Assembly: GCF_005116675.2 (NCBI RefSeq)
Contig: NZ_CP050699.1
Location: 4,645,001-4,709,000 of the forward strand
Length of the DNA stretch: 64,000 bases
DNA from: Desulfosediminicola ganghwensis
Lineage (GTDB): Bacteria; Desulfobacterota; Desulfobulbia; Desulfobulbales; Desulfocapsaceae
Direction of reading: 5' to 3'
Below are positions 1 to 64,000 of the stretch, one piece after another. Position numbers and translations under genes: made by a program. Position 1 is the first letter of the stretch, and the number at the start of each line of letters is the position of its first letter. A model generated the notes under the pieces. That model was given only the letters and a program-made list of their open reading frames with translations. It had not been told where the DNA came from and did not search any database.

Positions 1-462
1 CACATCACCCATAGAGGGCTTGGGATCGACTTCGGACTGAATAGACCTCGAATCGCAGTAGCCGGGCTGAATCCGCACAGCAGTGAAGAAGGTCTGTTTG
101 GAAATGAGGAAGAGAGAGTAATCATTCCCGCAATAGAGAGAGCTCGTAGAGACGGCATCGATGTCGATGGCCCTTTTCCTCCTGATACTGTCTTTTTCAA
201 GGCGGCCTCGGGTCAGTTTGACGGAGTCGTCTGCATGTATCACGATCAGGGTTTGATTCCATTCAAACTTCTGCATTTTGAAGACGGAGTCAACGTGACG
301 CTTGGACTGCCCATTGTTCGCACCTCGGTCGACCATGGCACCGCCTACGACATTGCCGGCAAGGGAGTTGCGGCAGCAACCAGCCTCGCTGCAGCGATAC
401 AAATGGCAGGAGACATCAGTAATAACCGTAAACAGCACTATCAATCCCAGAAAATTACATGA
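1..462 (+). CDS. pdxA: 4-hydroxythreonine-4-phosphate dehydrogenase PdxA, C-terminal part
   Basis: The product oxidises 4-phosphohydroxy-L-threonine in the DXP-dependent pyridoxal phosphate pathway, in the cytoplasm. The frame is open from the left edge, so only about 153 C-terminal residues are present and the start lies outside the window. Visible family motifs are [20 protein letters not shown] and [10 protein letters not shown]; the His of the last is a metal ligand in the family. The TGA at 460-462 overlaps the ATG of tmk (ATGA), so the two genes are probably translationally coupled. Identification is firm. Confidence 0.95.
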
Positions 463-1064
463 AACACGAACTTCCAGGTCGACTTATAGTATTTGAAGGC
501 ATTGACGGAACCGGCAAGACAACCCAGATTCCGCTGCTGGCTGATTATCTCACCAACCTGGGTCATAAGGTCCAGGTAACCCGTGAGCCGACTACAGGGC
601 AATACGGACAAAAAATACGTGAACTGTACGTTCAAAGAACCTCAGTCAGCCGCGAAGAGGAGTTACAGCTCTTTATTGCTGACCGCAGAGAACATATAGA
701 GCAACTGGTTATGCCGGCTCTCGAAAAAGGTGAGATAGTTCTCTGCGACCGATATTACCTCTCCACAGCCGCCTATCAGGGAGCCAACGGTTTTGACCCG
801 ATGGAGATCATCAAGCTGAATCAGTTTGCCCCGGAACCTGATATAGCCCTGATCTTCGAAGTCTCTGTCGATACCAGCCTTGAGCGGATAACCAACGGTC
901 GGGGAGAACAATTAAACGATTTTGAGCAGGAAGAATCCCTGACCAGAGTCAGTCGGATTTTCAGCGAACTCGATCTGCCTTTTATACGACGCATTAATGC
1001 CGAGAAGCCCATTGAAGAGGTACACAGATCCGTTGTTGAAGCCGTAAAACCAGTACTATTCTGA
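459..1064 (+). CDS. tmk: thymidylate kinase
   Basis: This enzyme phosphorylates dTMP to dTDP with ATP and feeds dTTP synthesis in the cytoplasm. The 201 residues match the usual family size. The P-loop GIDGTGKTT sits at residues 14-22, and [13 protein letters not shown] carries the DR motif and nucleotide-binding segment. The start overlaps the pdxA stop by ATGA. A TPR lipoprotein gene follows after about 50 bases, so pdxA-tmk and the lipoproteins may share a transcript. Confidence 0.97.
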
Positions 1065-1115
1065 AAAGATTATGCAGTACGCACTTAGATGACCTGAATC
1101 CCAGGCAGAGAGGAT

Positions 1116-2822
1116 ATGAAAAGATACCTGCGCCTCCTCACAATATGTTTTCTGCTTCCGGTCCTTACCGGATGTGCCACAGGTACGCGAGCTGCACCGA
1201 CCAGTGGTAACGCGGAGGAGTTGCGTGCCGATCGCTCCTGCGCATATTTCTACTTTCTTTGGGGGAGTCACGCCGAATATGCTTCCAGATTCGATGAAGC
1301 TTTCGAGGCCTATCAGAAGGCGCTCATCTGTGATCCCCAGGCTATTCATATAGAAAAAAAGATCCCGGTCCTGTACTACCGCCTTGGCATGATGGACAAA
1401 GCCGCCGAGACCCTTGAGCTGGTAATCGCGCGAGACCCGGGCGACATTTCCCAGCATCTGCTTCTGGCACACATCAGGATTCAGTTGAATCAGCGCCAGG
1501 AGGCGATCAGGATTTACCGTAGCGTCCTGAAACAGGACCCCGAGAATGAAGGTGTCCAGTTGAGACTGGGAATTCTGCTCGTCCAGCAGGATGACTACCA
1601 TCAAGCTGAGGATATTTTTCAAGACCTCGTCAAGAAAAATCCCGAATTGCAATTCGCCCAGATATATCTCGCACGGCTCCTGCACCTGGAAAACAAGTAT
1701 GAGGCTGCAGCAAAAGTCTACGAAAAAGCGCTGCAATTAAGCTGGTCCCCGGAACTCAGCTACGAGCTAATCGATTTTTACGAATCCCAGGAACTTTATG
1801 GTGATGTCCTCAGGCTATACGACACTATAATAGCCAATGACAACAACGATGAGCGGGCAATTCTCGGAAAGATTCAAACCCTGCTCAGCATGCAAAAAGA
1901 TAGTGAGGCGCTCTCCGAATTGCGCACATATCGCGAGGAAGCTGTTGGCACTGAACGGCTTGACATGGCCATCGCCAAGATCCTTCTCAGGCTCGATCAG
2001 GTTGAAGAGGCTGTTGGGTTGCTTGAGTTGTTGCGTCGGGGGGAACTGAGCTCTGAAGCCAATTACCTGCTGGGCCTTGTTTATTATCAGGATAAACACC
2101 AACAGGAGGCCCTTCGCTATCTACAGGGAGTAACGCCGGGGACAGATCAATACCCCGATGCAGTGTATCTCCAGGTCCGTATTTATCGTGATCTGGGCAT
2201 GCAGGGCAAGGCAGTCGATCTTCTCCATGCTTCTACGGGCAACCCTGCCGCCCAGCACCCGCTGTTTTACGCCCTGCTCTCCTCGATTTATCAAGAGCAG
2301 GAGAGAATCGAAGAAGCTATGGCCAGCATTACCGCCGGTACTGCAATCTTTCCGGATAGTGAGCAACTTCACTTTGAACATGCCCTGCTCCTTGAGAGAA
2401 GCGGCCTGCAGAGCAAAGCGGTTGCCGTTATGCAGCGAGTGCTTGAATTGAGCCCTGATCACCCGGAAGCTTTGAACTATATTGGCTACACCTGGGCCGA
2501 CCAGAATATAAATCTGGATGAGGCTCTTGAATACATTTTACGTGCAGTTCAACTCAAGCCCGACAACGGCTTTATCAGGGACAGCCTTGGCTGGGTTCAC
2601 TTCCGGCGAGGTGAGTACCATCGGGCCCTTCAGGAACTCCAGACTGCCATCCAGCTTGAACCAGCTGATCCGAATATCTACGATCATTTAGGTGACGTCT
2701 ATCGCGCCCTCAACCAGCCCGACAAGGCGAAGAAAGCATATAGCAAGGGTCTGGAAATGTTTGACAATGATGGCGATAGAGCTATGCTACAGAAAAAGCT
2801 GAACGAACTCAGCTCCCAATAA
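1116..2822 (+). CDS. TPR-repeat outer-membrane lipoprotein
   Basis: This 568-residue protein begins with a lipoprotein signal peptide (lipobox LTGC, Cys at about residue 19). The rest is largely tetratricopeptide repeats, with repeated A..hY..aL...P pattern and a clear cluster near the C-terminus (DEALEYILRAVQLKPDNGF, then GEYHRALQELQTAIQLEP). The start is supported by AGAGAGGAT just before ATG. TPR lipoproteins usually act as periplasm-facing scaffolds. No enzymatic motif is visible and the partner is unknown. It is followed 27 bases later by a second lipoprotein gene, which suggests a common envelope role. Confidence 0.85.
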   Translation: MKRYLRLLTICFLLPVLTGCATGTRAAPTSGNAEELRADRSCAYFYFLWGSHAEYASRFDEAFEAYQKALICDPQAIHIEKKIPVLYYRLGMMDKAAETLELVIARDPGDISQHLLLAHIRIQLNQRQEAIRIYRSVLKQDPENEGVQLRLGILLVQQDDYHQAEDIFQDLVKKNPELQFAQIYLARLLHLENKYEAAAKVYEKALQLSWSPELSYELIDFYESQELYGDVLRLYDTIIANDNNDERAILGKIQTLLSMQKDSEALSELRTYREEAVGTERLDMAIAKILLRLDQVEEAVGLLELLRRGELSSEANYLLGLVYYQDKHQQEALRYLQGVTPGTDQYPDAVYLQVRIYRDLGMQGKAVDLLHASTGNPAAQHPLFYALLSSIYQEQERIEEAMASITAGTAIFPDSEQLHFEHALLLERSGLQSKAVAVMQRVLELSPDHPEALNYIGYTWADQNINLDEALEYILRAVQLKPDNGFIRDSLGWVHFRRGEYHRALQELQTAIQLEPADPNIYDHLGDVYRALNQPDKAKKAYSKGLEMFDNDGDRAMLQKKLNELSSQ

Positions 2823-2849
2823 TTCCTTTACCTCAATCCAAAACGTCAA

Positions 2850-3704
2850 ATGCTTGTTAACTTCCGCTCTGCGCCCACCTGCCCCAGCCGATTCATGCCG
2901 GTTATTTTAGTGCTGCTGCTTGTTGTTCTCTCCGGTTGTGCGCCGAAGCCCTGGCATGACACCCTTTCGGATGACGGCCGCCAGGCCATGCTGGATGTTA
3001 TGGATGAAATAGTTGCGGCACAGCAGGATAGACCCAGATGCTTTGATGCCGATGTAAAAGTATTTTTGACCAGCTGGATGAAAAACACAGCCGCCAGCGG
3101 CTACACCCAGATAATGGCACCCGATACGATCAAATTCGTCACTTCCAACCCTTTTGGCCAGCCGGTTCTAGCATTTGTCGGTAACCAGGAAAATTTTCAA
3201 TATGTTAACGTTCTTAGCCGAACCTACCTGGACGGCGACATCAATGAATTCGCCAGTATCTACGAGATACCGCTTGAAAACTTTTCAGGGCCCTGGGGTG
3301 ACTGGATCAGTGCCAGAATCCCTGTAATCACCAGGGATATAATTGAAATGCGTGCTGACAACTCCGAACAGGGGATCTGGGTGAGGTATGGGGCTCAATC
3401 CGGTGTAAACAGCCAGACCGGCAGAGGTGAGTTCCTGCTGATAGATCCTGAGCAAAAGATGCTGGTGGCCAGGACCATTACCGATGAGAAAGGAAAGATC
3501 ATAGCTCGCATCGACTATTCCAATAGAAGCACCCCGCCACTGCGCCAGCCACAAAGCATTAAGGTGACCCGACTTGCCTATGGCGCCGAGCTTGAGGTTC
3601 AACTCTCCAACCTGATGGAAATGGAGAGCTGTGAAAATCAGGATTTTTTCATCAAACGACCAGCGGGCTACAACTATCAGCACTTGACGAGAGCACAGTA
3701 CTGA
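2850..3704 (+). CDS. putative outer-membrane lipoprotein (LolB/DUF4292-like)
   Basis: The 284-residue product has a signal peptide ending in the lipobox LSGC (Cys at about residue 30). A second in-frame ATG at 2895 would give a more typical short signal sequence, and neither start has a good ribosome binding site. The middle part (IMAPDTIKFVTSNPFGQPV, then a long run of beta-strand-like segments) recalls the LolB/DUF4292 fold that binds lipid, but this is inference from pattern only. It follows the TPR lipoprotein gene closely and probably shares its operon. Confidence 0.6.
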   Translation: MLVNFRSAPTCPSRFMPVILVLLLVVLSGCAPKPWHDTLSDDGRQAMLDVMDEIVAAQQDRPRCFDADVKVFLTSWMKNTAASGYTQIMAPDTIKFVTSNPFGQPVLAFVGNQENFQYVNVLSRTYLDGDINEFASIYEIPLENFSGPWGDWISARIPVITRDIIEMRADNSEQGIWVRYGAQSGVNSQTGRGEFLLIDPEQKMLVARTITDEKGKIIARIDYSNRSTPPLRQPQSIKVTRLAYGAELEVQLSNLMEMESCENQDFFIKRPAGYNYQHLTRAQY

Positions 3705-3783
3705 GAACGACGCGGTTCAACATTATCTGCGAGGAAGGAAAGCTTGCCACTCATGATGAACTGCGCTTTGAATGTTTGTTTTT

Positions 3784-4782
3784 TCACTCACTCGATGTCA
3801 GATCACTGACAATAAGGACGAAAAGTTTATCCTCCTTAAAAAATACCTGCTGCAGATCATAGTCCTTGCCTGGATGAAGATTGAGGACTACTCTCGCCAT
3901 ATCCTGTTCCTGGCTTGTTACGTCGATGGTATCTACAAACTTACCTTTAGCCTCAATGCGCGAGGCGATACTTTTGGCGATTATTGTGTTCTCAAAATCA
4001 CAAATTACCCGCGGCCGGCCTTTCTCCTGTGCCGAAATGACCGGCGGGGAGAATTTATTAAGCTTGAAAAGAACCATCTCACCATTTCGTACCTGGAGAT
4101 CGTCAAAAGCTACATCCTGCAATATGGATTTCTTTTTTGATTTCTTTTTCTTGTCTGCCTGCTGCAAACCACTTTTTGCTGCAGTTTTTTGCACAGCCCC
4201 TGCCGGCTCTTTGGCCTGAGCAGTAACACCAGCTTTTTTAGCAACCCCAGTTTTTACTTTAGAGGGTAAGGCATTAAACACCGGCACCTTAGCTGGCGCG
4301 GCGGGTGGAGAATCAGCAATCAGCACCGTTTCGGTAGCAGCTTTCACATCTTTCGACTTGAAGGTGAACCGCAGGGTATTATTGTGATGGATGGATCTAT
4401 TTTGCCAATCAATTTGCCGGTTCGGCAACAGGTCGATAACCACACGTGTCTTCGGCTCGGGAATGTTATGAAAGCCGACGCGAATTCTTTGCACAAGGTT
4501 CGGGTCGGTCGGCTCTATCTGGGTTGGACCTCCATAACCGGTGTTAAAAAAATCAATTACCAGGCGAGGCTTTTCACCTGGAATCATAAAAACTTTTGGC
4601 GTAGTATCGCCGCGTAACCAAAATTCTACAACCTCGCCGTTCCCACTCTCGAGGTTATGGGAAATTGCGTTAATCATAACTTTGCCAGGTTTGGCAGAAC
4701 AGGTGAATGGCAGCACAAACAGAACAATTGTTAGAAGCGGTAAAAACAGGCGACCGGATACAAAGCGAGTTTGAAAACTCAT
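3784..4782 (-). CDS. AMIN-domain periplasmic protein with two AMIN modules
   Basis: The 332 residues begin with a signal peptide (residues 1-30, cleavage near CSAKP). A first AMIN-like domain follows (about 35-135; PRLVIDFFNTGYGG, then RVVIDLLPNRQID), then a long Ala/Lys-rich linker containing KKKKSKKKS (about 160-225). A second AMIN-like domain ends the protein (about 227-332; FSPPVISAQ, PRVICDFEN, ARVVLNLHPG). AMIN domains target periplasmic proteins to peptidoglycan or to envelope machines such as secretins and amidases. No amidase or secretin domain is present, so it is a stand-alone adaptor. The gene converges on the lipoprotein pair. Confidence 0.75.
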   Translation of the reverse strand: MSFQTRFVSGRLFLPLLTIVLFVLPFTCSAKPGKVMINAISHNLESGNGEVVEFWLRGDTTPKVFMIPGEKPRLVIDFFNTGYGGPTQIEPTDPNLVQRIRVGFHNIPEPKTRVVIDLLPNRQIDWQNRSIHHNNTLRFTFKSKDVKAATETVLIADSPPAAPAKVPVFNALPSKVKTGVAKKAGVTAQAKEPAGAVQKTAAKSGLQQADKKKKSKKKSILQDVAFDDLQVRNGEMVLFKLNKFSPPVISAQEKGRPRVICDFENTIIAKSIASRIEAKGKFVDTIDVTSQEQDMARVVLNLHPGKDYDLQQVFFKEDKLFVLIVSDLTSSE

Positions 4783-4849
4783 GGGAGATAACCTTCTGTA
4801 TCGAAATGATATAATAATTTCTTTAAGTTGAGAATTTTTCTGTGCTTTT

Positions 4850-4879
4850 TGAATACCGCATCACCGCTTGAAAAGTCAA
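4850..4879 (-). promoter_or_regulatory. possible sigma-70 promoter for the AMIN-domain gene
   Basis: On the minus strand TTGACT (4874-4879) and TATTCA (4850-4855) are 18 bases apart and lie about 70 bases upstream of the AMIN gene start. The match is reasonable but unsupported by other evidence. Confidence 0.35.
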
Positions 4880-4973
4880 TCAAATTTCAGTAAATGAATG
4901 GCACGGAAACGACACAGCCCCAGTCAGGCTGGTTACCTCCAAATCACACGAGAATAACAGCACGAGACAACAC

Positions 4974-7523
4974 ATGACAGAAAGCAACTATTTTGCCCAG
5001 GTACTCAAACCAGGACGTTACCTGGGAAGTGAATATAACGCCGTTCAGAAAGAGTGGCAGCAGGCTGAGGTCCGCTGTGCGGTCGTCTTCCCTGACCTTT
5101 ATGAGATAGGTATGTCTCATCAAGGGCTCCAGATTCTTTACCATATCTTCAATGCTCAGGACAAATTCCTGGCAGAGCGCTGCTACAGCCCGGATAAGGA
5201 TGTCGAGAAACTCCTGAGAAATCGTAACTTGCCTCTTACCTCGCTTGAGTCCGGCACCCCACTCGGGAATTTTGACCTGCTGGCTATAACTCTGCCATAT
5301 GAGCTTTGCTACACAAATATTCTGACAGTTCTGGATCTTGCCGGTATTCCTATTTACGCCAAGGATCGTCAGGAAACCTATCCCATTGTACTGGGCGGTG
5401 GTGCCTGTGCCATGAACCCGGAACCTGTAGCCGATTACTTCGATGCAGTACTACTCGGAGATGGTGAAGAAGCTATCACCGAAATTGGCCTGCTTATCCA
5501 GAGTGCCAAGGCAGACGGTCTGTCCAAAATAGATGTGCTTGCACAACTCGCCAAAATCGAGGGCGTCTATGTACCCTCGTTTTTCAGCCCTGAATACGAT
5601 GAAAACGGCAAGGTCCGTCAAATAGTCGCCCATACAGGGCAGAATGAAGTCAACCGACGTGTGCTCTCTGATCTTGGCGCTGTCGATCATCTTCTGCATC
5701 CCATCGTGCCCAATGCCAAAATTGTTCATGACAGGCTCGGTGTTGAAATTGCCCGCGGTTGCACCCGTGGTTGCCGCTTTTGTCAGGCTGGCGTCACTTA
5801 TCGGCCGGTGCGGGAACGAACACCAGAGCAAATCATGGCTTTGGCGGAAAAAGGCATCGCCAACTCAGGTTTTGAAGAGATGGCCCTGCTCTCGCTCTCT
5901 ACCGGTGACTACTCCTGCCTGGGTGAGGTCCTGCCGAAACTGATGGACAGGTTCGCTGATGAGTATGTCTCGGTGGCCATGCCTTCCATGCGAGTCGGCA
6001 CCCTGACTCCCGAAATCATGGACCAGATCAAGAGAGTCCGTAAAACCGGCTTCACCCTTGCTCCGGAAGCCGGCAGTGAACGTCTTCGCAGGGTCATCAA
6101 CAAGGGCATCACCGAAGAAGATTTGCTCGAAGCCTCCCGTATGGCTTTTGGTTTGGGGTGGAAAGTTATGAAGTTTTACTTCATGATCGGTCTGCCCACT
6201 GAAAGTCAGGAAGATATCGACGCTATTATTGAGCTGGTTAAAAAATCCGGATACGAAATCAGCAAAGTGGCTAAAGGTCGAAAGCAGATCAACGTCAGCA
6301 TCGGTACCTTTGTGCCTAAACCACACACTCCTTTTCAGTGGAACAGACAGCTCACCATCGAGGAGAGCCGTGACCGCATAACTTACCTGAGACAGAATCT
6401 GCCCCGTAAAGGCTGCAAAATGAAATGGCACAGCCCTGAACAGAGCTTTCTCGAGGGGATTTTCTCCCGCGGTGATAGACGCCTTTCGGCCCTCATCCAC
6501 GCTGCCTGGCAGGCAGGGGCACGGCTTGATGGCTGGTCGGACCACTTCAATCTCGAACGCTGGCGTAAAGCCGCAGACGAGATCGGACTCGATCTTGATT
6601 TCTACCTCCGTGAGCGTGAGTTCGATGAAGTTCTGCCCTGGAGCCATCTGCAGACCGGTATTGATCTGCAGTTCTTAAAGGATGAGTGGAACAACGCCCG
6701 GGAGGAAATATACACTCCGGACTGCCGTTACCACGGTTGTCAGCAGTGTGGCCTGTGCGATTTCGACCTGGTCCAGCCTATCGTTCACAGCGAGGTTGAG
6801 CCTGGCAGCCAAAAGACAGATGGAACTTTTATACCCGGCGAGCATCAGGACAAGCGCAACAACGCTGCCCACGATGAACAGCATTTCAAGTACATCGTGC
6901 ACTACAGCCGCATCGGCAATATCTGCTTTCTCGGTCACCTGGAACTTTTGCAGCTTATCTTCAGAGGACTGAGACGTGCCGAGATCGAAACCAACTTCTC
7001 CAAAGGCTACAACCCATCACCCAAAATTTCATTCGGCCCAGCCCTGCCTGTTGGTACGCAGAGTAACGCGGAGTATTTCCTGATGGATCTGCCCAAGCCA
7101 CTCGCTTCACCCCAGGATGCCGCTGCTCTTCTCAGCAGTAAGCTCCCCCCGGGGCTTGAGGTAAATTCCATAACTCTGCACTCCGGCAAGCTGCCTCAGG
7201 TAGTCGAGGTAAATTATTCGATTGAGTTCCCGAAACCGCTGTCCGAATCACAAGTCGCTTTGCTGGAATCTTTTCTGGCATCAGATGAACTGGTTATCTC
7301 CCGTGAGCGCAAAGGCAAGAAGCGACAGTTCAATATCAGGCCACTGATCACCAGCCTGGTGACAGAAACTGATAATCTGCTCACCATGCAGGTGATCAGT
7401 AAGGCTGGTTCACCCGGAATTAAACCGGCTGACGCCTTGCAACATATCCTCGGCCTTGACCAGGAGACCACTCTCGAACTTGCCATTACCAAGAACAGTT
7501 GGCAGGGACTCGACGAAGAGTAA
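4974..7523 (+). CDS. B12-binding-domain radical SAM protein fused to DUF2344 (TIGR03960 type)
   Basis: This 849-residue fusion has three parts. The N-terminus resembles a B12-binding Rossmann domain (VVFPDLYEIGMSHQG, then LGGGACAMNPEPV). The radical SAM core carries the CxxxCxxC motif in ARGCTRGCRFCQAG (about residue 260). The C-terminal DUF2344 domain starts near residue 640 (YSRIGNICFLGHLELLQL, FSKGYNPSPKISFGPALP), preceded by a Cys-rich CRYHGCQQCGLCDF segment. Proteins of this layout are found next to ribosomal and ribonuclease genes in many anaerobes. The reaction is not established. RNA or protein modification is a guess from the family, not from this sequence. Confidence 0.88.
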   Translation: MTESNYFAQVLKPGRYLGSEYNAVQKEWQQAEVRCAVVFPDLYEIGMSHQGLQILYHIFNAQDKFLAERCYSPDKDVEKLLRNRNLPLTSLESGTPLGNFDLLAITLPYELCYTNILTVLDLAGIPIYAKDRQETYPIVLGGGACAMNPEPVADYFDAVLLGDGEEAITEIGLLIQSAKADGLSKIDVLAQLAKIEGVYVPSFFSPEYDENGKVRQIVAHTGQNEVNRRVLSDLGAVDHLLHPIVPNAKIVHDRLGVEIARGCTRGCRFCQAGVTYRPVRERTPEQIMALAEKGIANSGFEEMALLSLSTGDYSCLGEVLPKLMDRFADEYVSVAMPSMRVGTLTPEIMDQIKRVRKTGFTLAPEAGSERLRRVINKGITEEDLLEASRMAFGLGWKVMKFYFMIGLPTESQEDIDAIIELVKKSGYEISKVAKGRKQINVSIGTFVPKPHTPFQWNRQLTIEESRDRITYLRQNLPRKGCKMKWHSPEQSFLEGIFSRGDRRLSALIHAAWQAGARLDGWSDHFNLERWRKAADEIGLDLDFYLREREFDEVLPWSHLQTGIDLQFLKDEWNNAREEIYTPDCRYHGCQQCGLCDFDLVQPIVHSEVEPGSQKTDGTFIPGEHQDKRNNAAHDEQHFKYIVHYSRIGNICFLGHLELLQLIFRGLRRAEIETNFSKGYNPSPKISFGPALPVGTQSNAEYFLMDLPKPLASPQDAAALLSSKLPPGLEVNSITLHSGKLPQVVEVNYSIEFPKPLSESQVALLESFLASDELVISRERKGKKRQFNIRPLITSLVTETDNLLTMQVISKAGSPGIKPADALQHILGLDQETTLELAITKNSWQGLDEE

Positions 7524-7995
7524 CTGAAATTGCCGCTATTGAAGTACTCTGGGTAGAGTGGCTTCTCAGCGCCCATTCATAGGCAAGAGTCAGCTTTAAT
7601 TTTTTGTAATTGATTCATTACGGCCATTAAAGCTGACTCATCCTCATTGCCTGACTGGATTACAGATGGAGAAATAAAGTATACTTTCAGGCGAGAAAGT
7701 GCCAATATAGTGAAGTGGTACAAGGCAATTTCAGATATTTCCGACAGGCTGCAACTCCCTTTTGATCCACAGAAAAACAGTGAACCCCAAACCAATCTTT
7801 TCTATTTTTCAGGAGACGACTTGATTGATATGGCCTCATACTATAGATTCTTTTAGGGAGAACGAGACAATTACGCTTACCCGGAGGAGCAAATTGCCAA
7901 ATCGCCGGCCTATCTCCCGAGGATCTGATTCATCTATTGCCGCTTCCTGTTTGCCCTCAAAAACAGTGAACAGGAAGCAAACATTGCCGTACCTT
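7524..7995 (+). other. intergenic stretch with a degenerate repeated segment
   Basis: No convincing gene. A 69-codon frame starting at a TTG (7647-7856) has no ribosome binding site. Its first 35 codons (ITDGEIKYTF, ANIVKWYKAISDI) resemble a broken frame at 23130-23250, so the interval probably holds a decayed fragment. An upstream extension of the following carboxypeptidase frame to 7825 is possible but unlikely. Confidence 0.4.
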
Positions 7996-9261
7996 ATGCT
8001 GTCAAAACATTCGTTGTTCCCTGTTGCCATCCTGGCCCTGTTTTTTCAACTGCTGCTCTCTTCCAGCTGCCTGAGCGCTTCTCACCTCCTTCTTCAGGAC
8101 CGCATCCAAAACGGCGGTTATATCATTAAGAAAGATGGGCAGATAATCGAAAGCCTGCATGAGGAGGAACTCTTTATTCCGGCGTCGACTATTAAATTGC
8201 TCACCGGTTACACCGTCCTGAAAACTCTCGGTGAAGATTATCGCTTTCGAACCAGGTTCTATGTAGACAAAAACAATGTGCTGTACGTCAAGGGTGGTGG
8301 GGATCCGGTATTGACCTCTGAGGTGCTGCTTGATGCGGTCAGAACCATGAAACAGCATGGGCTTACCAAGATCTCCGAATATGTTCTCGATGACAGTGCG
8401 TTCCAGCTGGAATCGGTTACCACACCCGGCTCTGAAAATTCCAGCAGATCATATGATGTCGCAAACGGAGCACTGGCAGTCAACTTTAACTCCATAGCCA
8501 TTCGCAAGCATGCAAACGGTCAGGTAACTTCCGGTGAACCGCAAACACCAATGACCCATATGGCACGGGAAATTGGCCGTCAACTTCCATCCGGTCTGCA
8601 CCGGGTCAACCCGGCAGCGTTTGATCTTCAAGGCAATCTCCCCAGCCATCTTCGTTACAGCGGCGAACTGCTCCATGAACTCTTCAAAAAAGAAGGAGTC
8701 GAATCAACCCTGCAACTCAGGACCGGTACAGTTCCGTCGACTGCCAGGTTAATCCACACCCAGTATTCATCGCAGACGGTCCGAGAAGTTGTTCAATCCT
8801 GCTTACGTTTTTCCAATAACTTCATAGCAAACCAACTCATCCTTGTGGCCTCAGCCAAAAGCTACGGTTACCCGGCCAGCTGGGAAAAAACTCGAAATCT
8901 CCTCGAAAATACGGCCTCCGGTGAATTACAGATTCCCCGGGAACAAATCCGCATCATGGAAGGATCGGGATTATCGCGGCAAACGCTTGCAACCCCTTCG
9001 GCCTTACTCAAAGTCCTTGAGGCATTTGAACCCTATCGCGATCTCTTGCCCATCAAATTTGATGCTCAGGTAAAGTCCGGCACCATGGACTCCATCTACT
9101 GCTACGCAGGCTATATCGAAAGCCAGCACGGCCCGGTCCTGTTTGCCCTTTTACTGAACCAGACCAGGAATACCAGAGACCAGTTGTTGAGATCGCTGGT
9201 TCGGAAAATTGATTTAAAGCTGATCCAAACCCAGCAGCACAAGACAATTTACGTGAAATAG
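7996..9261 (+). CDS. dacB: D-alanyl-D-alanine carboxypeptidase/endopeptidase, peptidase family S13 (PBP4 type)
   Basis: This periplasmic penicillin-binding protein trims or cleaves peptidoglycan cross-links. From the ATG at 7996 the protein has 421 residues and a hydrophobic signal sequence (about 8-29). All three active-site motifs are visible: SxxK as PASTIK (Ser64, Lys67), SxN as FSNN, and KTG-box variant KSG in QVKSGTMDS. The open frame extends upstream to 7825, but that extension is polar and lies ahead of the signal peptide, so I chose the internal ATG. A glycosyltransferase gene starts one base after the stop. Confidence 0.85.
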   Translation: MLSKHSLFPVAILALFFQLLLSSSCLSASHLLLQDRIQNGGYIIKKDGQIIESLHEEELFIPASTIKLLTGYTVLKTLGEDYRFRTRFYVDKNNVLYVKGGGDPVLTSEVLLDAVRTMKQHGLTKISEYVLDDSAFQLESVTTPGSENSSRSYDVANGALAVNFNSIAIRKHANGQVTSGEPQTPMTHMAREIGRQLPSGLHRVNPAAFDLQGNLPSHLRYSGELLHELFKKEGVESTLQLRTGTVPSTARLIHTQYSSQTVREVVQSCLRFSNNFIANQLILVASAKSYGYPASWEKTRNLLENTASGELQIPREQIRIMEGSGLSRQTLATPSALLKVLEAFEPYRDLLPIKFDAQVKSGTMDSIYCYAGYIESQHGPVLFALLLNQTRNTRDQLLRSLVRKIDLKLIQTQQHKTIYVK

Positions 9262-9262
9262 C

Positions 9263-10480
9263 ATGCGCATTCTCCACCTGATCAGCCAACGACCCGATTC
9301 CACAGGCAGCGGAATTTATGTGCAGGAGATGTTGCGTGCTGCGGTTGATGAGGGCCACGACAATCACCTGCTGGCCGGAATACAAAGTGAGCAGATGCCG
9401 GAGATTGACCTTCTCCCCTCCAGCCAGTGCACCTATGTCGAGTTTAACTCCAGTGCCCTCCCGTTCAATATCGTCGGGATGAGCGACGTAATGCCTTACG
9501 CCAGTAGACGTTTCCGAGATTTGAACAGTGATGAGATCAGACACTATGAGCAGGCTTTTGGTAACGCACTTTGCCAGGTAATTGATCGTTTCGCCCCGGA
9601 TATAATCCACAGCCACCATCTCTGGCTTGTCACCTCGCTGGCGGCCAGAATGTTTCCACACATCCCACTTGTCACCACCTGCCACGGAACAGACCTCAGG
9701 CAGCTGCGCAACTGTCCGCATCTGCGCCCAAGAGTGATGAGTGGCTGCAGAAACATTGATCATATCCTTGCCTTGAGTCCGGCCCAAAGAGAAGAAATCC
9801 AGCGGGAGTATCGGTTCGATACAAAAAAAATCTCCGTTGCCGGAGGTGGATTTAATAAAAACCTGTTTTTTCAGGAAAATAAACCAGCCCTGTCTGCTGT
9901 TCGTCTTCTTTATGCCGGAAAGCTCAGTAAAGCCAAAGGCGTTCCCTGGCTCCTCAAAGCGCTTTCCTCCCTTGAGCAGGACAACATTCATCTCGATCTC
10001 ATCGGCAGCGGCAGCGGTACTGATTTTGAGGAATGTGTCAAACTTGCCGAACAACTGGGCGACAAGGTTACACTGCACGGACAACTGTCCCAGTCCCAAC
10101 TTGCAGCATTGATGAGAAAGGCACACATAATGGTGCTGCCATCTTTTTTTGAAGGACTCCCCCTGATCATGCTTGAAGCAATCGTCTCAGGTTGTCGTGT
10201 TATCGCCACAGATTTGCCGGGAACAAATTATATAGCTTCTATTCTCGAGTCAGATCATATAACTCTGGTACCACTTCCCACCGACGCAGGACATGACTGC
10301 GTTTCGCCCGAAAAAGAATCAGACTTTGTCGCTGATCTTGCCAGAGCTCTCACAGAATCGATAACCCAAACGAGAAAAGAACCGGAAGTACAGCTCCACC
10401 CCCTGGCCTCAAAAATTGATCACTTCAGCTGGAAAGCTGTTTATGAGAGGACCCACCAAGCTTACAGCCTGTTGTTATAA
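9263..10480 (+). CDS. glycosyltransferase, GT4-like (GT-B fold)
   Basis: The 405-residue cytoplasmic protein has the N-terminal signature of family 4 transferases (MRILHLISQRPDSTGSGIYV, SHHLWLVTSLAARMFP, TTCHGTDLRQL). The C-terminal nucleotide-sugar domain shows LLYAGKLSKAKGVPWLL, HGQLSQSQLAALM and the conserved E-x7-E region PSFFEGLPLIMLEAI. Donor and acceptor cannot be told from sequence; an envelope polysaccharide is likely. It starts one base after dacB, so the two are probably cotranscribed. Confidence 0.88.
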   Translation: MRILHLISQRPDSTGSGIYVQEMLRAAVDEGHDNHLLAGIQSEQMPEIDLLPSSQCTYVEFNSSALPFNIVGMSDVMPYASRRFRDLNSDEIRHYEQAFGNALCQVIDRFAPDIIHSHHLWLVTSLAARMFPHIPLVTTCHGTDLRQLRNCPHLRPRVMSGCRNIDHILALSPAQREEIQREYRFDTKKISVAGGGFNKNLFFQENKPALSAVRLLYAGKLSKAKGVPWLLKALSSLEQDNIHLDLIGSGSGTDFEECVKLAEQLGDKVTLHGQLSQSQLAALMRKAHIMVLPSFFEGLPLIMLEAIVSGCRVIATDLPGTNYIASILESDHITLVPLPTDAGHDCVSPEKESDFVADLARALTESITQTRKEPEVQLHPLASKIDHFSWKAVYERTHQAYSLLL

Positions 10481-10600
10481 AACACTTTTTCATATTCTCA
10501 TCAAAACACTATCCATGTAGGATTAATGTGGGTTAGTATCTTGTAATAACACAATATTCCAACTCATGATGCAGCATGCGGGGATAGCAAAGCTATTTTC

Positions 10601-10628
10601 TTGCTTTTTACCTTTATGCAGATATAAT
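10601..10628 (+). promoter_or_regulatory. probable sigma-70 promoter
   Basis: TTGCTT (10601-10606) and a perfect TATAAT (10623-10628) are 16 bases apart and lie about 40 bases upstream of the small gene at 10667. Confidence 0.5.
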
Positions 10629-10666
10629 CAGTGTAATTTCAATTTTTTACATGACAATAATAAGAG

Positions 10667-10993
10667 ATGAGTAAATTTCAGTTTGTCTGCCAGGAAGACC
10701 TTGAAAAGCTCGTCAGCCAAGGCAGAACAAAACTTGACGGTGTCTGGGTATCAATAGAGGAACTCAATGCCTCCTACCATCTTACCCCTGCCGTCAAAAT
10801 ACTCTCCTGCGAAAGTGATCCCAACGACCCATTGCAGCTGAACAACAAATACATCCCTCTTTCTACCCTCTCCAAGGCTGGCGCCGACATTTATATCAAC
10901 TCCATAACCCTTCAGCATCATTCATACCTCGTTGACCAAGGCTACATTTGTATGAAAGACCGCAGTGATATTCCCGGGCAACATATCATCTGA
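10667..10993 (+). CDS. hypothetical protein, 108 residues
   Basis: I do not recognise a family. The protein is soluble with no signal peptide or membrane segment, and has two Cys far apart (QFVCQEDL near the N-terminus, GYICMKD near the C-terminus). Codon use is like the neighbours and a good promoter lies upstream. The gene stands alone between the glycosyltransferase and the cytochrome. Confidence 0.55.
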   Translation: MSKFQFVCQEDLEKLVSQGRTKLDGVWVSIEELNASYHLTPAVKILSCESDPNDPLQLNNKYIPLSTLSKAGADIYINSITLQHHSYLVDQGYICMKDRSDIPGQHII

Positions 10994-11190
10994 AAAGCTC
11001 AATTCGCGCACGGTGAAACCATCTGGTTTCGAGAAGTTAACCAAATTTCATCTTGCCTTTTTCCGCCTGTTTCAATACGCTTTTTGCAGGATAGTCCGAT
11101 AATTCGACATCGTTTTTGCTACAATTCAGATAACCAGCAGCTAATTCACTCCGGCATTTTAACGACCGATTACCCGGTGCGGAGCGCAAA

Positions 11191-11517
11191 ATGGATCGAT
11201 ATAGCTATTTACCGACTTTGAGTGGAGTATTTCTGCTTGTTGCCCTTATGATGCTAACAGGCTGCAGCGGTCCTGGCGGAAATGCCGAAAATGGGGCGAG
11301 ATGGTATAGGATGTACAATTGCCACGCGTGTCACGGTGAAAACGGCGATGACGGTAAGGCTGCTCAGATAGCCGGGCTTAGAATGGGTTTTGGATCATTT
11401 CTCAGAATACTTCGAAAACCCAATACAGCCAGCATGCCGCCATTTTCAGAAGAGAAAGTTTCCAAGAAGGATGCTGCAGATATTTATACCTGGCTGAAAA
11501 ATTTGGACCGGGGCTGA
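11191..11517 (+). CDS. small c-type cytochrome lipoprotein
   Basis: The 108-residue protein has a lipoprotein signal peptide (LTGC, Cys at about 25) and one haem c site, CHACH. The likely distal ligand is the Met of SMPPFSEEKV, which fits a class I monohaem cytochrome. It would be anchored in the periplasm as an electron carrier. Its proximity to the DUF2231 membrane protein gene, 90 bases downstream, suggests that they work together in periplasmic electron transfer, which is an inference from context. Confidence 0.85.
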   Translation: MDRYSYLPTLSGVFLLVALMMLTGCSGPGGNAENGARWYRMYNCHACHGENGDDGKAAQIAGLRMGFGSFLRILRKPNTASMPPFSEEKVSKKDAADIYTWLKNLDRG

Positions 11518-11606
11518 TCCGGACCAAAGAAACTATTGCCCGCCGCCGTACACGTTCAAGGCGACTCTTACAATAAAACCTTACCTCTCACTCCAAGGAG
11601 GCTCCC

Positions 11607-12032
11607 ATGATAGCAGGACTCTATCAATTTCTGGAAACAATGGGTTTTAGTCACCCACTCCACCCCATCGTAGTGCACCTGCCAATGGGGTTGGTTATCG
11701 GAGCAGTGATCTTTTCATTGACCGGTTTTGTATTTAAAAATCAACAGCTTGATAAAACTGCCTTTCATTGCGTAGTGCTGGCCCTGATTTTCATGGTGCC
11801 GACACTTATAACCGGTGCTCTGGACTGGGCAGGATATCAACTAGGCAGCTGGAAAGAACCAATTATTATCATTAAAATTATTCTGGCCTTGCTGCTTACC
11901 GGGCTATTGGTAACTGCGGTTATGGCAAAGCTCAAGGGAGCCAGCTCCACCCGGATGTTGGTCATCTATCTGCTCTGTATGGCCTGTGCCGGGGGGCTTG
12001 GCTTTTTGGGGGGAGAACTGGTCTACGGATAG
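11607..12032 (+). CDS. DUF2231 membrane protein
   Basis: The 141-residue protein has four predicted membrane helices. It carries the family hallmark HPLHPIVVHLPMGLVIGA near the N-terminus, where the conserved His residues suggest haem or metal binding. A strong ribosome binding site (AAGGAGG) precedes the ATG. DUF2231 proteins are often found next to cytochromes, as here. Function unproven. Confidence 0.85.
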   Translation: MIAGLYQFLETMGFSHPLHPIVVHLPMGLVIGAVIFSLTGFVFKNQQLDKTAFHCVVLALIFMVPTLITGALDWAGYQLGSWKEPIIIIKIILALLLTGLLVTAVMAKLKGASSTRMLVIYLLCMACAGGLGFLGGELVYG

Positions 12033-12065
12033 AATCTCCGGCTAAATACAATCGCGGATAAATAC

Positions 12066-12114
12066 AAAGCGCCACTGAATACCCGAAAAGAGGTATTTGG
12101 CTGGCGCTTTTTTT
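12066..12114. terminator. strong hairpin terminator
   Basis: AAAGCGCCA...ATACC pairs with GGTAT...TGGCGCTTT (about 18 bases per arm, one mismatch or bulge) and is followed on the plus strand by a T run. It closes the DUF2231 gene; the opposite strand also has A/T flanks, so it may serve both directions. Confidence 0.85.
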
Positions 12115-12226
12115 CGCAACAGGCACGTGCTGCAATTCCCAATTGCTCATCAATATTCCGTTTGAATACTCGAAATATTCTCAGTCGCAACCAAATTGAC
12201 ACAGTGTCCATGAAAAATGCAGGCTA

Positions 12227-12388
12227 TCACTTTTTACGTAATTGCAACACTCCGATAACGATTAACAACGCAGGCCACCACTTTTTCAAAATTAATCGTA
12301 AATCCCCTAAATGAATCAAATCCAGATTGGAAAGCAGCAACAATGCGCCAACAATAATCAGGAGAATCGGACCAATACTTGCTCTCAT
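12227..12388 (-). CDS. LiaI/LiaF-like small membrane protein, 53 residues
   Basis: This is a short gene that is easily missed. Read on the minus strand from the ATG at 12386-12388, it encodes a protein with two hydrophobic stretches (IGPILLIIVGALLLLSNL and WWPALLIVIGVLQL) and a basic C-terminus (QLRKK). The G-x-L-L-L-x-N-L pattern and the WWP motif are typical of the LiaI/LiaF transmembrane (DUF5668-type) domain linked to envelope stress systems. The LysE gene ends 37 bases upstream and reads in the same direction. Its function here is unknown. Confidence 0.65.
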   Translation of the reverse strand: MRASIGPILLIIVGALLLLSNLDLIHLGDLRLILKKWWPALLIVIGVLQLRKK

Positions 12389-12424
12389 ATCTTCCTCGAT
12401 AAATCACTTTTCTATTCACTGAAC

Positions 12425-13042
12425 TCAACCGTTGGTGGCCAGATATATCCCGGCACCAGCCATCACACTTCCCGCCGTTCGGTTGAGTCTCTTCATTGAA
12501 CGTTCAGAACGAAACATTTTTCGGGCAGAACCAGCAAATACTGCAACCAGCATCAAACCCAGCATCAATGCAACGATGGTGAGTCCGGCTGCAACGATTA
12601 TATCTGCCATCGAAAGAACTGTGAGATCCATGAACGATGGTAAAAATGCAATATAAAACAGAATAACCTTGGGGTTTGAGGCAGAGATCAGAAAACCCTG
12701 GATAAATCCTCCCCAATGCCCCTTGGGATTTTCACGCTCCTTCGCGAACTCCATCTTCACTTCAGTGGTCCACATTTTCCAGCCCAGGTAGAACAGATAA
12801 ATGGCACCGGCAAAACGGATTATGGTAAAGACAGTTCCGTAATTTTCAGCAATTGTCGCCAAGCCCAGACAGGCCAGAAACAGATAGACCACATCGCTGA
12901 TGGCCATCCCGAAACAAAGAGTGACGCACGAGGAGGAACCCGACACCAGAGCCCGGGCAATAATAGCGAATGTCCCAGGTCCCGGGGTGATTGCGAAAAT
13001 AAATATAGCAATGACAAAGGTGATTGCACTCTCCAGCCCCAT
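12425..13042 (-). CDS. LysE/RhtB family exporter
   Basis: The 205-residue inner-membrane protein has about six helices. The N-terminal family signature is FAITPGPGTFAIIARAL, followed by GMAISDVVYLFLACLGLA and the conserved YLFYLGWKMW. The family exports amino acids such as homoserine, threonine or lysine by proton antiport; the substrate here cannot be predicted. The LiaI-like small gene follows on the same strand. Confidence 0.88.
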   Translation of the reverse strand: MGLESAITFVIAIFIFAITPGPGTFAIIARALVSGSSSCVTLCFGMAISDVVYLFLACLGLATIAENYGTVFTIIRFAGAIYLFYLGWKMWTTEVKMEFAKERENPKGHWGGFIQGFLISASNPKVILFYIAFLPSFMDLTVLSMADIIVAAGLTIVALMLGLMLVAVFAGSARKMFRSERSMKRLNRTAGSVMAGAGIYLATNG

Positions 13043-13386
13043 GACGTATGACTCCCTTACAGCACAGAACTCAGTTACCTGTGCTCAATGCGAAATGCCG
13101 GATTGCGACCGGCTTGAGGTTTGATCACTCCAACTACAGAGGAATTGACCGATTATTGATGATTTTGCCCCCGCGAGTATACCGGCAACGACTCCCGCGG
13201 TCTCTGCAACAAGGCAAAGCATTGAATATTCCCTGTGGAACACTATACTTATTCCTATTGCTGGAGGCTGTCAACGGTTCTGACCGCTGAGAATTTAATT
13301 TTCATGTTCCGTACAACCCAGTATAGTTGTTTCTTGCCACAGCCGTTCACCATTGACGGTCAACCGTTTACATTCGTTCACTCTTT
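13043..13386. other. intergenic, divergent promoters
   Basis: This 344-base gap separates the divergent LysE gene and sbcD and must hold both promoters. A modest hairpin (CGCGAGT...ACTCCCGCG, about 13172-13199) is present. No gene recognised. Confidence 0.4.
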
Positions 13387-14619
13387 ATGAAAATTCTCCA
13401 CACCTCTGACTGGCACATCGGCCGCACCCTGTATGGCCGAAAACGATATCATGAGTTCTCGGCTTTCTTCAAATGGCTCACCAACCAGATCGCCGACCAG
13501 CAAATCGAGGCGCTTATTGTTGCAGGTGACATTTTCGACACTGGAACGCCAAGCAATCGAGCGCAACAACTTTACTATCATTTCCTCCACTCGCTTGCCT
13601 CTACTGGGTGTCGCCACATAGTTATAGTTGGTGGAAACCATGATTCCCCCTCCCTTCTCGACGCCCCGAAAGAGCTCTTAAAGACCTTTCAGGTTCATGT
13701 CGTAGGCAGCGCACCAGAAAAAATCGAAGACGAGGTGTTGCTCCTGAAAGACAGTAGTGGTGACACAGAGCTGATCGTCTGCGCTGTTCCCTATCTCCGC
13801 GACCGGGATGTCCGTAGCGCAGCAGCGGGTGAAGACCATCAGGCCAAGAATAATAATCTTATCGAAGGCATTGCCGGCCACTACCAGGCGGTCTGCGAAC
13901 ATGCCATTTCAATCCAGGCGGATTGTTCACACGCTCCTCCGCCAATCGTTGCCACCGGTCACCTTTTTGCCGCAGGCGGAACCAAGGTGGAAGGAGATGG
14001 GGTTCGGGATTTATACGTCGGCTCCCTGGTTCATGTTGACGGCACCATTTTCCCTGAGGCAATCGCTTATCTTGCACTGGGCCACCTGCACAGTTCCCAG
14101 AGAGTTGGCGGCAACACCAGATTCCGTTACAGTGGCGCACCGCTTGCCATGGGGTTTCACGAAGCAGAAAAAGATAAAGTAGTGCTTGTTATAGACTTGG
14201 CCGCATCCGAACCACATATCACCGAAATTGCAGTCCCTCGTTGGCAAAAGCTTAAAAGTATTACCGGTAATGCCCAGTCTATTCCGGAGCAACTCGACCA
14301 ACTGACAACACTTGGAGAATCTGTCTGGGTAGAAATCCTCTACGATGGCGACGAAGTTATAGCCAGCCTGCAGCAGATCGTTGCCGAGGGTATTGCCGAC
14401 AGCGCGATCGAAGTCTTGCGTATAGTCAACAACAGATTGAAAGAGCGGGTACTGGAACGACAGTCACCACAGGAAACATTGGAGGAGATGAGCGAGGAAG
14501 ATGTCTTTTGCCGGTGTCTTCAGGCCCAGGAGATTCCAGAGAAGCAGTCTGAGCTACTGCTCGATCTCTTTCGCCAGACCGTGCAGGAGCTCAACGATGA
14601 AGACTCCCAAGCACAGTAA
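13387..14619 (+). CDS. sbcD: exonuclease SbcCD, nuclease subunit D
   Basis: This is the Mre11-type nuclease that, with SbcC, opens hairpins and trims double-strand ends. The 410 residues contain the phosphoesterase motifs in order: HTSDWHIG, VAGDIFDTG, GGNHDSP, VATGHLF and LALGHLH. The sbcC gene starts 23 bases after the stop, so the pair forms an operon as in most bacteria. Confidence 0.96.
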   Translation: MKILHTSDWHIGRTLYGRKRYHEFSAFFKWLTNQIADQQIEALIVAGDIFDTGTPSNRAQQLYYHFLHSLASTGCRHIVIVGGNHDSPSLLDAPKELLKTFQVHVVGSAPEKIEDEVLLLKDSSGDTELIVCAVPYLRDRDVRSAAAGEDHQAKNNNLIEGIAGHYQAVCEHAISIQADCSHAPPPIVATGHLFAAGGTKVEGDGVRDLYVGSLVHVDGTIFPEAIAYLALGHLHSSQRVGGNTRFRYSGAPLAMGFHEAEKDKVVLVIDLAASEPHITEIAVPRWQKLKSITGNAQSIPEQLDQLTTLGESVWVEILYDGDEVIASLQQIVAEGIADSAIEVLRIVNNRLKERVLERQSPQETLEEMSEEDVFCRCLQAQEIPEKQSELLLDLFRQTVQELNDEDSQAQ

Positions 14620-14642
14620 CCTGCTGTAATAAATTATTTATT

Positions 14643-17600
14643 ATGAAAATTCTCCAGATTCGCTTTTGTAACCTCAACTCCCTTGCCGGCAACTGGTCTA
14701 TTGACCTGACGGCCGGAGAATACTCTTCCAATGGCATCTTCGCCATAACCGGACCGACAGGCGCTGGGAAAACCACTATTTTAGACGCCATTTGCCTCGC
14801 GCTCTACGGCAAAACTCCTCGACTGGAAAGGGTAAACAAGACCAGTAACGAGATCATGACCAGGCAGACCGGTGAATGCTGGGCAGAAGTCGAGTTCTCC
14901 ACAGCCAGGGGGAAATTCCGCTGTCACTGGGCTCAGCATCGATCCCGAAAATCGGCAGATGGGGAGCTTCAGCCTTCCCGTCATGAGATAGTGGATGGCA
15001 ACACCAACCAGGTACTTGAATCACGTAAGAAACAAGTGGAGCAAAAGGTTATTGCCGTGACCGGTATGAGCTACGAACAATTCACCCGCTCTATTCTCCT
15101 GGCGCAAGGTGAGTTCAACACTTTTCTCAACGCTCGGCCTGATGAACGCGCTCCAATCCTGGAACAGATTACAGGTACAGAAGTTTACAGTCAGATATCA
15201 AGAAAAGTTCATGAGATCAAGACGCGCACCCAGACTACCTTCGATAAGTTGCAAAGTGAGTGTGATGGCTTCATACCTCTAATGCCTGAACAGGTTTCAG
15301 AAATTGAAAGTCGCCGCCAGGAACTTCTCATCAAAAGTCAGCTTTTAGAAAAGAAAATAAACGAGCTACGACACAAGCTTGACTGGCTGCAGGCTCAGGA
15401 CCAGCTTGCAAAGGAAATCACTGAACAAAACCAGCAACTTTCGTCTGCCACGGATGAATGGCAACAACTGGCCCCCCGGCGTAATCAGCTCATGCGGGCC
15501 GAAAAAGCCGAAAAGATCAGGCCAGGCTACGAGCATCTCAAGACAACCCGCGCATTACAGGAGAAAGAAAGGCAAGAACATGCGCTGACCGCCCGCGACC
15601 TTCAGAAGCTTGCTGAAACTATCAACACCACCCAGGCTGGCCGCACTACCTTGCAGCAGGAACTTGCCACACAGTCTCTAGAGGATAGAGAACTGGAGCT
15701 GATAATACGTCAGGTGCGCGAGCTCGATAAAGAGATCACCCTGACCTGTAAGCAATTGAGTGATTCCCAAAAAGAGCGTGAGGCAGCACTCAACCAGCAG
15801 ACTTCTCTTCTCACTAAATCCCGCATTACTCTTGATGAACTCACCGGGATCGAAAAGGAAAATGCATCCATTGTCAGCTATTTCTCCGACAACAGAGTTG
15901 ATAAACAGCTTATATCAGAGTTGAGCGGAATAGAGCAGTACAGCAACAGGTATCTCCAACTTGACCAAAGAAATGCTTCTCTCAAACAGCAAATCGCAGC
16001 CGGAGTACAACAGCGCGAAAAAGGTGCACGGCAGGTCGAAGCCAAACAAAAGCAGGTAAAAGAACTCACCTGCCAATTCAATGAGCTGCAACAAGAGGCC
16101 CAGGGTATTCAGGACAATCTGGCCAATCTCCTGAAACAGCACACTCTTCACAGCATAGAAGAACTCTTTCAACAAGAGGGCACGCTTCAGGCAAATACAC
16201 AACGTATCAACCAGCTGCTCGACCACCGCCGTGAGCTGGCAGAAGAAATTACAAAATTGGACAGATCGAACACGCTGCTGAAACAACAGGACGAAAAACG
16301 AATCCAGCTCAATGTACAGATTGAAGCGGCGCAAAAGGAATACCAACAGCAGGCCAAGGCTGTTCAGCAGCAGGAACGTGTTCTGCGTCTGGCAGCCAAG
16401 GTTGAAAGCCTTGAAGAAGAGCGAAACAAACTGCAGCCTGGCAGTCCCTGCCCGTTATGCGGGGCAACTGAACACCCATATCTGTCCTCCGGCAGTCTCC
16501 AGGTCGATGATGAGGAAAAACTGCTCAAGCAGGAACAGGCTCTTCTTGAAAAGAGCCTGCAGCAACTCTCAGGGTTGACCAATACGGCCGCGGTCACTTC
16601 TGCAACAATAGAGCAGTTGCAACAAACTCTGGCTGAATTGCAACAATCGATAGAGATGAGACGCACCAGATGTGATCAGCTCGCCAAAGAGCTTAACATA
16701 TCTACAGGCCCTGACTTCGTCGGACATCTTCAGGATCAACAGCACCAGCTCAATGAGCGTCTTCGAAAATTGCATGAAGTGCAACAGCACTGTCTTCAGC
16801 TGAAAAAAACTGGTGAAAATCTCAGCACCAAACTTGATGTAACCAACAAAAAAGTAACCGAGGCCGATCGCTCACTCCAAAAGCAGATGCACGAACAGGA
16901 CCATCTTGTACGGCTCCATGATCAGCTTCTGCAAAATCAAAAAGAATACAGCACGGAGCTTAAAGAGCAATTCGAGAAATTGCAGACCTATCTCACACCA
17001 TTCGTGCCGAAGTCTCTTCAGGGTTCTAATTTTTCTCTCATTCTCCCTGAGTTGTTAGTGGAACTGAATAATCGAAAAGAGAAATGGCTCCATGCAGAAG
17101 CCCGTGAACAGAAGCTGGCTCTGAATTTTCAAAAACATCATAACGAAAAAACCAGACTGGAAACTCAATCTGCAGCGCTCGAAGAACAACTGACTCTGGT
17201 CGGCAAACGCCTCAACTCGCACCAGGAACATCTGGACCAGCTGACTCAAAAGAGAAAGGATCTCTTCGGTGAGCGAGATCCTGATACGGTTCTGAAAGAA
17301 CGACAGCAAAAGAAAACGCTCCTCGAGGAGCGATTTAACAACCTCTCTGTCAAAAATGAAGCGCTCTTGAAAGAGCAGGCTAAGCTCACTGAACGGCATA
17401 CCAGCTTGAACGAGCGTATCAGGGTAAGAGAAGACGATCTGAGAAAACAATCACAGCAGCATGAAATTCACCTGCAGGCTGCCGGATTTGCCGATGAGGC
17501 TGATTATCTCGCTTCGCATATTGAGCCGGACAAACTTGCCGAGCAGGTTGATATCTTGAAAAAGAGAGAAAGTGAAATCGAAAAGCTCCGGCATCTTCTC

Positions 17601-18326
17601 AACAATACTCAAGCAAAGCTTACCATCGAGCAGCAGAAAAAACTCACTGAACGCTCGACCTCTGAACTGCAGGAAGAGCAGAATCAGCTCACCAGTGAAC
17701 TCAAGGAGCTGACACATGATTCCGGCGCGCTTAGCCAGCAGTTGAAAACCAACGAGCAGCAGCAGAGATTGCATCAGCAAAAACTTGGTCAACTGACCAG
17801 GCAAAGAGAGGTTCTGGAACACTGGTCTCAACTCCATGAACTGATCGGTTCAGCCGACGGTAAAAAATTCCGCAATTTCGCCCAGGGACTCACCTTTGAA
17901 TTAATGATCCATCACGCCAATATCAGTCTCCAGCAGATGACCGATCGCTACCTGCTTGTGCACAATACCCAGCTGCCTTTAGAACTCCAGGTGATAGATA
18001 ACTATCAGGCCGGGGAAATGAGATCGACCAAAAACCTTTCGGGTGGCGAGAGTTTTATTGTGAGTATGGCACTGGCCTTGGGCCTTTCCAACATGGCCAG
18101 CAATACAGTGCAAGTAGATTCCCTTTTTCTCGACGAAGGCTTCGGCACCCTGGATGATGAAGCGTTACAGACTGCGCTGGATACCCTGAGCGGCCTCCAC
18201 CAAAATGGCAAGCTGATCGGAGTTATCTCTCATATCAGTGGACTCCAGGAAAGAATCTCAACCCGTATCCAGGTAAAAAAGGGAGCAGGCGGCCTCAGTA
18301 CCCTGAGCGGCCCGGGAGTGTTATGA
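14643..18326 (+). CDS. sbcC: exonuclease SbcCD, ATPase subunit C
   Basis: This Rad50/SMC-type ATPase has 1227 residues. Walker A GPTGAGKTT is at about residues 37-45. Long coiled coils are interrupted by a zinc hook CPLC at about 603-606, close to the middle as expected. The ABC signature LSGGESF is near residue 1132 and Walker B with DEGFGTLD near 1163. The zinc hook joins two SbcC molecules. The gene ends one base before the end of the convergent rfbC. Confidence 0.96.
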   Translation: MKILQIRFCNLNSLAGNWSIDLTAGEYSSNGIFAITGPTGAGKTTILDAICLALYGKTPRLERVNKTSNEIMTRQTGECWAEVEFSTARGKFRCHWAQHRSRKSADGELQPSRHEIVDGNTNQVLESRKKQVEQKVIAVTGMSYEQFTRSILLAQGEFNTFLNARPDERAPILEQITGTEVYSQISRKVHEIKTRTQTTFDKLQSECDGFIPLMPEQVSEIESRRQELLIKSQLLEKKINELRHKLDWLQAQDQLAKEITEQNQQLSSATDEWQQLAPRRNQLMRAEKAEKIRPGYEHLKTTRALQEKERQEHALTARDLQKLAETINTTQAGRTTLQQELATQSLEDRELELIIRQVRELDKEITLTCKQLSDSQKEREAALNQQTSLLTKSRITLDELTGIEKENASIVSYFSDNRVDKQLISELSGIEQYSNRYLQLDQRNASLKQQIAAGVQQREKGARQVEAKQKQVKELTCQFNELQQEAQGIQDNLANLLKQHTLHSIEELFQQEGTLQANTQRINQLLDHRRELAEEITKLDRSNTLLKQQDEKRIQLNVQIEAAQKEYQQQAKAVQQQERVLRLAAKVESLEEERNKLQPGSPCPLCGATEHPYLSSGSLQVDDEEKLLKQEQALLEKSLQQLSGLTNTAAVTSATIEQLQQTLAELQQSIEMRRTRCDQLAKELNISTGPDFVGHLQDQQHQLNERLRKLHEVQQHCLQLKKTGENLSTKLDVTNKKVTEADRSLQKQMHEQDHLVRLHDQLLQNQKEYSTELKEQFEKLQTYLTPFVPKSLQGSNFSLILPELLVELNNRKEKWLHAEAREQKLALNFQKHHNEKTRLETQSAALEEQLTLVGKRLNSHQEHLDQLTQKRKDLFGERDPDTVLKERQQKKTLLEERFNNLSVKNEALLKEQAKLTERHTSLNERIRVREDDLRKQSQQHEIHLQAAGFADEADYLASHIEPDKLAEQVDILKKRESEIEKLRHLLNNTQAKLTIEQQKKLTERSTSELQEEQNQLTSELKELTHDSGALSQQLKTNEQQQRLHQQKLGQLTRQREVLEHWSQLHELIGSADGKKFRNFAQGLTFELMIHHANISLQQMTDRYLLVHNTQLPLELQVIDNYQAGEMRSTKNLSGGESFIVSMALALGLSNMASNTVQVDSLFLDEGFGTLDDEALQTALDTLSGLHQNGKLIGVISHISGLQERISTRIQVKKGAGGLSTLSGPGVL

Positions 18327-18327
18327 A

Positions 18328-18873
18328 TCATGGGTAAACTTCTGCCTCGGCCAGAGCCACCCCTTCAGCATCTTTGGCTGATAATTGCGGTTCGATGCCT
18401 GCCGGCCAGCTGATGTTCAGCTCTGAATCGTCCCAACGGATGCAACGTTCGTGCTCCGGCGCGTAATAATCGGTTGCCTTGTACAGAAAATCGGCACTCC
18501 CGGAGAGCACGAGAAAGCCATGGCCAAAACCCGGCGGCACCCAGAGTTGCCGTTTGTTCTCTTCGCTCAGAACCATACCAACCCAACGTCCGAAATTTGG
18601 TGACGACCTGCGCAGATCGACCGCTACATCAAACACCTCTCCGGCCACAACACGGACCAGTTTCCCCTGGGGCTGCTTAATCTGGTAGTGGATGCCACGC
18701 AATACGCCCCGGGCTGATCGGGAATGATTGTCCTGTACGAAATTGGTCTCAAGACCTGTCTGCTGCTGCCACTGCTTTTGGTTGAAGCTCTCCAGAAAAA
18801 AACCGCGGTCATCACCAAAGACCTTCGGCTCGAGCAGCAAAACTTCCGGCAATTCTGTGGGAATTATATTCAT
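18328..18873 (-). CDS. rfbC: dTDP-4-dehydrorhamnose 3,5-epimerase
   Basis: The 181 residues match the family length. Motifs include FGDDRGFFLESF, QDNHSRSARGVLRGIHYQ (with the catalytic His), VDLRRSSPNFG and PPGFGHGFLVLS. The enzyme epimerises dTDP-4-keto-6-deoxyglucose in the dTDP-L-rhamnose pathway. It follows rfbB by 29 bases; rfbA and rfbD are not in the window. Confidence 0.95.
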   Translation of the reverse strand: MNIIPTELPEVLLLEPKVFGDDRGFFLESFNQKQWQQQTGLETNFVQDNHSRSARGVLRGIHYQIKQPQGKLVRVVAGEVFDVAVDLRRSSPNFGRWVGMVLSEENKRQLWVPPGFGHGFLVLSGSADFLYKATDYYAPEHERCIRWDDSELNISWPAGIEPQLSAKDAEGVALAEAEVYP

Positions 18874-18902
18874 TTCAGTTACAAACTCGTAAAAAATTCG
18901 CC

Positions 18903-19979
18903 TTATTCGGCCTCATACATCTCTTGGTAATACTTCTGATAACTGCCATCCACAATATTGGCCACCCACTCCTGATTTGCCAGATACCAGTCGATGGTCT
19001 TTTCGATTCCCCGCTCAAAGGTCATTTTGGGCTCCCAGCCAAGCTCTTCCCGGATGCGGGTTGCATCTATGGCATAACGCCGGTCGTGACCTAACCGGTC
19101 AGCAACATAGGTTATCAGCGAACGTCGCGGTTTTCCACTTTCCGGCAGCCCGATCTTTCTGTCGAGAATATCGCAGATGAGCGTCACAACTTCGATATTC
19201 TGCTTCTCGTTATTGCCGCCGATATTGTAACTTTTACCATTCTCACCGTTCTTCAACACCTCGACAATCGCTTCACAATGATCTTCCACATAAAGCCAAT
19301 CACGTATATTCTTGCCATCACCATATACCGGTAATGACTTTCCGTGCATACTGTTGTTAAATATGAGAGGTATGAGTTTTTCCGGGAACTGGTATGGTCC
19401 ATAATTGTTCGAACAGTTGGTTATTCGAACCGGCAGGCCATAGGTGTGAAAGTAGGCACTTACCAGATGATCTGAAGAGGCTTTTGAAGCAGAGTACGGT
19501 GAGCGCGGGTCAAACGGAGTTGACTCAGTAAAATACCCGGTATCACCGAGAGAACCGTACACCTCGTCGGTACTGACATGCAGAAAACATGGTTCAGGCC
19601 CTTGCCATGAATCACTCTGCCAACTCTTTCGGGCAGCTTCAAGCAAGGCAAAGGTGCCTATTATATTGGTCTGAATAAACTCGGCAGGTCCCAGGATAGA
19701 GCGGTCAACATGCGACTCTGCGGCAAAATGGACAACTGTGTCGATCCGCTCTTCTTTGAAAAGCTCTTCAACCCTGGCCGAATCACAAATATCCGCCTTG
19801 ACGAATCTATATCGTTCGTCCTCCTCTATACCCTGTAAATTCTGCAAATTACCGGCATAGGTGAGCTTATCGAGGTTGATTACCCGCCACTCCGGGCAAG
19901 CCTGTAAAATAAGGCTAACAAAATTTGCACCGATAAATCCACAGCCACCTGTTACCAATGCTGAGCGTCTATTTTTCAT
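18903..19979 (-). CDS. rfbB: dTDP-glucose 4,6-dehydratase
   Basis: This NAD-dependent SDR enzyme makes dTDP-4-keto-6-deoxyglucose. The Rossmann motif TGGCGFIGANF, the HFAAESHVDRSI segment, the active-site region STDEVYG and YSASKASSD (Tyr/Lys) are all present. The open frame begins at 20003; I prefer the ATG at 19979 (MKNRRSALVTGG), which puts the Rossmann fold close to the N-terminus as in homologues. Operon with rfbC. Confidence 0.95.
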   Translation of the reverse strand: MKNRRSALVTGGCGFIGANFVSLILQACPEWRVINLDKLTYAGNLQNLQGIEEDERYRFVKADICDSARVEELFKEERIDTVVHFAAESHVDRSILGPAEFIQTNIIGTFALLEAARKSWQSDSWQGPEPCFLHVSTDEVYGSLGDTGYFTESTPFDPRSPYSASKASSDHLVSAYFHTYGLPVRITNCSNNYGPYQFPEKLIPLIFNNSMHGKSLPVYGDGKNIRDWLYVEDHCEAIVEVLKNGENGKSYNIGGNNEKQNIEVVTLICDILDRKIGLPESGKPRRSLITYVADRLGHDRRYAIDATRIREELGWEPKMTFERGIEKTIDWYLANQEWVANIVDGSYQKYYQEMYEAE

Positions 19980-20104
19980 AAAGTATCTATTTTCTGGTTG
20001 CAATATGGGAAAAAGCGCCTATCCTTCAGCTGATTTTCAGCTTGTCCTTATAATATCACAGAGACGTAAAAGAAAGTACTATCTGTATCAAATAACAGTT
20101 AATT

Positions 20105-21691
20105 ATGAGCAAACAACTCCTATCCGAAATAAAGAAGCGTAAGACTTTTGGTATCATTAGTCACCCCGATGCCGGTAAAACTACCCTGACAGAGAAGCTG
20201 CTGCTTTTTGGTGGCGCCATCAATATGGCCGGTGCCGTCAAGTCGCGAAAGGCAGAGCGTCACGCCACCAGTGACTGGATGGCCATCGAGCAGGAGCGTG
20301 GTATTTCTGTTACCACCTCTGTGATGAAGTTTACCTACCGCGATTACGAGGTGAACCTCCTCGATACTCCTGGCCATCAGGACTTTTCGGAGGATACCTA
20401 CCGAGTTCTGACAGCGGTCGATTCGGCTATCATGGTGATCGACAGCGCCAAAGGCGTAGAGGCCCAGACCGAGAAACTCATGGAAGTTTGCCGGATGCGG
20501 AATACACCGATTATTACCTTCATCAACAAGCTTGACCGTGAGGGTATGAATCCACTCGATGTAATGGCAGAGATTGAGGAAAAACTCCAGGTTGAGTGCA
20601 CCCCGCTCTCCTGGCCGATCGGTATGGGTAAAAATTTCAAGGGAGTATACAATCTTTACCAGAAAAAACTCCATCTCTTCACCCCAGGTCAGGAGACCCG
20701 GGATATCAAGACGGTCACCATAGAAAATCTTGACGATCCAAAGCTTGACGAACTGCTCGGTATCCAGGCCCAGGAACTCCGTGAAGATATTGAACTGCTG
20801 GAAGGAGCGGCTAACCCGTTTGAATATGATCATTATATGAAAGCGAGTCAGACACCGGTATTCTTCGGCAGCGCGATTAACAATTTCGGTGTACAGGAAA
20901 TGCTGGATGCCTTCGTTGAAATGGCTCCCACACCCGGTCCGCGCGAGGCTCAAACCAGGGTTGTATCGCCGGAAGAAGAGACTTTCTCCGGGTTTGTTTT
21001 TAAAATCCAGGCGAACATGAATCCGGCCCACCGTGACCGCATCGCTTTTTTCAGGATCTGCTCCGGAAAATTTACCCGCGGGATGAAGGTTAAGCACCAT
21101 CGACTCGGGAAAGACATTACCCTCGCCAACGCCACCATCTTTATGGCCCAGGAACGTGCCAACGTCGAAGAGGCCTGGCCCGGAGACATCATTGGCTTAC
21201 ACAACCACGGCACAATCAAGATCGGTGACACCTTCACCCCGAAGGAAGAACTGAAATTCACCGGCATTCCCAACTTTGCCCCGGAACATTTTCGCAGGGT
21301 GCTGCTGAAAAATCCGCTCAAGATGAAGCAACTACAAAAAGGTCTGGTGCAGTTGGCCGAGGAAGGAGCAATTCAGGTATTCCGCCCCATGATTGGTTCT
21401 GACTACGTAATGGGTGCGGTTGGTGTGTTGCAGTTTGAAGTCACGATGGCCCGGCTGAAAAACGAATATGGCGTTGATGCCATATACGAACCGGTCGACT
21501 ACCAGGCCGCCCGCTGGGTACGATGTGATGACAAGAAAAAGTTGCAGGAGTTCGAGAGAAAAAACCAGGATGCACTGGCCCATGACTCAGAAGGATTTCT
21601 CACTTTTCTTGCTCAAAGCGGCTGGATGCTCAATTTCCACATGGAAAAATGGCCTGAGATAGAATTTATGAAGACACGTGAAAACGTATAA
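20105..21691 (+). CDS. prfC: peptide chain release factor 3
   Basis: RF3 is the GTPase that recycles RF1/RF2 after termination. The 528 residues carry G1 [11 protein letters not shown]2 [11 protein letters not shown]3 [11 protein letters not shown] and G4 NKLDRE in order, and the length is typical. A strong terminator follows. The gene is divergent from rfbB across about 125 bases. Confidence 0.97.
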
Positions 21692-21736
21692 GGTTTGTCT
21701 CAACAGATACCGCCGATTACTTCAGGCCCTAATATG

Positions 21737-21785
21737 AAAAAGCCGGCAACTACACTGATATTTCAGTTGTAGTTGCCGGCTTTTT
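21737..21785 (+). terminator. terminator of prfC
   Basis: AAAAAGCCGGCAACTAC and its complement GTAGTTGCCGGCTTTTT form a long near-perfect hairpin ending in a T run, 45 bases after the prfC stop. Confidence 0.92.
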
Positions 21786-21873
21786 CACATGCCGTCTCCC
21801 TGATCGCTTTACGATAAGAAGCACGGCCAGGTGTCTACCACCTTTTGCTCACAACAGGTACGTGACAGGAGGG

Positions 21874-22161
21874 TCATTCCTCGTCATCAACGAAAATAAT
21901 AGCATAGCCCTGCGAGAGCGAGGTTGATGTTTTCTTTCGAGCCACAGTGAGAATACGCTGGATAGTCCCTCGTGAAACCCCCATCTTCTGACCCGCCTCT
22001 TCCTGGGTCAGGCCGACGGAATCACAAAGTCGGAGGGCTTCCAACTCATCTCTGTGAAGCTCAATTTGAGTAAGTTCTACAAGCGGAATACCGGTAGGTT
22101 TATAGGCATCCCCACAGAAGTTCCCTTCACAATTACGTGTTTTTTTTGGTCTCGGCGACAT
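21874..22161 (-). CDS. DUF134 (UPF0251) family DNA-binding protein
   Basis: The 95-residue protein begins with MSPRPKKTR, then has the family segment LTQIELHRDELEALRLCD and a helix-turn-helix (LTQEEAGQKMGVSRGTIQRI). It is a predicted transcription regulator. It follows the NifX-like gene on the same strand, a pairing common in anaerobes, and may control it. Confidence 0.88.
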   Translation of the reverse strand: MSPRPKKTRNCEGNFCGDAYKPTGIPLVELTQIELHRDELEALRLCDSVGLTQEEAGQKMGVSRGTIQRILTVARKKTSTSLSQGYAIIFVDDEE

Positions 22162-22265
22162 AATAAATTACAAACCTGATGTGTAGGTTTTGCTCAGTCA
22201 AAAGCAAAACCGGTCATTTGTAGTAATGCACCTTTATACAGCCGATGGCCTTAAATTGCAAATTC

Positions 22266-22655
22266 TCAGTGCTGGCAGTTTCCTGAGCCTTTGCAGACCT
22301 GGGTCGCATGCATCTTCGGGAGCTTGTCTTCAACAAAAAGCTCGACGACGCTCTTTACTGTAACCGCCACCGTGCGATCTGCAAAATAAACGTCGATGCC
22401 CGCCTGGGAAAACCCCTGCATAGGCCTGGCTCCCATACCACCGACCACAATTGCCTGTACGCCGGCATCAGACAATAACTTCACAGGCGTCATGCAGCCA
22501 CCGGCTTCATGGCCTCCGTTTTCGATAGTTGCCACTTCAGCTACAGTACTGCCTGGTTCCAGGCTGATAACAGTGAACAGGTCACAATGACCGAAATGGT
22601 CTGATCTTTCAGCATCAAGCCCGCCTGGATTATTTGTAGGGACAGCAATTTTCAT
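22266..22655 (-). CDS. NifX/NifB-type dinitrogenase iron-molybdenum cofactor-binding family protein
   Basis: The 129 residues contain the family start MKIAVPTNNPGGLDAERSDH, GHCDLFTVI, and a Gly-rich loop (VVGGMGARPMQGF). Members of this family that lie outside nif clusters are thought to bind iron-sulfur or metal clusters; a direct role in nitrogen fixation is not implied. The C-terminus has Cys and His residues (CKGSGNCQH). DUF134 lies downstream on the same strand. Confidence 0.85.
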   Translation of the reverse strand: MKIAVPTNNPGGLDAERSDHFGHCDLFTVISLEPGSTVAEVATIENGGHEAGGCMTPVKLLSDAGVQAIVVGGMGARPMQGFSQAGIDVYFADRTVAVTVKSVVELFVEDKLPKMHATQVCKGSGNCQH

Positions 22656-23260
22656 ATTTCTCTTCCTTTCCTTGTTAGCCAGAATTAATTTACCTTCTTT
22701 CTCTCAACTCACTTTTTCAATCAGATACACCACATCTACTTGAGTGTTGTTCTATTCTTTATATAGTATATGATCTACACTACGTCGCAGATAACACCGA
22801 TCGACTGTGGCAAACTGCCACTGAGTGGGCATATGCACACAATACCTCCGTTCAGATGTCAGGTCAAGGCATTTCATTGTATTCTGCTATCAGGTCATTA
22901 TTCAGTTCAAGACCTGAGCAGGCGATGGACATGCCACCCCGTTTCGGGTAAATTAATCTAACATTATCTACGGTTAGGCCTTTTTTTTTGACAAAACAGG
23001 CACGCGTGCGGGACACCGGGGCATGGAAAAAGATAATCGAGGTGGCCCATATACGTAATATTTAGAACATTCCTTTTCTCCCGATAACACCGGGCTGGGG
23101 AAAAAGGGCTGACTCCAGCTGACTCTTAGCTGCTAGATTACAGATATCAAAGAATATACTTTGAAACTTCGTCAGATCTAGACGGCATAGCAATCATAAA
23201 ATATACCCTGGCTGCAATCGTATCTGATATCTGCCAGTATACAGGTTCCCGCTTCACACT
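22656..23260. other. intergenic; decayed repeat and weak T-tailed hairpin
   Basis: This 605-base gap has no convincing gene. A weak hairpin (CTAAC/GTTAG) with nine T residues lies at about 22958-22989. From 23106 to 23252 there is a segment resembling 7627-7770 (shared GCTGACTC, GATTACAGAT and TATACTTT), with a stop and a frame shift in its reading frame. Confidence 0.4.
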
Positions 23261-23839
23261 ATGCGCAAAAAGTTTTTATCTCTCATCTTTCTATTATTTT
23301 TTTTAGGTGCTCTCAGCCCATTATGCTTTTCCGGTGAAGAGAATAGTGACAGCGTCACCTTTTCAGACCTCATCGCGACCTCATCCCAGACCCACCTTAT
23401 TCTTTTCGGTGTTTTAAATAATACCCTTACTGACGAGATGATTTCCGGGCTGAGAAGCGGTATTCCTGTAGAATTTTCATTCTTCGTCGATCTCTACCGG
23501 AAAGAAAACCAGGGCAAGAATCTGCTCTTGACCAACATGGAGTTTCAGCACACCATGACCTATGACATTCTCAAGGACAGCTACCGCGTGGAGTTAGGAG
23601 AAATACATAATAAATCATCGTTCCATAGCTCTCTGAGTGCGGCAGAGCGAACCATGAACGAGATCAACGGAGTACAGGTCATGTCATTGGAAAAACTTAC
23701 CCCGAACCAAACATACCAGCTCAGGATACGGGCAGACCTGTTCAAGAAGACCTTGCCGCTCAGCCTGCATCGTATTATGCCGTTCTTTTCCTGGTGGGAT
23801 AAGACCACCGACTGGCACAGCATAGAATTCACATATTAA
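23261..23839 (+). CDS. DUF4390 protein, secreted
   Basis: The 192-residue protein has a signal peptide (about 1-24). The body fits DUF4390, a family often found just upstream of ntrY-type kinases (SGIPVEFSFFVDLYR, then GEIHNKSSFHSS). It probably sits in the periplasm. The exact role is not known; the context suggests input to or co-expression with the NtrYX system. The ntrY gene starts 83 bases downstream. Confidence 0.7.
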   Translation: MRKKFLSLIFLLFFLGALSPLCFSGEENSDSVTFSDLIATSSQTHLILFGVLNNTLTDEMISGLRSGIPVEFSFFVDLYRKENQGKNLLLTNMEFQHTMTYDILKDSYRVELGEIHNKSSFHSSLSAAERTMNEINGVQVMSLEKLTPNQTYQLRIRADLFKKTLPLSLHRIMPFFSWWDKTTDWHSIEFTY

Positions 23840-23922
23840 TGGCATCTGGTCTGAAAAATGGATAGCTACAGAAAACCGCTTAAATACAGACAACACAGTC
23901 CCACATCAACGTACCCGAACTG

Positions 23923-26223
23923 GTGACACGCAAACGCACTCATAAAGAGCAGCCGGAAAACACTCCTGCCACGGAGACAACTTTCTCAGATAAGTATTCG
24001 CCTGAACAGCGACAGCAAAAGAGAAAACTTGTCCGCTGGGTCATAGGAATATGTCTGGCTCTTATCCCAATATTCATTTTTCTGCAGGGCGTACTGTATC
24101 GAAACGAGGAGACACTGCCCTTCAGCAGTAACATTCTGATTTTCGGTCTGATCAACCTCAACGTCCTGCTGGTTCTTTTTGTACTTTTTCTGGTACTTCG
24201 CAGCCTGGCAGAACTCCTCTTTGAGCGCAGGATCAACAGGCCCGGCAGCAAACTCAAGACCAAACTTATTGCCTCTTTCCTCTCGCTGACCCTGATCCCG
24301 ACTATCCTGCTGTTTTTCGTTTCACTTCAATTTGTCTCCACCAGTATGGACTACTGGTTCAACTCCAATGTTGATGACTCTTTACAGGAATCACTCGAGT
24401 TGGCTCAATCCATACTCCACCACACCTCAGACCAGGCCAGTCTGATGAACAACGGTGTAGCCAGAAAGCTGGCCGCAGCACCAGGGAAACAGCAGACAAC
24501 TGAGGGCATAGCTACAATCATTAAAGAACTGGTTGCCGATACCTCGACTTACGGACCTGATATTATACGTATCGTGGCCGACAACCCCAGGCTTCGTATT
24601 TCCCAGACCAGCCCCAATATCAACAACATAGTCCTTCCCAATATCCCAGTTACTGTCCGCCAGAAAGCCCAGCACAGCGGTGAACATGAGGTGATCATTC
24701 AGGAAACCAACCTCGGCGATCTGGTCAGCAGTGTCCGCACAATCGCCCTCACCCCGGAGACCACTGCCCTCCTTACCACCTCCATCCTGGTGAGAAGCGA
24801 CAGACTGGAAAAGATGCGCATCATTTCCGAAGGAATCGAGGGATACAGGCAGCTCAAACATTTCAAGGACCCGTTCAAGTTCTGGATCTTTATTATCCTG
24901 CTGATCGTCACCCTGCTGATAATCTTTGCCTCAATCTGGTTTGGTCTCTATATTTCCAAAGGAATCACCGAACCACTGGGAAAACTGGTTATCGCCACCA
25001 GACGTGTGGCAGAAGGTGACCTGGAGTTCGAGATGGAGAGCGACAGCAATGATGAAATCGGCCATCTGGTCAACTCCTTCAACCAGATGACCACCAACCT
25101 GAACAGCAGCACCAAGCAGCTTGCTGAAACCCATACGGCACTGCAACATAGCTCCCAGGAATCTGAGCAACGTCGCCGCTACACGGAAATCATTCTGCAA
25201 AACGTCAGTGCCGGGGTCATATCACTCAATATCAAAAACCGGATAACAACCATCAACCGCTTTGCCGAAGAACTTCTCAGTATCGATAAAAACATGTTTA
25301 TCGGCAGAACGTTCCGTCAGGTACTTTCCAGAGAACAGGCAGAGATTATCCAGGGGTTTATCGATGAACTCTCACAATCCGGAAAGATCTCAATAGAAAA
25401 ACATCTCCGACTCAATGTGATCGGCAAAAACTTCTCTCTCCTGATCCACTTTACCCGGCTTGAGGATGAGAATAAAACACCTCTTGGCTATGTTCTGGTC
25501 TTTGACGACCTCACCAAGATCGAGAAAATACAAAGGGTCGCTGCCTGGCGCGAAGTTGCACGACGAATAGCCCACGAAATAAAAAATCCGCTTACACCAA
25601 TTCAGCTCTCTGCCCAACGGCTCCGCAGAAGGTATCCGGAGATACTCAAAGAAGATGACTCGGTCTTTGACCAATGCACCAATACCATTATTGGCCAGGT
25701 AGATGAACTGAAGCGTCTGGTAAGTGAGTTCAGCCAGTTCGCACGAATGCCGAAAGTGCAGAAAGGACCTGCAGACCTGGATAGCCTTGCTCAGGACACT
25801 CTTGTCCTCTACCGCCAGGCACACAAACATATCGAATTCGAGCTCACCAAGACTGGACCGATCCCTATTTTCAACTTTGATGCGGAACAGATTAAACGCT
25901 GTATCATTAACCTGCTCGATAACGCGGTTGCAGTTTTACCTGCCGGCGGTAAAATTAGACTGGAACTTGATCCGGACTTTTCTACTGATTCCATCTATAT
26001 TCGAGTAAGCGATACCGGCCCGGGGATCAGCAAGGAAAACAAGCTCAAACTTTTTGAGCCCTACTTCTCCACCAAAAAAAGTGGCACAGGCCTGGGGCTT
26101 GCCATCGTCTCTACTATAGTTTCTGACCACGGTGGCTACATTCGAGTGCGAAACAACCAGCCAAAAGGTTCAGTATTCTCTATAGAACTGCCAATGGTTG
26201 ACCAGAAAGAGCCCATTGGCTAG
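23923..26223 (+). CDS. ntrY: NtrY-like membrane sensor histidine kinase
   Basis: The 766-residue kinase starts with GTG at 23923. It has three membrane segments in the first 135 residues, a periplasmic sensor region, a fourth segment near 315-340 and HAMP (about 340-395). A PAS domain (about 425-525) and a dimerisation domain with the phospho-acceptor His at residue 551 (RRIAHEIKNPLTP) follow. The ATPase domain has NLLDNAVAVLPAGG and DTGPGIS. It pairs with the response regulator 64 bases downstream; the family responds to nitrogen or redox state. Confidence 0.9.
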   Translation: MTRKRTHKEQPENTPATETTFSDKYSPEQRQQKRKLVRWVIGICLALIPIFIFLQGVLYRNEETLPFSSNILIFGLINLNVLLVLFVLFLVLRSLAELLFERRINRPGSKLKTKLIASFLSLTLIPTILLFFVSLQFVSTSMDYWFNSNVDDSLQESLELAQSILHHTSDQASLMNNGVARKLAAAPGKQQTTEGIATIIKELVADTSTYGPDIIRIVADNPRLRISQTSPNINNIVLPNIPVTVRQKAQHSGEHEVIIQETNLGDLVSSVRTIALTPETTALLTTSILVRSDRLEKMRIISEGIEGYRQLKHFKDPFKFWIFIILLIVTLLIIFASIWFGLYISKGITEPLGKLVIATRRVAEGDLEFEMESDSNDEIGHLVNSFNQMTTNLNSSTKQLAETHTALQHSSQESEQRRRYTEIILQNVSAGVISLNIKNRITTINRFAEELLSIDKNMFIGRTFRQVLSREQAEIIQGFIDELSQSGKISIEKHLRLNVIGKNFSLLIHFTRLEDENKTPLGYVLVFDDLTKIEKIQRVAAWREVARRIAHEIKNPLTPIQLSAQRLRRRYPEILKEDDSVFDQCTNTIIGQVDELKRLVSEFSQFARMPKVQKGPADLDSLAQDTLVLYRQAHKHIEFELTKTGPIPIFNFDAEQIKRCIINLLDNAVAVLPAGGKIRLELDPDFSTDSIYIRVSDTGPGISKENKLKLFEPYFSTKKSGTGLGLAIVSTIVSDHGGYIRVRNNQPKGSVFSIELPMVDQKEPIG

Positions 26224-26287
26224 CAGGTCAATCCTCGCAGCCAGTTACCGTCAGCCTATGCATATCATATCAGCCAGGTAATATTTC

Positions 26288-27655
26288 ATGAGCAAAACCA
26301 TTCTCATAATTGACGATGAACTCAGCATTCAGCAGACTCTTTCAGGAATTTTAGAGGATGAAGGATTCTCTGCCCGTGCTGTTTCTTCAGCGGAAGAAGG
26401 ATTGGCCCTGCTTGATGAGGAGCGAATAGACCTGATCCTTCTCGACATCTGGCTCGGGGACAGTATGGATGGCATGACCGCCCTGCCCATTATCAAAGAG
26501 CGTTTCAACCTGCCGGTTATAATGATATCCGGCCACGGCACTATTGAAACTGCTGTACAGGCAACCAGGAGTGGTGCCTTTGATTTCATAGAAAAGCCGC
26601 TCTCCTACGACAAGATAATCCTGGCTATCCGAAACGGACTTCGCTTTGCCCAGCTTGAGCAGGAAAACCTGTTACTCAGAGAAACCACTGCCCGGCCCAG
26701 CCAGATTACCGGCAAGTCGCAGGCCATAAGCGCCATCCGCAGCCAGATCGAGATGGTAGCGCCAACCGACGCCTGGGTATTGATTCGTGGAGATCACGGT
26801 ACCGGCAAGGAATTAGTCGCCCAGTCCATTCACCAGCTCTCCAGCTCGCGTAACAGGCCGATGATAGAGGTCAACTGCGCCGCCATCCCCGAAGAGCTGA
26901 TCGAATCCGAGCTGTTTGGACATGAAAAAGGTTCATTCACCGGCGCGCACACCAGTAAACAGGGCAAATTTGACCAGGCCGACGGGGGCATTCTGTTCCT
27001 TGACGAGATCGGCGATATGAGTATGAAAACCCAGGCTAAGATTCTGCGCATCCTCCAGGAACAGAAGTTTGAGCGGGTTGGCGGCAATAAAACCATCCAG
27101 GTCCATGTCCGGGTGCTCGCTGCAACCAACAAAAATCTTGAAGAAGAAATTGAGAACGGCAATTTCCGTGCAGACCTCTTTTGGCGCCTTAACGTTGTTC
27201 CGATCAATATGCCCAAATTACGCGACCGGCTTGAAGACATCCCTGAACTGGTCCAGACGCTCATGGATGGTATCGTCGGCAAAGGGCTCAATCGAAAGAT
27301 ATTTACCGAAGATGCCTACCAGGCAATGATGGAACACAGCTGGCCCGGGAATGTCCGGGAACTGCGAAATTTTGTGGAAAGACTCGCTATTATGTGCCCG
27401 GACGAGACCATTGATGGCGAAATGATCCGCCTTTTCCTCAACCCGGCAGGTAGCGGTGTAATGGCCAGCTCCGGTTCCTCCATTGCCCACCTGCTTGCAC
27501 CGGATTTTAAAGAGGCGAAGCGACTGTTTGAACAGGAATATCTGAAATTTAAACTGGAACAAAATAACAACAATATTTCTAAAACGGCGGAACAGGTTGG
27601 CCTTGAACGCAGTCATCTGCATAAAAAACTGAAAAGTCTCGACATCATCAATTAG
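26288..27655 (+). CDS. ntrX: NtrX-like sigma-54-dependent response regulator
   Basis: The 455 residues comprise a receiver domain with phosphorylation site Asp53 (ILLDIWLGD), an AAA+ domain with Walker A GDHGTGKE (about 168-175) and Walker B GGILFLDEIGD, and a C-terminal Fis-type helix-turn-helix (ISKTAEQVGLERSHLHKKL). The sigma-54-contact loop reads GSFTGA instead of the more common GAFTGA, a change also known in NtrX proteins. It is transcribed with ntrY. Confidence 0.92.
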   Translation: MSKTILIIDDELSIQQTLSGILEDEGFSARAVSSAEEGLALLDEERIDLILLDIWLGDSMDGMTALPIIKERFNLPVIMISGHGTIETAVQATRSGAFDFIEKPLSYDKIILAIRNGLRFAQLEQENLLLRETTARPSQITGKSQAISAIRSQIEMVAPTDAWVLIRGDHGTGKELVAQSIHQLSSSRNRPMIEVNCAAIPEELIESELFGHEKGSFTGAHTSKQGKFDQADGGILFLDEIGDMSMKTQAKILRILQEQKFERVGGNKTIQVHVRVLAATNKNLEEEIENGNFRADLFWRLNVVPINMPKLRDRLEDIPELVQTLMDGIVGKGLNRKIFTEDAYQAMMEHSWPGNVRELRNFVERLAIMCPDETIDGEMIRLFLNPAGSGVMASSGSSIAHLLAPDFKEAKRLFEQEYLKFKLEQNNNNISKTAEQVGLERSHLHKKLKSLDIIN

Positions 27656-27821
27656 CGGGACTATCTTTTCACGCGAAAAAACGTGTTGTTCTTCAATCAC
27701 TCTATCTGAGTGTTGAACCGACAGCGTCATATACATATTTTCTAACACCCCCTGGGCAATCTGGAGTTGCAGGTCACTACGCCGCGGCTCCAGAAACCAG
27801 GGAAAACCTACAGGAGCCGAC

Positions 27822-28796
27822 ATGGTTTTTCCAGAATATAGACCACGCAGAATGCGCAGAAACGATTCACTACGCTCAATGGTGCGGGAAACTCACCTGC
27901 ATGCCGCCCAGCTTGTCCACCCGCTTTTCGTCATTCCGGGAAAAAATAAAAAAGAAGATGTCGCATCAATGCCTGGTGTCTCCCGGCTTACCGTTGACCT
28001 GCTTGCAGCCGAGGCCAGAGAATGTCTTTCGCTCGGCATTAAGTCCGTCATGCTTTTCGGCCTGCCTGAGAAAAAAGATCCCGTGGGAACCGGCGCTCAT
28101 ATCAAGGATGGAATTATCCAGCGGGCGATCAAAGAACTGAAAAAGAAAGTACCTGAGATTATGGTCATCACCGATGTCTGCCTTTGCGAATACACTGATC
28201 ATGGCCACTGTGGTTGCCTGATCAATAAAGAGGTGGATAACGATGCAACGCTTGAAATTTTATGCAAGGTCGCTCTCTCCCACGCCCAGGCAGGCGCTGA
28301 CATGCTCGCACCATCAGACATGATGGACGGCCGTGTAGCCGAAATTCGCGCCAGCCTTGATGAAAACAATTTCGAGAACGTATCGATCATGTGCCACACG
28401 GTAAAGTATGCTTCCGCATTTTACGGTCCGTTTCGTGAAGCCGCTGACTGTGCCCCGTCTTTTGGCGATCGGCGCAGCTACCAGATGGACCCGGCAAACG
28501 TACGTGAAGCCATGCGTGAGGCGACCCTTGACGTGGATGAAGGGGCAGATATCCTGATGGTCAAACCTGCAGTCGCCTACCTTGATGTCATCTCTAAACT
28601 GCGTGATGAATTTGATCTGCCCATTGCCGCCTACCACGTTAGCGGCGAATATGCCATGGTCAAAGCTGCCGCTGCAAACGGCTGGATTGACGGTGAAAAG
28701 GTAATGGCGGAGACCCTGCTTTCTATCCGACGTGCAGGAGCGGATATCATTGTCACCTATTTCGCCAAAGAAATGGCAAAACTGCTCAAAAGCTGA
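27822..28796 (+). CDS. hemB: porphobilinogen synthase (delta-aminolevulinic acid dehydratase)
   Basis: The enzyme condenses two 5-aminolevulinate molecules in tetrapyrrole synthesis. The 324 residues contain the zinc-type Cys cluster C120, C122 and C130 (DVCLCEYTDHGHCG). The two active-site Lys are at 195 (CHTVKYASAFYG) and 248 (LMVKPAVAYLD). The length is typical, and a terminator follows directly. Confidence 0.97.
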   Translation: MVFPEYRPRRMRRNDSLRSMVRETHLHAAQLVHPLFVIPGKNKKEDVASMPGVSRLTVDLLAAEARECLSLGIKSVMLFGLPEKKDPVGTGAHIKDGIIQRAIKELKKKVPEIMVITDVCLCEYTDHGHCGCLINKEVDNDATLEILCKVALSHAQAGADMLAPSDMMDGRVAEIRASLDENNFENVSIMCHTVKYASAFYGPFREAADCAPSFGDRRSYQMDPANVREAMREATLDVDEGADILMVKPAVAYLDVISKLRDEFDLPIAAYHVSGEYAMVKAAAANGWIDGEKVMAETLLSIRRAGADIIVTYFAKEMAKLLKS

Positions 28797-28812
28797 TTAG
28801 TATTAAGGCAAC

Positions 28813-28847
28813 AAAAAAGGGAACCTGCTTCAGGTTCCCTTTTCTTT
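28813..28847 (+). terminator. terminator of hemB
   Basis: AAAAGGGAACCTG, loop CTTC, CAGGTTCCCTTTT forms a perfect hairpin with a T-rich tail 16 bases after the hemB stop. Confidence 0.92.
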
Positions 28848-28910
28848 ACGGCACTGCGCCGTGACATCTGCTCTTCAAATCACCTCTGCCGTCCTTCAGG
28901 CACCCTTAAT

Positions 28911-29321
28911 CTACGCGGAATCCGCTGATTGCCCCCTGGCTTTGAGTTTCTGGCCGCGATTGCGCCACCAGATCCATCCCACACAAACTACCGTTGCCCC
29001 GCAGACATCTGCTGCAATATCAAGGCCGCTGGGAAATCTGCCCGGCACCATTGATTGGTGAAATTCATCGGAAATACCGTAGAGAAGACAGGCAATGACT
29101 GTGATCAGTATCACCTGAAGCGGTTTCCGCTCGCGGCTCTTTTTACTCTGGGCAAAAATCACAGTAACAGCCAAAACACCATAAATGGACGCGTGGGCTA
29201 TTTTATCAATACCGGGGAAGGAAGGAACCTTGAAGGAATCTCCGGTTTTACTGGAGAGGAAGAAGATGATCCCCATCATCAAAACCATGGGGATCACGCG
29301 AAATGCAGATAACATCTTCAA
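28911..29321 (-). CDS. VanZ-like membrane protein
   Basis: The 136-residue protein has four hydrophobic segments and the VanZ pattern: MMGIIFFLSSKTGDS near the N-terminus, IDKIAHASIYGVLAV, and YGISDEFHQSMVPGR with the conserved D-E-x-H-Q. The family is linked to teicoplanin tolerance in Gram-positives, but its role in Gram-negative anaerobes is unknown. It starts about 10 bases after the SEC-C gene on the same strand. Confidence 0.85.
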   Translation of the reverse strand: MKMLSAFRVIPMVLMMGIIFFLSSKTGDSFKVPSFPGIDKIAHASIYGVLAVTVIFAQSKKSRERKPLQVILITVIACLLYGISDEFHQSMVPGRFPSGLDIAADVCGATVVCVGWIWWRNRGQKLKARGQSADSA

Positions 29322-29330
29322 TTACAAACT

Positions 29331-29876
29331 CTAGGCAGCACTTGTATCGGCAGTATCGGCAGCATGCTCTGACGGATCAGCATGGACCTGGCGAAGCTGC
29401 TCGGGGCTGAACTTCTTTCTGATCCTGCGCAGCATCGCGTTCGCCTGTTGTGCTGGAGCATCTTCAAGAACCATGACACTGCGGTCTGCATAGGCTGTAA
29501 GTTGCAACTTCTTGTCCACAAACTTAAAAGTGTGGCTCCAGTTGACTTCAATTGTTTCAGGGTTTTCATCAATTGGTGCTGCGAGTCGCTCACCGTCTTT
29601 TGCCAGCTGCACGCAATCGCAATCGGTCATCTCCAGCAACCAGGCGTCACCTTTTTCCGTTGAGTAAAAGAAAAAGACACCAATCTCCTTCACCGCCGCC
29701 TCACGCGTGACAGCTAATTCCTGAATCGCCTCAACACCACCCATCAGGGTTATCTTGATCTGTTCCGCGGGGGTCAGTTGTCTCGGACGCGCTGCCTCAT
29801 CCTTTCGTGCACAACAATGCTTATACTTTTTACCGCTCTGACACGGACATTTCTCATTCCTGCCAATTTTCGTCAT
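29331..29876 (-). CDS. SEC-C motif protein
   Basis: The 181-residue protein opens with a zinc-binding SEC-C motif (GRNEKCPCQSGKKYKHCC). The remainder is unrecognised, with a possible OB- or cystatin-like mixed fold. SEC-C motifs bind zinc and often mediate contact with SecB or ribosomes in SecA. The VanZ-like gene follows after about 10 bases. Confidence 0.8.
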   Translation of the reverse strand: MTKIGRNEKCPCQSGKKYKHCCARKDEAARPRQLTPAEQIKITLMGGVEAIQELAVTREAAVKEIGVFFFYSTEKGDAWLLEMTDCDCVQLAKDGERLAAPIDENPETIEVNWSHTFKFVDKKLQLTAYADRSVMVLEDAPAQQANAMLRRIRKKFSPEQLRQVHADPSEHAADTADTSAA

Positions 29877-30031
29877 GGTTCACCTTACATAAAACTTTAT
29901 GGCTCCGGACTCAGTCAGATACTCACCTTATCCCTGCAAATAGCAACTGTAATACAGTCCCGCCTATTATACAGGGCTTAATGTCAGGTGGAGCACAACC
30001 ATTCCCGGAGCAAACTCACAACCGCAACCTA

Positions 30032-32203
30032 TTACGCACACTTACTGTATCCGCAATCGTGGCATGTTTCACAACCTTCCTCAAAAACCAGCGTTCCTGA
30101 GCACTCGGGACAGGTACTGGAAAAACCGCGCTGGGTACCTGCGAGGAAAGATTTCAGCAGCTTACCCAATTGAGCGGGAAGGTCAAGCATATGTCCACTT
30201 GAGCGGTCCAGTTGCTTGATAATCTCGTCCATCGGTACATTGAAGCGAAGGGCGAGCGAAACCAGGCGGCACGTGGTGGTCCACATTGTCGATTTGTCCT
30301 TGAGATCAACCCGGTTGTCAAATGGGAATTTGGCGAAAACCTCCATCGGCTTTTCATTCTCATCAAAACAGACAATTATATAGACCGATTTCTGATCCTG
30401 ATCTTTCACACGGTAGCGCTTGGCATCAAGGGTATCCGGGAGGTTATTTTTCACCAGACCGCTCTCGCCCACTATAACGCTATCATCCCGCTGAGACGCT
30501 TCCTTGGTGTTCAGTACCTGGGAATCACGGGAACCGTCACGATAAACGGTCAATCCTTTGCATCCCAGCTGATAGCCGGTGATATACGAGAGCTTTACCT
30601 CATCGCGACTCGCGCTGTTTGGCAGGTTGATTGTCTTGGAGATTGAACTGTCCACTCCGTTTTGCTGGAGAACACCCTGCATGCCGATATGATCCTCCGG
30701 ACCAATATCCTGGGCAGTGCGAAAAATTTCCTGCCACCTTGCAGGAATCTCCTCATGGCCAATAACAGTCCCGGAATCAGCGACTTTGCTCATCAACTCT
30801 TCAGAATAAAAGCCCTCCTCCCTGGCTATTTTCTCAAAGAGTTTGTTGACCATCATTAAACGATCACCGTCCATGACATGCTTGATCATGACGATGGAGA
30901 AATAGGGCTCACAGCCGGAAGCGCAATCTGCGATCATTGAGACTGTGCCTGTGGGCTGAATAGAAGTCAGTGCAGCATTCCTTCTTGGCGCATAATCATT
31001 AAATTTAGAGTCATAAGCAGGAAATGCTCCCTTGGTTTCGGCAAGTTTCTCGGATTGAGCTGCTGCAGCCTCACGAATGAAGCTCATCACCTCACCTGAA
31101 ACCTTGCGGCCTTCTTCGCTCGCATAGGGAATCTGCAACTGAATCAGCATGTCGTGGAGTCCCATAATTCCCATGCCGATTTTGCGCGTCTTCAGGGTCA
31201 TTTCTTCGATTTCGGGAATCGGAAAACGGTTACAGTCGATCACGTTATCCAAAAATACCGTCGCACTCGCGACAATGGTTCTCAGGCGGTCATAATCAAT
31301 AGCGCCGTTGACCACAAAGTTCGCCAGATTAATCGAACCGAGGTTACAACTCTCATATGGTAACAGCCATTGCTCCCCACACGGGTTCGTTGCTTCGAAC
31401 TCGCCCAGTTGCGGAGTCATGTTGGCCTTATTCGCGGTATCAATAAAGAGAACGCCGGGTTCACCATTATGCCAGGCAAGATCAATTATCTTTTCAAAGA
31501 CTCCCCGGGCATCCAGGCTGCGAACAACCTGCTTGGTTGAAGGCTCGATCAACTCATAATCTGTGCCCTCTTCCACCGCCTTCATGAAGACATCGGTAAT
31601 GGCGACACTGAAGTTGAAGTTGTTGAAACGATTCTGATCCTCTTTAGCAGAGATAAAATCCATAATATCAGGATGATCGACCCGGAGCACACCCATGTTC
31701 GCTCCGCGGCGCTTACCACCCTGCTTAATGGTTTCGGTCGCAGCATCAAAAACCGCCGCAAACGAGAGAGGACCGGAAGCCACCCCCTGGGTTGATCGTA
31801 CAGAAGCATTCTTCGAGCGCAGCCTCGAAAAGGAGTAACCGGTTCCACCACCGGTCTTATGGACCAGAGCACCATTGCGGATAGCTGTGAAAATGCCATC
31901 CATGGAATCTTCCACGGGGAGAACGAAACAGGCGGAAAGTTGCCCGATATCAGTTCCGGCATTCATCAGACAAGGAGAATTAGGAAGAAAATCCATGTGA
32001 TATATCATATGGAAGAAGCCTTCTTTCATCTCTTCGTAAGCAGGACTCCCCTTATCCACCTCCGCGACAGCCTGTGCAACCCTGCGGCATAAAGATTCCC
32101 AGGTTTCAACAGGCTTCCCCTCGCCATCTTTGAGATAATACCGCCGGGCCAGGACAGTTTCTGCGGTACTCGTCAATTCCTGCTTGGTCAAATCAGGTGC
32201 CAT
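30032..32203 (-). CDS. nrdJ: adenosylcobalamin-dependent (class II) ribonucleotide reductase
   Basis: This cytoplasmic enzyme reduces ribonucleotides using adenosylcobalamin as the radical source. From the ATG at 32203 the protein has 723 residues; the open frame continues to 32227, but GAGAGGAGTGT directly precedes the internal ATG. Seen: redox Cys in LSACFVLPVEDS, the catalytic N-x-C-x-E as NPCGEQW with the partner Cys in ESCNLGSINLA, the barrel segment KIGMGIMGLHDML, and a C-terminal Cys-rich zinc motif (CPECSGTLVF, CETCHDCGYSKC). A B12 riboswitch lies on the same strand about 1.1 kb upstream. Confidence 0.95.
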   Translation of the reverse strand: MAPDLTKQELTSTAETVLARRYYLKDGEGKPVETWESLCRRVAQAVAEVDKGSPAYEEMKEGFFHMIYHMDFLPNSPCLMNAGTDIGQLSACFVLPVEDSMDGIFTAIRNGALVHKTGGGTGYSFSRLRSKNASVRSTQGVASGPLSFAAVFDAATETIKQGGKRRGANMGVLRVDHPDIMDFISAKEDQNRFNNFNFSVAITDVFMKAVEEGTDYELIEPSTKQVVRSLDARGVFEKIIDLAWHNGEPGVLFIDTANKANMTPQLGEFEATNPCGEQWLLPYESCNLGSINLANFVVNGAIDYDRLRTIVASATVFLDNVIDCNRFPIPEIEEMTLKTRKIGMGIMGLHDMLIQLQIPYASEEGRKVSGEVMSFIREAAAAQSEKLAETKGAFPAYDSKFNDYAPRRNAALTSIQPTGTVSMIADCASGCEPYFSIVMIKHVMDGDRLMMVNKLFEKIAREEGFYSEELMSKVADSGTVIGHEEIPARWQEIFRTAQDIGPEDHIGMQGVLQQNGVDSSISKTINLPNSASRDEVKLSYITGYQLGCKGLTVYRDGSRDSQVLNTKEASQRDDSVIVGESGLVKNNLPDTLDAKRYRVKDQDQKSVYIIVCFDENEKPMEVFAKFPFDNRVDLKDKSTMWTTTCRLVSLALRFNVPMDEIIKQLDRSSGHMLDLPAQLGKLLKSFLAGTQRGFSSTCPECSGTLVFEEGCETCHDCGYSKCA

Positions 32204-32649
32204 ACACTCCTCTCTTCTCTTACTCATAATGGTTATGAAAGTTCAACTGAATCACGCCCTTGCTTTTTGCACAGAACTGTCTCTTTTCCCCGAAGTAAAC
32301 ATGCGAAATTCAGAACAAAATCGTGTGACGGCAAAACCGACACACACCAGCTTATACCCTACATTTATGGTATGCTCAACAAGAAACTACAATATGTTGT
32401 GGGAATCAATATTGTTACAGCACCTAGCAAATCTCTTGAGTCCGGCAAACAACTGTGACATTGGGCGCTCCGTGCCAGGAGGTCTGTGAGTGCGCTAGAC
32501 AACCAGCCTGATATTTTTTTTTCAAGGTAAAAATTGAACTCAATCCCGTTGCAATCAGAGGTGCTTCACGCACAGTCTTAAAAAATGACTTACATCCGCC
32601 AACAACTGCCTTCTCCAGACCCCAAAAACAGTTTTGCAGCGCATTGGAT

Positions 32650-32729
32650 GTCGGCAGTTCCTGTCGATGTGCCCCACTCTATGCATAACTGGCACTTGGC
32701 TTGGGCACCATCAAACTATCACTGCCGAC
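32650..32729. repeat. nested inverted repeat, possible structured RNA
   Basis: The outer arms GTCGGCAGT (32650-32658) and ACTGCCGAC (32721-32729) are perfect complements. Inside them GTGCCC (32669-32674) pairs with GGGCAC (32703-32708). No T run follows. It may be a structured transcript or a decayed element. Confidence 0.4.
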
Positions 32730-32740
32730 TTACAAAATTA

Positions 32741-32896
32741 TTATATTCTTCTTTCTTGTCGAACCTTTATGTGACATACTTTTCGTTGCTGTTTATGGAG
32801 AGCTCCATGGGCTTTCCTCATAATTGCTTGAAACGAGTCCCAATCACGGGTTCCCAGCAGTCCTTGTTTCATATTGGCAATCACATTCTTTTCCAT
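32741..32896 (-). CDS. candidate small basic protein, 51 residues
   Basis: The ORF begins at the ATG 32894-32896, six bases after GGAGG on the minus strand, which is the best ribosome binding site in this interval. The product is rich in Lys and Arg (MEKNVIANMKQGLLGTRDWD to KVRQERRI). I recognise no family. The frame extends further upstream without a better start. It could be spurious. Confidence 0.3.
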   Translation of the reverse strand: MEKNVIANMKQGLLGTRDWDSFQAIMRKAHGALHKQQRKVCHIKVRQERRI

Positions 32897-33098
32897 CCTC
32901 ATCCTCCAGGTTTTGGGTGTGTGGGACAAAACCAACGCGATTCGGCCGGCAATTACCTGTATTCGTTGTCCCTGATAGACTGAGGTACGTAGAGCCGTAC
33001 GCTTCAGACAGTGTAATTTTCGATCCACGACCCAACACCTATCTCCCCTGCCTCCAGGACACCAGAGACAACACAGCATTACCGCACTGATACCGGAG

Positions 33099-33142
33099 AA
33101 AACACACTCGGTTGCGTCAAGAAACCGAAAACTGTGTGTTTT
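33099..33142 (-). terminator. hairpin directly after the riboswitch mini-ORF
   Basis: AAAACACAC and CGGTT pair with AACCG and GTGTGTTTT. On the minus strand the hairpin begins one base after the TAG of the 42-codon ORF and ends in TTTTCT, so it is a plausible intrinsic terminator. Confidence 0.6.
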
Positions 33143-33143
33143 G

Positions 33144-33272
33144 CTACAGTTTGGCAGTCATAGCTATGGCATAGTAAAGCACCTGTTCTTTGGGAACCGG
33201 TCGAATATACAGCGGAGACAAACAGGAAATTACTCGTTCTAATTCACAAAAATACTGAATGGACTGGGACAC
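33144..33272 (-). CDS. candidate 42-residue ORF downstream of the B12 riboswitch
   Basis: It reads from GTG (33270-33272) to TAG (33144-33146) on the minus strand. AGGGAG lies eight bases before the GTG. The product has a natural-looking composition (MSQSIQYFCELERVISCLSP, then LYIRPVPKEQVLYYAIAMTA) but matches no family that I know. It starts about 70 bases after the riboswitch and is closed by a hairpin one base after its stop, so it looks like the direct target of the switch or a leader peptide. An overlapping frame from the ATG next to the riboswitch end is an alternative. Confidence 0.4.
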   Translation of the reverse strand: MSQSIQYFCELERVISCLSPLYIRPVPKEQVLYYAIAMTAKL

Positions 33273-33339
33273 GGTTACTCTCCCTTATCGCGAGGTGATG
33301 AGTTACACAAATACACAAGGCCAAATGCCAGTTCGTTTG

Positions 33340-33500
33340 CATGGCAGGTCTTCGGACTCACGGGCATTAAAAGCACCTACTCGTCACCGCTTCCCGGGCA
33401 AACCCAGTGCTCTCTGGTGACTTTCGTTCCCGCTTACCGCTGCGCGACAGTTCCGGACTCTCACCGGATTCCCTTTTCACGTTTTCAGCACAGCTGAATC
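33340..33500 (-). ncRNA. cobalamin (B12) riboswitch
   Basis: Read on the minus strand, this segment contains the hallmark blocks of the AdoCbl riboswitch in order: GGGAATCCGGTGAGAGTCC, GGAACTGTCGCGCAGCGGTA, the CACTGGG...CCCGGGAAG region, GGTGACGAG, and the closing CCGTGAGTCCGAAGACCTG. The B12 box and kissing-loop parts are therefore complete. It points toward a 42-codon ORF and, 1.1 kb further, the B12-dependent nrdJ. These switches usually turn expression off when cobalamin is plentiful. Confidence 0.93.
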
Positions 33501-33981
33501 AGAACCACACAAACTCCAACACTTCGATAAACATACCATATAATGTATTACCAAAAGACTATACCTCTATATCGTGGACTCGTCCAATATATTCTCTCTT
33601 AGAGTACAATTTTTTCAACTTCCCTGCAGCATCAGCCTGTTGGCGTGATATCATGTACATAGTAAACTGATAATTTGCCCAAACGTCCCCTCTTCTTCGC
33701 CTTACCCTGAAGAGCCCAATATAAAAATTAATATGAGGCAACCTGCTAAACAGACTGGTATATTTCCATTGATACAGGTGGTTACGGTTAAAATATTATA
33801 TAATTACCACTAAAAGCTTAGCTTACGATTTGTGAGGGGTTATTCACTCATCTGTCATGCCTCACACTTTATGCCTGTCTCCTCACCGTTTCAGGCTTGG
33901 CTCTATTGGGAACCAGAAAAGATTGTATGATTATTCTAGTGTGAAGCATATACACGCAGAACTATTCCTCGTTATCTCCCG
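33501..33981. other. AT-rich intergenic region
   Basis: This stretch separates the divergent riboswitch transcript and the hydrolase gene and must contain both promoters. No gene is recognised. Confidence 0.4.
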
Positions 33982-34809
33982 ATGAAACTTTACTCCCGTA
34001 TAATTGGTCAAGGTGAACCCGTCATTATTTTGCACGGACTTTTCGGCATGTCTGACAACTGGCTGAGCATCGCCAAAGGCCTTGCCAACTCAGGATATTG
34101 TGTCCATGTTCCTGATCTTAGAAATCACGGTCGTTCACCACACAAGGCCAGCCATCGATATACCGACATGTGTGAGGATATTCTCGAATACATAGCCCAA
34201 CATAACCTGGAAAGATTCTCCCTTATCGGGCACTCCATGGGCGGTAAACTCGCGATGATTTTCGGCCTGCTCAACCCGGAACTTCTCGAAAAACTCATCA
34301 TTGTAGATATCGCCCCGTCGCGTTACGATCTCAATACCAGCGGATTCCACGACAATCTTATTTCAACCTTGCTGGGGATAGATCTTCATCTCCATACAAG
34401 CCGGGCAACAGTCAGGCAACAACTGTGTGAAACTTTGGGCGACGAGTCCCTGGCACAATTCCTGGTCAAAAACCTCACCCGACAAGGTAACTCTGATAAA
34501 AGACTTGCCTGGAAACCCAACCTGCCCGTGCTGCAATCCGCACTTAATCACCTGATGACCGGCCTCGAAGACCTGGAACTTTACGCACCCTGCACTGTGC
34601 CCACCCTGTTTGTCAAAGGTGGCGAATCAAACTATTATCTGCCTGAGCATGAACAGGACCGCATTCACTTTTTCCCAAACTCTTCATTGGTCGAAGTGGA
34701 AAAAGCCGGCCACTGGCTGCACAGTGAACAACCCGACATTTTCATGAACTACGTCACCTCTTTCTTAGCAAGCTCAACTCTTTTACCCAATACAAACGCA
34801 TCCCCCTGA
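33982..34809 (+). CDS. alpha/beta hydrolase (YbfF-like esterase)
   Basis: The 275-residue cytoplasmic protein has an N-terminal HGLFGMSDNW oxyanion region, the nucleophile elbow GHSMGGK (Ser near residue 85), a late acidic residue in TLFVKGGESNY and the catalytic His in KAGHWLHSE. The substrate is unknown; close families hydrolyse short acyl esters. Its last codons and stop are formed by the first heptamer of a downstream period-7 repeat, so the true C-terminus may have been altered. Confidence 0.88.
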   Translation: MKLYSRIIGQGEPVIILHGLFGMSDNWLSIAKGLANSGYCVHVPDLRNHGRSPHKASHRYTDMCEDILEYIAQHNLERFSLIGHSMGGKLAMIFGLLNPELLEKLIIVDIAPSRYDLNTSGFHDNLISTLLGIDLHLHTSRATVRQQLCETLGDESLAQFLVKNLTRQGNSDKRLAWKPNLPVLQSALNHLMTGLEDLELYAPCTVPTLFVKGGESNYYLPEHEQDRIHFFPNSSLVEVEKAGHWLHSEQPDIFMNYVTSFLASSTLLPNTNASP

Positions 34810-34844
34810 CTCCTGACACCTCACCTCTAGCCCCTGACTTCTCA
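34803..34844 (+). repeat. period-7 tandem repeat, block 1 (CCCCTGA type)
   Basis: Six consecutive heptamers are related: CCCCTGA, CTCCTGA, CACCTCA, CCTCTAG, CCCCTGA, CTTCTCA. The first contains the TGA stop of the hydrolase gene. This resembles short tandemly repeated repetitive sequences known from cyanobacteria and some other bacteria. Confidence 0.75.
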
Positions 34845-34868
34845 CGGTCTTTTTCCCCGTACTACCCG

Positions 34869-35019
34869 CAGTTTCAGTTGCCTTTGCAGCAGCAGTTACA
34901 TCCCACGTCCAACTTGCAGTTTCTCTGGCTGTAGCAGTTACATCCAACCTGCAGTTACTTTTGCAGTAGCAGTTCCGTCCAACGTCCAACATCCCACGTC
35001 CAACCTACAGTTACAGTTT
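34869..35019 (+). repeat. period-7 tandem repeat, block 2 (TCCAACG / AGTTACA type)
   Basis: About twenty heptamers in register, such as AGTTACA, TCCCACG, TCCAACT, TGCAGTT, CAGTAGC, TCCAACG and TCCAACA. They form three larger units, each opening with AGTTACA or AGTTCCG. The period holds across the whole block with few breaks. Together with block 1 it fills most of the gap before the hcp promoter. Confidence 0.8.
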
Positions 35020-35041
35020 CTTTTTAAGAAAAAATATCAAA

Positions 35042-35057
35042 TTTGACCCAGGTCAAA
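35042..35057 (+). promoter_or_regulatory. HcpR-type operator upstream of hcp
   Basis: TTTGACCCAGGTCAAA is a perfect inverted repeat and contains TTGAC-N4-GTCAA, the site described for the FNR/CRP-family regulator HcpR in sulfate reducers. A -10 element TATAAC lies at 35078-35083, which puts the site centre near -40, a normal position for an activator. Confidence 0.8.
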
Positions 35058-35223
35058 GAGAGATTCCGCCGTTCTGCTATAACTAGCACCATAAATGATT
35101 CACAAGGCACCGGTATCAACCGGTCTGCTACCAGTTTTCGCCAGCGACCATTGCAGCTGTTCAACTACAACACACAACTGGTCAATGTTCGACGACTCTC
35201 ATCACAACGAAAAAGGAGCCATC

Positions 35224-36939
35224 ATGGCAATGTTCTGTTTTCAATGTCAGGAAGCCGCTAAGGGTACAGGTTGCACAGTTAAAGGAGTATGCGGTAAGCA
35301 GGAGTCCACGGCAAACCTGCAGGATCTTCTTATTTTTGACCTCAAGGGAATTGCTGTTCTAGCGAAAAACCTGAAAGAAGCCGGGGTTGTAATAGATTCA
35401 AATGTTGGTCTTTTCCTTGCCCAGGGACTTTTCACTACCATTACCAACGCTAACTTCGATGACACAAGCCTTGAAAACTGGATTGGCCGCTCCCAGACCA
35501 TTAAAAGGCAACTGAAGCGTCAACTGGACGGCCTGCAATCAACCAGCGCTCAACAGTCAATCTGGTCCAGACTTCTCAATTTTCTGAACCCATCAGAGGA
35601 AGCTTCCAAAAGTGACAAGCTCGCTGCAGCTGCCCTCTGGTTTGCCCAGGATAAAACCATTTATCAGGAAAAGGCAGCAACTGTCGGAGTCCTCGCCACC
35701 ACTGACGAAGATGTGCGTTCTCTTAGAGAACTGCTGATCCTTGGTCTGAAAGGTATCGGCGCCTATGCAGATCACGCTGCTGTTCTCGGAGTTGAAAAGG
35801 ATGAGGTGTATGACTTCATGATCGAAGCGCTGGCCTCCACAACCGAGGATCTGTCGGTCGATGAGATGGTTGCACTGGTTCTGAAAGCCGGTGAATGCGC
35901 TGTTACCACCATGGCAGCCCTTGATGCTGCCAACACGTCTGCCTATGGCAACCCTGAAATTACAGAAGTAAGCCTTGAAGTAGGAGATAAGCCGGGAATT
36001 CTTATCAGTGGTCACGACCTCAAGGACCTTGAGGAACTCCTTATCCAGACCGAGGGCCAGGGGCTCGACATCTACACCCATGGTGAAATGCTGCCGGCCA
36101 ACTACTACCCGACCTTCAAGAAATATACACACCTCAAGGGAAATTACGGGGATTCCTGGTGGCATCAGAACAAGGATTTTGAGACCTTCAACGGCCCGAT
36201 CCTTATGACCACCAACTGCATTGTACCGGTGAAGGATTCGTACAGGAATCGTATCTACACGACAGGTATGACCGGTTACCCGGGCGTTCAGCACATTGAC
36301 GACAGGATAGACAGCAGGGCCAAGGATTTCTCTGCCATTATCGAGCAGGCTAAGAAGTGCGCTTCGCCAAAGGCCATAGAGACCGGCAGTCTGATAGGCG
36401 GATTCGCCCACAATCAGGTACTCGCCTTAGCGGATAAAGTAGTTGATGCTGTAAAATCAGGCGCAATCAAGCGCTTTGTGGTTATGGCCGGTTGCGATGG
36501 CCGGCAAAAAGGGCGTGGCTATTTCACAGAGCTAGCCGAAAATCTTCCTGAGGATACTGTAATCCTGACCGCAGGGTGCGCGAAATACCGATACAACAAG
36601 CTGAACCTCGGAGACATCGGCGGTATCCCCCGAGTTCTTGATGCAGGTCAATGTAATGACAGCTATTCTCTCGCTGTAATTGCCCTGAAACTGAAAGAAG
36701 TATTTGAGCTGGAAGATATTAATGAGCTGCCAATCTCATTTGATCTCGGCTGGTATGAGCAGAAAGCGGTCGCGGTACTACTTGCCCTGCTCCACCTGGG
36801 GGTGAAGGGAATCCGTCTTGGACCGACTCTGCCGGCGTTTGTTTCGCCAAATGTTCTCAATGTTCTGGTGGACAACTTTGACATAAAACCGATCTCGACA
36901 GTGCAGGAAGATATTACAGCTATGATGCAAGGTAACTAA
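35224..36939 (+). CDS. hcp: hybrid cluster protein (hydroxylamine reductase / NO reductase), class I
   Basis: The 571-residue cytoplasmic protein reduces NO or hydroxylamine with a hybrid Fe-S-O cluster. The N-terminal Cys at 5, 8, 17 and 23 follow C-x2-C-x8-C-x5-C, the class I spacing typical of strict anaerobes. Hybrid-cluster ligand regions are visible ([54 protein letters not shown]). The open frame extends upstream to 35095, but AAAAAGGAG seven bases before the ATG at 35224 decides the start. An HcpR site lies upstream and a terminator downstream. Confidence 0.96.
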
Positions 36940-36973
36940 CCATTGTAACTACTCCTTGTAATACCTTTCTGTC

Positions 36974-37016
36974 GGCCTGCCCTCTCCTCCTTCCTGGAGT
37001 CGGGCAGGCCTCTTTT
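36974..37016. terminator. terminator between hcp and the DUF3857 gene
   Basis: GGCCTGCCC and GGGCAGGCC form the stem, followed by TCTTTT on the plus strand. It serves hcp and lies 80 bases from the end of the convergent DUF3857 gene. Confidence 0.85.
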
Positions 37017-37098
37017 ATCTGAATAGATCGCTACCCCCTGTGTCTTTGATAGTTCGGTAAAGAAATCAGCAAACCTGTAAATCATTGGAACTGACTTT

Positions 37099-39738
37099 TC
37101 AGTTTTTCAGCGACCCAAGCGCCACCACCCCCTCATTCTCTTCACCTGATTCGCCAATGTTTCCATCAGGGGAAGGGGTCTTCCTTTGGTTAAAAACCAC
37201 CTTGACCTGATCTGAACGCAACAGGTAGGCACCGCTTACCAGCACAGCAAGAGTAACCCCAAGGAACTGCTGAACTCCTGCCCGGACAGTCTCTGGATCT
37301 GCGACATCAAACAACCAGATAGCCGCACCATCACTGATAACGAACAGCTGCCATACCAGCAGGTAAAGCAGGAAAAGCTTCGGGAAGGTAGAGCGTCGGC
37401 TCAAATAGAGTACCAGCAGCCCCAGGGGAAAAAGGAGCAAAAAAACCACACCAATCATTTGCAATGCTACCACCAGCTGCATTGAACTGCCAAACTGCTG
37501 ACCAAGCTGTGCCCATTGAGAAGCTGAAAACAGAAAGCCTGCCTCCCAATTCAGCCAGATCACCAGCACCGGGCACATTGCCAGGGCAACTCCCGGCATG
37601 ACCAGCCAGCCTCTGATACCCTCCGTTTTGCTCTCGCCAGACTGCCGCCTGGCAAACCCTGGATCGTAAAAAAAGATCAGCCACCACATAATCCCGCACA
37701 CCAATACCGCGGTACTGTAAATAGTCACCAGCATACCGGTGTTCAGGTCGCTGGTATCAATCCCGAAGTGGCCCTGAAAAGGATTCGGGCTGGGCTGCTG
37801 TATCCAGAAACCGAGCAGATCATACGCCTGATCCATATGACCGGCATAGTCGACGAGATCTGCAGGCAAAACATGATCACTGAGCGACTGATAACTATAC
37901 TCCAGCACCAGGGTAGCATCCTCAAAGTGAACATCATAGCTGAAGCGAAATGCCTTGTCGATTATCTGCTGGTGCTGCTCTTCAAACACAAAGCCTTCCG
38001 GCAGCTTGATTATGGTAGTCTGTCTGATCTGTATTGGATGCGACAGCTCCAGCGGTACCGACCGCCTCACAGAAATACCCTTATTTATATAATTGTATAA
38101 CAGACCGGGTTCAAAACCAGCATACTCATAGCTATCGCCCTGTTGCTGCTCCCATATCTTCGAGATGCTGTACTGCTCAATTTCTGTAATTGTATTATTT
38201 TTTTCATCATCAATAATCTGCAACCCATCTATCCGCTCGACGTCAGGATAATACCGGGCTGTATAATCCAGATACGACTGTTCGATCTCCTTACGGCTGG
38301 ATTCCGACAGATTTCTGCGGATGTGATCTGCAAAACGACGTTCATGTCGTGTGTTGATGGTATATTTGACTTTATCATCCGTTTTACCTGATAGATCAAA
38401 TACCTCTGTCACCTCTTTTTTGTGGAGAGACGGCCGGTTTTCAAACATCTTCTCCAACTCATAGCCGTTTTCAGATATTCGAACTGCATACCCGTAATCC
38501 GGCTGGTACAACCCATCCAGTTCACCTCGCTGATAGCTTAGAGTCGGATCGAGCCAATATCGCTCCCCCTCACTCTCAACAAAGACAATCACGTGGTTAA
38601 ACGCTTTGGGCGTCGGCAATAACTGTACTCTATTCAGCCCTTTCGAATTGTGCACCAGAGCCGGTTGTGCTTTAATTCCAAGTTCTCTCAGCAACTCTAC
38701 CATCAAAGCCGCCTTGCCTTTGCAATCTCCGTAACGTTGAACAATAACCTGCCCGGAAGATGTGGGTTTAAATGAATGCAGGCCCATCTCCATGCCAAGA
38801 TAACGGATCTCATCCTGCACAAACCTGAGCACCGCCAAAATCCGCTCTTCCTCTGAACGCGTACCCTTGCTGAGAGCGGTTGCGGTTTCCTTGACCAAAC
38901 CATCCCCCTGGTCCTGCCTGTAAAGCTGCCACCCCCACCTGCTCACCTCCGACCAGCTTACATAGTCGCTGAGGTAGAGTCTTCCATAGGGCTGATGCCA
39001 TGCCGGGGCATTCGAAGTGTCACCGAGCAACAACCCTTCCACATAGTCATATCGCCAGGTATAACGGGTAACATCCCCATCAAATTCGATCTGCGGCTTG
39101 ATATTTGAGTTTGCCGTCGTGAAGTAGAGTGTTGTATCACGTGACCAGAGAATGGAATAATGAACCCGCCCCACCGGCACGGCCCACTGTGTTGCCAGCG
39201 CTTCTGCGAAGTGACCGTTAAAGGCAGGATTTGCGCCGGCCAAAGTATAACTGTGCTCAACAATATCACCGACGCGGACATCCTCGATAAAGATGTTCAG
39301 TGTTTTCTCACCATCATAAATCTGACGGTCCAGACCGGTCTCTCTCTGGATAAGGTTGATTTTGGCACGACTGAGATAGTCAATGACCTCGCCATTACGG
39401 TGAATAACCAGCTTATGCAGGCTCAGCTTTTCATATAAGGGATCAAATTCAATGGAAATGTGGGATATCTCCCCGACACCCGATGGGTTCACAGCCTGTT
39501 CGGCAAAATGGACGAATAATTTTTGTCCCTCCGAATCGACAAGATACTGCCTGTCCAGCAGCAGGTACGCCACTCCTTCGGTATGATCCGCCCTTTGCGC
39601 CCACCCCTTTTCCGGCAATTGTGCAGGAGCCGCCCATGCCGGTTCAGAGGCCATCGTATATTCAGCGGCCTCTGCAGAATATATTGGACTAACACACCCA
39701 ACAATTGCAGCCAGGAACAGCACAAGACGAAATTTCAT
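37099..39738 (-). CDS. DUF3857/transglutaminase-like membrane protein
   Basis: The protein (879 residues from the ATG at 39738; the frame continues to 39777) has a signal peptide ending near SAEAA, then a DUF3857 domain. A transglutaminase-like core follows with Cys in RYGDCKGKAALM, His in FNHVIVFVE and Asp in YWLDPTLS. After a second beta-rich domain, the C-terminal quarter has about five membrane helices. The first part should face the periplasm. The substrate is unknown. The combination of papain-like triad and membrane anchor is widespread but uncharacterised. Confidence 0.85.
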   Translation of the reverse strand: MKFRLVLFLAAIVGCVSPIYSAEAAEYTMASEPAWAAPAQLPEKGWAQRADHTEGVAYLLLDRQYLVDSEGQKLFVHFAEQAVNPSGVGEISHISIEFDPLYEKLSLHKLVIHRNGEVIDYLSRAKINLIQRETGLDRQIYDGEKTLNIFIEDVRVGDIVEHSYTLAGANPAFNGHFAEALATQWAVPVGRVHYSILWSRDTTLYFTTANSNIKPQIEFDGDVTRYTWRYDYVEGLLLGDTSNAPAWHQPYGRLYLSDYVSWSEVSRWGWQLYRQDQGDGLVKETATALSKGTRSEEERILAVLRFVQDEIRYLGMEMGLHSFKPTSSGQVIVQRYGDCKGKAALMVELLRELGIKAQPALVHNSKGLNRVQLLPTPKAFNHVIVFVESEGERYWLDPTLSYQRGELDGLYQPDYGYAVRISENGYELEKMFENRPSLHKKEVTEVFDLSGKTDDKVKYTINTRHERRFADHIRRNLSESSRKEIEQSYLDYTARYYPDVERIDGLQIIDDEKNNTITEIEQYSISKIWEQQQGDSYEYAGFEPGLLYNYINKGISVRRSVPLELSHPIQIRQTTIIKLPEGFVFEEQHQQIIDKAFRFSYDVHFEDATLVLEYSYQSLSDHVLPADLVDYAGHMDQAYDLLGFWIQQPSPNPFQGHFGIDTSDLNTGMLVTIYSTAVLVCGIMWWLIFFYDPGFARRQSGESKTEGIRGWLVMPGVALAMCPVLVIWLNWEAGFLFSASQWAQLGQQFGSSMQLVVALQMIGVVFLLLFPLGLLVLYLSRRSTFPKLFLLYLLVWQLFVISDGAAIWLFDVADPETVRAGVQQFLGVTLAVLVSGAYLLRSDQVKVVFNQRKTPSPDGNIGESGEENEGVVALGSLKN

Positions 39739-39777
39739 GGGAACCATCAAGGTAGAGTTGAGCGGAGCTGTGACCAC

Positions 39778-40089
39778 ATCTATCTGTTTTTACAGGACAT
39801 AATCCTTGAGACCAACACAGCAAAACACATTAACCACAAGATTTCAATTATTTACCCAACATCATGCCATCTTCGCCGGTAGCACAACGGAACCTTGCCT
39901 GCCCATAGCGTGCACTCCATACAACAAAAGGGTTACTCCTGTTGTGGAGTAACCCTTTTGTATTCGCTCTGCCTGCTCGCCGATTCGGCAGTTGCCGGCT
40001 GGAAAACCAAACGTCCCGTTATGCTGTCCGGAAGCCTCAATCCCAATGACGGCCCTGACGCATGTTATCGATATTGACTCTACATTCGA
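39778..40089. other. intergenic
   Basis: This 312-base gap contains the hairpin at 39925-39960 and the presumed promoter of the DUF3857 gene. No gene recognised. Confidence 0.4.
39925..39960. terminator. perfect hairpin, likely terminator of the lipoprotein gene
   Basis: CAAAAGGGTTACTCC and GGAGTAACCCTTTTG are perfect complements around a six-base loop. On the minus strand it lies 130 bases after the 40090-40740 gene. Confidence 0.75.
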
Positions 40090-40740
40090 TCAGTCGTCAT
40101 ACCTCCTGATATAGGTTCTGATAAAGGCTTTCGAACTGTTTGAAAATGCTACTTCAGGGAGATGGCCCGTCGGTTCACTTTCAACAACCTTCCAGGCAGA
40201 GAGATTTCCACGCAGACTCAAATCCTGCAGGACAACACTCCGATCCACCGCCGAGAGTTTCTTGAGCTGCATATTTTGCATGAGATCCTCAAACCTGAAC
40301 CCATTTGGATAAACCTGGGCAGCCGACACACCATAGTCAAGAATCGTAATAGCCCCCGGTTCAATTGTGAACGACACCGGGTGTTTCATCTGCCTGATAT
40401 CCGGGGCTACAAAAGTCTTGATTTGGCTGGTGGGTTCACTCACAACTTTCACTCCCGTCAGGGTATACTGACCCGGGATCATATCAGCTATCACCGCTGT
40501 TTTTCTCGTCTCCAGAAGACGCAGGTTAATCTTGAAATCCGGTCTGTCGGCTGAGACAAACGAGTAATAATAGGCAAAGCGATCGCTGGTTCTATTCGTG
40601 GCGTCGGTGGCAATGACCAATACCCCGTTTGTGGCTGACCACTCATCCGGTAATTTGCTTGAAGTAAAGGGGCCAACACCCAACGTGCAGCCAGAAAAAG
40701 ACAGAACCAATGCCGCAATCAGAATATATGAGAGTTTCAT
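40090..40740 (-). CDS. putative lipoprotein, 216 residues
   Basis: It has a lipoprotein signal peptide with lipobox FSGC (Cys at about 18). The body is beta-rich with a central part reminiscent of fibronectin-like or DUF2846-type accessory lipoproteins (MIPGQYTLTGVKV, ITILDYGVSAAQVYPNGF), but I cannot assign a family with confidence. It is monocistronic with a terminator downstream. Confidence 0.65.
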   Translation of the reverse strand: MKLSYILIAALVLSFSGCTLGVGPFTSSKLPDEWSATNGVLVIATDATNRTSDRFAYYYSFVSADRPDFKINLRLLETRKTAVIADMIPGQYTLTGVKVVSEPTSQIKTFVAPDIRQMKHPVSFTIEPGAITILDYGVSAAQVYPNGFRFEDLMQNMQLKKLSAVDRSVVLQDLSLRGNLSAWKVVESEPTGHLPEVAFSNSSKAFIRTYIRRYDD

Positions 40741-42345
40741 ATCACACCTGGTTGTATTTTTCTAATTTTCAAGAGACTTTAAGGTGTTAACTGGACGCAC
40801 AATGATCATTCCACAGAATGAACTTTCATCCATACCTCGTCATCCAATGGCACCGATTAGCCTTCCTTACCCTTATTAATTGTTGCTATGACTAGCTGTT
40901 AAATCAAGCTACTAAAAAATTGGTCATTTACCTTTATTGCCTCACCGACAACCAGGGTAGAGTTCAGCCAGCTTTACAGTACAACAGATATCAATATGCT
41001 GACTGAGCCTGAAAGAGAATAGGATAATACCAGCAGAGGAGAACAACCTAAATAGCCGGTGACACGCCGCAAGGATGCCCCCAGACAAGGAAAAGACAAA
41101 ACAGCCTGAAATTATATTGCCAGCTGTCATACTCGATAAGAGTATCTGGGGATGATAAAAAAATCTATCAGGCTACTCCACTGCCACCATTCTTTGCAAG
41201 CAGATAATATGCTGACCATTGATTTTAACACTTTCAGCGATTTGTTCTGAAAACACAGGGCTTTTAAAGCTGTACATACCATTTAGGCGGTGGTAGTGAT
41301 TATGGAGAAAGAGGCAACAACGTGGCAGCTACTACCCCTTGATCTCGACATCGAAGATCTCAAGATCAAAGACAAATAGCCCGAAGCAGAACATTGTAAT
41401 GAGGTTGTAGACGTTTCTTCAACCTCACGCATTGAAACCATGTTTACATCTTCATTGAATAGCGACAGAATGGTTCTTTTTCCAATTCGTGTCTCTGCTT
41501 AGTGAAAAGATGTAACAGGCTATCTACGGCTTCAACCATATGTGCCTGTAACGAATGAATGTAACTCCGGGCTGGCATTAGACCGGTACGAACATAATAA
41601 CGACATCAAAGCGCAGTTGATTGCGCCGTCGTAATTGCAGCAAAGCTACTCCCGTTTTTGCAGATTATGACCAGGAGTATCTTCAACTGTTCATCCCGGA
41701 AACATTCACAAATTTAACAGGAGTTCGTGTTTTATCCGATTGTAGGTCTGAAGCATCAGGCTACCTCTGTTATTCATGGGATTTTTCTACTTATGAAAAA
41801 GATACATGCATAACCGGCAGGTATCCGGTGCTTCATAAGCTGCTGTTTTACTTCAGCCTGATAAAACCTGACTTCACGGACGACAGACAACTGGGATAAT
41901 CGTAATACCCACTTAATTCATAGAATTACGGGGTGTGAATACTCCAAATCACCTGTCGCCATCAAACGTTAAAACATGACGTGCCGTAAGGTCGTAGCCT
42001 GAAGGCGCGAAAGTATGGAGGTGTCAACCTGAACACAAAACAAATCCTGGAGAAGGGATGACCCGCTCCAGACAGGGAGATAGAGTTTATAGCCACTCAA
42101 CCGGTGGACTGCAGACTTCCCTTTTGAACCATGTTGTCATCAGTAACATCCTTGTAAACTGTGCCTCTTACTGGCGGTTACAAGATGTTAACTATCCATG
42201 AGACAACTTTGGTTTATAGACTGAGTTCATGATATTCAAGCTATTGGAACTCGGCAGTTTTTTACCAGATGGACAGAAAAGGCCGGACCCCGTACGGAGT
42301 TTCCGGCCTTTTTGTTTTTTGCGCTCCTAAGATCAAACCGCAAAC
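40741..42345. other. 1.6-kb stretch without a convincing gene
   Basis: Frames are short and lack ribosome binding sites (for example 41621-41899 plus, from TTG). Around 41985-42150 a run including GTAGCCTGAAGGCGCGAAAG, GTCAACCTGAACA and TTTTGAACCATG recalls domain I of bacterial group II introns from memory, but I see no domain V and no reverse transcriptase. A hairpin GAGGTTG/CAACCTC lies near 41401-41428. The interval may be a mobile-element scar or an unannotated RNA. Confidence 0.4.
42277..42320. terminator. bidirectional terminator after the acetyltransferase gene
   Basis: AAAAGGCCGGA and TTCCGGCCTTTTT pair around a 13-base loop. On the minus strand it lies 26 bases after the acetyltransferase stop. 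Confidence 0.85.
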
Positions 42346-42948
42346 TTATCTCCCATTCCGGCAGCAAGCCAGCCTGAGGGGTGTCGGACATTCAGGCCCG
42401 TAGATTACCGGATGGCAACCAGAGACAAATTCTGCCAACGTTTCTTTGGAGAGCGGTTGCTGATACGACATCACGTAAAGATTGAGACGCTCTCCACCTG
42501 GGAAATATGGCGGCTGATAATACTCATGACGATTCAGGATGAAATTGAGTCTGGTATAAAAGTCAACTCTCCGCTGCCGTATCCATTGCTCGGCCGGAGT
42601 TACAGCCAGTTCGGGTTTCTCAACCTCGAGCAGGATTGGGGATACCGATTCGGCGATAAAATCCTCTAGTATCTGTTTACCAAGCCCCTTCCCCCTCATA
42701 CCAGGGCTTGTTGCCAGGTGTTCGACATAGCGCATACCAGCAACTGACCACCAAAAGAGCAGACCGGCAAAATGACCATCTGCCTCAATCCATTCGCATC
42801 TGTACTCATTCTTTGCCATCACAGCCGACTGGCCAGCCGGCAATCGCCTCTCATCGGCTGGAAACGATTGCGTATACAGCTCCCACGCTCTGTTAAACAT
42901 CGGCTCACGTACATCATGCAATCGGGTTCTTTTTAACTGACACTTCAT
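42346..42948 (-). CDS. GNAT family N-acetyltransferase
   Basis: The 200-residue protein has the acetyl-CoA binding motif A with VEHLATSPGMRGKGLGKQIL (about 75-95), preceded by the beta-strand segment HFAGLLFWWSVAG. The acceptor is unknown. It stands alone with its own terminator. Confidence 0.85.
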   Translation of the reverse strand: MKCQLKRTRLHDVREPMFNRAWELYTQSFPADERRLPAGQSAVMAKNEYRCEWIEADGHFAGLLFWWSVAGMRYVEHLATSPGMRGKGLGKQILEDFIAESVSPILLEVEKPELAVTPAEQWIRQRRVDFYTRLNFILNRHEYYQPPYFPGGERLNLYVMSYQQPLSKETLAEFVSGCHPVIYGPECPTPLRLACCRNGR

Positions 42949-43210
42949 ATCTGAACTTCTTTTTTATTCTGACCGATTATGACAGAAATTTTGACGTATC
43001 TTTATATATCAATTTGCAGCCCGGTTCTGCTTGACGAAAAGGTTGATATCCATGCAAGGCTCTTGCAAGTCCTTTTGGCTGCGCTCAGCCCGCATACCGC
43101 TTCTTGGGTGTGAAGAGGTCTCAGGTCAGCAGGGTTTGATTACCTGCCAAACTTTTAAGAGTACAATTCAATGGGTATACCAGGCAATCACCCCGAAAGG
43201 AGTGACTGCT

Positions 43211-44395
43211 TCAGCACGTTTTATTCATCTCTTTTAACGCCAAACGTTTTCTGCGCGACATCAGCGTCACCGCCAGCACCAGGCTCACAGCGCCGAGCAG
43301 CAACAGGTGTTGCATATTCGGCAAAACCTGCTGAATAGAGGCCCCCATCTGGTTCAGCTTGACCATACCGTCTATGCCTGGAACTGCAGGAACAAGCTGA
43401 ACCAACATAACGATCCAGCCGGGAATAGCCGTCTCCGGCCAGATAAAACCGCAGCTGAAAACCAGCGGCAGTGAACTGACAAGGGCAATGACCGTCACCT
43501 GCTCCCTTCTGCCAAGCACCGATCCCAGCGCCACCCCGAAGAAACTGGTCGCAAAAAGAAATACCAGCCCGAACATGACGATATCTCCCACCTCTGCGAG
43601 GCGCGGCAGATCATAAATTTGCAGGCAGATACCAAAATAGTAACAGCAGAGCAACAGATAGATACCTACAAAAATCGAAGCCCGGACACACACCAGCGCA
43701 AGCGGTGATACCTTTAGCCAGTATGGCTCCTCGCCCACGCTCTTCTGGCGCGCCAGATTTTCTTTTTCGCTGCCCGCCAGAATGCCTAGTCCCATAATCA
43801 GGGTCTGGTGCAGAATAAGGACAAATACTGCTGGAATAACATAATTCACATACCCTTCCGCCTCATTGAACATGGCGTGCAGACGGAGTTTCACCGGCGT
43901 ATACTGCTGTTCTGCCATGGGCAGGGCCTGGCCATCGACCAGCAGTCGCGAGACCTTTACCTGCGCCGCCAGAGTTTGTCCGGCTCCGGTCATCCCCTCC
44001 ATCACTGTGCCGAAGACCAGAAAATAGCTGGCATCTCCAGCAAATGAAACAGCAGGCTGCCGCCCCATAAGCAGATCGCGATAAAAATTTTCGGGAATAA
44101 CCAGCATTCCGGCCAGGTCCTGCTCCATGAGTATCTGCTTCGCCTCGTTGATGGAACCGGCCTGCCGGATAATGTTTACCTGGGGAGTGGCATCCACCAT
44201 GCGCAGTAATTTTCTACTCAGCTGACTCCCGTCGAGATCGGCCACTACGACCTGCTGCTCTCTCGGCACCTGCGATACATAGGGCAAGGGGTAGAGCACA
44301 CTGTAAAACAATACCCCGCCCAAAACTGTCAACAGCAGGGCCGGGTTGGTGAAGATGGCCCGCAACTCTGCTTTGCATAGCTCAATCAAACTCAT
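43211..44395 (-). CDS. ABC-2 type permease (second of pair)
   Basis: The 394-residue inner-membrane protein has one N-terminal helix, a large periplasmic domain (about 45-170) and five more helices, the layout of ABC-2/YhhJ-type exporter permeases (AVFVLILHQTLIMGLGILAG, VFSCGFIWPETAIPG). Its ATG overlaps the stop of the preceding permease gene (44392-44395). It is the last gene of an operon tolC-like, hlyD-like, permease, permease. No ATPase gene is present. Confidence 0.88.
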   Translation of the reverse strand: MSLIELCKAELRAIFTNPALLLTVLGGVLFYSVLYPLPYVSQVPREQQVVVADLDGSQLSRKLLRMVDATPQVNIIRQAGSINEAKQILMEQDLAGMLVIPENFYRDLLMGRQPAVSFAGDASYFLVFGTVMEGMTGAGQTLAAQVKVSRLLVDGQALPMAEQQYTPVKLRLHAMFNEAEGYVNYVIPAVFVLILHQTLIMGLGILAGSEKENLARQKSVGEEPYWLKVSPLALVCVRASIFVGIYLLLCCYYFGICLQIYDLPRLAEVGDIVMFGLVFLFATSFFGVALGSVLGRREQVTVIALVSSLPLVFSCGFIWPETAIPGWIVMLVQLVPAVPGIDGMVKLNQMGASIQQVLPNMQHLLLLGAVSLVLAVTLMSRRKRLALKEMNKTC

Positions 44396-45600
44396 GCCCG
44401 CACCTCACCTTCAAGCCCTGCTTCCCTTTTATCGACAATTTCCGATTCTTTAAGCCGATAACGATATGCCAATGCCAGCACAATCAGGGCCGGTACAACA
44501 AAGGCGAACAGATTAATAAAATCCGACATGGAAGCACCAATCGTGGCACCATAGTTTGCCTGGGTTATCTGAATGTCCATGTAATGGCTTACCGGCAAAA
44601 GACTCCGCCACACCTGGGCAGGATAGATCATATCTGTCACCGGAAACGTTACCCCCATAAAGGCAAGCCCCGGGGCAGAGAATGCTCCGGCCGTGCTTAT
44701 CGCACGGGCAGCATCCCGGATAAGGAAAAAGATCAGAGCCCCCATGGCCTGGCAGGCACAAACCGTGAGTAACTGCGCACAGGCCAGTACCGCAAAACTG
44801 CCATGCATGGGCCAACCTGCGATTACAAACATGCCAATTATGGTTACAAGGCCCTGGAACCAGAAGATACAGGTGTACGGAACGAGTTTGTTCAGGAGAG
44901 CAGAAAAGGGCTTGTCCTGTAACCAGCCACCAAGCCCGGCGGAGGGGTTGTTTCGCAGCTCGATGGAGAAACTGTAGACGGTTACCATTACGATCAAAAT
45001 CTGCCAGATAGCCGGGATAATTGCGGTGCAGAGAAACTGCGCATAATTGCGGCTGATGTTATAGAGCGCCGTCACCTGGGTCGAGACAGGCACGGCACCA
45101 GCCAGCGCCTCGCTCACCACCCGAGCACCGTCGCCCAGCAGACGCTTTTTCACGTCAATTCTGGCCACTGTGGTCATATGGGCCTCAGCAAGAGCCGCTT
45201 TCACCAGTTTGCCGGTGAGGAGATACTGACTATTGTAGAAGCCATTCACTTCTGGCGGAATACCGAGCATCATATGCTTTTCACTGTCACGCCCGATCAG
45301 AACCACTCCGTAGAGTTCGCCTCCCCGCATATCCTGCAGCCCTTCTGCCAACGAACTATATGATCGTGTCACCGCCAGGGTCGGCGAACTATCATAGCCA
45401 CGAACAAGCATTCGTGATAGCTGGCTTTTATCCAGGTCGACCACACCTATGGCCAGGTCCCTGGGCAACCCTTGCGCAAAGATCGCATAGATCATCAAAA
45501 AGAGCAGCAGAGGCAGCCAACCAGTCAGGGCCTGTAACCAGGGATCTGAAACCAGCAGCCGCCACTCTGATTTTCGCTGTACTCCGGTGCCGCTCATCAT
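44392..45600 (-). CDS. ABC-2 type permease (first of pair)
   Basis: The 402-residue protein has the same layout as its neighbour: one helix (about 20-45), a periplasmic domain with VDLDKSQLSRMLVRGYDSSP, then five helices ending with a long LIVLALAYRYRLKES segment. The start overlaps the end of the membrane fusion gene (45597-45600) and the end overlaps the next permease, which indicates tight coupling. Confidence 0.88.
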   Translation of the reverse strand: MMSGTGVQRKSEWRLLVSDPWLQALTGWLPLLLFLMIYAIFAQGLPRDLAIGVVDLDKSQLSRMLVRGYDSSPTLAVTRSYSSLAEGLQDMRGGELYGVVLIGRDSEKHMMLGIPPEVNGFYNSQYLLTGKLVKAALAEAHMTTVARIDVKKRLLGDGARVVSEALAGAVPVSTQVTALYNISRNYAQFLCTAIIPAIWQILIVMVTVYSFSIELRNNPSAGLGGWLQDKPFSALLNKLVPYTCIFWFQGLVTIIGMFVIAGWPMHGSFAVLACAQLLTVCACQAMGALIFFLIRDAARAISTAGAFSAPGLAFMGVTFPVTDMIYPAQVWRSLLPVSHYMDIQITQANYGATIGASMSDFINLFAFVVPALIVLALAYRYRLKESEIVDKREAGLEGEVRA

Positions 45601-46574
45601 GGCATTGTCACGACAACACTCATGCCAACCCTGAGCCCTTCGACAGCCTCTACCGGCCGCGCCTCGACTTCAAAGGTGCGCATATCAAAACCTTTACTGG
45701 TGTTCGTCGCCCGCCAGGTGGCAAAATCCCCCAAGACTGCGACGTGACTTACCTGAAAGCTATACTCACTGCCAAGAGCCGGAATCGAGGCAGTAAACTC
45801 AGTGCCCTTACTGAACATGGTCAGCATATCTTCACGGATATTGAACACCGCCCAGGCGTCATCCATATCGACCAGGGTCACCACAGGAAACCCCTGGGGG
45901 GCCAACTCACCGTCCTGAAGCAAGACCTGACTCACTTCTCCGCCACTATGGCTTATAATGCTGGTATCGGCGGCATATGCTTCTACCTCGGCTACAGCGC
46001 CTGCAGCCATCCGAGCCTGGCCTTCCGCGGCTTTCTTGGTCTCCTCACGGGCACCTTCCTCAGCCATCTGATAGAGCTGATAAGCAGCGTTCTCAGTATA
46101 GTGAGCAGCCTGAAGCTGGGTATAGACCTCATCCCGTTTTTGCTCAGGCACTACCCCGTCCTTATAGAGGTTTTCAATGCGGGCATACGTTTTCTCGAGC
46201 AGATCAGCAGCAGCCTTGGCCTTTTGCCACTGGTCACGGGCCGCAGCAACTTCCTGATCGCGTGCTCCCTTGTTGGCCTGCTCTGCCATCGCATCCGCAG
46301 TATCCTGACCCGCTCTGGCCTGGGCCAGTTTCGCCTCAAGCTCCGGGCTGTAAATGGTGAAAATCAGATCCCCGCTGGCAACCTGATCACCTTTCTTAAC
46401 ATTCACCGCCTCAATACGGCCCGGAACCTTTGAGGAAATATTGTATTGTTGCGCCTCGATCTGCCCCTGAATCATTGTGGGCTGCGGCTGGTACGCCTGC
46501 CAGAACCCATAACAGAGATATCCGGTCACTCCTGCACCCACAGCTACCAGCAACAATGTTTGTAAAAAACGCAT
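45597..46574 (-). CDS. HlyD-family membrane fusion protein
   Basis: The 325-residue protein has an N-terminal membrane anchor (about 5-25), a biotinyl-lipoyl-like half (EAQQYNISSKVPGRIEAVNV, KKGDQVASGDLIFTIYSPE), a long Ala/Glu/Gln-rich coiled-coil hairpin and the second lipoyl half (SHSGGEVSQVLLQDGEL). It should bridge the permeases and the TolC-like channel. It begins one base after the tolC-like gene ends. Confidence 0.9.
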   Translation of the reverse strand: MRFLQTLLLVAVGAGVTGYLCYGFWQAYQPQPTMIQGQIEAQQYNISSKVPGRIEAVNVKKGDQVASGDLIFTIYSPELEAKLAQARAGQDTADAMAEQANKGARDQEVAAARDQWQKAKAAADLLEKTYARIENLYKDGVVPEQKRDEVYTQLQAAHYTENAAYQLYQMAEEGAREETKKAAEGQARMAAGAVAEVEAYAADTSIISHSGGEVSQVLLQDGELAPQGFPVVTLVDMDDAWAVFNIREDMLTMFSKGTEFTASIPALGSEYSFQVSHVAVLGDFATWRATNTSKGFDMRTFEVEARPVEAVEGLRVGMSVVVTMP

Positions 46575-46575
46575 C

Positions 46576-48021
46576 TCATTCCCCTTCTATCAGTTGCACG
46601 TCAAACCCTTCATCACCCACATCCCCGCTGAGAGTGAGCAGCCTGGCCAGACGTTTTATATAGGTATAGGCGGCAAGCGACCGCTGAGTTTTTACCGAAG
46701 CCACAAACAGGTTGGCATCGATCACATCCAGAGAGGTGGCAAGTCCCTGCTGAAAGGCCTTGTTCCTGAGCACGACGGTTTCTTCCGCCAATTTGAGTGA
46801 TGTCTCCAGCCCCTCATATTCGGCCAGTGCCTGGGAGGTTTCACGCCAGGTCTTCTCCACCAGCAGGCTGATATCCTTTCTGGCCTGACTCCTGAGCAGA
46901 TCGATCCTTCTCTCCAGGCTTTTCGCCGCCCGATAATGCCCACCACGCCCTGAACGGTCAATAATAGGCAAGCTTACACTCACCCCCACAAACCAATCGG
47001 GAGTCAGCTCGAAGGCAAGCCCGTCACCCTCGTGCAGGCTGTAATTACCAACAGCGGCCACCTCTGGAAAATACTTACCTTTCTCAACTGCCGCCTTGCC
47101 TGCGACCATTTCCTCCTTGGCGTCAAATATTGCCAGACCCGGAAAACCGGCAAGCGCACCATTTATGCTGCTCTCCAGGAGCGGCAGATCGTCCCGCACG
47201 AACAGCGGGGTAGCCGGCTGGGCCGGCTCTTCGACAGCGAGCATACTGTTTAAAGCGGTGGAGGCAATTTTACGATCAGCTTCGGCTTTCAGCCGGTTAA
47301 CCCTGGCCCGATCGTAGGAAGCCTCGGCCTGCATGCGCTCAACCTCGGCAACCTGGCCGTTTTTATAGAGCAGGGTGGCATGGTTCAGGTGCTTTTTCAG
47401 GCTCGCCTCCACTTCCAGGCGAGTGGCGACTATCTGTTCGGCAAAGACCACGCCGAAATAACGTTTGCTGAGTTCTTCAAAGCGGTCACGAAGTTTTAAC
47501 TGATACTGCAGTTCCGACTCCCTGACCCTGGCTTTGGCAATATCCTGTGCTGCGGTGATCCTGCCTCCGGTATAGAGCGGCCAGAGCATGGAGAGACCGC
47601 TGATCAACACCTCCCGCTCGCTGATGGTTGAACTGAGACCGAGCAATGAAGTCGGATCAACACCAATCGACCCTAGGATCGGCTTCAATGCATCAAGCAG
47701 TTCTTCACTTCCTGAAATGGAGTCAAGTATCTGCGAACCGCTCAGTTCAACACTGTCATCGAGATACATATAGCCCGCCGAGAGGTTCAGCTGGGGCAAA
47801 TACAAATCACGATTGGCAGACCGCTCATGTTCGGCACGCTCAATATTCGCCTGTTCCGCCTGCAGCAGTTCATTACTCGCTTTCACCCGCTGCCAGGCCT
47901 CGGTAAAACTGATCTCTGCAGCACCGGCGCCTGTGCCGAGAAAAAGAGGCAGAGTGCATACCAATGCTCCTACCGTCGTCCGACAAATAAATCGTTTCAC
48001 GCTATTTACCGTTTGTCCCAT
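46576..48021 (-). CDS. TolC-family outer-membrane efflux protein
   Basis: The 481-residue protein has a signal peptide (about 1-34), then two repeats of long helical coiled coils separated by short beta segments (FTEAWQRVKASNELLQAEQA, LSAGYMYLDD, VSVSLPIIDRSGRGGHYRA). This matches the OEP/TolC fold. As first gene of the operon it supplies the outer-membrane exit duct for the HlyD/ABC-2 exporter. Confidence 0.9.
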   Translation of the reverse strand: MGQTVNSVKRFICRTTVGALVCTLPLFLGTGAGAAEISFTEAWQRVKASNELLQAEQANIERAEHERSANRDLYLPQLNLSAGYMYLDDSVELSGSQILDSISGSEELLDALKPILGSIGVDPTSLLGLSSTISEREVLISGLSMLWPLYTGGRITAAQDIAKARVRESELQYQLKLRDRFEELSKRYFGVVFAEQIVATRLEVEASLKKHLNHATLLYKNGQVAEVERMQAEASYDRARVNRLKAEADRKIASTALNSMLAVEEPAQPATPLFVRDDLPLLESSINGALAGFPGLAIFDAKEEMVAGKAAVEKGKYFPEVAAVGNYSLHEGDGLAFELTPDWFVGVSVSLPIIDRSGRGGHYRAAKSLERRIDLLRSQARKDISLLVEKTWRETSQALAEYEGLETSLKLAEETVVLRNKAFQQGLATSLDVIDANLFVASVKTQRSLAAYTYIKRLARLLTLSGDVGDEGFDVQLIEGE

Positions 48022-48366
48022 CCTTTACGCATCCTTTCAAATCGCACAAGGGTGTAAAGCCATAAGCGATTTGCCATATATCAATAGACATCGAAATCCT
48101 GTTATTTTTTCGTTGTCCACTATACGGGGGGCTTTTTGATGCGTCAAGAATCAGTGAAGACAATGTTTGAGGAAGTTCAAAGAGAAAGCGTATTTCTCTT
48201 GTGAGGAACGATCAGGTGCCCCTATTCTACTCCTTTTTTCCCACTTGTGGACTTTCTTTCCGTATCTGCATACAATCAAGCAAGCACCGGTTTTGCCCAT
48301 GCCCTTTCCGACCTTACCCTTCACCCGCACGACAATCCACGAGAACAATCGAACAGGAGGTGCATC
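48022..48366. other. intergenic, divergent promoters
   Basis: This 345-base gap separates the efflux operon and the small gene at 48367. The only coding frames are shadows. No operator is obvious. Confidence 0.4.
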
Positions 48367-48699
48367 ATGGCAAATGCAAGCAACGTGATGGAAGAACGAT
48401 TCCATAAAACCATGAAAAGCAAGGCCGCCCTGGATGCCGCCGCGGCGGTCAAACAGTATCACAGCCTGATAAAGGCAGGCTATACACCCAAAGACGCTTT
48501 TCTTGTGGCCTTTTTGGGCATCCACCTGTTATCGATTCCCGGGGTCAAACCCCTTCCCGAACCGGACCCGCCATATTTCACACTCTCTTCGCTCTACAAC
48601 GCGGTAAAGGAAGCTCATGCCAATGTGAACCTGCTCAAGAAAGAGATAGAAGTTCAGCTCGACTACCTTGAAAGGTGTATCAACAGGGAAAAAACATAA
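48367..48699 (+). CDS. hypothetical protein, 110 residues
   Basis: A very good ribosome binding site (ACAGGAGG) lies seven bases before the ATG at 48367, although the frame is open upstream. The product is mostly helical, with a Pro-rich middle (IPGVKPLPEPDPPYF) and a likely coiled coil at the C-terminus (VNLLKKEIEVQLDYLERC). No known family. A hairpin follows. Confidence 0.65.
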   Translation: MANASNVMEERFHKTMKSKAALDAAAAVKQYHSLIKAGYTPKDAFLVAFLGIHLLSIPGVKPLPEPDPPYFTLSSLYNAVKEAHANVNLLKKEIEVQLDYLERCINREKT

Positions 48700-49040
48700 C
48701 TCGTTTTTTAAATGAACGTTCGGTGCCCTGATGGTTATTCCACACTTCAGGGCACCGGATTCCCCTACTCAGCCTGGGGCCATACACTCTTTACATTCCC
48801 CAATGCTCAACCAAACTCGTCCTGCGGGTTCCGACCTGTCAGGTTATTATGTAAATACACCTATGCACGTATACAGCTATACACCTTTACAGCTGAACAA
48901 ACGTTTTATTCCTGTTCGTGCCTCTTCGGGTCACTTTGCAGCAATTGATACGTAGGTTTCAAAACAATGAAGGGCATAGAGTTTTAATGCCAGGGAGTGA
49001 AAAAGGTGTGATAGAACGGCATTCGCGAGGAAATTACAAT
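48700..49040. other. intergenic
   Basis: This 341-base gap holds the hairpin at 48721-48757 and otherwise nothing that I recognise. Confidence 0.4.
48721..48757 (+). terminator. hairpin after the 110-residue gene
   Basis: CGGTGCCCTGA and TCAGGGCACCG are perfect complements. There is no T run directly after, so termination efficiency is uncertain. Confidence 0.55.
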
Positions 49041-49604
49041 TCAGAAAACATCCGAAAGCCCAAAAGGATCGCAAGGAAATTTCCGGATCAAGCTCTTGTT
49101 ATAGGCCCAATCGAGTATTTCCCGTTCTTTGGCCAACGGGGTGCAAAGATAACGCGGATCGGGAATATTACCGACCCTGCCAAGATCGAGGCGATCTGCG
49201 TCGAAACAGGCCTGAACTGTGATATCACGATGGGTATCGGCCACTGTATGCAGCCTGCAGGCTATCTGAAGCAGGTCGAATTCCTGATCAGTTATGGAAT
49301 AATGACCCCGCAGTTCACCGGCTAACCCGGCGCCGCGTGGACCATGACCGTCATCCACGCCCTCATTCAACCGCCGGGAGTCATGAAACACCGAAAAGAG
49401 CGCTACAACTTTTCGGTTTACCCCGTCCTGCGCTGCCAGCCTCATCCCATTCTCATAGACATGGCTCCAGTGCACAACACCATGAGTGCCATACCAGTCC
49501 AGGCCGTAATGTTGTTTAATCTGGTTGATGAGTTGAGAGGTTATAGGCATGGTTGGCAAAATCAGGGGAAAAGTCATGAGCGATTTGGATGTCACTACAG
49601 GCAA
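49041..49604 (-). CDS. HD-domain protein (putative phosphohydrolase)
   Basis: The open frame gives 187 residues; an internal ATG at 49550 (MPITSQLINQ) would give 169 and seems more natural, but no start has a clear ribosome binding site. Metal-binding motifs of the HD superfamily are visible: HGVVHWSHVYENG (H), VFHDSRR (HD), RLHTVADTHRD and the late Asp in FDADRLDLGRVG. The substrate is probably a nucleotide or phosphate ester, which is an inference from the superfamily. Confidence 0.75.
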   Translation of the reverse strand: MPVVTSKSLMTFPLILPTMPITSQLINQIKQHYGLDWYGTHGVVHWSHVYENGMRLAAQDGVNRKVVALFSVFHDSRRLNEGVDDGHGPRGAGLAGELRGHYSITDQEFDLLQIACRLHTVADTHRDITVQACFDADRLDLGRVGNIPDPRYLCTPLAKEREILDWAYNKSLIRKFPCDPFGLSDVF

Positions 49605-49660
49605 ACATCCTTGATGTCCATAACAGCTGGAACAGGCAAGTCTGTTGACACAACTGTTAT

Positions 49661-50149
49661 TCAGAGAGCAATATTTCTGGAAATCATTACCACCTCATCG
49701 GCTGAATATAAATTACACACCGTTGCCTCCACCTCTGCATTGAGGGTTTTCCTGTAGAGTCGTTGCGCCGCATTATCCGCCCTGGTGGTGACCATAATGT
49801 GTTTTACCGTTGCTCCCCTGCTTTGCAGCTGCCGTTGAACCAACGGTAGAGATTCGAGTATCAGTCTGGTCCCGATGCCCTGCCCCTGATGGGCTGGATG
49901 TACAGCGAGTTGCTCCAGTTCAAGTACCACTTCCGATCGAAAACCTGCTTTTTGGCACCATAGGATATATCCTGTAATCTCATTTTTCACGTTCTCTGCT
50001 ACAAAGAGTTGAGACCTGGGAAATGCGTTAAAGTTGCAATGCAACCACTCTTTTGAGCATTGTTGCCGGACAAAAGCCGCTTGGTGAACTGCAGCGGTTG
50101 CGTCCAGATCCGCTCCTGCAAGTACACGAATAGTCACACCATTATCCAT
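49661..50149 (-). CDS. GNAT family N-acetyltransferase
   Basis: From the ATG at 50149 (GAGGG five bases upstream) the product has 162 residues. The open frame continues to 50263, but that extension would be encoded by a perfect 28-base palindrome, so I place the start downstream of it. The acetyl-CoA motif is LEQLAVHPAHQGQGIGTRLI, followed by TTRADNAAQRLYRK. It is divergent from the dioxygenase-hydrolase gene and shares its operator region, so it may be co-regulated. Confidence 0.8.
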   Translation of the reverse strand: MDNGVTIRVLAGADLDATAAVHQAAFVRQQCSKEWLHCNFNAFPRSQLFVAENVKNEITGYILWCQKAGFRSEVVLELEQLAVHPAHQGQGIGTRLILESLPLVQRQLQSRGATVKHIMVTTRADNAAQRLYRKTLNAEVEATVCNLYSADEVVMISRNIAL

Positions 50150-50177
50150 TTCACCCTCTGCAATTATATTACCAAGG

Positions 50178-50205
50178 CAATCTATCTTGATATCAAGATA
50201 GATTG
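50178..50205. promoter_or_regulatory. 28-base perfect palindrome, likely MarR/MhqR-type operator
   Basis: CAATCTATCTTGAT and its exact complement ATCAAGATAGATTG. The core TATCTTGATATCAAGATA agrees at 14 of 18 positions with the MhqR box of Bacillus as I recall it (TATCTCGAATTCGAGATA). It lies between two divergent genes and upstream of a MarR-family gene. Confidence 0.65.
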
Positions 50206-50296
50206 TATTATTGTTTCTCATATGGGAAACATTCCCATTCGAAGTATATCCTTTGATTAACATACTAAAATATCATTATCAGGGAGTAGAATTTTC

Positions 50297-50314
50297 TACC
50301 TTGAGATAAAGATT
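50297..50314 (+). promoter_or_regulatory. second, imperfect copy of the operator
   Basis: TACCTTGAGATAAAGATT matches the core of the upstream palindrome at 14 of 18 positions and ends just before the ribosome binding site of the dioxygenase-hydrolase gene. Confidence 0.5.
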
Positions 50315-50328
50315 CATTGGAGGTTGGT

Positions 50329-51879
50329 ATGCAAGTAACCAATTCTATTCATGGCATCCATCACATCACTGCTATTACCGGATCTGCTCCGGCAAACCTC
50401 ACCTTTATGGAGCAGGTTCTTGGCCTCAGGCTCGTTAAACAGACCGTGAATTTCGACGACCCGTTCACATACCACCTCTATTACGGCGATCACCAGGGTA
50501 ATCCCGGCACAATAGTCACCTTTTTCCCATGGGAAAATGCACCAAAAGGAAGGCCTGGGCCAGGCATGATCAGTTCAATAGCCTTCACGATACCCTGGCG
50601 AGCATTCGGGTATTGGCAAGAGCACCTCAGAGCCCAGGGTATAGACGTGATAGAGCAACAGAGATTTAGCGAGACTGTGCTGCAATTTTCAGATTCCGAG
50701 GGATTGACCTATGAATTGATAACCTGCGACCACCAGGAGTATAACCAGAACGGAATCATTGGTCTTCATTCCGTCACCGCCCTGGCAACCTCCCTGGATC
50801 ACTCGAGAGGACTGCTTGAAGATACCATGTTTATGGGCTATGTAGGGGAAGAAGCCGGGCGCCACCGCTTTGCTCTGAAATCGCCGGACCGCTCTATCCA
50901 GTATTACGACGTACTGCTCACACCTGAGCTGCCCGACGGGTTACAGGGACGCGGCACAGTCCATCATATCGCCTTCCGCTGCAGCTCCGACAGTGAACAG
51001 AGAGAATGGCAGGAACGACTGCTCAAGCGAGACTACCCGGTAAGCCCGGTGCGGGATCGCAAATATTTCCGCTCAATTTATTTTCGCGAACCGGGCGGTG
51101 TTCTATTTGAAATCGCAACCGATCCTCCCGGCTTTGCCGTTGACGAAGATATCGCCCAGCTTGGCTTACAATTGCAATTGCCTGGCGAGTATGAACCCAT
51201 GCGTGGCGAAATCGAAAAGCGTTTGGCTCCACTCCGGGCTGTTGAATATATTTATACTTATTCAGAACCTCCCAAACCGCCTACAACAGAGCAAACAATA
51301 GTCGCTTTCCACGGTACTGGTGGAGATGAACATGACTTGATTCCACTGGCCAGAACCATAGCACCAGATGCTGCGATTATCAGCCCCCGCGGTCAGGTGA
51401 CTGAACACGGCATGAAGCGATTTTTCAGACGTTTTTCGTCTGGTGTTTTCGATGAAGACGATATCCGAAAACGAAGTGAAGATCTGAACAGCTTCCTTGG
51501 CCGGGTCTCTCTCCAATATCGACGGAATCCCCAACAACTCATTGCGTTGGGATATTCTAATGGTGCCAACATCGCTGCAGCATTGCTCTTACTCCATCCA
51601 CAACTCTTTGCCAGCGCCATACTGGTACGCCCCATGCTGCCTATCACCGTACCTGTGCCGGTGGATCTCACTGGCCACAATACACTGATATTAAAAGGAA
51701 CGGAGGATAGAATTATTCCGGCTGCGAGTACAGACCAACTCATAGATACTCTCAGACAATATGGTGCCAGGGTGCACGTGGCTGAAATCCAGGCTGACCA
51801 CAATATCACTCCAACAGATATTGAAATTGCCAGGAAGTGGCTACAAAACCGACAATCGACTGAGCCCGCAACAGCCTGA
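50329..51879 (+). CDS. fused ring-cleaving dioxygenase (MhqO-like) and alpha/beta hydrolase (MhqD-like)
   Basis: This 516-residue protein is a fusion. Residues 1-310 form a VOC/glyoxalase ring-cleaving dioxygenase with likely metal ligands in GIHHITAITG, GTVHHIAFRC and VLFEIATDPPGF. From about 320 a phospholipase/carboxylesterase domain follows (FHGTGGDEHDLI, nucleophile GYSNGA, Asp in GTEDRIIPA, His in QADHNITP). In Bacillus, separate enzymes of these two types (MhqO, MhqD) are induced by quinones under MhqR. The start is the ATG at 50329 after GGAGG. A MarR regulator gene follows. Confidence 0.88.
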   Translation: MQVTNSIHGIHHITAITGSAPANLTFMEQVLGLRLVKQTVNFDDPFTYHLYYGDHQGNPGTIVTFFPWENAPKGRPGPGMISSIAFTIPWRAFGYWQEHLRAQGIDVIEQQRFSETVLQFSDSEGLTYELITCDHQEYNQNGIIGLHSVTALATSLDHSRGLLEDTMFMGYVGEEAGRHRFALKSPDRSIQYYDVLLTPELPDGLQGRGTVHHIAFRCSSDSEQREWQERLLKRDYPVSPVRDRKYFRSIYFREPGGVLFEIATDPPGFAVDEDIAQLGLQLQLPGEYEPMRGEIEKRLAPLRAVEYIYTYSEPPKPPTTEQTIVAFHGTGGDEHDLIPLARTIAPDAAIISPRGQVTEHGMKRFFRRFSSGVFDEDDIRKRSEDLNSFLGRVSLQYRRNPQQLIALGYSNGANIAAALLLLHPQLFASAILVRPMLPITVPVPVDLTGHNTLILKGTEDRIIPAASTDQLIDTLRQYGARVHVAEIQADHNITPTDIEIARKWLQNRQSTEPATA

Positions 51880-51933
51880 AATAACGATTGCACCTACCCA
51901 TTTCAAACAACAACACCATGGAGCACGATAGCT

Positions 51934-52386
51934 ATGTATACCGGGTCACGCATCAGGCTGATCTTCGGCAGAGCCAATAAAGCTATTGAACAGCTGGATA
52001 AAAGGAGCATTGCCCAAACCGGGCTCAACACCACCGATTTCATGATCCTGGAAGCCCTGCTGCATAAAGGGGCTATGCCGATCAGCAAGATCGCCGACAA
52101 GGTATTGCTGACCAGCGGCTCAATGAGCACTGCCGCTAATCGCCTTGAAAAAAGAGCGCTGGTCCAGCGGGTCCGCGACCCGGCGGACGGCAGATCCTAC
52201 TACCTGCATTTAACCAAAGCAGGCAAACAGATAATTACCGCGGCGTACAGCTCCCATTGCAAAATGCTGGAACGCCTGATTGAAGGTTTTAACCAGAATG
52301 AGCTCAGTGAACTGGCCTCACTTCTTAAAAAAATTGGTCTGCAGGCCGAGCAGATTACAGATGAACCAAACACGACAACCCGCTAG
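51934..52386 (+). CDS. MarR-family transcription regulator
   Basis: The 150-residue protein has the winged-helix core (LEALLHKGAMPISKIADKVL, TSGSMSTAANRLEKRALVQR, wing VRDPADGRSYYLHLT). It lies directly downstream of the dioxygenase-hydrolase gene with its operators, so it is likely the local repressor, analogous to MhqR. A Cys-based sensor is not obvious in the N-terminal half; one Cys is in SSHCKMLERL. Confidence 0.9.
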   Translation: MYTGSRIRLIFGRANKAIEQLDKRSIAQTGLNTTDFMILEALLHKGAMPISKIADKVLLTSGSMSTAANRLEKRALVQRVRDPADGRSYYLHLTKAGKQIITAAYSSHCKMLERLIEGFNQNELSELASLLKKIGLQAEQITDEPNTTTR

Positions 52387-52420
52387 CTGATCGTTGATCG
52401 CATCGTTGCAATTTTACAGT

Positions 52421-52447
52421 TACCATCGGCTCTCAGAGCCGATGGTA
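52421..52447. repeat. 27-base near-perfect inverted repeat
   Basis: TACCATCGGCTCT and AGAGCCGATGGTA are perfect complements around one base. There is no T run on either side, so it may be a transcript-stabilising hairpin or a binding site in place of a terminator. Confidence 0.55.
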
Positions 52448-52545
52448 ATACTCCGAGGTGTCCACAGGTATTCTCTGCGATACTGTCACCATGGAACTTT
52501 TATGGTATCCCCTCATCTCTCTGAAAAATTAGCTGGAGAAAGATC

Positions 52546-53229
52546 ATGAACAGGAAAAAACTCGAAGTTCTCACACCTGATAACAGTCAACTCATCTTTA
52601 TAGATCACCAGCCGCAGATGGCCTTCGGTGTGCAGTCTATAGACAGACAACTACTAAAAAACAATGTGGTGGCGCTTGCCAAAGCTGCCAGGATTTTCGA
52701 AATTCCCACCATCATCACCACTGTTGAGACAGAAAGTTTTTCCGGCCATACCTACCCTGAATTACTTGATGTTTTTCCGGAACAAGAATTACTGGAGAGG
52801 ACTTCCATGAACTCATGGGACGACCGGAAAGTACGGGACGCCCTTGTTCAAAATAGTAGAAATAAAGTAGTTGTCTCCGGGCTCTGGACAGAAGTATGCA
52901 ACTGTACCTTCGCCCTCTCTGCAATGCTTGAAGGTGACTACGAAATCTACATGGTGGCCGATGCCTCAGGCGGAACATCCCTTGACGCTCATAACTACGC
53001 GATGGATCGAATGGTACAAGCCGGAGTGGTACCGGTGACCTGGCAGCAGGTACTCCTTGAATGGCAAAGGGACTGGGCCCGCAAAGAAACATATGACGCA
53101 ACCATCGCTCTGGTTCAGGAGCATAGCGGTGCCTATGGCATGGGGGTGGATTATGCGTACAGCATGGTACATAAGACTCCCAAACGAGGCAACTTTCATG
53201 GTAAAACAATCCCTCCTAAGGCTGCGTGA
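52546..53229 (+). CDS. isochorismatase-family hydrolase (YcaC-like)
   Basis: The 227-residue enzyme shows the family triad: Asp in FIDHQPQMAF, a Lys in the NKVVVSGL region and Cys in TEVCNCTF. The YcaC-like C-terminal part is present (VALVQEHSGAYGMGVDYAYS). Substrates of this subgroup are largely unknown. It lies 160 bases after the MarR gene and may belong to the same stress response. Confidence 0.88.
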   Translation: MNRKKLEVLTPDNSQLIFIDHQPQMAFGVQSIDRQLLKNNVVALAKAARIFEIPTIITTVETESFSGHTYPELLDVFPEQELLERTSMNSWDDRKVRDALVQNSRNKVVVSGLWTEVCNCTFALSAMLEGDYEIYMVADASGGTSLDAHNYAMDRMVQAGVVPVTWQQVLLEWQRDWARKETYDATIALVQEHSGAYGMGVDYAYSMVHKTPKRGNFHGKTIPPKAA

Positions 53230-53430
53230 TTCTTTCCGCCCGCAGGCATGGTTTATTACAAACCATGCCTGCTAACATCTGAATTCACCTGCCGACTTTA
53301 CCGTTCCCGGCTGTGCAACTCTTCGCACCGCCGTCCTCCTTTTCTTGACCGGACAGCTCTGGCATGAGATACTATCAGGACAGGAAGATACTCTCTCATC
53401 CACTCCATTTACGTATCTCCAGCTGAATTC

Positions 53431-54627
53431 ATGTATGCAAATCTGGCGGTAATCTGCATTTTTGTATTTATTTATAGTGTAACCAGCGGCGTAATTGGGC
53501 GATCGCTTATCAGCGGGGCAATTATGTTTACAGCCTTTGGCCTGGTATCCGGTCCGTTGGGCTTTGATCTGCTCAGTCTCGACATTGAAGCAGAGGGGCT
53601 GAAATCTCTAGCAGAGCTGACCCTTGCGCTCGTACTTTTCAGTGACGCTGCCAATGCTGACCTCAAAGTCCTGAGACAAAATTTCCGTATTCCACAAAGG
53701 CTGCTGTGTATCGGTCTGCCTTTAACCATCATCTCCGGCATACTTGTCGGAGGGATAATCTTCCGGGACCTTGGCTGGTTGGAAATCGCCATACTGGCAA
53801 CTATACTCGCTCCAACCGATGCAGCTTTAGGTGCTGCGGTGGTGACAGACAAAAAAGTTCCGGTCAACCTGCGCGAAAGCCTTAATATTGAAAGCGGCCT
53901 CAACGATGGCATTTGTGTCCCGGTTCTGCTCACCTTTCTGACTGTTGCCACCGATAGTGTTGAACAGGGCAAACCACTGCTGATCGCTTTTCAGTACACA
54001 TTTGAAGAAATCGGGATTGGATTAATTGTTGGCGGACTGCTGGCAGTTGGCGGCAGCTTGCTGATCAACTACTGTAAAAATAGAAACTGGATCAATGAAG
54101 ACTGGCAGGAGCTACCGGTTATTGCCCTTTCTCTTTCATGTTTTTCCCTTGCTCAACTGGCGGGCGGCAGCGGTTTCATCGCGGCCTTCTGTGGCGGCCT
54201 GATCTTTGGTGGCATGGTCAGAGAACATAAACATCAGTATCTTCTCGCGGCAGAAGGTGCCGGGGATGGCTTGTCTCTTATCACCTGGACGGTTTTCGGT
54301 TGCAGTGTGGTCAGCAGCACCATAGGCAGTTTTGGTTGGCAGAGTATCATCTTCGCCCTGCTCAGCTTGACAGTTATTCGAATGTTACCTGTATATGTCG
54401 CACTCTCAGCCACAGCCTTGAATACTTCCGATAAGCTTTTTATTGGATGGTTTGGTCCCAGAGGGCTGGCGACCATTGTCTTCGCTGTAATGATTTTCAA
54501 CAGCCAACTTCCCCATAAGGCCGAGATCGTCATAACTGCTGTCTGCTGCGTTATCCTGAGCATCATCGGCCACGGCATCTCCGCTCACCCCCTCATCGCA
54601 GTTCTTAGCCGCCGTCATGGTAAATGA
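53431..54627 (+). CDS. CPA1-type cation:proton antiporter
   Basis: The 398-residue inner-membrane protein has about twelve helices. Family signatures are ALVLFSDAANADL, ILAPTDAALGAAVV (ion-binding Asp) and NIESGLNDGICVPVLLTFL (Asn-Asp pair in an ESGLND motif). It exchanges Na+ or K+ for protons and supports pH and salt homeostasis. No regulatory C-terminal domain is attached. Confidence 0.9.
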   Translation: MYANLAVICIFVFIYSVTSGVIGRSLISGAIMFTAFGLVSGPLGFDLLSLDIEAEGLKSLAELTLALVLFSDAANADLKVLRQNFRIPQRLLCIGLPLTIISGILVGGIIFRDLGWLEIAILATILAPTDAALGAAVVTDKKVPVNLRESLNIESGLNDGICVPVLLTFLTVATDSVEQGKPLLIAFQYTFEEIGIGLIVGGLLAVGGSLLINYCKNRNWINEDWQELPVIALSLSCFSLAQLAGGSGFIAAFCGGLIFGGMVREHKHQYLLAAEGAGDGLSLITWTVFGCSVVSSTIGSFGWQSIIFALLSLTVIRMLPVYVALSATALNTSDKLFIGWFGPRGLATIVFAVMIFNSQLPHKAEIVITAVCCVILSIIGHGISAHPLIAVLSRRHGK

Positions 54628-54763
54628 CGTACGACAGGTAAGCCTGACGTCGATGTCATGAATATTCAATGCTATTTTTTAATTTCAAACGCAGCTGGTC
54701 AGAACCTTCCTCCCGTTACCTTTTCCGCTTTTTGCTTAGAGCTCTACCCGTGGTTTTTTCAGG

Positions 54764-55276
54764 ATGTCCCTTTTTCTCATTTCGCAAATCATTGTCGGCA
54801 TAGCTGTCATAGCTGATATTGCTTCTTTTCAGCTTAAGCACCGATCCAGTATCCTTACCTGCCTTGCTATCTCCTGCTTTCTCATTTCGATTCATTTCAT
54901 GTGTCTCGAGCACTGGACCGGAGCGTGGTTGTTTATGCTCAACGCCATCAGGTATACAGTCACAATATTCACCACCGCCAGACTGCTTCTCTGGGTATTT
55001 CTCTTTTTCTGTGGAGCGATCTTCTGCAGCACCTACGCCGGACTGCTTTCCGTACTGAGCTTAGGTGCCGCAATCCTGAGTACTGTCGCCTCATTCAGTA
55101 GTACAGATAAGCTGCTGCGTGAACTGATATTCTGCGGGACCTGCTTCTGGATTATGCATAACATCCTTGCCGGATCTCCCGGAGCAGTGGCACTGGAATC
55201 GTGCTTCATGGTTTCCAACGTGATTGGTTACTATAGATATTACCTCCGTTCCCGGCCTGTTAATAGTCCGGCATAG
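54764..55276 (+). CDS. YgjV-like inner-membrane protein
   Basis: The 170-residue protein has about five or six helices. The pattern IGIAVIADIASFQLK-like N-terminus, then CFLISIHFMCLEHWTGAWL, AIRYTVTIFT and FWIMHNILAGSPGAVALES fits the YgjV family. Function unknown. Confidence 0.75.
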   Translation: MSLFLISQIIVGIAVIADIASFQLKHRSSILTCLAISCFLISIHFMCLEHWTGAWLFMLNAIRYTVTIFTTARLLLWVFLFFCGAIFCSTYAGLLSVLSLGAAILSTVASFSSTDKLLRELIFCGTCFWIMHNILAGSPGAVALESCFMVSNVIGYYRYYLRSRPVNSPA

Positions 55277-55773
55277 AACAACAAATCCCCAACAGCCCGC
55301 ACCGTTTTGGATTTCACACTTCTCCCCCCTCTCCCCTGTTGCTGGAATTATCGCCGGGCTCGTGCTTAATTTCAGGAGTAATTTTTTATGTCAGACAAAC
55401 CGTCATAAATTCGGCCACCTGCATAGACATTTCTCTCTGCCTGCACAAAACCGCACAAATTTATCTAAATATTCCTGCAACCTTAACACATCATCTTCCA
55501 CCCTGAGGTAGATTGAATATACACTTCAGACCGTTACATTGGTTCAGAGCGACCTTATAATATTAAAGAATAACTCAGCTGCCCCTGGCGCTGTTTGGGC
55601 AGGTCAGGTGCAGGCAGGTGATCTGACGCACACGGATACCCCAGGTAATTATTTTTCATAAAACCAGCAGGCAGCAGTTACCGATCATCATCAATCCAGC
55701 GTTTCCTACTTCTGTCATTTCCGCGGATAATCGGTTGATGATGATCACTCATCCCAACAAGGAGGAAATGACC
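55277..55773. other. intergenic
   Basis: About 0.5 kb with no recognised gene, element or clear operator. It leads to a strong ribosome binding site for the next gene. Confidence 0.4.
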
Positions 55774-55992
55774 ATGAACAGAAAAGCTACTACTCTCTAC
55801 CTCTGCCTCCTCATCTCAACTTTTGTTCTCGGCTGTGCCAATATGACCCCCACCCAAAAAGGGGCGGCAGTAGGCGGTGCAGTAGGGGCTATTGGCGGAC
55901 AGATTATAGGAGGGAGTACCGGAGCAACCTTGATAGGCGCTGGTGCCGGTGCACTGGGCGGCGCCCTGCTCAATGACGCTCTCAACAAATAG
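55774..55992 (+). CDS. small glycine-zipper lipoprotein
   Basis: AAGGAGG lies eight bases before the ATG at 55774, so I prefer it to the earlier ATGs at 55735 and 55768. The 72-residue product has a lipobox (LGC) and a Gly/Ala zipper (GGAVGAIGGQIIGGSTGATL), as in SlyB- or OmpA-linked small outer-membrane lipoproteins. The next gene starts 54 bases later. Confidence 0.8.
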   Translation: MNRKATTLYLCLLISTFVLGCANMTPTQKGAAVGGAVGAIGGQIIGGSTGATLIGAGAGALGGALLNDALNK

Positions 55993-56046
55993 GGTGACGT
56001 CCTGACACAATAGCGAGGTATTCCCTTTTCTCACAAGGAGACACTT

Positions 56047-56664
56047 ATGGGATTCGATAACCTGCAGAGAAGAATTGATCGACTGGAGCAACAGAACAGG
56101 CGCTTACAGAGTACTCTGGTCCTTTTGGCGATAGGTCTACTCGTCATACTGGTAATGGGGGCAAAATCGAGCTGGAATGATGGGGTTTTCGGTGAACTTA
56201 CCGCAAAGAAAATCACCATAGTCGATAGCCGTGGCAACCATCTCATCTACATTGGCAGCGATGAGAAAGTTGGTACCGGTCTAAGCGTTTTCAATACAAG
56301 CGGGACGAAAGTTTTGAGCCTCGGTGTCACCGCAGATGACAGGGGCAGCGGCATTTTGGTCTCAGACAAACACGGCAAAGCGAGACTGGGTTTGGGCATG
56401 GACATGGGTGTTCCCAGCCTGGCAATGAGTGATGAAAACGGCAATAAATTTATTGCTCTCGGTGGAGACAGCCGTGGCTATGGTCTGGTTATCATGGATG
56501 GTAATGAAGTGGAGAGAGCCGGAATCGGCTTTAAGGAAGGCCACACTGGCGTCGCCATTTACGATGACCAGGGGCAATCTGTCCGTGGCATGGTGGTGGA
56601 GGCAAACGGCACTCACTATTCGTTTCCGGCAGTTGAGAGCGTCGCTCCTGCAGACGCTCAATAA
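56047..56664 (+). CDS. membrane-anchored repeat protein, unknown function
   Basis: The 205-residue protein has a short N-terminal coiled coil (LQRRIDRLEQQNRRLQSTL), one membrane helix (about 24-42), and six repeats of about 22-24 residues. Each repeat runs as a hydrophobic strand, D-x-x-G turn, strand ending in LG or similar, and a Gly turn (for example VSDKHGKARLGLGMDMG). This suggests a beta-solenoid on the periplasmic side. AAGGAG lies six bases upstream of the ATG. No enzymatic motif is seen. Confidence 0.75.
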   Translation: MGFDNLQRRIDRLEQQNRRLQSTLVLLAIGLLVILVMGAKSSWNDGVFGELTAKKITIVDSRGNHLIYIGSDEKVGTGLSVFNTSGTKVLSLGVTADDRGSGILVSDKHGKARLGLGMDMGVPSLAMSDENGNKFIALGGDSRGYGLVIMDGNEVERAGIGFKEGHTGVAIYDDQGQSVRGMVVEANGTHYSFPAVESVAPADAQ

Positions 56665-57343
56665 AATCTGTATTTCACCAGAATGAGACGTGATAGCCTG
56701 GAGAATAGACCTTGCTCCGGGCTATCAGTAATCACAAGCTACTTCCTGACCAGCTCCAGATGCAATACCGGAAAAGGTTTGCCCATGCTGCCCAGTGGTG
56801 AGCGGGAGACGACCTTCCCTCCTGTTGCTCATAAAAACCAACGTCATCCCGGTTTTTCCCGTTCACATCAACCTTCACAGCGGCCAAATTATCAACTGCG
56901 TATCTCAGCTGATGCGTACCTATAACCTCCTCTCCTTGTCCGGTTGAGCACAAACAGCATTTCGATCATTCCAACGCTCACGCCTATGCAACCGGCCAAC
57001 CACCTGCTTTAACACCCTCCGGCATCACGCCGGAAAAGCCTGCTCCATAATTATCGGCTTTAAAAATTCGATATCTTTTTCGCCAATAAGATCGTGGCTG
57101 GCTCGTACCGAATTGCCCTATACCACCAACAGTTCGGTATACTCTGCTGAACATACATCTTTTACAAAAATACCATCCTCATCAATGCAACAACTCACTT
57201 CGCGCCATCTGATTTCCCCATCATGCAATAAGAGATTAAAATCACGCTAATTATTGTCTAGACGAAAACTAACTGGTAGATTGACAGCTATTCAATTTAC
57301 GTTGTAATTTCATATTATTAACCTTAACTCTGCAATCTTCATA
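56665..57343. other. intergenic
   Basis: This 0.7-kb gap holds the hairpin at 56691-56727 and a smaller one near 57009-57024. No convincing gene. Confidence 0.4.
56691..56727 (+). terminator. hairpin after the repeat-protein gene
   Basis: TGATAGCC-T-GGAG pairs with CTCC-G-GGCTATCA, 26 bases after the stop codon. No T run follows, so strength is uncertain. Confidence 0.55.
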
Positions 57344-57838
57344 ATGAACACATCCATCATGAAATTTTCCTCTGCCTCACAATTTTTTTTATTCGCCGCG
57401 GCTCTGCTTCTACCAGCAGGTCCCGCACAGAGCAGCCAGGATTTCTACAGCCAGCAGGAACTCAGGCAGTGTGTCTCGTATCACCAGACCATGGAGAAGA
57501 AGAAGGGGAATGTCAGAAAGCTTGAGGACATTCTGGATGAGATAGACGAAAAAATCAGCTATTACGATAGAAAACTAAATGATATTGAAGGGGAGATACA
57601 ATATTCATCAGGTAGCCAACGGAACAGCCTTATTGACCAGTATGATTACCTGTTGGCAAAACGAAACGATTACTCAAATCTCTACAACAAGGCACTGGAT
57701 AAACAAAAACTTCGTGCCTCCCAGCATGACAAGACAGTTAAACTCTACAATAACCAGTGCTTCGGTAAATCTGCGAAAGTCAGTGATCTGGATCTGATAT
57801 GTCCGGAGCGAAAGGGGTATTGTGCTGGATTTAAATAG
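57344..57838 (+). CDS. secreted coiled-coil protein, unknown function
   Basis: The 164-residue protein has a signal peptide (cleavage near AQSSQ, residue 30) and a charged helical middle likely to form coiled coils (KLEDILDEIDEKISYYDRKL, YLLAKRNDYSNLYNKALDK). Four Cys in the mature part (QCVSY, NQCFG, LICPE, GYCAG) could form two disulfides. No family recognised. It converges on the DUF1266-like gene. Confidence 0.65.
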   Translation: MNTSIMKFSSASQFFLFAAALLLPAGPAQSSQDFYSQQELRQCVSYHQTMEKKKGNVRKLEDILDEIDEKISYYDRKLNDIEGEIQYSSGSQRNSLIDQYDYLLAKRNDYSNLYNKALDKQKLRASQHDKTVKLYNNQCFGKSAKVSDLDLICPERKGYCAGFK

Positions 57839-57902
57839 ACGGGAAACGGATGCAGAATATCCATATCGATCCCGGAATGCTGATATCCCTGATTGAATTA
57901 TA

Positions 57903-58673
57903 TTAGCTTCCCAAGTCGACATTCCACGCAATATTCGCCCATAAACCATGTTCGGAAAGCAAAATCTCCAGCACCTCTTCTGTCTGCCCTTGGAATTTAT
58001 CCAATCCATTGAAACCTGAAGCCCAGAAGAGTCTTCCAAAAGCATAGCCCCTGCCATACTCCTTCCACGAGTTGTAATCGGCTTGGATCTTCTCACCGTA
58101 ATACTACCGAAGAATGATCCAAGCCTCTCTTTCCTCCAGATAACCGGATTGATAGCCCCATCTTGCAAGGGCAGCGGCCCGACCCCAATCCCAGGCGAGC
58201 AGGTCTGTTTGTTGAGCCTTTTCGAAATTCTCGCTGAGAAAATTCAGATAATTTTTTTCTTTGCGAGTCAGGTGATATACAGCTACGATTTTCTGTGGAG
58301 CCATATCAGGATGAACAATGAGTAATTCCAGCAACCGCTGATATCGCTCATTATGCCCATGTTCTTCCAGCTTGCTGATCTGCTTCAACAGGTCGTTCCT
58401 GTTCTTAATGCCCCACCACTCCTGCAATTGTCGTGAATGCTCTGCTGTGGCCTCTCTGCTAATTAGTTCAACTTCCAGTGTGGTGTGAGACTCACCATTA
58501 ACTCGATTAACCAGGGCAGGAAGTGCAAGCAACCACCTTTTACTTTCAGACGAAAGTGCAATTTCCTCATCAAGACTAAAAGGTAGCTGCGTATCACCCT
58601 GAAATATTGAACTATTAGTTATCACATATACAGTAAACGTAAGTATTGTGAATAAACGCGATGAAAAGATCAT
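57903..58673 (-). pseudogene. DUF1266-like gene interrupted by one in-frame TAG codon
   Basis: The first segment (58673 to 58107) gives 189 residues with a signal peptide, LQEWWGIKNRNDLLKQI, and AWDWGRAAALARWGYQSGYL, typical of DUF1266. It stops at TAG (58104-58106). The next 66 codons, in the same frame and ending in TAA at 57903-57905, continue the expected family sequence (SWKEYGRGYAFGRLFWASGF, WANIAWNVDLGS). The split is therefore a single stop substitution with no shift. It may be a recent pseudogene, a sequencing error, or a read-through or pyrrolysine codon. The frame also extends upstream to a TTG at 58721. Confidence 0.75.
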
Positions 58674-58761
58674 AGTAGGTAAGCGATGACAAAACAGCAG
58701 ACTAGGTAAGCCAAAGTCCAACTATCGCTCTTTGTTTCCCTTGAGAATTTCTCAGCGACGA

Positions 58762-59187
58762 TCAGCCCTGGACTCTGTAGTTATAACCAACGACGATGGC
58801 GTCAAACTCCTCATCAGTTTTGAATTCCCGGTTGATAGGCAGGTCCTTACCAATTTCACCTGAACCTATCGAGTGAATGAGACTATCTACAACCACATTG
58901 TCTTTGAGCATAAATATGGTAATCCTCAAGTGCGTAATCGCATTGAAGTTGGCTTTATTCAAAATAGCCAGATCACCTTTCGCAAGATAACTTCCCGGTT
59001 CATCCAGTTCATCAATTTCCAATTGAACCCTGAAATCATCATCAGCGATCCTGCATGGATACTGTGGCGTATAACTGCTACAATAATTTGGGTTATTGGG
59101 ATTGACATGTACTCCCACGTAAGAGGTGCAGGAGCTCAATAATACAACGCATAACAACATGATCAAACATAAGGTACGGTTCATCAT
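58762..59187 (-). CDS. small lipoprotein, 141 residues
   Basis: The product has a lipoprotein signal peptide with LSSC (Cys at about 20), two Cys in the mature N-terminus (NYCSSYTPQYPCRI) and a beta-rich domain with LRITIFMLKDNVVVDSL, similar in style to periplasmic FxLYD-like or immunoglobulin-like domains. No firm family. A GGGAGAGG ribosome binding site precedes the start; two adjacent ATGs are possible. The DUF1266-like gene follows on the same strand. Confidence 0.65.
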   Translation of the reverse strand: MMNRTLCLIMLLCVVLLSSCTSYVGVHVNPNNPNYCSSYTPQYPCRIADDDFRVQLEIDELDEPGSYLAKGDLAILNKANFNAITHLRITIFMLKDNVVVDSLIHSIGSGEIGKDLPINREFKTDEEFDAIVVGYNYRVQG

Positions 59188-59613
59188 CCTCTCCCTGGCT
59201 GGTTAGTAGTTATATGATTTTAAAATTATTCTGTTTCTCATCACACCGATGCTCAGTTAAAACTCGTCGAAAATCAGGCGTGAAATGGTAGGCGTATAGG
59301 CGGTGTAGGTTGAGCAATAAGCTCATCAACTTAATAAGTTGAATTACATCATAAAAAAACTTTGATAAAAAAACCGGCTATGATGTAGTTCCCCCCCTTT
59401 ATCCTGCCCACCACAAATCTTAAACCGAGGGTGTGTGGCAATGAGATTAGTTTCATATAATTAAATATTTACACTATATCAATACCACGTTGTATTAGAC
59501 GGATCATGCTGAATTGGATTTTCCTTACAGCCAATTCCAGGATTCTGAGCCGGACAGACCCCTGACAGGATATCCGTGAACAATAACCCGACCATATAAC
59601 AGGTTGAGATAAA
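59188..59613. other. intergenic, divergent promoters
   Basis: This 426-base gap has two small adjacent hairpins (TGAGC/GCTCA and AACTT/AAGTT, about 59311-59342). No gene recognised. Confidence 0.4.
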
Positions 59614-60003
59614 ATGAGTATTCGAATTGTAAGACTTGGAAGTGACAGGGCCGGGAATGAAGGTATTCGCATAGGTACCGTGCGTCGTCCGCCCCGTGGT
59701 ATACCCAAAGCAGAGTTTTCCTCAGGTAACTGGTACGATGTCTGGCTTCCTAATCTCTCTCCGAGCCCGGAAACGATGAAGATGGGCAGGAGCGCAACGA
59801 CCGAGAAAGAATGGCTTGCCTTTAAAAAGAAGTATCTGGCAGAGATGGCCCAAGCTGATAAAATTCGAGTCATCGAAATGTTGGCTGTCATGTCCCACAA
59901 CAGCAATTTTTCGGTAGGCTGTTACTGTGAGAACGAAGCACGATGCCATCGCTCGATTCTAAGAGATCTCCTGCTACAATATGGTGCAGAGATTGAGGGA
60001 TAA
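59614..60003 (+). CDS. DUF488 family protein
   Basis: The 129 residues carry the DUF488 hallmarks: an N-terminal strand with Arg-rich RIGTVRRPPRGI, the WYDVWLPNLSPS segment and the C-terminal Cys motif GCYCENEARCHRSIL. Members are small cytoplasmic proteins of unknown function, sometimes linked to metal or DNA repair contexts. Its Cys pair suggests metal binding, which is not tested. Confidence 0.88.
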   Translation: MSIRIVRLGSDRAGNEGIRIGTVRRPPRGIPKAEFSSGNWYDVWLPNLSPSPETMKMGRSATTEKEWLAFKKKYLAEMAQADKIRVIEMLAVMSHNSNFSVGCYCENEARCHRSILRDLLLQYGAEIEG

Positions 60004-60097
60004 TGCCAGGCGCAGGTGGGCACCTGCGCCGGCCCACCTGTTCACGTGTTACGAGACCTGAACCAATCCAGGTAACCGCTTCCTTTTCCTGATACAG

Positions 60098-60742
60098 CTA
60101 CCGCCTCTCCCCACCAGTTCTGGCAAGCATGGGCATTCTCAAATTCCAGTGAATTGCCGCCCCACGCCAGGCAAAGGTTGCCAGGATACAGATAATAGAC
60201 CCGATTTCTCTGTAGTCAGGGAGATAATGGAGGACCATCACAAAAGCTATGCCACCGATTGTTACAGGCACTGCATAAAGCTCCGCCTTCATCAGCAGGG
60301 TGGTGCGACCCGCCAATACATCCCGCATCAGTCCACCACCAATGGCTGTAACGATACCCAGGATCACAGGTGCAGCAGGTAGGCCAAAGCCGAGATCCCA
60401 CACCTTGGCGGTTGCCTGTATGCCGAATAATGCCGCCCCGAAACCATCTAGATAGAGCATCAGGCTATAGATATGACGTTTGGTAAAAAGGCGTCGTCCA
60501 TAAAATGCCAGAATCGAGGTACCGACTCCAACCCAGATATAGTTCAGATCGAGGGACCAGAACACCGGTACATCCAAAATAAGGTCACGAATGGTACCAC
60601 CGCCAACAGCGGTGATTAAACCGAGAACAATGGCACCAAAGACATCGAGATCCTTATCTTCCCGAATGGCCAATACCGCTGTAGACGCAAACGCCACGGT
60701 TGCCATCATTGCAAACAGAATATTCCAATTCGCCCATTGCAT
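60098..60742 (-). CDS. YicG/UPF0126-type membrane protein (TRIC-channel-like)
   Basis: The 214-residue protein has six or seven helices in two repeated halves, each with a Gly-rich motif: AVGGGTIRDLIL and AIGGGLMRDVLAG. The family is related to TRIC cation channels; some members transport glycine or alanine. It appears monocistronic. Confidence 0.88.
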   Translation of the reverse strand: MQWANWNILFAMMATVAFASTAVLAIREDKDLDVFGAIVLGLITAVGGGTIRDLILDVPVFWSLDLNYIWVGVGTSILAFYGRRLFTKRHIYSLMLYLDGFGAALFGIQATAKVWDLGFGLPAAPVILGIVTAIGGGLMRDVLAGRTTLLMKAELYAVPVTIGGIAFVMVLHYLPDYREIGSIICILATFAWRGAAIHWNLRMPMLARTGGERR

Positions 60743-61239
60743 GTATTGTTACGAACTCCCAGCTATGTCAAAGGCCTGCCATTTCCAGCCGACCTATAAT
60801 GAACAGACTTTGTATAATAATTGTATCAGCTACCGGTGTGTTTGAGGCACAATCTTCTCCAACGCCTGCCAACAAGCGCTGACTTTGTAGTCTATTTAAC
60901 TGTTAAAGCCAAACAAAAAAACTGCCGGTTGTGGCGTGTCGTGAAACCACAACACCTGGATAGGGCCTTACCCCAGAGACACTTCGGGGGATTTTCTCCT
61001 GAAGTGCCGGCAATAATTAACATAAAAAACGTGCTGACAACTGCTGTAAAGAACTAAGAATATATGGCAAAGCACCTGGCGACGACAATAAGGAACACCA
61101 CATTCCTTTTATCGTCAGAAAAGCCTTTATTATCAAGGTAAACGAGGTGAACCTGACCTGGTTGCGAACTCACTGCCTGATTAATACTTCGGGAAAAAGG
61201 GACGTTATTATTGTTCGCTGTTTATGATGCACATCTTTG
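60743..61239. other. intergenic
   Basis: About 0.5 kb with a hairpin at 61081-61116 (GACGACAATAAGGAA / TTCCTTTTATCGTC) that may end the minus-strand gene at 61240. No gene recognised. Confidence 0.4.
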
Positions 61240-61590
61240 CTAGCCCTTTCGTACCACAAACGCCAGCATTCGATGAAATAGAGGATTTGCTCCTAAGCCC
61301 AAAATAGCAAAACGTTTATTGAAGACGCACAGGGTTAGTCCCGTATCAATCATGATCCGATCAATTTCGGAGATAAAGGCAGGGTTGATTACTGATGTTT
61401 TTTTCAGATGAGATAACAACCTATTAGAATCCAATAGATTGTCAAAGCGTAATATTAACGTACTCCCTTTACTGAAGAGTCTGAAACACGTGCTCTGGAA
61501 TGTGACCTCAAGCTCTCCGGAAACATCTAATGGGCTGCATTTCAGTGACATGGGCATTGTATCATTTCGAATATCAGAGATATTATTCAT
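61240..61590 (-). CDS. hypothetical protein, 116 residues
   Basis: From the ATG at 61590 (the frame reaches a TTG at 61605) the protein is soluble, with alternating strands and helices (LEVTFQSTCFRLFSKGSTLI, FISEIDRIMIDTGLTL, RFAILGLGANPLFHRML). No family recognised. It follows the 66-residue gene on the same strand after about 80 bases, so the two may be cotranscribed. Confidence 0.55.
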   Translation of the reverse strand: MNNISDIRNDTMPMSLKCSPLDVSGELEVTFQSTCFRLFSKGSTLILRFDNLLDSNRLLSHLKKTSVINPAFISEIDRIMIDTGLTLCVFNKRFAILGLGANPLFHRMLAFVVRKG

Positions 61591-61672
61591 TATGAATCGT
61601 GGCAATTCTTATGAATTCCATCCAGAAACAAATAACCGGTTCATGGTCTAAACCAGAACCGGCTGCCGGATG

Positions 61673-61873
61673 TTATTTTCGCACCTCTCTGGTTCGAATC
61701 TTCAATTTCCCGTTAAAGGTCCAGGGAACAGGCGCCGCATCCTCAGAAGCCTCACTGGGAATTTCTACTTTCAGGTTTTCGAAATCATAGGTTATTTCCG
61801 CATTTCTTCCTGTGAGCCTATCATAAAGGCTAATGAACATATCGGGCCAATTCTGATCTCTGTTTTCTGCCAT
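61673..61873 (-). CDS. hypothetical protein, 66 residues
   Basis: A small acidic soluble protein (WPDMFISLYDRLTGRNAEIT, then a strand-rich half ending KLKIRTREVRK). AGAGAGG lies just before the ATG. No family recognised; likely first gene of a two-gene unit with the one at 61240. Confidence 0.6.
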   Translation of the reverse strand: MAENRDQNWPDMFISLYDRLTGRNAEITYDFENLKVEIPSEASEDAAPVPWTFNGKLKIRTREVRK

Positions 61874-62377
61874 GCCATACCTCTCTGGGTAAAATTTTTA
61901 ACGGTGGACCAGCTGCAATAACTGGTTAGCCATTAATTAATCATACTCAGCTCTGAAGAAACTTCAAACCGCCTGGCAGGATAGAGACTGCTAAATCACA
62001 TGGCATTCCGCAACAGGTTCTATTTTTTAAATTTAGGGGTATCCATTTCTGCTGAACAGGTAATTAGTGTGGTCATGAGCCGAATAAACCCTGCTCCTCT
62101 GCGTCCATATGGGATCATGCAGGCGGCACAAGAAAACATGGGCAGGATGTACCCTGACAAGCCACTGCAGATTTCCCCACACTCCATTTGGGAAGAGAGG
62201 TGAGGTTGATATTAGGAGCAAAAAGGGGCAAAAGCCAAACAAACTGAAGCTGAAAAGGATCTGATACGGCTTCAAAGGTGAGACGTTCTCTAACGTAAGT
62301 GAGCAAATTTCAAGACCTGCCCCGTCTTTTACCAAAACATATTCAAGCTGATAAACGGTGCGCGATATACTCTATCA
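61874..62377. other. intergenic
   Basis: About 0.5 kb without a convincing gene; the longest frames lack ribosome binding sites and have unnatural composition. Confidence 0.4.
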
Positions 62378-63571
62378 TCAGTTTATTCTGCTGACCTTTT
62401 CCATGAGTTTCCGGGCTTTTTCGATGGAGCTCAGCGCCTCAGGATGGTTCGGATTATACTCCAGCGCCCGCTCCCACTCCTTGATGGCGGATGAAAGTTT
62501 TTCCTCCACGAACAGGGTCACACCCTCTTTGAAATGATTTTCCGCTTGACGCCGTAATTGTTCCCTGACCTGGGCCAGCATTTGCTCTCTTCCGGCATAC
62601 TGCGGATCGACCTGCTCAAAAACTTTCAGGGCTTCCAGAAATTCTCCCTGACGGTATAAATCCTCTCCCTGACGCACTAACTCGTAATCTTCCAGTATCT
62701 TGTCCCACACCATCTTTTCCTGCTGAAGTTCCTGTACTTCCATCAACTCTTTTTTGACATTTTTAAAGGAGGGATCAACATTAGAAAGTGAGGCGACAGC
62801 TTCCCCATATTTCTGTTCTGCTATCTGGATTTCGGCAAGTTTCAACAGCGACATATTGGTAATATATGACGCCTCATCATCCTTTGGCAGATATTCCAGA
62901 ATGGTATATGAAACCCGCAGTGCTTCTTCATATCTGTTGCTTTTGAACAGCTTTCGTGCAACCAGGATATCTTTTTTGTAAGCGTGAACCGCCTGCGATG
63001 AAAATGCTTCGGGATCAGCCAGCAGTAACGTAGCGCCTTCAACGAGGTCTTTACTTGCGTCAACACCGGAAAACATTGTCAAAAGAAATTCGTAGCCGGG
63101 ATCGCCATATACTTTTGAAGCTATTTTTTCAATAGTATCAGATTCTTGAACAATATATGAGACTGAGGGTTCAACCTCATATCGGTTGAGCAGGTAATCT
63201 CGAGCTGTCCGGTTCGATGGGTCAAATCGCAAGGCTTCGATAAATTCGCGACAAGCCTCTTCACTCTTTTTCTCTCGGTAAAACACCACAGCCTGCTTCG
63301 CATGTTCCTCCGAGATCGTTTTGAGCTGCGATGAAATAGAGTCCAATTTACCGTTAACGACCTGCTCTGCCTGTTTCCAGTACGTGAACGCTTCCAGGTA
63401 CCTCTGGTCCTGCTCATTTTTTATGGCTTCAAGTTGGCTGGCGACAGGCAAGGGTGTACTGCCCTGCCAATCCGCGCAACCGGAGAGACCAGATAGCAGC
63501 AGGACCAGCCCAACACCCGTGCGGACTTTCCTTAAGTCAATATTCCACCTGAAATTATCGTACTGTTTCAT
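62378..63571 (-). CDS. TPR/LysM-like lipoprotein
   Basis: The 397-residue protein has a lipoprotein signal (LSGC, Cys at about 32), several TPR-like helical pairs (KKSEEACREFIEALRFDPSN, LFVEEKLSSAIKEWERALEY) and, between them, a LysM-like segment (SYIVQESDTIEKIASKVYG, about 135-180) that could bind peptidoglycan. It lies downstream of the class III cyclase on the same strand. The cyclase and this envelope protein may be functionally linked; that is inference from position. Confidence 0.8.
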   Translation of the reverse strand: MKQYDNFRWNIDLRKVRTGVGLVLLLSGLSGCADWQGSTPLPVASQLEAIKNEQDQRYLEAFTYWKQAEQVVNGKLDSISSQLKTISEEHAKQAVVFYREKKSEEACREFIEALRFDPSNRTARDYLLNRYEVEPSVSYIVQESDTIEKIASKVYGDPGYEFLLTMFSGVDASKDLVEGATLLLADPEAFSSQAVHAYKKDILVARKLFKSNRYEEALRVSYTILEYLPKDDEASYITNMSLLKLAEIQIAEQKYGEAVASLSNVDPSFKNVKKELMEVQELQQEKMVWDKILEDYELVRQGEDLYRQGEFLEALKVFEQVDPQYAGREQMLAQVREQLRRQAENHFKEGVTLFVEEKLSSAIKEWERALEYNPNHPEALSSIEKARKLMEKVSRIN

Positions 63572-63810
63572 ATCTCACGTCGACACCTGCAAAGGAACTC
63601 ATAGTTATTTTCTTTACAGAGAGTTCCTGCAATTTCTATTGGTCGTAACTGTTCAACCAGCATGTTATCCCCTGAGTCTGTCAGAGTATTACATTTTTTT
63701 CACAAATCAAGGGAATTAAAGCAAATTAAACGAAGCCACATATCTAGTATTGCAAGCAATAACCGAAAGTCGGGAAAAAAGGGATTAGCCCGACGGACTT
63801 CTGGGGCATT

Positions 63811-64000
63811 TTATTTCGCATAAATAAGCTTATATGCCTGGACCAACCCTTCTCTGCCTTTTATTTTTTGAGGCGCCATCGACTCCACATCTATGAATTC
63901 AATGAGTTCTTTTTCACTGCTACCACCGACCACAACCTCACCAGGACCAGCAAGATTGCTCAGGAAAGAGGCAACATTGACGCTGTCGCCTATCACTGTG
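63811..64000 (-). CDS. class III adenylate/guanylate cyclase, C-terminal part
   Basis: About 62 C-terminal residues are present; the gene continues beyond the right edge. The catalytic-domain motif VIGDSVNVASFLSNLAGPGE (usual form GDxVNxAxRL) and the closing KGREGLVQAYKL are typical. The usual Arg of the N-x3-R motif appears as Phe-Leu (NVASFLS), so catalysis may be impaired or atypical. Confidence 0.85.
   Translation of the reverse strand, partial: TVIGDSVNVASFLSNLAGPGEVVVGGSSEKELIEFIDVESMAPQKIKGREGLVQAYKLIYAK

Follow-up and report, generated by a model that had tools for sequence, protein, structure and literature searches.

A cobalamin riboswitch in Desulfosediminicola ganghwensis as the probable B12 switch of an undescribed family of small proteins

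The cobalamin riboswitch found in the analysed DNA of Desulfosediminicola ganghwensis probably serves as the B12 switch for a protein encoded at 32896-32741 on the minus strand, which belongs to an undescribed small-protein family. We give this reading, including the mechanism and the trans-acting role proposed below, a probability of about 0.72. The window, i.e., the whole stretch of 64,000 nucleotides that was analysed and in which all positions are counted, contains the following features of interest.

33326-33524, minus strand: full-length cobalamin riboswitch aptamer, RF00174 (Rfam match)
33278-33304, minus strand: conserved block behind the aptamer with a ribosome-binding site (AACTCATCACCTCGCGATAAGGGAGAG; four-species alignment)
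33144-33272, minus strand: 42-codon GTG ORF, a lineage-specific frame at the ribosome-binding site of the riboswitch (sequence, alignment)
33099-33142, minus strand: hairpin after the 42-codon ORF, a weak terminator at best (folding, terminator scans)
32903-32907, minus strand: Shine-Dalgarno site GGAGG of the conserved small ORF (sequence)
32741-32896, minus strand: conserved small ORF of 51 codons (MEKNVIANMKQGLLGTRDWDSFQAIMRKAHGALHKQQRKVCHIKVRQERRI), encoding the DWD protein (congeners, family profile, selection)
32341-32412, minus strand: conserved block upstream of nrdJ (CACAACATATTGTAGTT...CATAAATGTAG; congener comparison)
30032-32227, minus strand: nrdJ, adenosylcobalamin-dependent ribonucleotide reductase (TIGR02504, 713.4 bits, cut-off 399.95)

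The riboswitch and the small genes behind it

The riboswitch matched the RF00174 covariance model with 100.7 bits (gathering score 31.5) over model positions 1-189 of 189, and it was the sole Rfam match above a gathering score within the window. A preliminary description of this DNA had reported a complete cobalamin riboswitch on the minus strand with no transporter or B12-independent isoenzyme gene directly behind it. Both statements were borne out, nrdJ, which starts at 32227, being adenosylcobalamin-dependent. The 5.65-Mb genome of this strain (G000) carries nine cobalamin riboswitches, this copy among them, and each of the three congeneric genomes searched (G001, G002 and G003, the last from Desulfosediminicola flagellatus IMCC35005) has one at the same place upstream of nrdJ.

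Behind the aptamer, the four-species alignment revealed a conserved block with the consensus ACTCrTCACCTCGCG..AAGGnAGAg, which holds a ribosome-binding site and a start codon. Its counterpart (query positions 297-324) was 90% identical in G001 and G003, each match having an E value of about 0.09 alone. We propose that the block could act as a translation-initiation switch. A conserved stem around the ribosome-binding site, sought by eye in the congeners, failed in G002, and the segment 33325-33248 folded alone no better than its shuffles (z 0.63, 144 of 200).

The ORF that was conserved in all four congeneric species is the second short one, at 32896-32741, which has its own Shine-Dalgarno site. 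All of the species but G001 encode this protein with a Shine-Dalgarno site of its own, at a distance of 289-430 nt behind the riboswitch, and the order riboswitch, DWD ORF, nrdJ is common to 4 of the 4 members of the genus searched. In G001 a 49-aa frame that begins at the ribosome-binding site behind the aptamer continues straight into ...AREVAFTKQSVISTKDWDVYQAILRK. The segment 32896-32807 matched the 31-position profile of the family with an E value of 3.3e-14, the window sequence itself being 1 of the 38 rows of this profile, and the frame holding the match is open, with a start codon and the GGAGG at 32907-32903 ahead of it. The protein of the window is a divergent member, lacking the near-invariant E5 and also the C29 common among its nearer relatives. 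AlphaFold placed helices at residues 2-15 and 19-49 with pLDDT 81-84 over residues 11-30, which suggests a helical hairpin, although the pTM was only 0.41. The preliminary description had offered a new small protein under B12 control as one explanation of the locus. As a kind of output this is well supported for the DWD ORF; it does not hold for the 42-codon ORF that was named.

The 42-codon ORF (33272-33144) starts with GTG, encodes 42 aa and is preceded by AAGGGAGAG. It does begin at the ribosome-binding site that all four congeners keep behind the aptamer, and a significant hairpin lies 3' of it, as would suit a small protein or leader peptide that functions under B12 control. However, the length of the frame means little, since 8.9% of 5000 mononucleotide shuffles also kept 41 further codons free of stops. 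When the 42 residues were compared with 58 genomes, 27 matches in 21 of them were obtained at E ≤ 1; the window matched itself at 4.0e-23, and the best match besides had an E value of only 0.0294. No match was present at the syntenic site in any of the three congeners. There, the frames at this site are 29 aa (G003), 28 aa (G002) and 49 aa (G001, running into the conserved protein) long, and by eye neither these nor the 42-aa frame align, their residues being unrelated, whereas the riboswitch and the ribosome-binding site are kept in all. The chance-level matches and the lack of a syntenic counterpart led us to reject the 42-codon ORF as a conserved gene, and that it is itself functional, as a protein or as a leader, is in our view very unlikely. 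Thus, of the 42-codon ORF with a ribosome-binding site that the preliminary description had reported, the presence was confirmed and the conservation was not. The search for relatives that it had proposed showed the ORF to be unconserved while the riboswitch stays with another gene downstream, which is the first half of what it had itself named as speaking against its reading. A uORF-type overlap was also absent, since the 42-codon ORF stops at 33144 and the next conserved start is at 32896. A leader peptide read from this frame is possible.

The hairpin at 33142-33099 has a folding energy of -14.5 kcal/mol (z = -2.59), and 5 of 200 shuffles folded at least as well. The hairpin first described is thus present, but AAAACACAC pairs with GTGTGTTTT in the fold, so that the T run is the hairpin's own 3' arm and the Ts lie inside the stem. 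Our terminator scan, which allowed loops of 3-8 and no bulges, could not see this hairpin and left it unreported, and a looser scan returned only the inner stem with the tail TGTGTTTT, at a score exactly at the set threshold. At most, the hairpin may be a weak terminator. It was not seen in the alignment with the congeners. The further suggestion that the locus is the remnant of a lost gene found no support, as the conserved small gene persists further downstream.

nrdJ and the other cobalamin riboswitches of the genome

Since nrdJ is the first large downstream gene on the strand in all four congeners and in G034, the riboswitch might be supposed to control nrdJ through a long leader, with the small ORFs lying in it by coincidence. 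It would, however, make little sense for B12 to switch off an enzyme that depends on it, and the B12-independent nrdD of the same genome carries its own cobalamin riboswitch, which makes nrdJ an unlikely target. A riboswitch placed before the B12-independent isoenzyme is the logic described for related bacteria in the part of PMC545781 available to us. Furthermore, nrdJ has a separate upstream block (32341-32412), 85-89% identical in the three congeners and more weakly conserved before nrdJ in other family members. Because of this block, nrdJ probably has its own promoter; the block looks like NrdR boxes. Finally, in G004, G006, G016 and G017 nrdJ lies far from the riboswitch-DWD unit or on another contig. 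Regulatory logic and the separate block led us to reject nrdJ as the target of the riboswitch, and control through a long leader is a most improbable explanation.

For Desulfotalea psychrophila, the accessible passages of PMC545781 describe one B12-element, located before cbiK-cbiL, and these passages do not mention a small ORF of the DWD type. Behind other riboswitches of the D. ganghwensis genome (L001, L002, L003, L004, L006 and L008), FecCD permease, CbiK, an AIR-synthase-like protein, a ThiC-family protein, a sodium:solute symporter and NrdD are encoded, and a 370-aa frame lies behind the one at L243. The ThiC-family protein possibly takes part in lower-ligand synthesis. D. psychrophila is, we assume, a member of the same order as D. 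ganghwensis.

Outside the window, at G000:C1:1129941-1130400 (L007 from 1501), two terminator-like hairpins stand behind a cobalamin riboswitch, the second of them strong and separated from the first by a short stretch, and no ORF of at least 60 aa was found nearby. In the counterpart in G003 (L245, G003:C1:5305724-5306098) the second hairpin is, by eye, kept with paired base changes, and its loop pattern occurred in 2 of 58 genomes. This element is a candidate B12-controlled small RNA. Within the window, at about 34850-35000 on the minus strand, degenerate short repeats (GACGTGGGATGT, AACTGCTAC, AACTGCAAG) were noticed by eye beyond an alpha/beta-hydrolase gene.

The DWD family: range, coding evidence and linkage to riboswitches

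A profile built from four sequences gave 113 matches in 110 of the 257 genomes of the order at E ≤ 0.05. With the 38-row profile, matches at E ≤ 0.001 were obtained in 116 of the 257 genomes, in 75 of the 148 of good quality and in 38 of the 69 genera; the remaining 141 genomes had no match to this profile. Three of the matching genomes carry two copies and the rest one. Desulfopila sp. IMCC35006 and Desulfoprunum benzoelyticum are among the members. In a sample of 395 genomes of the phylum, strong matches occurred only in six members of the order; the family was not convincingly found outside it, two other matches being partial with E about 0.005. These two (profile A4; E 0.0046 and 0.0054, covering 12-14 positions) were taken as chance, as was a match from outside the order with E 2.7e-4 in a 216-aa frame (profile A2).

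The core of the family reads M...E....K......(K/R)DWD.(F/Y)Q..(M/I)R, or in summary form ExxxxK...KDWDxFQxxMR. M1, W19, D20 and Q23 are invariant in the 38 rows, and E5, D18 and R27 are present in 90% or more. The members are 30 to about 70 aa long: some end right after the core (30 aa), and the longest seen have 64-69 aa. No credible family was found for the 29 members of A2 in Pfam or NCBIfam (best E 0.072 and 0.03, respectively, each for one member), and PDB sequences gave only matches at E ≥ 0.028 to urocanate hydratase (the best, at 0.028), actin-like and other proteins. As far as searched, these comparisons show the DWD proteins to be a real, undescribed small-protein family confined to the order.

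To judge selection we used 85 distinct 23-codon cores, after removal of L181, truncated at a contig end, and of three duplicate sequences. pS exceeded pN in 3566 of the 3570 pairs, and in pairs with pN < 0.25 the pN/pS ratio was 0.24 in frame compared with 1.16 and 1.32 in the shifted frames, all for cores chosen by a protein profile that itself favours low pN. The differences by codon position amounted to 0.384, 0.339 and 0.570. Since this third-position excess and the start and Shine-Dalgarno sites agree with pN/pS, the comparison of sequences shows the DWD ORF to be protein-coding and under purifying selection.

The linkage of the family to cobalamin riboswitches is close. A listed riboswitch was located within 1 kb upstream on the same strand for 66 of 77 matches, at a median distance of 137.5 nt; in these 66 loci, measured by script, the distance ranged from 73 to 430 nt, the window having 430 nt. 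Direct Rfam searches added a riboswitch for 8 of the 11 remaining loci. Among the weak matches (E up to 0.03 with the four-sequence profile) a riboswitch was present upstream in 15 of 15, and the placement of such sequence-weak matches behind riboswitches supports the family and the linkage together. Overall, 89 of 92 checked loci had an upstream cobalamin riboswitch, the check having covered all but 21 of the 113 matches, and we estimate the probability of such linkage by chance at below 1 in 1000 per locus. The three checked loci with no riboswitch above the cut-off were L144 (a sub-threshold 30.4 against 31.5 bits), L179, which starts 71 bases from a contig end, and the match in G013 (E 0.0166, in a 1337-aa frame), which was judged false because G013 has no match to A4. 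At two loci, L191 (G248:C2) and L231 (G049:C53), the riboswitch and the DWD ORF are followed on the same strand by a second cobalamin riboswitch.

Outside the genus of the window, 74 of 84 loci carry a terminator-like hairpin in the 130 nt that precede the ORF, compared with 20 of 420 shuffles. Ninety loci were scanned; L181 was left out of this count and L122-L125 out of the main count, and L185, a duplicate of L130, was dropped from the selection, hairpin, architecture and neighbour counts. Three of the four congeners have a long gap between riboswitch and ORF, and no alignment is seen among the inserted sequences. An 11-pair hairpin lies some 40 nt ahead of the DWD start in G003, and a hairpin precedes the conserved block in G001, while the hairpin scan found none in the riboswitch-DWD gap of G002.

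The frames downstream of the DWD ORF were surveyed in 89 loci. In 18 of them a frame with TonB-receptor motifs follows directly, and in 11 of the 18 its first in-frame start codon shares a 4-base stop/start overlap with the DWD ORF. TonB receptors were called by motif, and two of the 18 were checked by profiles: both are TonB receptors by Pfam, with B12-receptor models among their best NCBIfam matches, far under the cut-off, so that these frames may be B12 receptors. In 6 of the 89 loci an in-frame fusion joins the DWD segment to a long protein that has a signal-like segment. The partner in L150 is CbiK by profile (PF06180), and the other five resemble CbiK by eye. The remaining 65 loci have neither arrangement. 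When these were recounted for the first frame that measures 120 aa or more and lies within 400 nt, 8 were too short and 57 could be counted: 15 have such a frame in the same direction as the DWD ORF, 32 have it on the opposite strand and 10 have none. Among the 32, 23 were convergent frames of at least 200 aa that lie wholly behind the stop and end 16-298 nt from it, and 7, which overlap the small ORF, are doubtful. In G000-G003 and G034 the next large gene on the strand is nrdJ.

These neighbours also bear on whether the DWD ORF could be a cis leader frame, acting by translational coupling or as a nascent peptide, instead of encoding a trans-acting protein. The position directly before TonB-receptor frames is what such a leader would have, and the overlap resembles that of the uORF before ppe2 in M. 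tuberculosis, as far as the consulted part of PMC11260477 describes it; the 15 other co-directional frames would fit as well. However, the convergent frames in 23 of the 57 loci and the absence of a frame of this size within 400 nt (120 aa or more) in 10 leave little room for a gene led by the DWD ORF, and the conservation of its residues together with pN/pS suggests that the protein itself has a function. We therefore consider a cis leader unlikely and a trans-acting protein the preferable reading.

Proposed regulation and comparison with known systems

We propose that under plentiful B12 the liganded riboswitch would shut the small gene off. In most of the order this would occur through an intrinsic terminator, i.e., by transcription attenuation, and in the genus of the window through a hidden ribosome-binding site, i.e., by control of initiation. 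When B12 is scarce, a protein with the form of a helical hairpin, 30 to about 70 aa long, would be made and would act in trans in corrinoid acquisition. The trans role is suggested by gene neighbourhood, namely the overlap with TonB receptors, the fusion to exported CbiK and otherwise the lack of a fixed neighbour. In the window, sequence would have been inserted between the switch and the gene, and the 42-codon frame would now be read by ribosomes that load at the site of the riboswitch, possibly as a leader keeping ribosomes on the transcript. That the riboswitch still governs the small protein here is the weakest step, because the 430-nt gap contains a hairpin; we consider it somewhat probable. 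In its widest form, the proposal is that of a small-protein family made only at B12 scarcity, with the riboswitch as its main or only regulator and with B12-using enzymes or the acquisition of corrinoids or cobalt (TonB receptor, exported CbiK) as its targets in trans, and this we put forward tentatively, at a little under even odds.

Gene callers easily overlook small proteins, and the next large gene is usually taken as the target of a riboswitch. In the present case the riboswitch points to a conserved, undescribed protein family tied to B12 in nearly half of the searched genomes of the order. The family lends itself readily to testing whether small-protein effectors are run by riboswitches, and it may account for some of the "orphan" B12 riboswitches with no apparent target gene. 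If the proposal is true, a small-protein effector is the means by which a B12 riboswitch sets cell physiology. The titles and abstract openings of the open-access literature on B12 riboswitches and small ORFs contained no report of the family, which is weak evidence.

The usual outputs of cobalamin riboswitches are genes for transport, biosynthesis or B12-independent isoenzymes. The aptamer of the window is a full-length member of RF00174, but its output here would be a 51-codon gene. Rli55 and AspocR are non-coding RNAs under B12 riboswitches, and the DWD gene resembles them as a short riboswitch-controlled output with no large gene; unlike these RNAs, it shows selection at the protein level. 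The likeness to exported CbiK (PF06180) lies in the six loci, L150 among them, where the DWD segment is the N-terminus of a long signal-bearing frame, whereas the usual DWD form is free-standing and has no chelatase domain. In M. tuberculosis, the sections of PMC11260477 at hand describe uMetE2 and uPPE2 as uORFs behind B12 riboswitches, each acting in cis on one downstream gene; the predicted bound state partly masks the start region of uPPE2, and there is a tight overlap between the uPPE2 stop and the start that follows. The DWD ORFs share with them a short ORF tied to a B12 riboswitch and, at several loci, a stop that overlaps the start of a TonB-receptor frame. However, whereas uPPE2 is partially conserved and acts in cis (PMC11260477, in the same sections), the DWD family extends order-wide, shows purifying selection, in most loci lacks a fixed gene downstream and in some forms a fusion with CbiK.
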